A stretch of 34,476 nt of DNA from a virus, in the IMG/VR virus record IMGVR_UViG_3300031162_000925, positions 1 to 34,476 of that record; one strand, 5' to 3'. The notes beneath the pieces are model-generated. The model saw only the letters and a list, made by a program, of their open reading frames with translations. It had not been told where the DNA came from and searched no databases. Below are positions 1-34,476 of this stretch, one piece after another (position 1 is the first letter of the stretch; the number at the start of each line of letters is the position of its first letter). The position numbers and the translations under genes were made by a program.

Positions 1-7
1 TGTTCAT
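1..7 (-). CDS. Start of a leftward early gene, cut by the window edge
   Basis: An ATG on the minus strand (bases 7-5) is preceded by AAAGGAG at good spacing and by a consensus promoter at 34-62. Only two codons are visible, so the product is unknown. Its place, divergent from a repressor gene, is where cro-like or early genes usually lie. If the genome is circular, this reading direction leads into the leftward operon at the right end of the window. Confidence 0.5.
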
Positions 8-33
8 TTGCTCTCCTTTCGTTGTGTTGTCTA

Positions 34-62
34 AGTATAACCCATCACGTTTACTTTGTCAA
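34..62 (-). promoter_or_regulatory. Leftward early promoter (sigma70 consensus)
   Basis: On the minus strand TTGACA (62-57) is followed by a 17-base spacer and TATACT (39-34). This is almost the perfect sigma70 consensus. It reads left towards the start codon at position 7. The -35 box lies inside the 18-bp dyad at 58-75, so a repressor bound there would block it. Confidence 0.85.
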
Positions 63-75
63 CACTTTTATTTAC
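58..75 (-). promoter_or_regulatory. Putative repressor operator O1
   Basis: On the minus strand this reads GTAAATAAAAGTGTTGAC, a dyad with 5-bp arms (GTAAA and TTGAC) around 8 bp. Close relatives lie at 119-136 and 4387-4404, with a looser one at 4851-4868. It overlaps the -35 box of the leftward promoter. TTTACTTTG also occurs at 50-58 and 71-79, 21 bp apart, with TTTACTTG at 112-119. Confidence 0.65.
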
Positions 76-118
76 TTTGAGAGCAAAAAAAGAAAGATAT
101 ATCTTTACGAATTTACTT

Positions 119-136
119 GTCAATAAAAGTGTTTAG
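119..136 (+). promoter_or_regulatory. Putative repressor operator O2
   Basis: GTCAATAAAAGTGTTTAG matches the O1 dyad in the opposite orientation; AATAAAAGTGTT (122-133) is an exact inverted copy of 61-72. It lies in the upstream region of the repressor gene, next to a possible weak -35 (TTGTCA, 117-122), so it may serve autoregulation. No convincing -10 box for the repressor promoter was found. Confidence 0.6.
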
Positions 137-190
137 TGTTACCTTGATAAGTAAGTAGACATACCTATCATATGAGAGGAGGTGGATAAA

Positions 191-601
191 GTGGATGAAC
201 CCAAAAAGATCGGTCAACGAATCCGGCAAGCACGCCAGAGTCTCGGCCTAAGTGGGGAAGACTTCGGCAAAAAGATCGGTGGCAGTCATAAGCAGACCAT
301 AAGTGCTTGGGAGCGTGGTGAGCGCAGACCTTCACAGCGCATAATGGAGAAGATCAGCAAAGTGACAGGGCATCCGGTCACTTGGTTTTATGGTGAAAAT
401 GAAGTGGCAGGTGTGAGCCTCCGCTTGGGCGAGTTATTGTCAAGTGATGATCTCGACGCATTAGAGCGTGCCCTTTCTGTTCCGACTGTGCGGAAGCGAG
501 TCGGTGCGCTATTGCAAGAAGTTTTAAGAGATGATCCCGATAATATGAATCTGATTGATTCGGCTTTAACTGTAATAGCTGCAAAAAAACAGACTCACTA
601 A
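191..601 (+). CDS. XRE-family HTH repressor (CI-like, no peptidase domain)
   Basis: Small DNA-binding regulator of about 136 aa. The first 60 residues form a typical XRE/Cro-CI helix-turn-helix (IGQRIRQARQSLGLS, then DFGKKIGGSHKQTISAWERG). The C-terminal half is short and helical and lacks a LexA/S24 peptidase, so RecA-stimulated self-cleavage is not expected. An earlier in-frame GTG at 182 lies inside the AGGAGGTG ribosome binding site, so GTG 191 is the better start. The gene is divergent from the leftward early gene, with two dyad operators between them. It is the best candidate for the lysogeny repressor. The family is clear; the role is inferred from position. Confidence 0.85.
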   Translation: MDEPKKIGQRIRQARQSLGLSGEDFGKKIGGSHKQTISAWERGERRPSQRIMEKISKVTGHPVTWFYGENEVAGVSLRLGELLSSDDLDALERALSVPTVRKRVGALLQEVLRDDPDNMNLIDSALTVIAAKKQTH

Positions 602-839
602 GTGGATGTGTGGTAAACTTTTTCATTTATGCTCCTGTTGTGGCGTTTAACATCATTATACTGCACATGTGTTCACCTGTCAATGTGTATTATATCACAA
701 GAATGTGACGCCAATGTCACAATGTCAAGCAAAAATGAAACAGATTACCATTATAAGAACATTTGAGCACAGTAATACCCCTGCAATATCGCGAAATATC
801 ACAGGGGTATGGTCAACAAAAAAGCACACAGTAAACTTT
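602..839. other. Intergenic region with inverted repeats, no gene
   Basis: This spacer separates the convergent repressor and integrase genes. TGTGAC (704-709) and GTCACA (716-721) form a small dyad. ATACCCCTG (775-783) and CAGGGGTAT (802-810) form a 9-bp stem with an AT-rich loop centred on TCGCGA. Neither is followed by a T-run on either strand, so they are not standard intrinsic terminators. They could halt transcription weakly or bind protein. The only ORF crossing here is short and has no ribosome binding site. Confidence 0.4.
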
Positions 840-1727
840 TCACCTCATCATCCTATGCATATGTTCCACAGGTGAAAACTTTGCGTGTTGCGCACCCATC
901 GTTGAGCGTGCCATAGCAACATATCTACTTGTCATAGACTGCGTGGTATGCCCCAATATCTTTTGTAACGAAAACGGATCACCACCATTTTCTATCCAGT
1001 TCAGCGCAAAGCTGTGGCGCATCGTGTGCGGTGACAAGCGCACACCTGCTAATTGCAACCGTTTTGCCACACGCTTAAACATCGACTGCACTGCCCTGCT
1101 TGATAGTGGTGTGCCCCGTTGCGTAATGAACAATGCTTCTGTGCTGGCATACCGGCTGCGCTGCTTCATATATTGCCACAACTCACGCTTTGTCGGTGAT
1201 GAAAATGGCACCCCTCTATCTTTTCCTCCCTTGCCGTGTACAAGTATCCACCTGTTCTCCATATCTACATCGCCCATACAGACCCCTGTAAGCTCTGAAA
1301 GTCTTATTCCAGTGTCGAATAGGGTCAGCATAAGAACGCGGTTCCTCAGCCCTGCAAACACGCTTGTGTTGAAGCTGTCGAACACAGCAGATGCCTGTGC
1401 TGGTGATAACGGTTGCACCTCTTTATCTTCTGCCACAATTCTCGGCAGTTTCGGCAGATCGGACACAAGCCCTTCAGCAAATACAAATCGCCACAACGTC
1501 TGTAATGCTCTCCAATGCGTGTGGATACTGTTTTGTGCAAGCTGCCTGTCCTGTAACGAAATGATATAGGGTTGTATCTGCTTAGGTGCATCTTGTAAAT
1601 TGCACCCATCGCCACAGAATTGCACAAATTTTTTTGTTGTGTCGCGGTAGAACAATAGCGTTTTCTCCGTTGCACCATTGACACGCCTGTCCATTATGAA
1701 GAGTTCATATGCTTCTAATATGGTCAT
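840..1727 (-). CDS. int: Tyrosine recombinase (phage integrase)
   Basis: Site-specific recombinase of 295 aa that should join the phage attachment site to the host chromosome. Residues 1-85 are the SAM-like core-binding domain; the rest is the catalytic domain. The active-site set is visible: Arg142 in DTGIRLSEL, Lys169 region in GKGGKDRGV, His234 and Arg237 in SPHTMRHSF, His260 in LGHTTQSMTSRYV and the nucleophile Tyr269. Length is typical of XerC/D-like phage integrases. The gene reads away from the tRNA-Pro fragment at 1805-1858. Its ribosome binding site (GGGAG, 1735-1740 region) lies inside a terminator-like hairpin, which suggests tight control of expression. Confidence 0.95.
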   Translation of the reverse strand: MTILEAYELFIMDRRVNGATEKTLLFYRDTTKKFVQFCGDGCNLQDAPKQIQPYIISLQDRQLAQNSIHTHWRALQTLWRFVFAEGLVSDLPKLPRIVAEDKEVQPLSPAQASAVFDSFNTSVFAGLRNRVLMLTLFDTGIRLSELTGVCMGDVDMENRWILVHGKGGKDRGVPFSSPTKRELWQYMKQRSRYASTEALFITQRGTPLSSRAVQSMFKRVAKRLQLAGVRLSPHTMRHSFALNWIENGGDPFSLQKILGHTTQSMTSRYVAMARSTMGAQHAKFSPVEHMHRMMR

Positions 1728-1776
1728 AAAAAAAGCTCCCTATGCCTACCTGCTTACAGGCAACCATAGAGAGCTT
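1728..1776 (-). terminator. Terminator-like hairpin overlapping the integrase ribosome binding site
   Basis: On the minus strand AAGCTCTCTATG (1776-1765) pairs with CATAGGGAGCTT (1744-1733), 12 pairs with one G-U. CCTG/CAGG can form a second stem in the loop. Seven Ts (1734-1728) follow and run into the integrase ATG. This is the form of an intrinsic terminator. It lies just downstream of the tRNA-Pro fragment and would stop transcription from a rebuilt host tRNA gene. The 3' arm contains the integrase Shine-Dalgarno sequence, so the hairpin could also block translation. Confidence 0.75.
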
Positions 1777-1778
1777 AA

Positions 1779-1970
1779 TTTGTGTAACCTATTGAAAAAT
1801 AAAGTGGTCGGGGCGAGAGGATTTGAACCTCCGGCCTCCTGCTCCCGAAGCAGGCGCGTGCAACGGTGCGCCTTAACACTTGCATTATCAATACGTTACA
1901 CATTTTAAACTGTCAATATAGCCACCTGCTTAGTGTAAAAATATGCTCGAATTATTGAGCAATTTACACA
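1779..1970. repeat. Repeated TGTGTAA-type motifs flanking attP
   Basis: TGTGTAAC (1780-1787) and its inverted copy GTTACACA (1895-1902) flank the tRNA fragment. AGTGTAAA (1932-1939) and TTTACACA (1963-1970) form a further inverted pair, with TGCTC/GAGCA inside. These short repeats on both sides of attP could be integrase or excisionase binding sites. They are AT-rich and short, so chance is possible. The stretch 1859-2017 holds no gene. Confidence 0.35.
1805..1858 (-). other. attP: attP: 3' half of a tRNA-Pro(CGG) gene
   Basis: On the minus strand this is the 3' part of a tRNA: anticodon stem CCTGC/GCAGG (1854-1850, 1842-1838), loop TTCGGGA with anticodon CGG, a 5-base variable loop, T stem GGAGG/CCTCT with loop TTCAAAT, acceptor strand CGCCCCG, and encoded ACCA. 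The upstream side has no matching CGGGGCG acceptor strand and no proper D arm, so it is not a complete tRNA. Such a fragment beside an integrase gene is the classic phage attachment site; integration would rebuild the host tRNA gene. Confidence 0.85.
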
Positions 1971-2017
1971 AGAGCACACGCACGCACAAGGGCAAAGTTT
2001 AGCATCGCGTGGTGCAA

Positions 2018-2155
2018 TTAGGGCTTGTTTTCACCTTTTAAAACAATACGTATAAAAAAAGCAAATATAACAACAAGCGTCGCGCACAGAATATGCCAAA
2101 CTTTCACATATGCGTAAATATCTGCTACTGACAAATTTAAAATTTCATAACCCAT
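2018..2155 (-). CDS. Small single-pass membrane protein
   Basis: A 45-aa protein with one hydrophobic segment (about residues 18-37, ILCATLVVIFAFFIRIV) and a positively charged tail. I chose the ATG at 2155, which has AGAAGGGA upstream within the end of the preceding gene; a longer frame to 2209 would overlap the upstream XRE gene more and has no clear ribosome binding site. It is the last gene of the leftward operon before attP. Function is not recognisable. Small membrane proteins in such places may act in superinfection exclusion, but nothing here proves that. Confidence 0.6.
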   Translation of the reverse strand: MGYEILNLSVADIYAYVKVWHILCATLVVIFAFFIRIVLKGENKP

Positions 2156-2159
2156 CACG

Positions 2160-2672
2160 TTATCCCTTCTTGCGTAAGATTTCATATTTGGACACAAAGC
2201 CCCCTTCAATCTCGCCCAAGCTGTACTCTGCTACGTTCACACAATCGGTAAACGGTTCTCTGGTGGCGACCTGTTCAGCAAGTTGCGCCAATTCTTCATC
2301 GGTGACATAGATAAATCCCATCCTGTGCATACTGTTATTATTTCGGTATACGCTCAATGGTACACCGTTCTTTTGTGCCAGTTTGCGCTTAAGCTGCTTG
2401 GTTAAGTGTGCTATTTCTGCATCAAGACGTGTTACCCTGTCCGGCTCAAGCACTTGTATAACATCGTCATACCAATAGCTCAGCATCGTTTCAATAGATT
2501 TGCCCAATGCAATAGCCATTTTTGCACACAATTCCCTTGTGGGCCTCGTGTGCCCCTTGCGTGTACGACTGATTGTGGCCCGTGTGGTATCACAGGCACG
2601 CGCTAAACTGGACACAGTGAAACCACGCTCCCTCATAGCAAGCTGAAGCGCGGTTCCGTCATATTTTGGCAC
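2160..2672 (-). CDS. XRE-family HTH regulator with extended C-terminus
   Basis: A 170-aa predicted transcription regulator. Residues about 6-65 form an XRE helix-turn-helix (LAMRERGFTVSSLARACDTT, then RATISRTRKGHTRPTRELCA). A helical segment with coiled-coil character follows (about 80-105), then a C-terminal region of unknown fold. GTG at 2672 is the likely start because AGGGGG lies 6 bases upstream; a frame opening at TTG 2693 overlaps the upstream stop. It lies in the leftward lysogeny-side operon. It may be a second regulator acting on the switch or on int; the target is unknown. Confidence 0.75.
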   Translation of the reverse strand: MPKYDGTALQLAMRERGFTVSSLARACDTTRATISRTRKGHTRPTRELCAKMAIALGKSIETMLSYWYDDVIQVLEPDRVTRLDAEIAHLTKQLKRKLAQKNGVPLSVYRNNNSMHRMGFIYVTDEELAQLAEQVATREPFTDCVNVAEYSLGEIEGGFVSKYEILRKKG

Positions 2673-2682
2673 AGGCAGCCCC

Positions 2683-2967
2683 CTATTGACCAAATTCTAT
2701 CTTATGCTCAAGTCTCTCGATCACATCTTGAGCAGCAATATATTTATCCCATACTTTCTCCAAGTCACTTTTACCAAGTTTATCGAGTTCTGATTGTACT
2801 GTGCTAACTGTGCGTTGAATTGCTTTGTTGTGTGCGTGGTCTGAGTCTTGATCTTTTGCAAAAGATCGGTATGCGCTAACAGCCTCATCAGCTATCAGCG
2901 CTAAACCTTCCTTGTCTAAGCCATATTGAACAACACAATGTCCATTTATGATTGGTGCATCTACCAT
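2683..2967 (-). CDS. Hypothetical protein
   Basis: A 94-aa acidic, mostly helical protein with no family I recognise. The C-terminal half (VQSELDKLGKSDLEKVWDK onwards) could form a coiled coil. The ATG at 2967 follows the leader AAAGGGGCACACG, which also occurs before the gene at 4015 and before an ATG at 3086. It is followed after 10 bases by the XRE gene, so the two are probably co-transcribed from the promoter at 4363-4391. Confidence 0.65.
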   Translation of the reverse strand: MVDAPIINGHCVVQYGLDKEGLALIADEAVSAYRSFAKDQDSDHAHNKAIQRTVSTVQSELDKLGKSDLEKVWDKYIAAQDVIERLEHKIEFGQ

Positions 2968-3097
2968 CGTGTGCCCCTTTGCGTGTGGTGATCTGTGAAT
3001 AATTACAAGCTAATATAAGTGCATAGGTGTTGCCATTGGTGCTACAATGTGCATTATTCTGGTGGTGCGCGTGTTCGCGTGTTCATCGTGTGCCCCT

Positions 3098-3268
3098 TTA
3101 TGCTGCGTGTGAGCGTGCCTCAGTGGCGTCCATTATCATTTTGCGCAGTTCTACACGCAACCAGCGCAATGTGGCTTGTTCTGCCTCTATTGCTTTGATG
3201 CGCTCCTCATTGTTGCGATATGTGGCAATGCAAGCGGATAACTGGCGTTTCAGTTGCTCTGGTGTCAT
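3098..3268 (-). CDS. Small helical protein
   Basis: A 56-aa protein starting MTPEQLKRQLSACIATYRNN, followed by a charged helix likely to be a coiled coil. It fills the gap between the genes at 2967 and 3285. The ATG at 3268 is preceded by GGGAG and a leader (GCGCACACA) like that of its neighbours. The composition and heptad-like spacing look like a real protein; function unknown. Its stop is directly followed by another copy of the AAAGGGGCACACG leader and a 10-codon ORF (3086-3054). Confidence 0.6.
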   Translation of the reverse strand: MTPEQLKRQLSACIATYRNNEERIKAIEAEQATLRWLRVELRKMIMDATEARSHAA

Positions 3269-3284
3269 TGTGTGCGCTCCCTGT

Positions 3285-3671
3285 TTAAACGATGATCATT
3301 TTACCACGATAACCCATCATTTTTGCAATGGCCTCAACAGCCTCCCTTATTGCACTGTCGCCAACGCCGTCAATAGATTTGTCAAGCTTAATGCCAGCAT
3401 TTTGTATTGCATATCCCAACGCTGCGCTTTCTTTGTGGTATCCCCAGCCAGACGCAGAACCATTGCCAGCACAATCAACGTGCTTATTGTGACACCAGAT
3501 AGAGCAGTATACCGTTGATGCGCTGTTTGACCGTCCCATATACCATCTAATAGTTATAGGGTTGTGCAATTCACCTTTTGAATAGGCCACAAGCTTTAAC
3601 GTTCTTACGGTCTCTTTCTTATCTGCGTGGTTGCGTCCGTTTCGTTGTGGGTTTGTAATAGTTGCGGTCAT
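3285..3671 (-). CDS. Conserved phage protein of unknown function
   Basis: A 128-aa protein. The middle (TIRWYMGRSNSASTVYCSIW), a Cys/His/Gly-rich stretch (about residues 57-80, with SGWGYHKESAA), and the end (GVGDSAIREAVEAIAKMMGY) match from memory a widespread small phage protein family found in many proteobacterial prophages, usually near early or recombination genes. Its function is unknown. The ATG at 3671 has only a weak AGGGA site about 11 bases upstream. It lies within the leftward operon, with a strong hairpin 60 bp upstream. The family match is recollection, not a search result. Confidence 0.75.
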   Translation of the reverse strand: MTATITNPQRNGRNHADKKETVRTLKLVAYSKGELHNPITIRWYMGRSNSASTVYCSIWCHNKHVDCAGNGSASGWGYHKESAALGYAIQNAGIKLDKSIDGVGDSAIREAVEAIAKMMGYRGKMIIV

Positions 3672-3733
3672 AGCGTAATCCCTTTATATTAATGCTGTGA
3701 GTAGTTACACGCATAAAGCGTGATCGTTTGATG

Positions 3734-3767
3734 GGTTGCACCTGCTGCGAACAGGTGCAACCTTTTT
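3734..3767 (+). terminator. Strong intrinsic terminator, oriented against the operon
   Basis: GGTTGCACCTG (3734-3744), loop CTGCGAA, CAGGTGCAACC (3752-3762), then TTTTT. The 11-bp stem is perfect and the T-run follows on the plus strand. All nearby genes are on the minus strand, so this would end rightward (antisense) transcription. Leftward transcripts would also contain the hairpin, but without a following T-run. A small second hairpin, CACGC/GCGTG, lies at 3708-3722. Confidence 0.75.
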
Positions 3768-3775
3768 GCTGTGTG

Positions 3776-4015
3776 TTATAGTAGATTTGAGTATGCACTT
3801 TTGCGAGCGATCAAATTGATTGGAAAATACTCTTGCACCATTGCCTCATACGCTTCCATTGGTGAAATGGTCCCACGTGATACGGCATCGCACAAATGTA
3901 TAACGCATGTTTTATAGTATAGGTCCATATCAGGTGTCAATGTCCCAATGGTCTTTTGATATAATTCATCAGAAACAAGTGCGTGGTTTACAGACGGCAG
4001 TGTAAGATTAGTCAT
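3776..4015 (-). CDS. Hypothetical protein
   Basis: A 79-aa protein, not recognised. It is acidic to neutral and predicted helical, with no membrane segment and no metal motif. The ATG at 4015 has the shared leader AAAAGGGGCACACA, nearly identical to that of the gene at 2967, which supports both start and expression. It is the second gene of the leftward operon that starts near 4355. No function is proposed. Confidence 0.65.
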   Translation of the reverse strand: MTNLTLPSVNHALVSDELYQKTIGTLTPDMDLYYKTCVIHLCDAVSRGTISPMEAYEAMVQEYFPINLIARKSAYSNLL

Positions 4016-4100
4016 TGTGTGCCCCTTTTGCTGTGTGTTACGTGGTTAGGTGTGCAAATATTGCACGTGTATCATTACTTAGTAACATATGAACGATTGC

Positions 4101-4268
4101 TCAAGTGTTGCAAGTGTTATTATGTGATAGTGTAAGCTCGTTATCGGTGAGCATCTTTTTTACGGCTGCGTAGTTCTCAGCTCTCGATTTAAAATGTGTG
4201 ACAGACATTGCCAGCTTTAGCGCATCAATGATAATATACTTTGCCATCTGCTTTGCTTCCGTGTTCAT
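4101..4268 (-). CDS. Small helical protein, first gene of leftward operon
   Basis: A 55-aa ORF starting MNTEAKQMAKYIIIDALKLA. The ATG at 4268 has AAAGGGGAACGAG upstream, a variant of the leader seen before other genes here. It is the first ORF after the consensus promoter at 4363-4391. The N-terminal part is an amphipathic helix; the C-terminal part is polar. Function unknown. Small proteins at the head of such operons are sometimes excisionases or anti-repressors, but no winged helix is evident. Confidence 0.55.
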   Translation of the reverse strand: MNTEAKQMAKYIIIDALKLAMSVTHFKSRAENYAAVKKMLTDNELTLSHNNTCNT

Positions 4269-4362
4269 CTCGTTCCCCTTTGCTAAGTGTTATCCATCTC
4301 GACCTATGCATCCGGTGCACCCTTTGCACTGGCTAACTGTTTCAACGTATCCAACTATAATA

Positions 4363-4391
4363 AATATAAAACATTACCCAATAGATGTCAA
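4363..4391 (-). promoter_or_regulatory. Leftward promoter of the small-gene operon
   Basis: On the minus strand TTGACA (4391-4386), a 17-base spacer and TATATT (4368-4363). It should start transcripts near 4355 towards the genes from 4268 down to 2018 and, in a circular genome, on through attP into the integrase gene. The -35 box overlaps the dyad at 4387-4404, so it is probably under the same repressor as the promoter at 34-62. Confidence 0.8.
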
Positions 4392-4404
4392 CACTTTTCT
4401 TGAC
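4387..4404 (-). promoter_or_regulatory. Putative repressor operator O3
   Basis: On the minus strand GTCAAGAAAAGTGTTGAC, a perfect 5-bp dyad (GTCAA, 8 bp, TTGAC). It differs from O1 at only 2 of 18 positions. It sits over the -35 box of the promoter at 4363-4391 in the same arrangement as O1 on its promoter, which strongly suggests a common regulator. Confidence 0.65.
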
Positions 4405-4458
4405 AAATTATGTGTTATTATGCTTAAATGTGCAAAATAGTTTACCTTGTCACTTTGC

Positions 4459-4521
4459 CACCCATTGCACCCATTGCACCCATTGCACCCGTTGCACCTG
4501 ACGCACCCTATGCACCCACTG
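4459..4521 (+). repeat. Seven tandem 9-bp repeats (CACCCATTG type)
   Basis: Three exact CACCCATTG units (4459-4485) are followed by CACCCGTTG, CACCTGACG, CACCCTATG and CACCCACTG, ending at 4521. A related TGCACC-rich patch lies at 4311-4331. The repeats lie in the spacer between the leftward and rightward transcription units, next to the terminase genes. Iteron-like binding sites, an origin or a packaging site are possible; none is shown. Confidence 0.8.
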
Positions 4522-4850
4522 CAACCGACCCCAAAGCCACACGCGCCCACGCTCCACGCCTTCGGCGCAATAGTGGCACGCAGTGCCCCACAAACAGATA
4601 ATAGGTGTCATTCCTTTATGCTTTGGTGTGTGGGGATGGTTGCACGTATACGCGATGCACCGATGCCACAGTGGCACGGCGACCCGATCAGCAAAGCGTT
4701 CCGCTAATGATAACCCCACCCCCCAAATATGTCGCAGCTTTTCAACTCGCCACTTTTCAACCTGTGCATACCAGTGCATCACGTGCAACTTTTGCACCCC
4801 TGCATATTGCATGTTTTTACCCTACAATTGTGTGCAATAAGTATACAGTG
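4522..4850. other. Spacer without a convincing gene
   Basis: About 330 bases follow the 9-bp repeats and precede the rightward promoter. The sequence is rich in TGCA and GTGCA words. ORFs of 85-120 codons cross it on both strands but overlap each other and translate to Trp-, Cys- and His-rich low-complexity sequence without good ribosome binding sites. I treat it as non-coding. A pac/cos site or replication origin would fit its place just upstream of the terminase genes, but I see no defining motif. Confidence 0.4.
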
Positions 4851-4868
4851 GTAAGCATAAAAGTTGAC
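4851..4868 (+). promoter_or_regulatory. Possible operator O4 (divergent copy)
   Basis: GTAAG, 8 bp, TTGAC has the same arm sequence and spacing as operators O1-O3, but the inner bases (CATAAAAG) are shifted. It overlaps the -35 box of the rightward promoter at 4864-4892. If real, the repressor would also silence the packaging genes in a lysogen. Confidence 0.45.
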
Positions 4869-4892
4869 AATGGTATGATTTGCTGTTATATT
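4864..4892 (+). promoter_or_regulatory. Rightward promoter before the small-terminase candidate
   Basis: TTGACA (4864-4869), 17 bases, TATATT (4887-4892). This is close to the sigma70 consensus. The transcript would start near 4899 and run into the gene at 4925 with a leader of about 25 bases. Confidence 0.8.
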
Positions 4893-4924
4893 TATGCAAT
4901 TATTAAACGCGAACTTATTAGCGG

Positions 4925-5281
4925 ATGGTGTCTATGAATGCGGTAGTGCAGCGTAAGCAGTTGGAATTGGAGCAGGTATTGGAGGAAATGGCAAATGGTG
5001 ACTATCGTGGCATTCAGAAGGCTATTGTGGAGGCTACGGATGGATTTAAGGAGTTATTTGCTATTGCGCGTGGTGAGAGTATAGATGAGAGGGTTCCTAC
5101 TGTTCAGGAGGTGTTAGCAGCGAATAAACTGTTAATTGAGCGTGTGTTGCCACAGATGCGTGCGACACAAGTTGTAGCGAATTACAATGTGAAGCACAGT
5201 GGTGTTGAATTGGACAGTAAGGATGCGGATGCGAAAGCGGAGGCATTGTTAGCTGAGATTGCTGAATCAATGGATGTGTAG
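4925..5281 (+). CDS. Terminase small subunit candidate
   Basis: A 118-aa soluble protein. Residues about 10-50 (QLELEQVLEEMANGDYRGIQ and on) are helical and could be the DNA-binding part; the rest is helical with an acidic end. The family is not clear from sequence alone. Small size and position upstream of the large terminase suggest the DNA-recognition subunit that selects phage DNA for packaging. The start is ATG 4925 or ATG 4934; GGATGG before the second is the only ribosome-binding-like sequence. The stop codon overlaps a hairpin and a set of direct repeats. It has its own promoter. Confidence 0.5.
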   Translation: MVSMNAVVQRKQLELEQVLEEMANGDYRGIQKAIVEATDGFKELFAIARGESIDERVPTVQEVLAANKLLIERVLPQMRATQVVANYNVKHSGVELDSKDADAKAEALLAEIAESMDV

Positions 5282-5318
5282 TTGGATGTGTAGCTTCCAA
5301 CTACAGTTGGATGTGTAG
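5277..5318 (+). repeat. Hairpin and direct repeats at the stop codon
   Basis: TGTAGTTGGA (5277-5286) pairs with TCCAACTACA (5296-5305), a perfect 10-bp stem with a 9-base loop that includes the stop codon of the upstream gene. GTTGGATGTGTAG occurs at 5281-5293 and 5306-5318, with a partial copy at 5270-5281. There is no T-run, so it is not a normal terminator. It could stabilise the mRNA end or bind a protein such as terminase. Confidence 0.7.
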
Positions 5319-5872
5319 CATCTGTGCTATCTGTGTTCACGGGTGCATTGTCGCCTTGCGACGTATAGGGTAGTCGTTTTTTAGAATCTTTTTGTGCATA
5401 TCCGTCTAACAGGTGCAGCTTTTGACTTTTGCGAACCGATAGCTTGGAGCAGGTGCAGGGGGTTCCCCCCTTTGGTGTAGTAAGCAAACCCAATAACTCC
5501 CTATTGATGCACGCACCATCCGATAACTGTTTTCGCACAGTTCCAGAGCGTGTAGCGAACCGATGAGCTTGTATGCAGTATGCAGGGGTTCCACTCATCA
5601 GTGGATTAGTTGGTGGCAACCGATACCACCAGACACAAAGTTACCCTCGGAGTCATACGGTTGTCGGATACTCGATGTCGGTGGTGTTTAGCGTGATCGC
5701 CCACATATCACGGTGTGTCTCATATTTACGGTATTATTGGATTCTTACACGATAGGCCTCTGGCAGAGTGATATTGTTTTCGTTAGGTAAACCAAATATA
5801 GCGTAATACGTTCATTTTGTCAACATTTAAACGCACCTATTATCAAAAAGTTCCACTTATTAATCTTTTTTG
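5319..5872. other. Long non-coding stretch with repeats and hairpins
   Basis: About 550 bases without a convincing gene separate the two terminase genes, which are normally adjacent. It holds two diverged copies of a block of about 35 bp beginning GCGAACCGAT (5431 and 5556) and ending GGGGTTCC. It also has a 10-bp GGGGG/CCCCC palindrome (5458-5469), AACTG/CAGTT (5525-5542) and TGGTGG/CCACCA around 5610-5631. The pattern suggests a structured RNA or a remnant element. A 145-codon minus-strand ORF (5619-5182) crosses it but overlaps the upstream gene and lacks a recognisable product. Confidence 0.5.
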
Positions 5873-5918
5873 TTGACTTTTTTTCTGATAAGCACATATT
5901 TATATCATATTTGATATA
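5873..5918 (+). promoter_or_regulatory. Promoter region of the large terminase gene
   Basis: TTGACT (5873-5878), 18 bases, TATTTA (5897-5902) resembles a sigma70 promoter. Overlapping the -10 is a perfect 7-bp dyad, TATATCA (5901-5907) and TGATATA (5912-5918), a possible operator. TATAAT (5915-5920) is an alternative -10 without a good -35. Confidence 0.55.
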
Positions 5919-5942
5919 ATTTGCGTTTTGTGAGGTGAGTAT

Positions 5943-7430
5943 TTGCCGACTGCTGAAGAATTGGAGTTTTTAAAGCTATATCAATCGCGGAAGCACTTGC
6001 TCAATTTTATTCGGCATACTTTTCCGCGCTATGACGCAGCGAAGCATCACAAGTTGATTTGTCGCAAGCTGGAAGCGTTGGCTACTCGCAAGATTAAGCG
6101 GTTGATGATATTTGCACCCCCTCGGCACGGTAAGAGTGAGATCTGTTCTATTCGCTTCCCTGCTTGGTATATGGGGTTACATCCTGAGCACCAGATTATT
6201 ACATCGTCATATGCTGCGCAGTTAGCCGGAGATTTTGGTAGAAAAGTTCGCAACCTTATACAAACTGACGAATATCGTCAATTATTTCCTAATGTTGAAC
6301 TCGCTACTGATTCTCAGGCTGCTAATCGCTGGCATACCAATCACGGAGGCTCTTTTCTTGCAGTAGGTGTGCAGGGAGGCGCAACGGGTCACGGTGCAGA
6401 CCTCTTCTTGATTGATGACCCTGTAAAAGATGCTGAAGAGGCTGATAGCGAGCTTGTCCGTGATAAAGTGTGGGATTGGTATAAAACTGTTGCCACCACA
6501 CGATTGATGCCTAATGCTGCGATATGCGTTATTCAGACACGTTGGCATGAGGACGACCTCTCCGGCAGATTGTTAGATGTGATGGAAAAAGATGGTGAGC
6601 AGTGGACGATTATCTCCCTCCCTGCCATCTGTGATAGTGATGACGATGCTGTGGGGCGTAAGATCGGTGAGGCATTGTGGCCTAACAGGTATCCATTGAG
6701 CAGGTTGGAAGAGGTTAGGACGGTATTAACATCTGGCAGTGGCAACCGGTTCTGGTCTGCGCTATATCAGCAGAAACCGACACCTGATGAGGGTGACTTT
6801 TTCCACAAAGACTGGATAAAATATTACGATGAACGTCCTGCCATTGAAAATCTGACCATTTATGCCACCTCCGACTATGCTGTCACTGAAAAAGGTGGCG
6901 ACTACACCGTTCACACCATATTCGGTGTAGACCCGAATGCAGATATATACATTTTAGACGTATACCGTGAGCAAGCAGGGACAGAAGAGTGGGTAAACGC
7001 TCAGATAGCGATGATGAATGAGTGGCGTCCTTTTGAGTGGGTAGGAGAAGCAGGGCAGATAGAGAAAAGCGTTGGCCCCTTTTTACGGCAGCGCATGACG
7101 GAGACGAACACTTATTGCAACATCACTGCTCTGCCGTCCATAGGAAGCAAGACGCAACGTGCCCAGTCGATCAGAGGGCGCACATCTATGGGCAAGGTAT
7201 ACTTTCCTCGCCACGCCCATTGGGTTGACGATGCAGTAAGCGAGATGCTACACTTCCCTGCCGGTAAACACGATGACTTTGTAGACACACTCAGCCTGTT
7301 GGGGCGCATCTTAGATGAAACGTGGTCTCCATATGGCGGCACAGTAGAACGTGCCAATACAGACCCACAGTTAGGCTCTAACGTCCTCAAATTAGCACGC
7401 GATGGCAACTTAGAAGCATTGGCGATGTAA
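5943..7430 (+). CDS. terL: Terminase large subunit (packaging ATPase and nuclease)
   Basis: The 495-aa motor that pumps DNA into the prohead and cuts it. The N-terminal ATPase has the Walker A motif FAPPRHGKSE (57-66) and a Walker B strand LFLIDDP (about 154-160). The C-terminal RNase H-like nuclease shows acidic residues in ATSDYAVTEKGGDY and near the end in KHDDFVDTL. Length and motif order fit the common phage terminase large subunit family. The start is TTG 5943, with GAGGTGA 5 bases upstream; no ATG is near. It heads the structural module and has its own promoter and a 660-base gap to the preceding gene. Confidence 0.95.
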   Translation: MPTAEELEFLKLYQSRKHLLNFIRHTFPRYDAAKHHKLICRKLEALATRKIKRLMIFAPPRHGKSEICSIRFPAWYMGLHPEHQIITSSYAAQLAGDFGRKVRNLIQTDEYRQLFPNVELATDSQAANRWHTNHGGSFLAVGVQGGATGHGADLFLIDDPVKDAEEADSELVRDKVWDWYKTVATTRLMPNAAICVIQTRWHEDDLSGRLLDVMEKDGEQWTIISLPAICDSDDDAVGRKIGEALWPNRYPLSRLEEVRTVLTSGSGNRFWSALYQQKPTPDEGDFFHKDWIKYYDERPAIENLTIYATSDYAVTEKGGDYTVHTIFGVDPNADIYILDVYREQAGTEEWVNAQIAMMNEWRPFEWVGEAGQIEKSVGPFLRQRMTETNTYCNITALPSIGSKTQRAQSIRGRTSMGKVYFPRHAHWVDDAVSEMLHFPAGKHDDFVDTLSLLGRILDETWSPYGGTVERANTDPQLGSNVLKLARDGNLEALAM

Positions 7431-7441
7431 GCGGAGGAAAA

Positions 7442-7930
7442 ATGGCATTTGATACAATGACGTATGGGACATCTACTATGAGTTTTTCATAGAGAATAAA
7501 CAAGCAAATAGAAGATGCTAATAGAAAAAGGTATGATCACTTTAACGCGCAAATGTTTGGCGATTTCAATGTAAAAGAAGCGCGTGGAGTATACGACACT
7601 TCGGCAACCGACATTTTTAAACCATATCAATGGAAATATAGCACCGTACCAATAACACTTGATAAGGAGGGTAGCATGAATCGCATTGTTAATATCTACG
7701 TTGTAGACACAGACGATAAAGTACCTGTTGATGAACGACTAATTGAGCAACGGTTGGGCACGTTCACAGATGAAACAGATGATGCGCTGAAGATGACCCT
7801 CAACTTATCAGAGGTGCTTGATTCGCATAACGAATACCGTGCTACCCTTAAAGACGACGATGATAAGCCCCTGAAACCTATACGTATCAGTGACCTCGTT
7901 GTGCGCATTGAACCCGTTGCCACGTTTTGA
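7442..7930 (+). pseudogene. Unknown structural-region gene interrupted by an in-frame TAG
   Basis: An ATG at 7442 has an excellent ribosome binding site (GCGGAGGAAAA), but the frame meets TAG after 16 codons (7490-7492). The same frame then runs on to TGA at 7928, and the downstream ATG at 7553 has no ribosome binding site. The product after the stop is about 146 aa, acidic, with beta-rich character (KYSTVPITLDKEG, VRIEPVATF); family unknown. The frame stays open a further 45 codons after the TGA, to TAA at 8066-8068. This may be a nonsense mutation, a sequencing error or stop-codon readthrough. TAG ends other genes here, so general reassignment is unlikely. Confidence 0.55.
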
Positions 7931-8126
7931 AGGGGTAAGGCTCAGAAATCGTTCAATAAGTGCGGTTATGAGATAGATATTGGTGGAACGATGTATTTTT
8001 TGCCCGATTCACATTTTGTAAAAATTAAAGATGTAAGTGTTGTAACTCACCCCAAAGTATCTTTTTAAGATTGGTAGCGCGAGTGATCCCAATTGTGCCA
8101 TCCCATAGCACCGCTACTATTTAATC

Positions 8127-8147
8127 AGTTTAACTGTAAACAATTAA
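8127..8147 (+). promoter_or_regulatory. Repeated AT-rich motif before the portal gene
   Basis: AGTTTAAC, one base, GTAA, one base, CAATTAA (21 bp). It matches 10671-10691 at 19 of 21 positions. Both copies sit just upstream of structural genes (13 and 24 bp before the start codons). It may be a phage late promoter element, perhaps read by the phage sigma factor encoded at 27127-27909, or a translation-leader element. Confidence 0.5.
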
Positions 8148-8159
8148 GCAGGTGGGCAT

Positions 8160-10211
8160 TTGAAGGAAGCAGAAGTAAAAAAATGGCGTGAGGTCATTGA
8201 AAATGGCGAAAAGTGGATGAAGCCCAAGCGTGAGGAATGGGATCGTCTACAAGAACGCTACAACCTCGACTTTGAAGTGGTAGGACTCGAAGAGGATCAG
8301 GTGCAGAAGATCTCTCGCTTCTACCCTCTTGTGCGCAGACTCATTGCCTCTATCGCATACAACTACCCACGCATCTTCGCTGCCATTGATCAGGGTGAGA
8401 TACTTGATGCGTATAACAATGCCGAAGAAGTCATTGAGCGTGCTGTCAACAATGCTTTCAAAGCGATGGGTATCAAAGAAGAGATCCACCAGTCTGCTTT
8501 TGATGCGTTGTTCTGTGGGCGTGGCTTTTTAAAGATTGGCTACAACCCACAGGGTGACGATGCTGTCATGCCCTATGTGTCTCACGATGACATATTAGAA
8601 GATTTCCCATATATCCACCGCATAGACCCTCGCAACATCATCGTAGACCCCCTTGCAAGCCCCCACAAGCTCGGAACTGCTGAATACCTGATAGAACGGA
8701 TGATCGTGCCCATAGAGTTTGTTAAATCGGATGCACGGTTTGAGAAGTTCAAGAATCAGTTTAAGCCCCTGTCACAGAAGAATCCAGAATTTCAAGACTC
8801 TTTCCTCACAAACCTTTACAACGACGGTGACAGTGGTGATGAGGGCAGTGATGACCGGATAAAGAGCAAGCAACGCGACCTAACAAAAATGGTCATGCTC
8901 TATGAAGTGCATGACAGGGTACACAGAAAGCGCATCGTATTTGCCAATGGCATAGAGCAACCTGTTGAGGACATCCCCCACCCAATGCTCAAGGTGGAGA
9001 AAAAAGTAGAACTCGATCCTGTCACACAAAAAGAGCGTGTCGTAGCTGTTGCACCGAAAAAGTCATATCTCCTGCGTGGTGGGTTCCCCTACTACTCATT
9101 TGCTTTCGATATGAGCGATCAGTTTTGGCCTACTCCTATGATGGCATATGAAGAGGCTGTTGAGCAGATCATTGTAGAGTCGATGTCACGACGCACAGAC
9201 CTGTTAAAACGATTCAACAGGATCATAGCAGGGCGCAAGAGTGAGAAGCGTCAAGACCCACAACTGCCTAATAACCTGTCAAAGTCTAAAGATGGTGACA
9301 TCTTGTGGATGAACGATCCTGACCGCGCTTTGGTGCCTCTCGACTTCGGTGGTGCTCCTGCTGATCAGATACAGGTAGAACGTGATGCAATGGCTTATGA
9401 GGGGCAGATCATAGAAGTGTCTCCCCCATCTGGCAGAACAGCAACAGAGGCAGCCGTAAGAGCAACAGATGCACAGCTTAACAGGGAATGGATGCAGGTG
9501 CCCATAGCAGGATTTTATAAGTGGGCAACAGAGTCGCTATTGGCGATGTGGTCAGATTTTAGGTACAGACCCACAGACTTTGCCGTAGCAATACGCCGCA
9601 ATGGTGAGCCGACCCTCAACGCTGTCATTGACGATGCGTGGTTTAACGGTCTTAGATACTCCATAGAGGTAGACGCAGCAAGTATGCAAGTGCTCAATGA
9701 GCAGCTTGAGCGTGATGATACGTTGGCATTGTATGACCGACTCATCACATCACCGATACCTATTGACCGTCAAGAAGTGGTCACACAACTGCTCGGTGGT
9801 GCTTTCCGCAAGGTCAACTTCAATAAGCTGTTGCAAACGCAGATAGACCCCGACGCAGCAGGTCTCGCACAGATGGAGAATGTGGCATATCTGCAACGTG
9901 GGCAGTTTATACCCCCACAGGCAGGGCAGAACCACGCCACACATATGCGCATCCACGATATCGACCAAATTGCTCAGACACCGGAGTTTCAACAGGCTCC
10001 CCCACAGACGCAACAGGTCATCGTGCAAGTTATTGAACAGCATAACCAAGTACACCAGCAATTGCTTGAGCAAGAAGGTGGCACACGGGGCAGACAGTCC
10101 AGACCGTCAGAGGCATCTAACGCACAAGGTCTTATGGGCACGGTGCGCTCAAATGCTCAGAAAGTTTCTAACGTCGTGCAAAATCAAGCTGTGGAGGCTA
10201 ACGCACTGTAA
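8160..10211 (+). CDS. Portal protein (head-tail connector)
   Basis: A 683-aa portal protein that would form the 12-fold ring at one vertex through which DNA enters and leaves. The N-terminal region (WMKPKREEWDRLQERYNL, RFYPLVRRLIASIAYNYPRI), the middle segment HRIDPRNIIVDPLA and the stem-like region VSPPSGRTATEAA are typical of podovirus-type portals. The Gln-rich C-terminus (about 590-683) is the likely flexible crown or barrel. Start is TTG 8160 behind AGGTGGG. Its stop overlaps the next start (TAATG). The size suits a large podovirus portal. Confidence 0.9.
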   Translation: MKEAEVKKWREVIENGEKWMKPKREEWDRLQERYNLDFEVVGLEEDQVQKISRFYPLVRRLIASIAYNYPRIFAAIDQGEILDAYNNAEEVIERAVNNAFKAMGIKEEIHQSAFDALFCGRGFLKIGYNPQGDDAVMPYVSHDDILEDFPYIHRIDPRNIIVDPLASPHKLGTAEYLIERMIVPIEFVKSDARFEKFKNQFKPLSQKNPEFQDSFLTNLYNDGDSGDEGSDDRIKSKQRDLTKMVMLYEVHDRVHRKRIVFANGIEQPVEDIPHPMLKVEKKVELDPVTQKERVVAVAPKKSYLLRGGFPYYSFAFDMSDQFWPTPMMAYEEAVEQIIVESMSRRTDLLKRFNRIIAGRKSEKRQDPQLPNNLSKSKDGDILWMNDPDRALVPLDFGGAPADQIQVERDAMAYEGQIIEVSPPSGRTATEAAVRATDAQLNREWMQVPIAGFYKWATESLLAMWSDFRYRPTDFAVAIRRNGEPTLNAVIDDAWFNGLRYSIEVDAASMQVLNEQLERDDTLALYDRLITSPIPIDRQEVVTQLLGGAFRKVNFNKLLQTQIDPDAAGLAQMENVAYLQRGQFIPPQAGQNHATHMRIHDIDQIAQTPEFQQAPPQTQQVIVQVIEQHNQVHQQLLEQEGGTRGRQSRPSEASNAQGLMGTVRSNAQKVSNVVQNQAVEANAL

Positions 10212-10645
10212 TGCCAGTATACAACTTTAAGTGTGACAATGACCATAGACTCAGAGATCAGTATTACCGATTGGATGACTTGCCTAAGCAGATCACCTGC
10301 CCCGTATGTGATGAGCCTATGGAGCAAGACTTCTCTGAGCACATCGTAGGATATTCAGACAGTGGATACCCCTACCACGATCCGCAGACAGGTATGACAT
10401 ACACATCTGCAAATGATAAAAAGGCAAAGCTCAAGATGATCGGTGCCACAGAGGGCGACTGGAAAGCTGGTGGCGCGCCCGTCAACGAAGAGACAATGCA
10501 TGAGGCGTGGAAGCAAGAGAAACAGGGCAAGCGTGTCATTGATAATGCTTACTGGTTAGACAGTGAAAACGAAAAAGATGCCCTCAAAGAAGCTGATGCA
10601 ATGCTTGACAGAGATGCTGAGAAGATCATACAGAAAGCATCCTAA
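10211..10645 (+). CDS. Zinc-ribbon protein of the head module
   Basis: A 144-aa protein whose N-terminus resembles FmdB-type zinc ribbons: Cys8 and His12 (KCDNDH), then Cys30 and Cys33 (CPVC). The remainder is charged and helical. Small zinc-ribbon proteins occur beside portal genes in other phages; their role is not known. The start overlaps the portal stop (TAATG), which implies translational coupling. It may help assembly of the head or regulate it; function remains open. Confidence 0.7.
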   Translation: MPVYNFKCDNDHRLRDQYYRLDDLPKQITCPVCDEPMEQDFSEHIVGYSDSGYPYHDPQTGMTYTSANDKKAKLKMIGATEGDWKAGGAPVNEETMHEAWKQEKQGKRVIDNAYWLDSENEKDALKEADAMLDRDAEKIIQKAS

Positions 10646-10670
10646 GACAAACTATACCCTTATTTTAACG

Positions 10671-10691
10671 AGTTTAACAGTAATCAATTAA
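10671..10691 (+). promoter_or_regulatory. Repeated AT-rich motif before the scaffold gene
   Basis: Second copy of the 21-bp motif found at 8127-8147 (19 of 21 identical), in the 69-bp gap before the scaffold gene. It does not resemble a sigma70 -35/-10 pair. Conservation in two spacers, but not in the genes around them, suggests function. Confidence 0.5.
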
Positions 10692-10714
10692 CCTTTAACA
10701 AGGATAGACACAAA

Positions 10715-11614
10715 ATGGCGGAAGATGGTGGCCTTGCAGTAGCCGATGAGACACCTGCTGATGACCTCGCTGATGATGGATTTGCCGCGGATTTAATTGG
10801 CGACTTCACAAGCGATACTCAAGAAGCAGCCTCTCAGACGGATGAGCAACACCCACAGACTGACGCGACAAATGACAGTTCACAAGAATTTGACCCTTCG
10901 AGCGTAGACCTGCTAAGGACAAATCTGGACGATGTGCCCGAAACACATAAGCCACTTGTGGAGCGTTATCAAAAACTCGCTAAGGATTTGCGTGCAAACA
11001 CTCAGCGAGTAGAGACAGACTTGCAGAACCAATTGCAGAAGTTGCAAGAGAACCAACAGCAAGCCTTTAAACCTGAAGTGCTCACAAATGCTGTCCGTGA
11101 GGGAATGAAACCCTCTGACGATGACAAGTTTGCAAACCTCACACCGGAACAACGCGCAGCAGTGGATACTGTGAAAGAACTGATTGGTGGCGAAATAGCA
11201 CCGATCAATGACAAGCTCTCACAGTTTGAGGAAATGCAACAGATGGTACAGCAGATGGTGCAAGAGAGGCAGATGCAACAGCAGGCTGCCCTGCAACAAC
11301 AGGTTACAGAGGCACGCGATGCTTATGGCGATCAGCTCGACCAATATGGTCTCCAGATAAAAGCACTCATTGCGACACCGAACCCTCGCACGGGGCAGAA
11401 CTTCACCGTAAAAGAAGCATATGAAGCGGTGTCTGGTGTGCAGGTGCAACAGTCGCAACAGTTGGCTCAGAAAGAGCAACAGGTCATTGCAGATGCAAAA
11501 CGTCAAGTCTCTACACCTCCCAACGGAGGGATAATGTCAAACGGTGGCAACGATGGGCAACAGATGTCTGATGACGATCTGGTGGCAGAGATGCAAAAGC
11601 TCGGATTCGCATAA
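10715..11614 (+). CDS. Capsid scaffolding protein
   Basis: A 299-aa acidic protein with an N-terminal Asp/Glu/Thr-rich disordered part (1-65), a long Gln-rich coiled coil (about 85-125 and 165-215) and a helical acidic end. This composition and its place directly before the capsid gene are the hallmark of phage scaffolding proteins, which guide prohead assembly and then leave. ATG 10715 has AAGGA about 9 bases upstream. No protease motif is visible. The call rests on composition and context. Confidence 0.8.
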   Translation: MAEDGGLAVADETPADDLADDGFAADLIGDFTSDTQEAASQTDEQHPQTDATNDSSQEFDPSSVDLLRTNLDDVPETHKPLVERYQKLAKDLRANTQRVETDLQNQLQKLQENQQQAFKPEVLTNAVREGMKPSDDDKFANLTPEQRAAVDTVKELIGGEIAPINDKLSQFEEMQQMVQQMVQERQMQQQAALQQQVTEARDAYGDQLDQYGLQIKALIATPNPRTGQNFTVKEAYEAVSGVQVQQSQQLAQKEQQVIADAKRQVSTPPNGGIMSNGGNDGQQMSDDDLVAEMQKLGFA

Positions 11615-11631
11615 TAGTGAGGTGAATACCG

Positions 11632-12600
11632 TTGGCTGCAACAAGTACAACTGAAACGTGGGATGCAGCGTGGACGCTGACAATGCGTACCCATCGCAAA
11701 CGTCTTACCGATAATATTTTCGATGAATACCCCACCCTTGAGTGGTTACGAAAGAGTGGGCGCGTAGAAGTAGAAAACGGTGGCAAAGAGATTCGTGAAG
11801 ATTTGCTGTATGGCAAAAACTCGGCAGAATGGTTTGAAGGTTATGACACTCTCAACACCAACGCTGTCGATGGCATCACAGCAGCTTTCTACCCGTGGCG
11901 CTACATCGCTGTTCCTATCACCATTTCATTGACGGAAGAAACAGAGTCTCAAGCTGCTGACTCCGCAAAGAAATTGTTGGTAGCAAAAACTGAACAGTCG
12001 ATGTCCACAATCCGCGATGCTGTAAATGCTGCATTGTTCTCTGCACAATCTGGCAAGTCTATTCTCGGCTTGCAAGATTTGGTCGCTGCTACATCTACCA
12101 ACACTGTTGGTGGTATTAGCCGTAACTCAGAGGCTTGGTGGGCAAATCAGTCGCAGAGTATGGGCGACTTTGATGCTGCCTCTGCACCGTCTTATACGGG
12201 TTTGAAGAACTGGAACACATTGTTCAATAACAGTTCCTCCGGCAACGCGCAACCCGATGGACAAATCTTGCCTCTGACCTATTACAGTCAGTACCAGAAC
12301 ATTTTGAATGGTACAGGATATGCCCGTGTTGAATTGGGCAGTGGTAATGGTGTCGGCAGTGATGGCAAGCTCTCGTTTAACAGCAAGCCCGTATGGTATG
12401 ACCGCGACTGCGGTGCTGCACTGATGTATTGCTTGAACAGCAACTTCATCAAGCTCAAGATCCAAAAAGGCTTGAACTTCGCAAAGACACCCTTCAAAGA
12501 ACCTCATAACCAACTTGCAAAAGTTTGTTTCGTGGTTCTCGGTTGTCAGTTCGTCACCAATAACTCACGTCGATTGGGCGTAGGTCACACATTAAGCTAA
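11632..12600 (+). CDS. Major capsid protein
   Basis: A 322-aa protein expected to have the HK97 fold and build the icosahedral head. Recognisable family features from memory are an N-terminal helix (WDAAWTLTMRTHRKRLTDNI), the segment SAEWFEGYDTLN, the WRYIAVPITIS strand, and the C-terminal block LKIQKGLNFAKTPFKEPHNQ ending NNSRRLGVGH, seen in capsid proteins of several podoviruses. Start is TTG 11632 with GAGGTGA upstream; the only nearby alternatives are downstream. It lies 17 bases after the scaffold gene. Confidence 0.88.
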   Translation: MAATSTTETWDAAWTLTMRTHRKRLTDNIFDEYPTLEWLRKSGRVEVENGGKEIREDLLYGKNSAEWFEGYDTLNTNAVDGITAAFYPWRYIAVPITISLTEETESQAADSAKKLLVAKTEQSMSTIRDAVNAALFSAQSGKSILGLQDLVAATSTNTVGGISRNSEAWWANQSQSMGDFDAASAPSYTGLKNWNTLFNNSSSGNAQPDGQILPLTYYSQYQNILNGTGYARVELGSGNGVGSDGKLSFNSKPVWYDRDCGAALMYCLNSNFIKLKIQKGLNFAKTPFKEPHNQLAKVCFVVLGCQFVTNNSRRLGVGHTLS

Positions 12601-12617
12601 AAGGGAGGTGATTGTTA

Positions 12618-13100
12618 GTGGGTACTGCATTAAGTGGTATTAGTGGAGGTGCGCTGACAGATGTGTACACAGCAGCTTCTTCACAAGGCATCGCTGATGT
12701 CGGAGAGATCAAGTACGAAGATGGTAAGAAGTATAAGTTCGTGGAGATCGTCGATCAGGATGTGGCAGTAAACGAAGTCTTGTACCCTGCCAACACAACG
12801 GGTACACAGTTAACCTCTGATTATACGGGTGGCTCTGGCCTGTCTGCTATGGTCGGTGCTGTTGCATTGGGCACTGTGGACATCTCCGTTGCTCCGTATG
12901 CGTGGGTGCAAATCCCTGAAACGGGCACCTTCGGCACAGTGCGCTCTGACGGCTCTGTCGCTGCTGGTGAAGCCATCATTGGTCACACCGTTGACGGTGA
13001 AGCTGATACAATGGCAGCAGGTGAAGAGAACCTCGTCTTTGCCTATGCACTGGCAGATGATGCCGGTTCGCCTGTAACCTGTGCTGTCCAGTTCGTATAA
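12618..13100 (+). CDS. Capsid decoration-like protein
   Basis: A 160-aa protein rich in Gly, Ala, Thr and Val, with the pattern of a small beta-barrel (DQDVAVNEVLYPAN, APYAWVQIPETG, VAAGEAIIGHTVDG). Position right after the capsid gene suggests a head decoration or stabilising protein. GTG 12618 is chosen because GGGAGGTG ends 7 bases before it; an upstream TTG at 12612 is too close to that site. It is followed by a strong terminator, so it closes the capsid transcript. Confidence 0.65.
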   Translation: MGTALSGISGGALTDVYTAASSQGIADVGEIKYEDGKKYKFVEIVDQDVAVNEVLYPANTTGTQLTSDYTGGSGLSAMVGAVALGTVDISVAPYAWVQIPETGTFGTVRSDGSVAAGEAIIGHTVDGEADTMAAGEENLVFAYALADDAGSPVTCAVQFV

Positions 13101-13106
13101 CCTGAT

Positions 13107-13139
13107 GGGGAGAGCTGTTTGTAGCAGCTCTCCCCTCTT
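13107..13139 (+). terminator. Intrinsic terminator after the capsid genes
   Basis: GGGGAGAGCTG (13107-13117), loop TTTGTAG, CAGCTCTCCCC (13125-13135), then TCTT. The stem is 11 bp, perfect and GC-rich; the T-run is short, so some readthrough into the tail genes is likely. That would yield more capsid than tail protein. Confidence 0.8.
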
Positions 13140-13158
13140 AAAACTTGTGGAGTAATCA

Positions 13159-13551
13159 ATGGCAACAGCTACAAAGCAAAAACAGAATGATCTACCCATT
13201 CCTTCTGCCCCTGAAGCAGACCCTACCGATGCGCTGATGGCTCTTGCCACTAAGATGACTGATGAGCAAAAGGCCACTTTCTTAAAAGCCCTCGGTGCTT
13301 CTCCTGCTACGCGCCCTGCTCCACGACGCAAAAAGCGTGTCACAGAAGAAGAAGTGAAAAATATGGCTCTTGCTACGGGTGGTTCCACACAGCCAGAAGG
13401 TTTCTTGCCTGTGCCTCCTGAGCACATTGTCGATATGGGTGAAGATGCTGTATATGCCTATCACCAGCAATGGCTCGATGGCAAAGTGGAATCGTGGGAT
13501 AACAAGAGCAATGGTGAACTTGAAGAGATGATCGCTACGGCAAGGTTATAA
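13159..13551 (+). CDS. Hypothetical protein of the head-tail region
   Basis: A 130-aa protein, not recognised. The N-terminus is disordered (Gln, Pro, Ala), residues about 22-45 are helical, and a basic patch APRRKKRV lies at about 54-61. The C-terminal part (MGEDAVYAYHQQWLDGKVES) is helical. The basic patch may bind nucleic acid. ATG 13159 has GGAG 9 bases upstream. Its stop codon is directly followed by the next ATG, so the two are coupled. Position suggests a virion or assembly protein. Confidence 0.65.
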   Translation: MATATKQKQNDLPIPSAPEADPTDALMALATKMTDEQKATFLKALGASPATRPAPRRKKRVTEEEVKNMALATGGSTQPEGFLPVPPEHIVDMGEDAVYAYHQQWLDGKVESWDNKSNGELEEMIATARL

Positions 13552-13776
13552 ATGGCACAAGAGAATCATATAGATGCTGTGAGCTTTTCGGGTGATGGCA
13601 CCCTTCTCACCTTTGAAGGCATCACCATTACTGCACGTAGCGACACCCCTGCTGATCCCGACAGCAACGAAGCAGTTATGTGGATGGATTCTGCAACGGG
13701 TGATTTGAAAGTGAAACTTACTGATAGTGGTGGCACGACAAAGACTGCCACACTTGCTGACTTTAGTGCCCTGTAA
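13552..13776 (+). CDS. Small beta-structured virion-like protein
   Basis: A 74-aa protein. The core pattern SNEAVMWMDSATGDLKVKLT resembles segments found in many fibre and tail proteins, where a short beta-hairpin (value, then metadata-like strand) repeats. The ATG directly follows the previous stop (TAA ATG), implying coupling. It may be a minor tail or decoration protein; the family is not certain. Confidence 0.6.
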   Translation: MAQENHIDAVSFSGDGTLLTFEGITITARSDTPADPDSNEAVMWMDSATGDLKVKLTDSGGTTKTATLADFSAL

Positions 13777-13790
13777 GGATGTGTTCTTAA

Positions 13791-14489
13791 TTGACATTGA
13801 CAAAAGTATTACAGCTTGCCTTGCGACGTGTCGGACTTGATGAGTCCAGCTCTGTATATCTGAGCAACGCAAGAGACTATTTCAACACGGGAACAAAAGA
13901 CTTGGGCACGCGCAGAGCATTTCGGTGGCTGTTCAAGCGCACCACGTTTACCACTGTGCAAGATCAGCGCAGCTATGACTTGGCATCTGATGTGATGAGA
14001 CCCCTGTCATTTGTAAATGTATCCTACGATGCACCTATGCAAATGGTAGACCCTGAAGAGGTAGACACACTTGACCCTGACAGAGATGAGACCGGAGACC
14101 CCCGTGCAGTATATGTCACGGGCATAGACACCTCATCGGGTGTGTGGGAAGTAGACCTATACCCCCTACCCGATGACTCTGCAACGACAATATCATACCG
14201 CTATTACGCATTCATTGCTGATAAGACCTCTTCAGATGATGCCGCAGACCTTGCAGCGACGATGCCACCGTGGGCACAGAATGCAATGATCCATTATATC
14301 GCCTCTCGCTACAAAGGTGAACTCGGTGACTTAGAAGGTGAGGCGCAAGAGCTGAGTCTTTTTGAAGGATCTATTGAGCAGAACATAGCAGTAGATGGCG
14401 ATGTCACAGATGGCAATCGTATATACCGCTTTGGACGTGCAGACTTAAATGCTGGACGGTTCGGCTTTGAGGTGGACACTTTAGGATGA
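13791..14489 (+). CDS. Head-tail adaptor (tail tubular A-like protein)
   Basis: A 232-aa protein predicted to sit between the portal and the tail nozzle. The N-terminal helices (VLQLALRRVGLDESSSVYLS, then ARDYFNTGTKDLG) and a beta domain ending in a helical tail (PPWAQNAMIHYIASRYKGEL) follow the layout of podovirus adaptor proteins such as T7 gp11. Start TTG 13791 has AAGGATG about 11 bases upstream, a little far; a later TTG at 13797 is possible. The end overlaps the nozzle gene by 4 bases (ATGA). Confidence 0.75.
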   Translation: MTLTKVLQLALRRVGLDESSSVYLSNARDYFNTGTKDLGTRRAFRWLFKRTTFTTVQDQRSYDLASDVMRPLSFVNVSYDAPMQMVDPEEVDTLDPDRDETGDPRAVYVTGIDTSSGVWEVDLYPLPDDSATTISYRYYAFIADKTSSDDAADLAATMPPWAQNAMIHYIASRYKGELGDLEGEAQELSLFEGSIEQNIAVDGDVTDGNRIYRFGRADLNAGRFGFEVDTLG

Positions 14490-16009
14490 ACAACGCTTTC
14501 CCACATGTATACGGCCCTTTCTATGGTGGCGTAGACTTTAGCCGTCCTGCTGATGATATGCCCGTAGACACGCTGTATGATGGGCAGAATATCAGAATAA
14601 ACCCTGACGGCAGCGCAGAGAAACGCCCCAACACAGAACCGTTCATAGATACACAGTTAAACAGTGGTGCAACTGTCACAGCAATGGGGCAACATCAGTT
14701 TAGTGCATCGTCTGAGCGTGAGTATGCAATGGTCGGTGATAAGTTCTATGAGAACGTGTCTGGTACGTGGACAGATCGTAGCGGTTCTGCTACGCTGACA
14801 GCAAATCAGTATTACGAACTCGTAGATGCTGACGGCACACTCATAGGGCATAATGGCAACAGTGGTGACACGATTATCAAGTGGACAGCAGCAGGTGGCA
14901 ACCTTGCCACATTAGATGTAGACAGCAGGTTCACCACAGCAAAGCATTGGGAGTTTTTTGATAACAGAGCATTTGCTGGCAACTTGAACGTCAGCGCAGG
15001 GAGAGTATGGAGATCAGATGTCGGAGACATAGAAACGTGGGATGCGACAGCGTTCTACAATATTGGAGAGACAGTAACGGGGCTGAAACGTCTTGGGGAT
15101 TCTCTCGCTATCCACACGAAGGACAGCATCAATATTCTGGTGCCTACGGGCAATGCAACAGTCCCTTACCGACGGTTGCCAAAGAAAGCGCAAGGCACTG
15201 TTGCCGGAAGAAGCATACAGACGGTGACAATAAGCGGTGTCGGAGAGGTGCAAGTGTATGTGCGTAGCAATGGCATATACGCTTTTGATGGTGAGTCGAG
15301 CACAAAAATATCTCAGGCATTAGACGGTGATCGGTATTGGAACAACATCAACACATCAGCACTTAGCAATGCTTTCTCTTTTGTATATGAAGCACGCGAT
15401 GAGGTGTGGTTCTTTCTGCCACACGGTGCCAGTCAAACAAATATGAACCACATCGCCATCTTCAACTATCGCCAGAAGATATGGTATCCCCCGTTTACAG
15501 GTGTTGAGCGTGCAAGTGGAGACATCATCAACGACTTGCCACATGCAGGGTCATACGATGGATATGTCCACACACATGCAGGAACAAATATTGATGATGA
15601 TGACGGATCAGTAACGAGTGCAGTAGATGCTTGGGGAACGACATCATCAAGAGCACCTGATCACGAAGCGTCACAGGTGCGTTGGTTGTTCACACGGGTA
15701 TCGTATGATGTCGTGGGCAACTATGAACTGTCGATTACACACTCAAATCCTCAGTCTGTTGGTAGCACAGGATCTATTACGGTATCAGGTGGCTTAGATG
15801 CTATCGGTGACACTTTTCAAATAGGCGTATCAGTAATCGGTGGTAATGACTTGGTAGCAAACAGTGACCTGCCCCTTACGGGATATGGCCCTCACATACA
15901 GATAAAGTTTAGAAATGGCAATGGTGGCGAGAAGATGATTGTCCGTAAGATCACAAACATATTCCGAAGCATTGGCGTAACACGATCACGAAGGGCTGGT
16001 GTAGCTTAG
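14486..16009 (+). CDS. Tail nozzle protein (T7 gp12 / P22 gp10-like)
   Basis: A 507-aa beta-rich protein likely to form the tail nozzle below the adaptor. The opening (GGVDFSRPADDMP, LYDGQNIRINPDGSAEKRPN) is typical of nozzle or stabilisation proteins of podoviruses. Blade-like repeats follow (FDNRAFAGNLNVSAGRVWRS, GDSLAIHTKDSINILVPTG, RDEVWFFLPHG, FNYRQKIWYPP), as in a beta-propeller. The start ATG overlaps the adaptor stop. Co-occurrence with the adaptor supports a short-tailed virion. Confidence 0.8.
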   Translation: MNNAFPHVYGPFYGGVDFSRPADDMPVDTLYDGQNIRINPDGSAEKRPNTEPFIDTQLNSGATVTAMGQHQFSASSEREYAMVGDKFYENVSGTWTDRSGSATLTANQYYELVDADGTLIGHNGNSGDTIIKWTAAGGNLATLDVDSRFTTAKHWEFFDNRAFAGNLNVSAGRVWRSDVGDIETWDATAFYNIGETVTGLKRLGDSLAIHTKDSINILVPTGNATVPYRRLPKKAQGTVAGRSIQTVTISGVGEVQVYVRSNGIYAFDGESSTKISQALDGDRYWNNINTSALSNAFSFVYEARDEVWFFLPHGASQTNMNHIAIFNYRQKIWYPPFTGVERASGDIINDLPHAGSYDGYVHTHAGTNIDDDDGSVTSAVDAWGTTSSRAPDHEASQVRWLFTRVSYDVVGNYELSITHSNPQSVGSTGSITVSGGLDAIGDTFQIGVSVIGGNDLVANSDLPLTGYGPHIQIKFRNGNGGEKMIVRKITNIFRSIGVTRSRRAGVA

Positions 16010-18124
16010 GTGGCATACACATCACAACAGAGACAGCAATTTAATAACTGGATGAGCAGTCAGCGTGGAGGCTTAGGGTTTACTCAAGACCAGTTTAACA
16101 GTTACAAGAGCGACCCGACCAGCTTTATAAAGAATAGCGGTTGGTCTCCTGCAAATGGTGGCACACCTCCTCCTCCACCCCCTCCACCTCCTGCTCCTGC
16201 TCCGGCAATGCAAGACCCTACACCTCCCCCTCAGCAACTTGCGCCTACGCAGACGATGCAAGCACCTCAACCGTTGCGTCGCCCTGCTGTGCCTGTGAAC
16301 GATCCTAACGGTGACTTTGGCAGTGTCAGCGAGGTGCGTGGTGATGAAGTGTTTGTGCCCGATCCCTATCAGATGCAAACGCAAGGACAGTTTCGTTTTC
16401 CAGAATACAACCCTGATGGCAGTGTCAATTTGCAGGGGATGATAGAGCGCAGACAGGGATTGTTCAGAGATAGCCACGGTTTCACCAGAGATGCTAATGG
16501 CAACCTTCTCGGCAATGTCACTCAAAATGGCCCAGATCCCAATCAAATAGAAGTGCATTCGGGTGGCCCACGTATGCAACCGACAATGCGTGCCCCTGTT
16601 GACGTACTGAATGGTAGCAGAAATGCAGATGGCATCACATTTGAAGATCTGTTGCGCAACCCAAATATTGGTCAGCGCACAGGTGGCAATTCTAACACTG
16701 GAGTTGGAAGTGTGGGTAGTGCTGGTAGTATAGGTGGCACAGCGTTCTCCCCTGATGATTTTATGAATATGCTGAGAGATGAGAACTTCATAGGTGATCT
16801 ATCAAGTCGCATCAATCCAAATGTGACAGTAAACACGCCAAACTTTGATACGCGCTTCAACAGTATCGACTCAATACTTGGCACAGGTGATCGTTCCATT
16901 ACTGATCGCCTCGGTGGATTGGAAACAGGTCAACGGGGTCTACTTACCAATTTAGGAACTCAGATCACCAACAACTTTGAGGGATTAGGTGGACGTTTTG
17001 ACAGTTTGGGTAGCCAGATCAACAGCTTAAATGATTTGTCTGCTTCCGGTGTCATTGATGCAATCAGAGGTGAAGGTGGCTTTGACCCTCGCTTGTCGCA
17101 AGGTGATATTCAATCAGCATTAACAGGTGCTCAGTTTAATGGTCAGACATTGGGCAATCGGTTGGCAGGTATCGACACGGGACTCGGTGGCATCAATGAC
17201 AGGTTTAGCGCGCAAGGTGATCTTTTGCGACAGTTGCAAACTGGCGTTGACACGGGGCTCGGTGGCATCAGGGGCATACTTAACGATGCCACTTTTGGTC
17301 TTGAACGCTTGCAAGGTGACTTGTCTACACTGCAATCTGATTTCGGTGGATTTGGTGATGTGGTAAATCAACAATTGGGCGCACGATTTGGTGATGCTGG
17401 AACACCTCTTAATGTTGGCTTTGGCATACAAGATATTCAAAATGCTGTCGGCTCACGCCAAAGCATCGGTGATGTGTTGGCAGGGCTAAGAGGTGGACAG
17501 GATGACATCAGCTTTAACGAGAACGTCAATACACCTTCTATGTTTAGCACGTTAGAGCAACGCCTCAACAATGTGTTACAAGATGACCAGTTCAAAGCGA
17601 CATCAGAGCTTGAGCTTGCAGACTTGCAAGAGCAACAAAACAGGAGCAAAGACCAGCAACTTGAAGAGTTGAACAGGTTGGGCATCTTAGGTGATGGTGA
17701 CACAGCAAATGTGCTCGGTCAGTTGGGTGAATCACAGAATCGTGAGCGTTTGCAATTGCAGGGCAATCAAGAAGCACGTAGAGACCGTGCCATTGAGCAA
17801 GCATTGGGACTTGGCAACTTACAATCCGGCTTTAACCTCGGTGAAGGTGGCTTAGACTTAGATGCACAGGTGCAAGGTGGCAGACAGACGCTTGACCAAA
17901 TGCTCGGCATCGGTGACTTGGGTGTCCGTGAGAAAGAAGCAGACTCACGCAACAAGCAATTGGAAGCACAGTTGCAGTTGGCAAGGGATCAATTCAACCA
18001 AGCGAAATCTGATAGCGATAGAAGTTTCTGGTCTGACATTATTGGTAGGGTAGCACGCACGGCAGTCGGGTATGTGACGGGTGGCCCTGCTGGTGCTGTC
18101 GCAGCAAACACAAGCAAAGGATGA
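16010..18124 (+). CDS. Large internal virion / ejection-type protein 1
   Basis: A 704-aa protein of low-complexity regions. Residues 53-66 are an almost pure proline run; 90-260 are Gly/Asn/Gln-rich; 270-470 carry degenerate repeats of the form TGLGGI and LGGRFDSLGSQ; 530-660 are Gln/Glu-rich coiled coil. The last 30 residues contain a hydrophobic, Ala/Gly-rich helix (GYVTGGPAGAVAA) that could enter a membrane. Such proteins after the nozzle gene in podoviruses are often internal proteins ejected with the DNA. GTG 16010 directly follows the previous stop. No enzymatic domain is visible. Confidence 0.6.
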   Translation: MAYTSQQRQQFNNWMSSQRGGLGFTQDQFNSYKSDPTSFIKNSGWSPANGGTPPPPPPPPPAPAPAMQDPTPPPQQLAPTQTMQAPQPLRRPAVPVNDPNGDFGSVSEVRGDEVFVPDPYQMQTQGQFRFPEYNPDGSVNLQGMIERRQGLFRDSHGFTRDANGNLLGNVTQNGPDPNQIEVHSGGPRMQPTMRAPVDVLNGSRNADGITFEDLLRNPNIGQRTGGNSNTGVGSVGSAGSIGGTAFSPDDFMNMLRDENFIGDLSSRINPNVTVNTPNFDTRFNSIDSILGTGDRSITDRLGGLETGQRGLLTNLGTQITNNFEGLGGRFDSLGSQINSLNDLSASGVIDAIRGEGGFDPRLSQGDIQSALTGAQFNGQTLGNRLAGIDTGLGGINDRFSAQGDLLRQLQTGVDTGLGGIRGILNDATFGLERLQGDLSTLQSDFGGFGDVVNQQLGARFGDAGTPLNVGFGIQDIQNAVGSRQSIGDVLAGLRGGQDDISFNENVNTPSMFSTLEQRLNNVLQDDQFKATSELELADLQEQQNRSKDQQLEELNRLGILGDGDTANVLGQLGESQNRERLQLQGNQEARRDRAIEQALGLGNLQSGFNLGEGGLDLDAQVQGGRQTLDQMLGIGDLGVREKEADSRNKQLEAQLQLARDQFNQAKSDSDRSFWSDIIGRVARTAVGYVTGGPAGAVAANTSKG

Positions 18125-18133
18125 TGTGAGTAT

Positions 18134-19078
18134 ATGCCCTCTTTCTTAGAAGTGTTAGGTTCCCTCGGTGGTGGCGCTGCTGATGGCATTGATGATCGCA
18201 AGCGTTTGCAAGAAGAACGTCGGCGCAAAGAGTTGCAAGAGCAACGGGCACGCAGAGAAGAAGCACGCTTTAAAATGAGTGAGCAACTGTTTAAGCAGGG
18301 TCAAGCTGAGAAGATGAAACAGTTAGAACTTAACCGTGTTAAAGGTGATGTGGGATCGGAATCTGACATCGTAAAGCGTTTTGATAAGCTGGAAGGTATG
18401 AAAGATTCTATCAGCCCTGAAACGTATGTCGCTATTCGTGATGAGTTAAACAATGCTGCATTGCAAGAGCAACAACGCAGTGGCACGCTGAGTCGCAAAC
18501 CCATAAGAGATATTGTTGACCCTGCAATGCAATCTCCACCGCAGACACCGGAGACAAGGGAAGCAACCACAGCACCACGAAGTGGAGAAGAGATCAAAAA
18601 GTCTGCTGAAGAAGCAGTCAAAAACCCTAATGCCACCGATGAAGAGTTGGAGCAAGCGAGAGAGACATTGATCAGGATGTCTGCTGGCAACGTGAACGCA
18701 AAGGGTGTTACTGAGATTGACAAAGAGCTTAAGCGCAGATCAGACAAAGAAGGTAATGACCTTATCCGTGCTGCAAAGGCAAAGATCAGTCTTGAGAAAA
18801 GTGCAAATGATCTCATAGAGCAAAATAGGGAGATGGGCAAAACCACTTCACCCGATGTGTTGACTGCTTTGGGCACTGTTGCAGGTGGCAACGCACCCCC
18901 TCCTTTAGAAGATGAAGCAGAGAAAGAAGTCCTCCGCGCATTTCAGAGCACAAACTCTAATGACAGCTTGCGAGAATACTTGGAAGATGTTAGAAGTGCT
19001 GACCCTGACAAATATGCTCTAATGGTAAAGATTATCAAAGAACGCTTCGGTGACTCTTTGGATGAGGTGCTTGAGTAA
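18134..19078 (+). CDS. Internal virion-like coiled-coil protein 2
   Basis: A 314-aa charged, nearly all-helical protein. An N-terminal Gly/Ala segment (FLEVLGSLGGGAADGID) is followed by a strongly charged coiled coil (RKRLQEERRRKELQEQRARR, 22-41) and further helices with a Thr/Pro-rich linker near 125-150. It has no recognised domain. Placement between two large proteins in the late operon suggests an ejected or internal core protein. ATG 18134 has GTGAG upstream. The stop overlaps the next start (TAATG). Confidence 0.6.
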   Translation: MPSFLEVLGSLGGGAADGIDDRKRLQEERRRKELQEQRARREEARFKMSEQLFKQGQAEKMKQLELNRVKGDVGSESDIVKRFDKLEGMKDSISPETYVAIRDELNNAALQEQQRSGTLSRKPIRDIVDPAMQSPPQTPETREATTAPRSGEEIKKSAEEAVKNPNATDEELEQARETLIRMSAGNVNAKGVTEIDKELKRRSDKEGNDLIRAAKAKISLEKSANDLIEQNREMGKTTSPDVLTALGTVAGGNAPPPLEDEAEKEVLRAFQSTNSNDSLREYLEDVRSADPDKYALMVKIIKERFGDSLDEVLE

Positions 19079-22017
19079 TGGAAACAAGAGAAGAGAGGCT
19101 TAAGCGGTTAGAAGAAGAAAGACAGGCACGCTTAAACCCTACTCAAACATTACCAAAAGATGAAAAGCCCAACGTGTTCCAATTGCGCCGTCTTGCTTTG
19201 GACTCTGACAAGTTAAACAAGAATCAGCGCACATCTCTTAAGGGTGCTGCAACAGAGGTTGCGCGTGGAGAGAGTAAACTTGAGGCAATGGGCAAAGATG
19301 TGCCCCATATTGTAGATGACAGCAAGGGAATACTTGGTGAAACATTAGATTTAGTAGGTGGTGGCTCACCAATGTTGGGAGGGCCATATGCTGAATTGAT
19401 ACGCGCTGCTGGTAAAGCAAAGCGTGGTGAAGATGTTGACCTGATGTCTACTATCTCAAGTATTGGCAGCCGGTTTAAAGCAGGTGTTGAGCGTGCTATA
19501 CCTGCAATGGATAATGATGAGGCTATTGAGCTTGCCCAGTTGCCTGATATTGTTGGTGAAGAGTTTGGTCTCCACCCTGCAAGGATTGCTTCTGCTGTAA
19601 TTCCCTTCCTTAAGAACGCAGATGATTTAGCCAACTATGTATCAGGCAAAGAACCCACCAATGACACATCTAATGCTGGTGGGCCTGTTTCAGAATTTGC
19701 CACTGCTATGCTTGCAGAAGTCGCGTTAGACTTATTCTCTTTCGGTGAGATAAAAGTTATTGACAAAGCATTCTCTGGTGTTCGCAAAGCGGTCTCCCCT
19801 GCCTTTGATGCTGTTGTGGGCGCAGACAATAAAGTTGTAAACACAATACGAGACAAATTCTCACCCTTTGGGAATCTGCGACAATCAGAACGTAAGGGTG
19901 ATGTGGCGGAAGGTGCTACTGATAAGTTTCGCGCAGAGGTTTCTAAAACTGTTGCAGTTGCAGATCAAGAGCTTGAAGCCATACAAGCAAAAGTGATAGA
20001 GTTATCGGCAGGTTTAAATGCTGAAGAACTTGTTGCTATGGGTGCGTTTTTCAGAGACAAAGATGCCCTTAAGAAAGCTGTGAGCAAAATATCAAATGCA
20101 GACCCCTCACGTGCTCAAGAGATTGAAGCACGCACAGAGGCATTTGGTGAACTGTTTACTGAATGGTTCAGTGCAGAAGAAAAAGCAGGGGCACTCTCTC
20201 CTACACAATTTGTTGATGAATACATCTTTGGATCTGGCCCCGTTACACGCACAGGTGAAAAGCGTTCCGATGACATCATAGATGCATTGGGTGTGCAGAA
20301 GAGAGATATAACACCACAGGCAAGAAAAGTTCGTGGTGACGCAGAGATACAGCAAAAATTTCAAAAAGAACGCACCTTCGATGATGCCGTAGAGCGATTG
20401 CAAAATGGCCTCCCTACCGAGTTGGATATTTCTATGCTTGCTGGTAAGCGTGGCTTGTTGCACAACAGGTCGGTAGCTACAAAACGGTTGCTTGATATTG
20501 TCATCAAAGACCCTGCCTTCGGCGCAGAAAAGATTGTTGATGATATACCCATTGCAAAAGAAGGGTTCAAACCATTCAGACTTGACGAAGATGGTGCTGG
20601 ATGGTTGTTGCCTAATGACATCGTTGAAGAGCTTAACAAGTTGCAAGGGGTATTTAAAGAAGGTGGCACTGTTGAAGAGTTGGGCAGAGCATATGATAAA
20701 ATACTGAACCCTTGGAAAGGTTACAAACTGCTTTCCTTTGGATACCACACACGCAACGCATACTCAAATGCATTTCAGAACCACCTCGCAGATGTTGGCG
20801 TGGATGCACATGCAGACGCTATGAGGTTGTTGACATCAAAATCTCTTAAAGGTTCGGATGCTGAAATGTTGCAAGAAGCGAAAGACTTAGGTGTGTTCGG
20901 TGGTGGTTTATACGCCAATGAGTATTTAGGTCGCATTGAAGATCAGGTACGCAAGAATATCAGGCGCGGTCTCAAAGATGCTGATGAGGCAGACTTTGCA
21001 AAAGCAATTGATGATGTTGGCGCAATAGACCCTCTCACTGAGAAAGCGTTATACGTTGCACAACGTGCAGGTAAGGAAGTGTCACGCGAAGAAGTTGATG
21101 AGAAGATCGCACAGATCTCTAAGAACACGTATAAAGATGGTAACAAGTTTTCTGACGTTTTTGGCAATGACGGACACGTCCTCCGATTCAATAGGCTTGT
21201 AGGAACGGGCATAGAAAATGGTTTTCGGCTTGCACACTACATAGAGAAGCGCAAAGGTGGTATGTCGGCAGAAGATGCTATGCTCAGTGTCAAGAAATAT
21301 CTCTTCGACTATGGAGAGTTGACAGACTTTGAGCGCAAAGTTATGAAACGTATCATCCCCTTCTATACGTGGTCGCGCAAGAATATCCCCTTAATGATTG
21401 ATGCATTATCTCGTGAGCCGTCAAAGTTCAACAGTGTTGGACGTGTTGTACGTGCTTCAGAGGCACCTTTTGATGATGACCCACTTAAACCCGACTACTT
21501 CACAGAAAACATCCCTATACGACTGCCAGTGGGATCAGAAGATGATCCTTTGTATGCTGTCGCTGACCTCCCTATCAACGACCTGTCTCTTGATGCTTTT
21601 AAGGGCGTATTAGGTTCAAACCCCGTAGCATCTATTGTCGGCAACTCCCTCGGTTTGGACATTCGGAATCTAAAGTTTGACGGTGCAGGTTTTCAGCCGA
21701 GGGAGTTAAGCTCAAAGCCTGACAAAGATGTGCTCGCTTTACTTGAGAGGTTTGGGATAGAGAAGACTCCCCTTGCAGACATCGCCTCGAATCCAAAACT
21801 GATCAGCTATGCGAAAACATTATCTCCCTCTGTTCTGAATCAGCTTGCAAATATAGCTGTATCGGGTGCTTCACGAGGTGATACTGGTATTCGTGCATTA
21901 AATGCCATAGGGCTACCACGTTTAACAAAGGTAAACCAAAGCAGAGAAGCAGGTAGCAAGATATATGCTCAGAGAGAGGCACTCCGCCAACTCTTACAAC
22001 AACCCACTAATCAGTAG
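19078..22017 (+). CDS. Large internal virion / ejection-type protein 3
   Basis: A 979-aa protein, the largest in the window. It starts with a charged helix (METREERLKRLEEERQARL) like the previous gene product, then long Ala/Glu/Lys-rich helices. Around 540-560 is NPWKGYKLLSFGYHTRNAYS and around 755-775 RIIPFYTWSRKNIPLMIDAL, blocks that recur from memory in large structural proteins of marine and other podoviruses. No lysozyme or transglycosylase motif is evident. It probably belongs to the internal core that crosses the host envelope during infection. The start overlaps the previous stop. Confidence 0.65.
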   Translation: METREERLKRLEEERQARLNPTQTLPKDEKPNVFQLRRLALDSDKLNKNQRTSLKGAATEVARGESKLEAMGKDVPHIVDDSKGILGETLDLVGGGSPMLGGPYAELIRAAGKAKRGEDVDLMSTISSIGSRFKAGVERAIPAMDNDEAIELAQLPDIVGEEFGLHPARIASAVIPFLKNADDLANYVSGKEPTNDTSNAGGPVSEFATAMLAEVALDLFSFGEIKVIDKAFSGVRKAVSPAFDAVVGADNKVVNTIRDKFSPFGNLRQSERKGDVAEGATDKFRAEVSKTVAVADQELEAIQAKVIELSAGLNAEELVAMGAFFRDKDALKKAVSKISNADPSRAQEIEARTEAFGELFTEWFSAEEKAGALSPTQFVDEYIFGSGPVTRTGEKRSDDIIDALGVQKRDITPQARKVRGDAEIQQKFQKERTFDDAVERLQNGLPTELDISMLAGKRGLLHNRSVATKRLLDIVIKDPAFGAEKIVDDIPIAKEGFKPFRLDEDGAGWLLPNDIVEELNKLQGVFKEGGTVEELGRAYDKILNPWKGYKLLSFGYHTRNAYSNAFQNHLADVGVDAHADAMRLLTSKSLKGSDAEMLQEAKDLGVFGGGLYANEYLGRIEDQVRKNIRRGLKDADEADFAKAIDDVGAIDPLTEKALYVAQRAGKEVSREEVDEKIAQISKNTYKDGNKFSDVFGNDGHVLRFNRLVGTGIENGFRLAHYIEKRKGGMSAEDAMLSVKKYLFDYGELTDFERKVMKRIIPFYTWSRKNIPLMIDALSREPSKFNSVGRVVRASEAPFDDDPLKPDYFTENIPIRLPVGSEDDPLYAVADLPINDLSLDAFKGVLGSNPVASIVGNSLGLDIRNLKFDGAGFQPRELSSKPDKDVLALLERFGIEKTPLADIASNPKLISYAKTLSPSVLNQLANIAVSGASRGDTGIRALNAIGLPRLTKVNQSREAGSKIYAQREALRQLLQQPTNQ

Positions 22018-22027
22018 GTGATAAAAC

Positions 22028-22654
22028 TTGGGAACATACACACGGTCGCACTCATTCTCGCAGGGTGAGATACCCACAGAGACACAGTGGAATGTTGACA
22101 TCGACGGCATCATTGCTGTGCTCAACGGGCAAATTGATGAAGGCAACGTAGACTACACCTCTGCTGATGGCATTGTCACAATGCAGAACGCGCAGACGAT
22201 CACAGGTGCAAAGACGTTCACATCGGCAACACAACTGTCTAACACGGTTACTGTCGGCGTGGATGACACAGGTTATGATGTGCAATTCTTTGGTGCTACA
22301 TCCGGCAAGAGTATGCTGTGGGATGAGAGTGCTGACAAGCTGATCATCACGGGTGATATGAGCGTCAGTGGAACGTCAACACTCACTGACACTGTGACAG
22401 CTACGGCAGGTATAACATCGGGTAGTAACATTGTTTCTGACACGGACAGCACAGATGATCTTGGCACATCATCTGTTCGATGGGCAACGTCTTACACGGA
22501 TGACTCTGTTGGCAGATTTATCGCAAATGATCCCACCATAGCCACAGATAAGACTTTAACATCAACATATAATTGGGGCACCTTCGGCCCCGTAACAATA
22601 GATTCTGGTATCACCATTACCATAGCGAGTGGTGCTACTTGGACTGTCGTATAA
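22028..22654 (+). CDS. Fibre-like protein (N-terminal attachment type)
   Basis: A 208-aa protein with low charge and many Thr, Ser, Gly and Asp residues in short beta strands. The N-terminus (SHSFSQGEIPTETQWNVDID) is like an attachment region, and later segments (LIITGDMSVSGTSTLTDTVT, DDLGTSSVRWATSY) are the beta repeats common in phage fibres. Start is TTG 22028 with AGGTGA 7 bases upstream. It probably forms part of the tail fibre with the next gene. Receptor binding is inferred. Confidence 0.65.
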   Translation: MGTYTRSHSFSQGEIPTETQWNVDIDGIIAVLNGQIDEGNVDYTSADGIVTMQNAQTITGAKTFTSATQLSNTVTVGVDDTGYDVQFFGATSGKSMLWDESADKLIITGDMSVSGTSTLTDTVTATAGITSGSNIVSDTDSTDDLGTSSVRWATSYTDDSVGRFIANDPTIATDKTLTSTYNWGTFGPVTIDSGITITIASGATWTVV

Positions 22655-22664
22655 GGAGAGTAAC

Positions 22665-23588
22665 ATGTCTACAATAGCTGTAAATGCGGTTAATCCGCAA
22701 AGTGGCACCACGATAAGTTCAAGTGCCGCAACATTATCTTTTGACGCGAATGCTGCCATTGACACCAGTGGTAATACGCTAACGCTTACTGACGCACTCA
22801 CTGTTAGCGGTGCGCTTACAGCAAGCAGTTCACTGACAGTAGGCACTACGTTAGGTGTTACTGGTGCTACTACGGTAGCAGCAATTACGGCATCTGGCAC
22901 AATTACTGCGAATGCTGCCATCGGCATAGATATGGGAACAACTGGAAACCGTATAGATTTGGATACCGATAATGACACCTCTATAAGAGCAAGTGCCGAT
23001 GATGTCCTTACTGTTGAGGTTGGTGGCACTGACAGGTTTACGCTTGAAGGGTCTGGAAATGCAACTATGCGAGTTGATTGCGATAGTGGCGCATCAACAA
23101 ACCTGTACCTGCAAGAAGCTGGCTCATTTAAATATAATGTGTCATACGCTGGTGGGCCTAACTACTTTCGCATAGAAAGTACAGATATTGATGGTGGTGG
23201 CACTGACGGTGATATTATCCGCATACTTGACGGTCAAACATCTGTTGATGGAAATGGCACATTTGATGACAATGCATTTGACTACGTGTGCGATGATTGC
23301 GGTTGGCACCACGTAGAAGAGCACGACATATGCCCTGAATGCGGAGGCAATGTTCAATGGCACGATGATGTTGCGCTTATGGCAACTGTTGTGCAAAACA
23401 TCCACAAAGACAAGGGTGTCATACGCAAACTTGAAAAATTAGGCGTTGTGAATACATACGGCACACTTGACACCGAAAAACCTGAACTGTTTACAAGTAT
23501 GAATAAGATGCCGTGGTTTTTGATGTCTGGAATGGTACAGATGTCAAATCGCATAGACCAACTTGAAATGCAATTACAAGGAGCTTAA
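22665..23588 (+). CDS. Tail fibre with a C-terminal zinc ribbon
   Basis: A 307-aa protein. Residues 35-90 are Thr/Ser/Ala-rich beta repeats (LTVSGALTASSSLTVGTTLG). Residues 90-200 look like a fibre domain. Cys209, Cys212, Cys223 and Cys226 (CDDC and CPEC) with nearby His residues form a zinc-ribbon-like site, followed by QWHDDVALMA and a helical tail ending in a coiled coil (QMSNRIDQLEMQLQ). A metal site inside a fibre could lock a trimer or act in chaperoning. ATG 22665 with AAGGAG is the correct start; an upstream extension is not supported. Confidence 0.7.
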   Translation: MSTIAVNAVNPQSGTTISSSAATLSFDANAAIDTSGNTLTLTDALTVSGALTASSSLTVGTTLGVTGATTVAAITASGTITANAAIGIDMGTTGNRIDLDTDNDTSIRASADDVLTVEVGGTDRFTLEGSGNATMRVDCDSGASTNLYLQEAGSFKYNVSYAGGPNYFRIESTDIDGGGTDGDIIRILDGQTSVDGNGTFDDNAFDYVCDDCGWHHVEEHDICPECGGNVQWHDDVALMATVVQNIHKDKGVIRKLEKLGVVNTYGTLDTEKPELFTSMNKMPWFLMSGMVQMSNRIDQLEMQLQGA

Positions 23589-23593
23589 ATAAT

Positions 23594-23791
23594 ATGGCAG
23601 ATTTAACAATTACACTGGAAGGTGCACGCGCAGCAGCCGTGGATTCTGAGGCAGAAAAAGAGGGTCTCACGGTGGCACAGGTGGCACAGGCAGCAGCAGA
23701 TCAACAGGCTGATATTTTGCGCAATGATCAAGTTAATGCTTGGTGGAACAGTAAGACACTGGAACAAAAAGAGGCCATTAAAAATTCTTGA
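23594..23791 (+). CDS. Small helical protein
   Basis: A 65-aa protein, MADLTITLEGARAAAVDSEA at its start, Ala/Gln-rich and helical. It ends with NAWWNSKTLEQKEAIKNS. Similar tiny proteins follow fibre genes in many phages, but I recognise no defined function. GGAG lies about 10 bases before ATG 23594. It is co-transcribed with the lysis genes that follow. Confidence 0.6.
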   Translation: MADLTITLEGARAAAVDSEAEKEGLTVAQVAQAAADQQADILRNDQVNAWWNSKTLEQKEAIKNS

Positions 23792-23808
23792 TACAACTGG
23801 AGAACATC

Positions 23809-23985
23809 GTGAACATCAAAACATTGCAAGACAAAATAGAACAAGCTGAAAAGTTAAAAGATCAATCGCTTGCAAATGCAAATGCTATGGCAGGTCAAAT
23901 AGCTGTATATAGAGAGTGGCTGGCAGACCTTGCCGCACAGGAAGTGGATACACCGTCAACGGTAACAGATCCACAGGAGGCATAG
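23809..23985 (+). CDS. Small coiled-coil protein
   Basis: A 58-aa helical protein with heptads (LQDKIEQAEKLKDQSLANA). GTG 23809 is favoured because GGAG lies 6 bases upstream; a TTG at 23788 would overlap the preceding gene. It ends with a Thr/Pro-rich tail. Its stop is directly followed by the next ATG. Similar coiled-coil proteins occur before lysis genes in other phages; the role is unknown. Confidence 0.6.
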   Translation: MNIKTLQDKIEQAEKLKDQSLANANAMAGQIAVYREWLADLAAQEVDTPSTVTDPQEA

Positions 23986-24180
23986 ATGTTTGGATTTATT
24001 GGCAAGATCAAGAAGGGCTTAGACCTGTATGCAAAGGTAAAAATTGCTATTGATGAAGGCAGAGATGTTGTGGAAGCTGTCAAGGTTATGGAAGAGAAGT
24101 ATAAAGATTTGGATGACGATGCCAAAGCTGCGTGGCGTGAGCTGCGTGAGTTTATCTATGCAATAAAGGCTATTGTGTAG
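23986..24180 (+). CDS. Small amphipathic helical protein
   Basis: A 64-aa protein with a short hydrophobic N-terminus (MFGFIGKIKKGLDLYAKVKI) and charged amphipathic helices (VVEAVKVMEEKYKDLDDDAK). The start directly follows the previous stop; AGGAGG lies within the end of that gene. The stop overlaps the next gene (TAGTG). A membrane-surface role is possible given the neighbours (MscS-like and holin-like genes), but no family is recognised. Confidence 0.6.
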   Translation: MFGFIGKIKKGLDLYAKVKIAIDEGRDVVEAVKVMEEKYKDLDDDAKAAWRELREFIYAIKAIV

Positions 24181-24554
24181 TGGATACATTGCCCATATCA
24201 CCACAGCAACAAGCCACGCTGTCGGTGCTCTTTGGTGAATGGTTCTACGTGATATTCTTTGCTTTCGTTGTAATGGTATTTAGAGATAGCATACAGAATA
24301 TTGTAGCAGGCGTGATGGTGTTCATAGGTAGCGACCTCAACCACGATGATGTTGTCATCTTAGACCAGCAACCTGCACGTATAGCACGATGTGGACTGTT
24401 GAAAACGACCTTTTACCTCTACTGCATAGACACAGAGAAAAAGTTTATAAATGGCACCAGAATACAGATAGCAAATACAAAGCTCTCTGAACATGCAATA
24501 GAGAAACCTCTCCCTATGCTACCGGACATATTGGTGGATCGCTACAAAGGATGA
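24180..24554 (+). CDS. Miniature MscS-like channel domain protein
   Basis: A 124-aa membrane protein. Residues 15-35 are a strong TM helix (LFGEWFYVIFFAFVVMVF). The next segment (SIQNIVAGVMVFIG) resembles the pore helix of MscS-family mechanosensitive channels, then DDVVILDQQPARIARCGLLK and RIQIANTKLS fit the MscS beta domain, whose family pattern includes a DWVEI-like strand and an IPNSKL motif. It has only one full TM helix before the pore-like helix, against three or more in MscS. GTG 24180 overlaps the previous stop. Next to endolysin and a holin-like gene, a role in lysis or envelope tension is plausible but inferred. Confidence 0.6.
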   Translation: MDTLPISPQQQATLSVLFGEWFYVIFFAFVVMVFRDSIQNIVAGVMVFIGSDLNHDDVVILDQQPARIARCGLLKTTFYLYCIDTEKKFINGTRIQIANTKLSEHAIEKPLPMLPDILVDRYKG

Positions 24555-24559
24555 TATAG

Positions 24560-24817
24560 ATGTCAAATGGTGATAGAAATGAGTTTGTCAAAGCAATATT
24601 GCCAAGTGTTGTGGCACTCATTGTAGGTGCATCATCTTCTTATATTTCATTTCATGTGACACTTACTTTAATGGCAGAAAAAGTAACGGTAATATCTGCA
24701 CGTCTTGATCGTATTGAGCGATACCACAGAGAGCACGTCAGCATATCTGGACATCCTGTTATGGATGAGCGTGTAAAAAATATTATGCGCGAGATAAACC
24801 TATTAAAAGGTAAATGA
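24560..24817 (+). CDS. Holin-like single-pass membrane protein
   Basis: An 85-aa protein with a short polar N-terminus, one TM segment (about 13-37, ILPSVVALIVGASSSYISF) and a charged helical C-terminus (LDRIERYHREHVSISGHPVM). Its stop overlaps the start of the endolysin gene (ATGA). A small one-TM protein in this position is a good holin candidate (class III-like), forming the membrane lesion that frees the endolysin. A spanin-like role is less likely because the C-terminal part is short. Confidence 0.65.
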   Translation: MSNGDRNEFVKAILPSVVALIVGASSSYISFHVTLTLMAEKVTVISARLDRIERYHREHVSISGHPVMDERVKNIMREINLLKGK

Positions 24818-25215
24818 AAATGGGTGATATGACAAAAAACTTTAGCCGTAGCGAGTTTGCTTGCCCCTGCTGTGGTGATGACAAGATGAGCCATTACGTT
24901 GTGAACGCTTTACAGCTCATCAGAGACGCTGTCGGTGCTCCCCTATCTATTGAGTCGGGTGTCCGATGTTCTGCCCACAACGAGGCTGTTGGAGGGGTTG
25001 AAAACTCTTCCCACGTTCCTGCTGACAAGGATGACGGTGAGGGCATTGTCGGTCATGCCGTAGACATCAAGTGCATAACATCTACTATGCGCTTTAAGAT
25101 CATCAAAGAGGCCACAAAATACTTTACGCGCATAGGCATCGGCAGAAACTTCATCCACATTGACAATGACACTGACAAACCGCAAGGTGTGTTGTGGCAC
25201 TATTACAAAACATGA
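24814..25215 (+). CDS. Endolysin, peptidase M15 family
   Basis: A 133-aa zinc peptidase expected to cut peptidoglycan cross-links at lysis. The fold pattern is clear: ESGVRCSAHNEAVGG (47-61), SSH with His67, GHAVDIK with Asp84, and FIHID with His115, giving the His-Asp-His zinc site of M15 D,D- or L,D-peptidases. An N-terminal CPCCG (17-21) is a common addition in phage members. No signal peptide is present, so release depends on a holin. Length is typical for single-domain M15 endolysins. It overlaps the holin-like gene by 4 bases and the following gene by 4. Confidence 0.88.
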   Translation: MKMGDMTKNFSRSEFACPCCGDDKMSHYVVNALQLIRDAVGAPLSIESGVRCSAHNEAVGGVENSSHVPADKDDGEGIVGHAVDIKCITSTMRFKIIKEATKYFTRIGIGRNFIHIDNDTDKPQGVLWHYYKT

Positions 25216-25484
25216 CATTCGGGCGTCGTGGCAACAGGTATCAGCACATATGTGCAATGCATTGGCATCTGGCAGAGATTGGTCAAGAGTTAGAGAAAAT
25301 TGCTGAGGACATAACAGATGGGCGAACACGCCAAAAGATCACCAATCGTGCGCAGAAGATCCAAAGTATTGCAAAGAAAGCAGAGGTGCAAGGTCAGAAG
25401 ATGGAAGATCGCTTGTACCTATATCGTGAGGCTATTGAGTCTCTCGGCTTTGAACGAAAGAAAAGGCGCAAACGGAGGCATTAA
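25212..25484 (+). CDS. Basic helical protein next to endolysin
   Basis: A 90-aa protein, MTFGRRGNRYQHICAMHWHL at its start, a helical middle (IGQELEKIAEDITDGRTRQK) and a strongly basic end (ERKKRRKRRH). ATG 25212 overlaps the endolysin stop (ATGA); a longer frame upstream overlaps endolysin more. No TM segment is visible, so it does not look like an Rz spanin. The basic tail may bind nucleic acid. Function unknown. Its stop overlaps the next start. Confidence 0.6.
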   Translation: MTFGRRGNRYQHICAMHWHLAEIGQELEKIAEDITDGRTRQKITNRAQKIQSIAKKAEVQGQKMEDRLYLYREAIESLGFERKKRRKRRH

Positions 25485-26359
25485 TGTTCAAGACTGAACG
25501 CATCAATGAGTATGTGTTACAGTTGGACGCAGGAAAGATTGGCGCAGTAGGATGGCAACATAAGACACTTGCTATGTTTGATCAGCACTTTGACAGTGAT
25601 AAGTGTCGCAAAGATTTATTTGAGGGTGGCTTACGCAAGGCAAAGTGCGAAGGGCACCCTGTTCTTTTTGGTGGCGATATGATGGATGTAATGCAGACAC
25701 GCAATGACCCTCGCAGAAGCAGGGGTGGCAACATGTCTGAAAACATGCGATACCTCAACCATCTCATTGATGAGCTTGCTGAGTTCTTGCTCCCCTATGC
25801 AGAAAACATCATTGCGTGGTTCGACGGCAACCACGAAACTGTTGTGCTCAAGAACTGTGACATAGACCTCGTAGAAGCAGTCATCGGCAAGTTACGCGAC
25901 AAGACCGGATACGCCATTAATCATATGAACTATTCTGGCTATATCATCTACAAGATGGACTCTAAATCATCACGCAACCCATACCCTAAAGTGTGGGTGC
26001 ATCACGGATATGGTGGTGCTGCCCCTGCTACTAAAGGTGTGAATCATGTCGTATACCGTGCAGGTGCCTATCCTGATGCCGATGTGTTCCTTACGGGTCA
26101 CACACACAACTGTTGGGCAATGCCACATGCACAAGAGAAGCTGACAGAGCAAGGGAACGTGTATAAGCGTGTTCAGTGGCACGCACAGATCCCCTCATTG
26201 AAAGATGAGACACGCAAAAAGAAAGGTTCTGGATGGGGCATTGAGAAAGGGTTTACACCGCAGGTGAATGGGTATGGATGGGTGAACTTTGAGCGTGTCC
26301 CGTGCAGAGGTAAGGCACACGTCGTGCCCACGCAACCTACGCTTGTATTGGAGCATTGA
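25484..26359 (+). CDS. Calcineurin-like metallophosphoesterase
   Basis: A 291-aa enzyme with the metallophosphoesterase motifs: GGDMMD (63-68), GNHE (115-118), HHG (173-175) and GHTH (205-208). The first motif (usually D-x-H) is less clear; Asp33 and His35 in FDQHFD are candidates. Such enzymes hydrolyse phosphomono- or diesters with two metals. In phages they are thought to act on nucleotides, DNA ends or RNA; the substrate here is unknown. It is embedded between the endolysin and a lipoprotein, an unusual neighbourhood. The start overlaps the upstream stop (TAATG). Confidence 0.8.
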   Translation: MFKTERINEYVLQLDAGKIGAVGWQHKTLAMFDQHFDSDKCRKDLFEGGLRKAKCEGHPVLFGGDMMDVMQTRNDPRRSRGGNMSENMRYLNHLIDELAEFLLPYAENIIAWFDGNHETVVLKNCDIDLVEAVIGKLRDKTGYAINHMNYSGYIIYKMDSKSSRNPYPKVWVHHGYGGAAPATKGVNHVVYRAGAYPDADVFLTGHTHNCWAMPHAQEKLTEQGNVYKRVQWHAQIPSLKDETRKKKGSGWGIEKGFTPQVNGYGWVNFERVPCRGKAHVVPTQPTLVLEH

Positions 26360-26363
26360 TACG

Positions 26364-26687
26364 ATGAGAACAATAAGACTTGCACCCTTACTGCTAATGC
26401 TTGCCTGTGCATTACCGACAAAGCCTGTTGATGAACGGTTGCTCGGTGAGTGGGTATCGGGACAGGTAGAACTGTCTATATATGAAGATCGCACCATCAT
26501 CTCTGTTGACAAGTCCGGTGAATGGCGTGGTCAGTGGGCAAGAGATCGTGCAGATGTGCTCACGGCCCTCTTTTACAGTTTGGACGGTGAACAGTTAGAC
26601 GCACCAGAAGTGATCACAGCACCCTACCGCTTTGAAGGCGATGTGCTGGTGTGGGGCACACGACCTTATCAGAGGATGAATAAATGA
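26364..26687 (+). CDS. Predicted lipoprotein (small, lipocalin-like)
   Basis: A 107-aa protein starting MRTIRLAPLLLMLACALPTK: basic N-terminus, hydrophobic core and a Cys at about 15 in MLAC, a slightly non-ideal lipobox. The mature part (LLGEWVSGQVELSIYEDRTI and onwards) looks like a small beta-barrel of the kind that evaluates as lipocalin-like. ATG 26364 is used; an in-frame start upstream lies inside the phosphoesterase gene. It may be an outer-membrane lipoprotein made late, perhaps in lysis or superinfection exclusion. The lipid anchor suggests a Gram-negative host. It overlaps the next gene. Confidence 0.65.
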   Translation: MRTIRLAPLLLMLACALPTKPVDERLLGEWVSGQVELSIYEDRTIISVDKSGEWRGQWARDRADVLTALFYSLDGEQLDAPEVITAPYRFEGDVLVWGTRPYQRMNK

Positions 26688-27082
26688 AATTTGATGACAA
26701 AGTAGTTGATATGCTTGTAGAGCGATTTACAGCGCGTCTGTGGCTCGGAAAGTGGGAGGTGAACTGGTATTGGCAGAACGATACAGAAGTGGATGTGTAT
26801 GGCTCTGTGACCCCTGTGGACAATCGTGAGCGTGCCACCATAGAACTGTCAGTGACAATACCCTCATTCGATGAGCTAAGGCGCACTATAGCACACGAAC
26901 TTGCCCACCTGTTCATGTGGAATCAACTTATCATCGTCGATGCTTTGGAGTCATCAGTAAATGAGGGTGCGTGGGCATATTTTCGGCAGATATACAAAGA
27001 TGCCCACGAGAAAGACGTGGACACCCTTGCAAAGATGCTCTGTGAACTGTGTGATGATAAAGACTTAATAGCTGTCTCTTAA
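26684..27082 (+). CDS. Zinc metallopeptidase-like protein (HExxH)
   Basis: A 132-aa protein with IAHELAHLF (69-77), the HExxH zinc site of gluzincin and SprT-like peptidases. A downstream Glu (NEGAWAYFRQI, about 93-98) may be the third ligand. The fold is that of small phage zincins whose substrate is unknown; they may process virion or host proteins. No signal peptide is seen, so it should act in the cytoplasm. ATG 26684 overlaps the lipoprotein stop (ATGA). It is the last gene of the rightward late operon. Confidence 0.75.
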   Translation: MKFDDKVVDMLVERFTARLWLGKWEVNWYWQNDTEVDVYGSVTPVDNRERATIELSVTIPSFDELRRTIAHELAHLFMWNQLIIVDALESSVNEGAWAYFRQIYKDAHEKDVDTLAKMLCELCDDKDLIAVS

Positions 27083-27126
27083 TAACTCTTCTTTACACCC
27101 TACACGGTAGGCATGAATCAAAAAAG
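27083..27126. other. Convergent junction with a weak hairpin
   Basis: This gap separates the ends of the rightward and leftward operons. CCTAC (27099-27103) and GTAGG (27107-27111) form a 5-bp hairpin; AAAAAA lies at 27120-27125, which is a T-run on the minus strand but upstream of the hairpin in that direction. It may be a weak bidirectional stop. No strong terminator is visible here. Confidence 0.35.
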
Positions 27127-27909
27127 CTACAACCGATATAACAATGCAGACACACGCTGATCTTGTAATACTTTGCCCCTTAAGTTCTTTGTTATCTCTT
27201 CGCATATCTGCCTTACCCTTTCCTTTGAAATACCATAGTCAATTCCTATGCCTTTCAGCGTGTCACCGTACATAACGTGGCGCACATACATATCCTTATC
27301 CCTGCCCTCTGGAATATTGGACAACAGTTCACTTGCTTCTGCTCTTACCTCCATCTCTTCCGCGCTTCTCCATTGCTGTTCTGATGGCAGATCAGTTGCA
27401 TCTACTTCATACCCATCAGCGTCAAATTTGACAACCCCTGAGAATACATGAGGAAATGTGCCCAGCTTATGTGTGTTGCCTACATGCTTAGATCCGTTAG
27501 CAACAAACGAGTCTACTGCCTCTTCTCTTGTGCATCCCGTTTCAACCTGCAAATTTGTAATATCCCACTCAGCCCGATACTGAGAGAATTTTACCATACC
27601 CGAATACTGATGAAACAAGTACGTGTTGTGCATACCACGCCACACATGATGCCTAACAAAAGAGATGAATTTGACCCCACGAGAACCATCATACTTGTGT
27701 GCTGGTGCAATAATTGCAAGTAAGCCGGACTGCACCATATCTTCTTTTATGTCGTGATCCGTAACCTTCCACTTGCGTATTGCTTTTAATGCCTCATTGA
27801 TCACAAAGGGGATATTGTTATATATCAGTTGCGCAATTGTTGCGGTGCGCTCGTCTAATCCTGTATCGTGATGCCCTTTGTAACCAGTTACGCTTATATC
27901 CTTTGCCAT
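27127..27909 (-). CDS. Phage-encoded sigma70-family RNA polymerase sigma factor
   Basis: A 260-aa protein that should redirect the host RNA polymerase. Residues 30-95 match sigma region 2: DHDIKEDMVQSGLLAIIAPA, then HKYDGSRGVKFISFVRHHVW, which recalls the YDPSRG-x-F-x-x-F/Y pattern that contacts the -10 element. Residues 190-245 match region 4, with the helix-turn-helix LKGIGIDYGISKERVRQICE. The intervening region resembles sigma3. ATG 27909 has GGAGGCG upstream. It is the last gene of the leftward operon, so it would be made after the early genes and could switch on the structural genes, perhaps through the motif at 8127 and 10671. Confidence 0.85.
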   Translation of the reverse strand: MAKDISVTGYKGHHDTGLDERTATIAQLIYNNIPFVINEALKAIRKWKVTDHDIKEDMVQSGLLAIIAPAHKYDGSRGVKFISFVRHHVWRGMHNTYLFHQYSGMVKFSQYRAEWDITNLQVETGCTREEAVDSFVANGSKHVGNTHKLGTFPHVFSGVVKFDADGYEVDATDLPSEQQWRSAEEMEVRAEASELLSNIPEGRDKDMYVRHVMYGDTLKGIGIDYGISKERVRQICEEITKNLRGKVLQDQRVSALLYRL

Positions 27910-27910
27910 T

Positions 27911-28207
27911 CTATCGCCTCCAATGCTCAGGTGCTTTCACAACACGATCCCATACCACATACGACAATGGCAACATAACCAATGCCAATATCCAATCTTC
28001 CCTGTATACCAAATAATCCAAAAATCCCAACGGCAACAAAAAGCCTATATTCTTCACGATATGCCATCTGTCGTGAACTTTTCGCCACAACATCTTAGGC
28101 CAAAACTGCTTATACACTCTGCGCCATTGTGGGTGACTGCTGTATTTGTCTCTCGTCTTGTCACACACACACGCTATCAGTATGATGATACAGATGATAT
28201 ATTTCAT
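27911..28207 (-). CDS. Membrane protein of unknown function
   Basis: A 98-aa protein with a hydrophobic N-terminus (YIICIIILIACVCD, a signal peptide or anchor, with a Cys that could be a lipobox) and two more hydrophobic stretches (GFLLPLGFLDYLVY and ILALVMLPLSYVVW). The middle is basic and Trp-rich. It is probably in the inner membrane. ATG 28207 overlaps the upstream stop (ATGA). An early phage membrane protein could serve superinfection exclusion or anti-host functions; no family is recognised. Confidence 0.6.
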   Translation of the reverse strand: MKYIICIIILIACVCDKTRDKYSSHPQWRRVYKQFWPKMLWRKVHDRWHIVKNIGFLLPLGFLDYLVYREDWILALVMLPLSYVVWDRVVKAPEHWRR

Positions 28208-28647
28208 TCATTCTCCTTCGCGTTGTCGATTGCCTCACACAAACCGTGCTCTGATGACACAAACCCAAGCACTTCTTTCGCTTTATCGAACACACCCACA
28301 CTCTTGTATTCATCTGCTGTAATCCAATCACCACAATCGTACCACGCTCTTTCATAGTTGTAGCCAGTTTGATGCCCAAGATACGAGTTGCATTTATTCC
28401 AGAATTCCCAAAACTGCATAAAGTGTAGTAGCCACTCTCGCTGTTGCGCCTTGTCTGCCAACAACTCATCACGCTCTGCACTCACACGCTCACGACCAAC
28501 TTTCACATCGTCAACTAATAGCTCCAACTCACGCACGTAGGCAATCACTTCTCTAAGCCGTTGGCATTCTGTCATTGGTGACAATGTGCCAATCTCAGAT
28601 TCAATCTCTGCCAATCGCTCTGGTGTCATCAGTTCATCGTATGTCAT
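28204..28647 (-). CDS. Coiled-coil hypothetical protein
   Basis: A 147-aa protein. Residues 25-75 form a charged coiled coil (LREVIAYVRELELLVDDVKV and AERDELLADKAQQREW). The C-terminal half has aromatic residues and no metal motif. Proteins with this layout are common in early regions of phages from Gram-negative bacteria, but have no known function. ATG 28647 has GGGAGG upstream, inside the end of the preceding gene, with which it overlaps by 14 bases. Confidence 0.6.
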   Translation of the reverse strand: MTYDELMTPERLAEIESEIGTLSPMTECQRLREVIAYVRELELLVDDVKVGRERVSAERDELLADKAQQREWLLHFMQFWEFWNKCNSYLGHQTGYNYERAWYDCGDWITADEYKSVGVFDKAKEVLGFVSSEHGLCEAIDNAKENE

Positions 28648-28984
28648 CGTTGCCTCCCTCTATGTTGTTGCATTTGTAGCATATCCCACGAACAATATCT
28701 ATCGACCCACAAGAAGGGCACGTAGGGACGTGTTTTTGTAGTCGTGCGTTTTCCTCGCGCAACTGCTCAAGCTCGTCTGCCATCTGGCGCAACCACTGTG
28801 GGGCATTGGCGATAAGGGTGGCGTCTTCCACTCTATCGCACACCGCACACTTGTAACTGCCAACCATTGTGCCAGAAATTACAATGTGCTCACCATCAAC
28901 ACCCTTATCTATAACAGCTTGCCAGCTTTCGCCCACATCTGCCAACGCTTCCCAAACCTGCTCTATGTCCACTTTGTCGCTCAT
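28634..28984 (-). CDS. Small zinc-finger and coiled-coil protein
   Basis: A 116-aa protein with two Cys pairs near the middle and end: CAVC (about 46-49) and a C-terminal ribbon CPSC...CYKC (about 88-107). Between them lies a coiled coil (QMADELEQLREENARLQKHV). Zinc-ribbon proteins of this type may bind nucleic acid; role unknown. ATG 28984 is chosen; GTG 28987 is the alternative. No ribosome binding site is visible, because the insertion element ends just upstream at about 28996 and may have replaced the native leader. Confidence 0.6.
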   Translation of the reverse strand: MSDKVDIEQVWEALADVGESWQAVIDKGVDGEHIVISGTMVGSYKCAVCDRVEDATLIANAPQWLRQMADELEQLREENARLQKHVPTCPSCGSIDIVRGICYKCNNIEGGNDDIR

Positions 28985-28997
28985 CACTCATAAGGAC

Positions 28998-29041
28998 GGG
29001 TGCATTCCTCTCCCGCGTTTACGCGGGAGAGGAATGCACCC
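28998..29041. repeat. Perfect 20-bp stem-loop (putative left end)
   Basis: GGGTGCATTCCTCTCCCGCG (28998-29017), loop TTTA, and its exact inverse complement (29022-29041). There is no T-run, so it is not a terminator. The loop TTTA is the same as in the right-end hairpin of the adjacent transposase. It looks like a subterminal hairpin or REP-like element recognised by a Y1 transposase. Confidence 0.85.
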
Positions 29042-29087
29042 TACCACCTTTCGTGTCTTATTGTAGATATTCGTTGCGTGGACTATA

Positions 29088-29645
29088 TTATAATTCAGGG
29101 TTTTCGCTATCAGGATCACCCATAACCACACAGAGCATAGCTGTTCGCCATTCGTCGAAAGCACTTTCCATAGCCAAACCCTTTAGCTCGTCAGAGGTTA
29201 CTTTTTCAAATAGACCATTCTCTGCGTCCGCTTCAATCTCTTGAAGTTTTGGGAGATAAAATCCCTCAAAAAAGTCGCCCAAATCTCCAATGCTAAACGG
29301 CAATTTTTCTTCTCGCCCCTCGTCCACAATACCGTTTTCTTCGTCGTATTTTTTCCACTTATGATCCCATACGACCACATCTTTCGCTAAGTCAGGATTA
29401 CACGTTGAGAACGCAAACCCCATCGCACCATCCCGACACGCTATTGTGTGCGATCTGTCTGATTGATGGGAGTCTATACGAAGAACGAGATATTCTGCTC
29501 TTGGGTCAGTCTGAGAACCATTAGATTTGCTCACAATATATTTTCCATACAGCCCACTATTCGGGTGCTGTTGGATGGTAAATTCTTTTGCGTCTTTTCC
29601 TAATTTCTTTTGCAATGCAGATGGGTTTTCAAGTTCGTTTTGCAT
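29088..29645 (-). CDS. Unknown protein, possible passenger of the insertion element
   Basis: A 185-aa soluble protein, not recognised. The start (MQNELENPSALQKKLGKDAK) is polar; the middle has beta-like segments (LYGKYIVSKSNG, AEYLVLRID, GAMGFAFSTCN); the end is acidic and helical. ATG 29645 has AAAGGA upstream and diverges from the transposase start 30 bases away. It lies inside the putative hairpin-bounded element and on the same strand as the phage operon. Whether it is cargo or a native phage gene decides the element size. Cargo in IS200/IS605 elements is usually tnpB or iscB, which this is not. Confidence 0.6.
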   Translation of the reverse strand: MQNELENPSALQKKLGKDAKEFTIQQHPNSGLYGKYIVSKSNGSQTDPRAEYLVLRIDSHQSDRSHTIACRDGAMGFAFSTCNPDLAKDVVVWDHKWKKYDEENGIVDEGREEKLPFSIGDLGDFFEGFYLPKLQEIEADAENGLFEKVTSDELKGLAMESAFDEWRTAMLCVVMGDPDSENPEL

Positions 29646-29675
29646 TTAATAAATCCTTTCGTAAGGAGTTGGCTT

Positions 29676-30071
29676 GTGGGCAAATACAACACAAGTAGAG
29701 GAAGTGTTTTTACTTTGCAATACCACATTGTCTGGTGCCCCAAATACAGGCGAAAAATCTTAAAAGGTGAATACGCCGAAACACTCAAAGTGTTGCTCTA
29801 TAAAAAAGCAGAACAGCTAAATATCAGCATTGAAGCACTCGAAATTATGCCCGATCACGTTCACCTATTCGTGTCGGTTCGGCCTACTGATGACCCTGCC
29901 AGATTGGTAAACCATTTCAAAGGTTATACGTCCTACTGGATGCGTCGGAAGCACTTGGGTTTGAGTAAACGATTCCGAGCACTTTGGTCTCCGAGTTACT
30001 ACGTCGGCTCGGTGGGGCACGTTACGGCTGAGACGGTGAAAAAGTATATCGCCAACCAAACCAACAAGTAG
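29676..30071 (+). CDS. tnpA: IS200/IS605 family transposase TnpA (Y1 HUH)
   Basis: A 131-aa single-strand transposase. The N-terminus LQYHIVWCPKYRRKIL is the family signature, HVH of the HUH metal site lies in IMPDHVHLFV, and the catalytic Tyr is in TVKKYIANQ near the C-terminus. It cuts and joins single-stranded DNA at subterminal hairpins during replication. GTG 29676 has AAGGAG 7 bases upstream; a frame extending to 29610 lacks support. TCCTT/AAGGA (29654-29667) can fold over that ribosome binding site, as known for IS200. It is slightly shorter than usual but appears intact. Confidence 0.92.
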   Translation: MGKYNTSRGSVFTLQYHIVWCPKYRRKILKGEYAETLKVLLYKKAEQLNISIEALEIMPDHVHLFVSVRPTDDPARLVNHFKGYTSYWMRRKHLGLSKRFRALWSPSYYVGSVGHVTAETVKKYIANQTNK

Positions 30072-30094
30072 AAAGCTATCACCCTGATTTCAAG

Positions 30095-30114
30095 CCCTCG
30101 CCTTTAGGCGGGGG
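30095..30114 (+). repeat. Right-end hairpin of the insertion element
   Basis: CCCTCGCC (30095-30102), loop TTTA, GGCGGGGG (30107-30114), eight pairs with one G-T. It is preceded by TTTCAAG and followed by TATCTGACC. This is the form of IS200/IS605 right ends (AAGCCC, stem-loop, GGGT). The cleavage point probably lies a few bases beyond 30114. Confidence 0.75.
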
Positions 30115-30139
30115 TATCTGACCTCCCTGTATGCACCCG

Positions 30140-30346
30140 TTAATACACTGTCACTATGCTATCTGTTGTCTCGTGATACACCATAGAAAGATCTTCAATA
30201 GTGTATACTACTGACCCATCTATCTTCTCTTCTTTCTTCTGTGCAGCTTCAAATAACCCATTGATCTGGTCTATTGCGTGGCGTGCTGTTACGCCATTTT
30301 TGCGTTGCATAAACCGTTCCTGTGCGTGCTTCGTTATATACGGCAT
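30140..30346 (-). CDS. Small protein of unknown function
   Basis: A 68-aa protein starting MPYITKHAQERFMQRKNGVT. The HAQERFMQR pattern followed by a helix and beta strands (GSVVYTIEDLSMVYHETT) resembles small DUF4258-like proteins, but this is only a resemblance. ATG 30346 directly follows the stop of the upstream gene, whose end carries GGAGGGG. The frame extends further to 30424, but that part lies inside the upstream gene. Its own stop is next to the insertion element. Confidence 0.6.
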   Translation of the reverse strand: MPYITKHAQERFMQRKNGVTARHAIDQINGLFEAAQKKEEKIDGSVVYTIEDLSMVYHETTDSIVTVY

Positions 30347-30347
30347 A

Positions 30348-30548
30348 TCATTGCCCCTCCAGTACACGTTGTCGTTGCTCTCTTGTAGTGTGTTGCTCGC
30401 TTGCACTGATGCGCAACCATACATCTTTGATCAGTTTATCCCTTGCAATAGTTGGTCGCATACGATCAGCCACGTCTAAATCACTCTGCATATCGCTGTA
30501 AAACTTTTTCAACTGTTCATCAGAAATTGTCACCTTTTCATCCACCAC
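30348..30548 (-). CDS. Small helical protein
   Basis: A 66-aa charged helical protein (VTISDEQLKKFYSDMQSDLD near the start). Two in-frame GTG codons (30548 and 30545) follow AAGGAGG; the second has the better spacing. It overlaps the end of the upstream gene by 19 bases and is followed directly by the next start. No family is recognised. Confidence 0.55.
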   Translation of the reverse strand: MVDEKVTISDEQLKKFYSDMQSDLDVADRMRPTIARDKLIKDVWLRISASEQHTTREQRQRVLEGQ

Positions 30549-30769
30549 ATATCCTCCTTATTTTCTACCTCATCCGGTGCTGGCAACCGATCCTCTTGTG
30601 GCACGGTGAGCAGTTCACCTGCTGGTGGTGGGTTGTCCTTCGCCCACTGCTCAATCTCTTCTTCTGTCTTGTTAAACTTCCGCATAAGTATCTTGCGTGC
30701 TCTCTGCTTGATATGGTATGAGTCTGCGCCTAATCGTTTCGTATTGGGCCTCCTCTTTGCTAATTCCAC
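30530..30769 (-). CDS. Small charged protein, start uncertain
   Basis: Up to 79 aa, starting at GTG 30769, which would overlap the helicase-loader-like gene by 98 bases; an ATG at 30688 gives 52 aa and a 17-base overlap. The sequence is helical and charged (KILMRKFNKTEEEIEQWAKD), then Pro-rich (NPPPAGELLTVPQ), and ends EDMWWMKR. No ribosome binding site is clear for either start. It fills the gap in the operon and keeps the same direction, so it is probably real. Function unknown. Confidence 0.5.
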   Translation of the reverse strand: MELAKRRPNTKRLGADSYHIKQRARKILMRKFNKTEEEIEQWAKDNPPPAGELLTVPQEDRLPAPDEVENKEDMWWMKR

Positions 30770-31136
30770 CGATCACTGTCATATGCTGTGCCACCTTATT
30801 CCCTGCCTCACAGGAGCACGCACCATAACGCTCATAATGCTGCCCTGTCTTTGGTGATACAAAGGTGTAATACCTCCTGCCACTGATGCACAGGTCGCAA
30901 TCTTTCACATCTGTATATATGCTGATAGGTTTGTTGCGGTTCATCTCAAGCAACTGTTTCGGCAGGGGCATCTTCTCACTGTTCATAGATGCTTGCTTAC
31001 ACACCATCATCCAATCTTCGTGGCTCATATTGCGCACGGTCATAAAGTATGCATCTGCGCTGTTCTGCGTCCACCGATACGGGTTGAACACACCGATCAG
31101 GAGATCCATACCATCTTGAAACTCATCTGCTGTCAT
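30672..31136 (-). CDS. Helicase-loader-like replication protein with Cys cluster
   Basis: A 154-aa protein. The N-terminal 60 residues (LLIGVFNPYRWTQNSADAYF, MSHEDWMMVCKQASM, PLPKQLLEM) recall the loader/inhibitor domain of phage helicase loaders, a helical domain that binds DnaB-type helicase. CDLC and CSC (about 80-106) with His may bind zinc. ATG 31136 overlaps the stop of the upstream replisome-organizer gene (ATGA) and has AAGGTGG 5 bases upstream. The pair would recruit the host helicase to the phage origin. The family assignment is tentative. Confidence 0.6.
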   Translation of the reverse strand: MTADEFQDGMDLLIGVFNPYRWTQNSADAYFMTVRNMSHEDWMMVCKQASMNSEKMPLPKQLLEMNRNKPISIYTDVKDCDLCISGRRYYTFVSPKTGQHYERYGACSCEAGNKVAQHMTVIGGISKEEAQYETIRRRLIPYQAESTQDTYAEV

Positions 31137-31615
31137 TGTGTCCACCTTCCCGTTACTGTTGTGCGCTCATCTTCTTCTTGCTTGCCGATGTCCTGCACCA
31201 AGCACAAAAATGTTTCAATCTGTTCGTCGCTACGAAAGAACCACGACAAAGGTTTATCAGCATTGTTATCCATTCGCCATTTGTTCCCTGCAAAATGATC
31301 AATGGCCTCTTTAAGCCTGTCCACGTCATAGTTTTTTAGGCGTGCGTTGATGTGGTGCTTTGCTTTGTCTGTGAGCGTCTTTTTGCCCAATACCTGCTCG
31401 GTATACTGGTGAACCTCTGATATGCTCTCTGTGTCGCTTATAGGTGGCTTAGAACGCTTCTTTTTCTTTTGCACAATGTCAGGCACCTCACCGATGTTCT
31501 GCGTGTCATAATCTGGCGCTGAATGCATCGTATAAACCTGCTCACCGTCATCATTGCGCCAATAGTGAAACACACGCATCGTGATAACGTCTATGGTGAT
31601 GCGCTCAAGTTTCAC
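31133..31615 (-). CDS. Replisome organizer-like protein (C-terminal domain)
   Basis: A 160-aa protein. The C-terminal half (LTDKAKHHINARLKNYDVDR, LKEAIDHFAGNKWRMDNN, WFFRSDEQIETFL) matches the conserved domain at the end of phage replisome organizers and replication initiators, which contacts the helicase loader. The usual N-terminal winged-helix origin-binding domain is absent or replaced by about 60 residues with a Lys run (VQKKKKRSKPP). GTG 31615 has GGAG 7 bases upstream and overlaps the preceding gene. Together with the following gene it forms the initiation module. Confidence 0.75.
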   Translation of the reverse strand: MKLERITIDVITMRVFHYWRNDDGEQVYTMHSAPDYDTQNIGEVPDIVQKKKKRSKPPISDTESISEVHQYTEQVLGKKTLTDKAKHHINARLKNYDVDRLKEAIDHFAGNKWRMDNNADKPLSWFFRSDEQIETFLCLVQDIGKQEEDERTTVTGRWTQ

Positions 31616-31952
31616 TGAGAGACTCCTTTAGCTTGTCAACTGCCTTTGCTATTTGGTCTATCGCATCCTTTGTCTTTGTATCCACCACATCCTTTGTTAT
31701 TGCATTTAATGGGATTGCTATGTATACATCATCGGTATACAAGTTGTCATGAGGTCTCACAAATACAGAGGTAAACACATCACTCGCATATGCCTGTTTT
31801 AGAGCAAGATTAACTTTATACCGCGCACCACACCCGACAACCTTATGGTAGTTCGCAGTGGCTAAAGTAAACGTCGGAACAATCCCAATTTTATCATAAA
31901 TACACCGTGCCAAACCTACGACAACCTCATCATTAATTTTGGTATTACTCAC
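31605..31952 (-). CDS. Hypothetical early protein
   Basis: A 115-aa protein with mixed alpha/beta character (VVVGLARCIYDKIGIVPTFT, DDVYIAIPLNAI) and a helical end (AIDQIAKAVDKLKESL). Not recognised. GTG 31952 is within the end of the upstream gene (8-base overlap) and has AAGGGGG close by. Its end overlaps the replisome organizer gene. Placement suggests an early function in replication, without direct evidence. Confidence 0.6.
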   Translation of the reverse strand: MSNTKINDEVVVGLARCIYDKIGIVPTFTLATANYHKVVGCGARYKVNLALKQAYASDVFTSVFVRPHDNLYTDDVYIAIPLNAITKDVVDTKTKDAIDQIAKAVDKLKESLSET

Positions 31953-32217
31953 CTTTGCCCCCTTTAACAGCTTTCACGATTGTCTGCTTTGCAAGTGTGA
32001 TACTGTCCAACACCTGCTTTAAGTTGCTGGCATCTCCAGACAGTGCCATATCAAATGCTTTAATTGCTGCCTGTTCAAAAGTAGAGTGGTATGTCGTGTT
32101 GCGTATCTTACCCGTTGGATCGGGGTTCTGCTTTGTGGGCTGTTTGTCGCGGAAGATGTGCAACTTATACCCATCGCTATACCGTTCTATCTCTGCATTC
32201 TCACCAACTTTAACCAT
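31945..32217 (-). CDS. Conserved small phage protein
   Basis: A 90-aa protein. Its core (IERYSDGYKLHIFRDKQPTK, then NTTYHSTFEQAAIKAFDMAL) resembles a common small early phage protein with a YHSTL-type motif, of unknown function. ATG 32217 follows GGAGG at 7 bases; the longer frame to 32310 overlaps the HNH gene and lacks support. The C-terminus is Lys/Gly-rich (VKAVKGGKGE). Confidence 0.65.
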   Translation of the reverse strand: MVKVGENAEIERYSDGYKLHIFRDKQPTKQNPDPTGKIRNTTYHSTFEQAAIKAFDMALSGDASNLKQVLDSITLAKQTIVKAVKGGKGE

Positions 32218-32236
32218 TGATAACCTCCAATATGTT

Positions 32237-32572
32237 TTAGCTACGTTTTCCGTGCAACTTACTGTGACATCTTGGGCATACCACCACACCATCAGTGACC
32301 ATATTCTCACAAAACAATGTTTTATATGTGGTATGATGAAATGTTAAACTTTTGTTTTTGGGGCATAACTGGCACTTCCCGTGCAAGGCAATTGCCTCGC
32401 TCTTTAATCGCTGAAAGTGCTCTGTTTTATGGTATTTGGTTTGCAGATTTTTAGGTGGTGATTTTTCTGTTTCAAGAATGGCAATGACATCCTTTTTTTC
32501 CATCCCCTGCTGAAAAGGATCACTTTTAACAGTGAACCGATTTAACACATCTACCCACGCTCCTCTTAGCAT
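32237..32572 (-). CDS. HNH-type endonuclease-like protein
   Basis: A 111-aa protein whose C-terminal half has the HNH layout: Cys67 and Cys70 (CQLC), His79-His80 (TFHH), then Cys99, Cys102, His103 and His107 (CPRCHSKLH). The Cys pairs would hold a structural zinc, and the HH would be catalytic. The N-terminal 60 residues are helical. Small HNH nucleases act in packaging, recombination or homing. This one lies far from the terminase genes, so recombination or a stand-alone homing role are both open. ATG 32572 follows AGGAG. Confidence 0.75.
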   Translation of the reverse strand: MLRGAWVDVLNRFTVKSDPFQQGMEKKDVIAILETEKSPPKNLQTKYHKTEHFQRLKSEAIALHGKCQLCPKNKSLTFHHTTYKTLFCENMVTDGVVVCPRCHSKLHGKRS

Positions 32573-32582
32573 CCTATTGCTC

Positions 32583-32825
32583 CTATCTGAACTTGTCTAA
32601 ATCGGGATCACAGTCTGTGTGCTTGTCACCATAGTGCGAGATGATGTATATGCGTTCTTCTGAATAGCGAGATGGTGACATTTCAAACTCTTCTTTGACA
32701 CGGTATAACACTTCGACCAAAGCATTGTTAAGCGATACTTCATCACCACCGTGTACAGTGGTCTCCTCTTCATCTTCACCGCTAACGATAAACCCGTTTT
32801 CTACCCTCTGAATGGTTACTTTCAT
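32583..32825 (-). CDS. Small acidic protein of unknown function
   Basis: An 80-aa acidic protein. The first half is beta-like (KVTIQRVENGFIVSGEDEEE), the second helical (ALVEVLYRVKEEFEMSPSRY), ending with an acidic segment (DCDPDLDKFR). ATG 32825 overlaps the upstream stop (ATGA) and has AAAGGAT upstream. The shape recalls small acidic phage proteins that mimic DNA, but nothing specific supports that. Confidence 0.6.
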   Translation of the reverse strand: MKVTIQRVENGFIVSGEDEEETTVHGGDEVSLNNALVEVLYRVKEEFEMSPSRYSEERIYIISHYGDKHTDCDPDLDKFR

Positions 32826-33016
32826 ATGGGCATATCCTTTCTACACTGTTCACAATGTGCATAGATATATTGCACGCTGATATTGCCCTCACGCTTGCTC
32901 CACTGTGCCACAGGATTGTTGCACTTGAGCGTTTCGCACACCCTGTCATATGGGTATGTTGCCCCTGATACCATTGCTCCTGTTGCTGTGGTAGACTCCT
33001 TTGGATTGACGTTCAC
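32822..33016 (-). CDS. Small Cys4 zinc-binding protein
   Basis: A 64-aa protein with Cys27, Cys32, Cys55 and Cys58 (VCETLKC and CEQC), a probable zinc site. The N-terminal 20 residues are polar and Thr/Ala-rich. GTG 33016 follows GGAGGTGCAGG and overlaps the nuclease gene stop. Small zinc proteins in early regions often bind nucleic acid or host polymerase; no function is assigned. Confidence 0.6.
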   Translation of the reverse strand: MNVNPKESTTATGAMVSGATYPYDRVCETLKCNNPVAQWSKREGNISVQYIYAHCEQCRKDMPI

Positions 33017-33519
33017 CCCTGCACCTCCTGTAAACTTTTACGTTTACTTTGCAGCCACAGAAATGCCTCGCTCATATCTAAGAAGTAGCACATCACATCT
33101 TTCTTTGTAGCATCGTTGACTGTCTTGCTCGTCTGCACCATCTTAGGACTGTCAACCCAATGCTCAAGCTCACCGTCTTTGTTCGTCACCAACCACATGC
33201 CAACGTGGTTATCTTCTGTTATGCATATCACCGCAAAGGGCACACCCAATATCGCTGACAATGCTCTGCCCCCATCTATCTTCTGCTCACCGATTAACAG
33301 GCTGCCACGTTGCTCAAGAGCTTCTCTTGTCCAACTGCGTGACTTCACCTCTGCAACAAATCTCAAGTTGCCCGTTGGATCGCTGAACAGCCTGTCAATG
33401 ACACATTCCTTTGCTGGCTTATGATGCTCTAAGCCGTAGTGCTGTGCTATCGTCGCACAAGCCAAATCTTCGCGTGCTATCGCTTTGATACCCTTCGGTG
33501 TTTCACAGTCTAATGGCAA
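33013..33519 (-). CDS. PD-(D/E)XK nuclease-like protein
   Basis: A 168-aa protein. VIDRLF (Asp42) and RFVAEVKSRSW (Glu57, Lys59) form the D...ExK signature of the restriction-endonuclease-like fold, followed by a conserved-looking Gln (GEQKIDGG) and beta strands (FAVICITEDNHVGMWLVTN). It could be a phage exonuclease, Holliday junction or DNA-degrading enzyme. TTG 33519 is the start: AGGAGG lies 6 bases upstream and no ATG is near. It overlaps the next gene by 4 bases. Confidence 0.7.
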   Translation of the reverse strand: MPLDCETPKGIKAIAREDLACATIAQHYGLEHHKPAKECVIDRLFSDPTGNLRFVAEVKSRSWTREALEQRGSLLIGEQKIDGGRALSAILGVPFAVICITEDNHVGMWLVTNKDGELEHWVDSPKMVQTSKTVNDATKKDVMCYFLDMSEAFLWLQSKRKSLQEVQG

Positions 33520-33531
33520 AAGTTGCCTCCT

Positions 33532-34476
33532 TTATGCAATGATGCTCGGTAGTACATCTGTCCCATTTCTAAATGCTAATGCTTCTTGTACGGTGCTCGT
33601 TTCAGGTGGCACCCACTCAGGAGGTATCTGCTCACCCGTAGTAGCATGACGCATACGTAATGCCCTGCGTTCATCACCATTGGGAAATGTCATCCGCACC
33701 AGTTCATACCTGTGCTCAGTGTCTACAATGCCATACTGCTTTCCTGCAAACTCCCACGACTCACCGTTATAATCAGCACCCACTTCCACACTTGTCGGCA
33801 CGGTCAGTGTGCGCTCATCTACAATTGTGAGATCTAAACTGTCCAACCATTCAAGCACTTTTTCTTGTCCCACTTTTTGCTCAATCTGCAACCGTATGGT
33901 GACATTTTCTTCATTAACCCATTGATCCATAGCAATCTCATCAGCAGGCGTCGTTACCAACCATTCCGGTGCGTCCCTACCCTCGATTGCATATATGCCC
34001 CATCCGTCGCGGAACCTTACTGCCATATCGCTGTCATTGTGCAAGCGTCCATCTTGTAACTTGTGAATCTCTTGAGGCCGATCACAGACGAAACACACGC
34101 CCTCATATGCCCACCACCACATGCACGATTCAGCAACATCGCCCCACAGATCAAGTATATGTTTGTCTTTATCTGAGTATTGCACGTCGATCTCATTACA
34201 AAACTTATAAAAAGCTATCCAGTATGCATCTTGGGCACCCCAAAAATAGTTCCAATAGTTATTGCTACTCAAATTGCTACCCAAATTACTCCACAAATTG
34301 CTACCCAAATTGCTCCTCAAATTGCTACCCAAATTGCTACTCAAATTGCTACCCAAATTGCTCTCCAAATTGCTACCCAAATTGCTCTCCAAATTACTCC
34401 TCAAATTACTCTCCAAATTGCTACCCAAATTACTCCACAAATTGCTACTCAAATTGCTACCCAAATTGCTCCTCAA
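33532..34476 (-). CDS. DUF6745-like protein with tetrapeptide repeats, N-terminus cut off
   Basis: At least 314 aa; the gene runs off the right edge. The visible N-terminal part is 18 tandem tetrapeptides of the form SNL plus one variable residue (G, S, R, E or W). The rest (AQDAYWIAFYKFCNEIDVQY, CMWWWAYEGVCFVCDRPQEI, RFRDGWGIYAIEGRDAPEWL) matches from memory the DUF6745 family, whose members often carry similar N-terminal repeats (ASLWDSLRASL type). Function is unknown. It is the most upstream visible gene of the right-hand leftward operon. The window ends within the repeats, so its length is not known. Confidence 0.75.
   Translation of the reverse strand: MRSNLGSNLSSNLWSNLGSNLESNLRSNLESNLGSNLESNLGSNLSSNLGSNLRSNLGSNLWSNLGSNLSSNNYWNYFWGAQDAYWIAFYKFCNEIDVQYSDKDKHILDLWGDVAESCMWWWAYEGVCFVCDRPQEIHKLQDGRLHNDSDMAVRFRDGWGIYAIEGRDAPEWLVTTPADEIAMDQWVNEENVTIRLQIEQKVGQEKVLEWLDSLDLTIVDERTLTVPTSVEVGADYNGESWEFAGKQYGIVDTEHRYELVRMTFPNGDERRALRMRHATTGEQIPPEWVPPETSTVQEALAFRNGTDVLPSIIA
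34261..34476 (-). repeat. Eighteen tandem 12-bp repeats inside the DUF6745-like gene
   Basis: Units of 12 bp (ATTGCTACCCAA type on the plus strand) fill 34261-34476 exactly. Only the bases that set one codon differ between units, giving Gly, Ser, Arg, Glu or Trp. Three unit types alternate with the Gly type. The array continues past the window, so the count is a minimum and may be collapsed. Confidence 0.95.

Follow-up and report, generated by a model that had tools for sequence, protein, structure and literature searches.

The closest described relatives of the phage proteins reported here are the E. coli channels MscS and YnaI (PF00924), which share with them a TM3b helix with an invariant N and G, the strands of the beta-domain, a PN..L motif and, as judged by Foldseek, the fold. 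The E. coli proteins are, however, 286–343 aa long and have both a TM1-TM2 paddle and a C-terminal alpha/beta cage, whereas the phage-encoded proteins have about 100–124 aa and neither of these parts. Reduced members of the family have been described from eukaryotes. TcMscS of Trypanosoma cruzi (165 aa) forms heptamers that are opened by pressure and have a conductance of 478 pS (PMC12334622), and like the phage proteins it is a reduced core that ends past the beta-domain and has no cage (PMC12334622). It differs from them in having TM2 as well as TM3 and proven channel activity (PMC12334622), whereas the phage proteins have one TM segment and are known from sequence. The microsporidian MscS2, a eukaryotic protein of bacterial derivation and unknown function, is a heptamer of subunits reduced to a TM3-like helix and the beta-domain (PMC11262690); we liken the phage proteins to it in these two elements by its published description rather than by alignment, and unlike them it has no link to phages or lysis (PMC11262690).

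Among viruses, a 2018 survey of transport genes lists mechanosensitive channels from large DNA viruses only (PMC6163359). These are likewise virus-encoded homologues of MscS- or MscL-type channels, but the hosts are eukaryotic, the MscS-like member is 261 aa long with three TMs, and there is no lysis cassette (PMC6163359). With phage holins and pinholins the proteins described here share that they are small membrane proteins encoded beside an endolysin, which applies to the stretch of DNA analysed here and to subfamily B, at a distance of 1.1 kb to subfamily C, and not to subfamilies A and A2 (defined below); they differ in that our stretch encodes a separate holin-like protein and no SAR endolysin partner was seen. 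We know of no holin with a beta-domain. A phage MscS-like lysis component was not found in the literature searched, the coverage of which stops short of preprints and most subscription papers.

The DNA analysed here (the window) comprises the full 34,476 bases of an IMG/VR virus record, which may itself be a fragment. It belongs to a tailed phage that encodes a tyrosine integrase and a terminase. Among the matches listed for the terminase in cultured phages, Pseudanabaena phage Pam1 is the best, with 51% identity. The features discussed below are collected in Table 1. Adjoining the integrase gene, a short ORF (1775–1903) contains RRPEVQILSPRP in its translation, a type of string that we take to be often the translated 3′-end of a tRNA; this is a possible attachment site, and ARAGORN found no tRNA. 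The phage genome also holds an ORF for an IS200-type Y1 transposase (29610–30071; PF01797, E = 7.1e-39), and at the end of the contig (34261–34476) an array of 18 copies of a 12-base, ATTGCTACTCAA-like repeat, which is in frame with a minus-strand ORF that begins with repeated SNL-type residues.

Table 1. Positions in the window of the mini-MscS gene, its segments and the neighbouring genes.
Feature	Position	Strand	Basis
Integrase	840–1727		
64-aa charged, helical-looking protein	23986–24180	+	Sequence; stop overlaps mini-MscS start by one base
Mini-MscS protein, 124 aa, one TM helix and MscS beta-domain	24180–24554	+	Profile, Foldseek, Pfam
TM3a-like hydrophobic segment, residues 17–33	24228–24278	+	Mean Kyte-Doolittle 2.16; within model helix 8–50
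TM3b pore-helix-like segment RDSIQNIVAGVMVFIG, residues 35–50	24282–24329	+	Alignments
Beta-domain, residues 57–108	24348–24503	+	Model strands and helix; C-terminal-only profile E = 2.7e-6
85-aa holin-like protein, one N-terminal TM and coiled-coil-like tail	24560–24817	+	PHROG holin E = 0.051, weak
M15 peptidase endolysin	24814–25215	+	PF08291 E = 2.9e-14; PHROG 894 endolysin E = 2.4e-27
291-aa protein, phosphoesterase-like motifs GGD, GNHE, GHTH	25484–26359	+	Motifs by eye

The mini-MscS gene starts with a GTG, the first base of which is the last base of the upstream stop codon (taGTG). An earlier note on this DNA had read the protein as one TM helix followed by a pore-helix-like segment and a beta-domain, with most of the TM helices of the MscS family missing, and both the Kyte-Doolittle profile and the alignments confirm this description. 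There is a single hydrophobic segment; RDSIQNIVAGVMVFIGSDLNHDDVVIL, which follows it, aligns with EcMscS, and NGTRIQIANTKL, which comes next, aligns with the DGKIIVIPNGKI strand. The TM1-TM2 paddle of typical members is absent from the mini proteins, as their single hydrophobic segment indicates, and so is the C-terminal alpha/beta cage, as they stop shortly past the beta-domain. The paddle is not strictly required for membership, since it is also reduced in TcMscS and MscS2. In the window protein the beta-domain carries a short insertion relative to its relatives, and the TM3a segment lacks, in sequence alignment, the Gly/Ala pattern of canonical TM3a.

The best Pfam match of the window protein among 24,736 models is MS_channel_2nd (PF00924; E = 0.0075), and at 16.8 bits the protein alone falls under the curated cut-off of 20.2 bits. 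This match missed the N..L strand because of the insertion; the alignment with bacterial-type MscS spans TM3b and the beta-domain including that strand, at an identity of only about 15–21% to the bacterial-type sequences aligned, and a profile made from nine bacterial-type MscS sequences had too little power to give the window protein a rank. A second profile was made from 13 phage homologues, with the window protein left out; the window protein scores 62.2 bits against it (E = 1.3e-17), compared with 12.8 bits for the best of 5000 shuffles of the whole protein. Since the pattern used to find the homologues was derived from the window protein, the match in the columns of that pattern is partly circular; residues 62–124, whose columns lie outside it, were scored separately and reach 25.3 bits (E = 2.7e-6), the best of 5000 shuffles being 9.4 bits. 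Plain tblastn also connects the window protein to subfamilies A, A2 and C, with E-values down to 4.5e-13. The Pfam MscS model matches all 12 aligned family members with an E of 1 or better, and its cut-off is passed in 8 of 13 records, one of the eight being a 178-aa protein with several TM segments; most of the mini records pass or approach it (up to 30.2 bits). When the PDB is searched with the family profile, chains of MscS, YnaI, MscK, MscM, MSL1 and TcMscS are retrieved, and nearly all of the 36 rows belong to the MscS family, with individually weak E-values from 0.02 upwards. On these alignments we assign the window protein to the MscS superfamily, by homology over TM3b and the beta-domain.

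The predicted structure points the same way. An initial AlphaFold model that used no homologues had a pLDDT of 49.8 and yielded no structure matches of use. A model made with an alignment of the phage homologues only has moderate confidence (pLDDT 63) and shows a long helix (residues 8–50), in which the kink is resolved with low confidence, strands at 58–61, 64–71, 75–80 and 93–98, and a short helix at 99–104. In a Foldseek search of the PDB with this model, all of the 50 matches listed belong to the MscS family with a probability of 1.00, the best being a YnaI-MscS chimera (E = 4.9e-4), with open MscS at E = 9.0e-4 and the T. cruzi protein at E = 0.014. The structural match to the MscS pore helix and beta-domain, which the earlier note had set as a test, was thus found among the matches listed, and together with the 62.2-bit profile match it bears out the proposed MscS relationship. 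The agreement of the model is with the MscS fold of a kinked pore helix and a five-stranded beta-domain; it is at fold level and does not imply a precise model.

The homologues were found by turning the window motif into a degenerate DNA pattern with which viral contigs were scanned, strictly and then more loosely. The strict pattern gave 10 stretches, namely nine with single-TM proteins (one of them truncated where its stretch ends) and one with the 178-aa protein. With the looser pattern 54 stretches were retrieved; four additional mini proteins and five MscS genes of full length were among them, the remainder being chance-like. Beyond the window we thus have 13 single-TM homologues in viral contigs, 99–115 aa long where complete. 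They fall into subfamilies A (L030, L034–L037), A2 (L045) and C (L043, L060, L068), which form one group with the window protein (98% ultrafast bootstrap), and the more distant subfamily B (L029, L032, L033, L038), which may or may not have been reduced independently. The 13 loci represent fewer lineages, because several records are near-duplicates (L030/L035/L036, L060/L068 and L032/L033/L038). Invariant alignment columns include N40, G44, G50, D57, T76, N99 and L102 of the window protein, and a C-terminal EK.L motif is common to A, A2, C and the window. The relatives of the window gene are under purifying selection, with dN/dS of 0.016, 0.021 and 0.023 in the three pairs with measurable dS; in three more diverged pairs dS is saturated, and these values cover the relatives only, the window gene having no close relative. 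The contig L031 (5950–6483, minus strand) encodes the 178-aa MscS-family protein with several TM segments (PF00924, 42.9 bits), which ends past the beta-domain and, in a viral contig of 41 kb, is a less extreme reduced form.

Searches elsewhere were negative. No mini-MscS was found by tblastn in the cultured phages of INPHARED or the plasmids of PLSDB, nor was one seen in five cultured phages related by terminase or virion protein or in scans of bacterial genome contigs, where the patterns used were weak. Peptide-pattern scans with the single window protein or with a two-sequence profile, a method that needs near-exact peptides, likewise gave no relative. The MscS matches in INPHARED were rejected as phage genes, as they are of the bacterial type and their records seem to derive from hosts; beside the two that are annotated lie genes of cellular character, for example rsmE or those for ordinary membrane proteins. 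A PF00924 match in L019 covers just 29 profile positions and was dismissed as chance.

The position in a lysis cassette claimed for the gene holds: the 64-aa charged protein is encoded upstream, and directly downstream follow the holin-like gene and then the M15 endolysin gene. For the 64-aa protein, Pfam and PHROG gave no family match better than E = 0.015. The idea that homologues lie beside endolysin genes stood only in part. The mini-MscS gene of subfamily B has a 3-TM holin-like gene upstream and overlaps with the gene for a Phage_lysozyme (E = 3.4e-35); for that of subfamily C, an amidase endolysin with a peptidoglycan-binding domain is encoded 1.1 kb upstream. The endolysins by the window, B and C genes are of three different classes. 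Subfamily A, on the other hand, adjoins gp32/UvsX-like genes (named by eye) or is found near chaperonin and nuclease genes, A2 adjoins Hsp20 and DnaK-like genes, and no endolysin was recognised near the mini-MscS genes of either. Rough arithmetic with a chance of ~6% per lineage gives an expectation of well under 1% for three of six lineages to be near an endolysin, the six being a non-random sample. Distant common ancestry of the window phage and those of subfamily B is possible, as both match Microcystis phage Mwe-JY13. Taken together, the evidence supports the lysis link in part. The only match obtained with PADLOC was weak (E = 0.012), which leaves a defence role unsupported. We also observed that the stress genes around the mini-MscS gene in L098 (8217–17072) are those for a ClpP-like protease, Hsp20, a DnaK-like protein (by sequence) and SpoVR.

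Two sister contigs (L002 and L003) were located through the 291-aa protein of the 3′ flank, which is 82–85% identical in both, has no Pfam match and is outside the mini-MscS system. Where the window (positions 23600–25484) has the mini-MscS protein, the holin-like protein and the endolysin, these contigs encode other proteins throughout, the endolysin there belonging to PHROG 465 and that of the window to PHROG 894. As the entire segment is swapped next to a flank of such high identity, the lysis segment behaves as one module. The mini-MscS position is occupied in the sister phages by a 50-aa one-TM protein (L003:5071–5220) that has a match in PHROG 402, a family of unknown function (E = 1.3e-5), and contains the motif KLTPTKYDDIL. 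This motif resembles, possibly by chance, a string in the TM1-TM2 loop of the L031 MscS-like protein (RTPTKLDDDL), and that the 50-aa protein (TPTKYDDIL) would be an MscS TM1-TM2 fragment is unproven. Beyond the flank, a SprT-like metalloprotease-type ORF (26684–27082; PF10263 E = 7.9e-4, under the cut-off) has a 68% identical counterpart in L002.

The least probable explanation, which we consider very improbable, is that the gene is a functionless, decaying fragment of a captured host mscS gene. It could account for the loss of everything in a normal MscS except the TM3 and beta-domain core and for the window copy being without a close relative in the collections searched, but the reduced form recurs in 14 records with intact frames and tight gene junctions, the EK.L motif is common to A, A2, C and the window, and for the family as a whole decay is largely refuted by the dN/dS of about 0.02 in three pairs of relatives. 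A poison subunit, which would enter the MscS heptamers of the host, disable or jam them and thereby block pressure relief at lysis, is a more attractive idea, as TM3b and the beta-domain, which form subunit contacts in MscS, are what has been kept while the rest is absent. We nevertheless find it improbable, given the low identity to the bacterial-type sequences aligned and the stable maintenance of the family as its own clade or clades. Hardly better is the case for a holin or pinholin, whose pore would itself kill the membrane and trigger lysis. The gene does encode a small membrane protein and is directly followed by holin-like and endolysin genes, and a pinholin-like pore was among the functions proposed in the earlier note. 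Pinholins, however, work with SAR endolysins, and when the N-termini were read by eye no TM or signal segment was seen in the window M15 endolysin and no TM or SAR segment in the neighbouring M15, lysozyme and amidase sequences. A pinholin role is disfavoured by this lack of an N-terminal membrane anchor, and also by the separate holin-like proteins encoded in the window and subfamily B; in addition, a pore of MscS size would presumably not pass a 15-kDa enzyme.

The main rival to a role in lysis is a general osmotic valve, that is, an accessory channel against osmotic or envelope stress that keeps the infected cell intact and has no specific part in lysis, its proximity to lysis genes reflecting a late operon that collects accessory genes. 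The surroundings of A (chaperonin and nuclease, or gp32/UvsX-like genes) and A2 (Hsp20 and DnaK-like genes) favour it, and we regard it as a serious competitor, if still a doubtful one: in three phage types the gene is beside or near endolysins of three different classes, and the sister contigs swap the whole segment together. A further reading, in which some phages have recruited a one-helix MscS core as a tension-gated lysis component that serves as an osmotic valve in larger phages, appears rather unlikely to us. Such a channel would open once the inner membrane comes under strain from holin action or the cutting of the wall, and the release of ions would then set the timing or manner of the cell burst.

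The reading we favor, with a probability of roughly 0.4, is that the gene encodes a minimal phage MscS-family subunit that forms a probably heptameric pore and modulates lysis together with the holin-like protein and the endolysin. MscS homology, fold-level similarity and, in the relatives, purifying selection are the established part of it. The subunit would consist of one helix at the TM3a position, the TM3b pore helix and a cytoplasmic beta-domain, and by analogy with the reduced eukaryotic MscS proteins the subunits would assemble into a small, probably heptameric and poorly selective pore in the inner membrane. Less certainly, the protein would be co-expressed with the holin-like protein and the endolysin in the window phage, and late in infection the pore in the strained membrane would pass ions and small solutes and thereby modulate lysis, either preventing premature rupture or helping membrane depolarisation. 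The pore would not itself be the route for endolysin release. Modulation of membrane tension, potential or permeability around lysis is the most likely role, because a pinholin is made unlikely by the lack of a SAR segment and by the exclusion of endolysins from an MscS-sized pore. Against our favored reading stands that A and A2 are not adjacent to a recognised endolysin. The minimal pore is also spoken against by the absence of the canonical TM3a Gly/Ala pattern in the window protein, and by E. coli MscS variants without both C-terminal cage domains, which, as cited within PMC11262690, reportedly fail to insert in membranes.

As far as the searched literature shows, the phage mini-MscS family is undescribed, and with cores of about 100–124 aa its members would be among the smallest MscS homologues known. 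That relatives of this size turn up in uncultured phages of several kinds, in some of them next to an endolysin gene, points to a reduced membrane channel of their own in at least some phages. It raises the questions of what minimum size still allows an MscS channel to gate, and of whether phages sense or control membrane tension at lysis.
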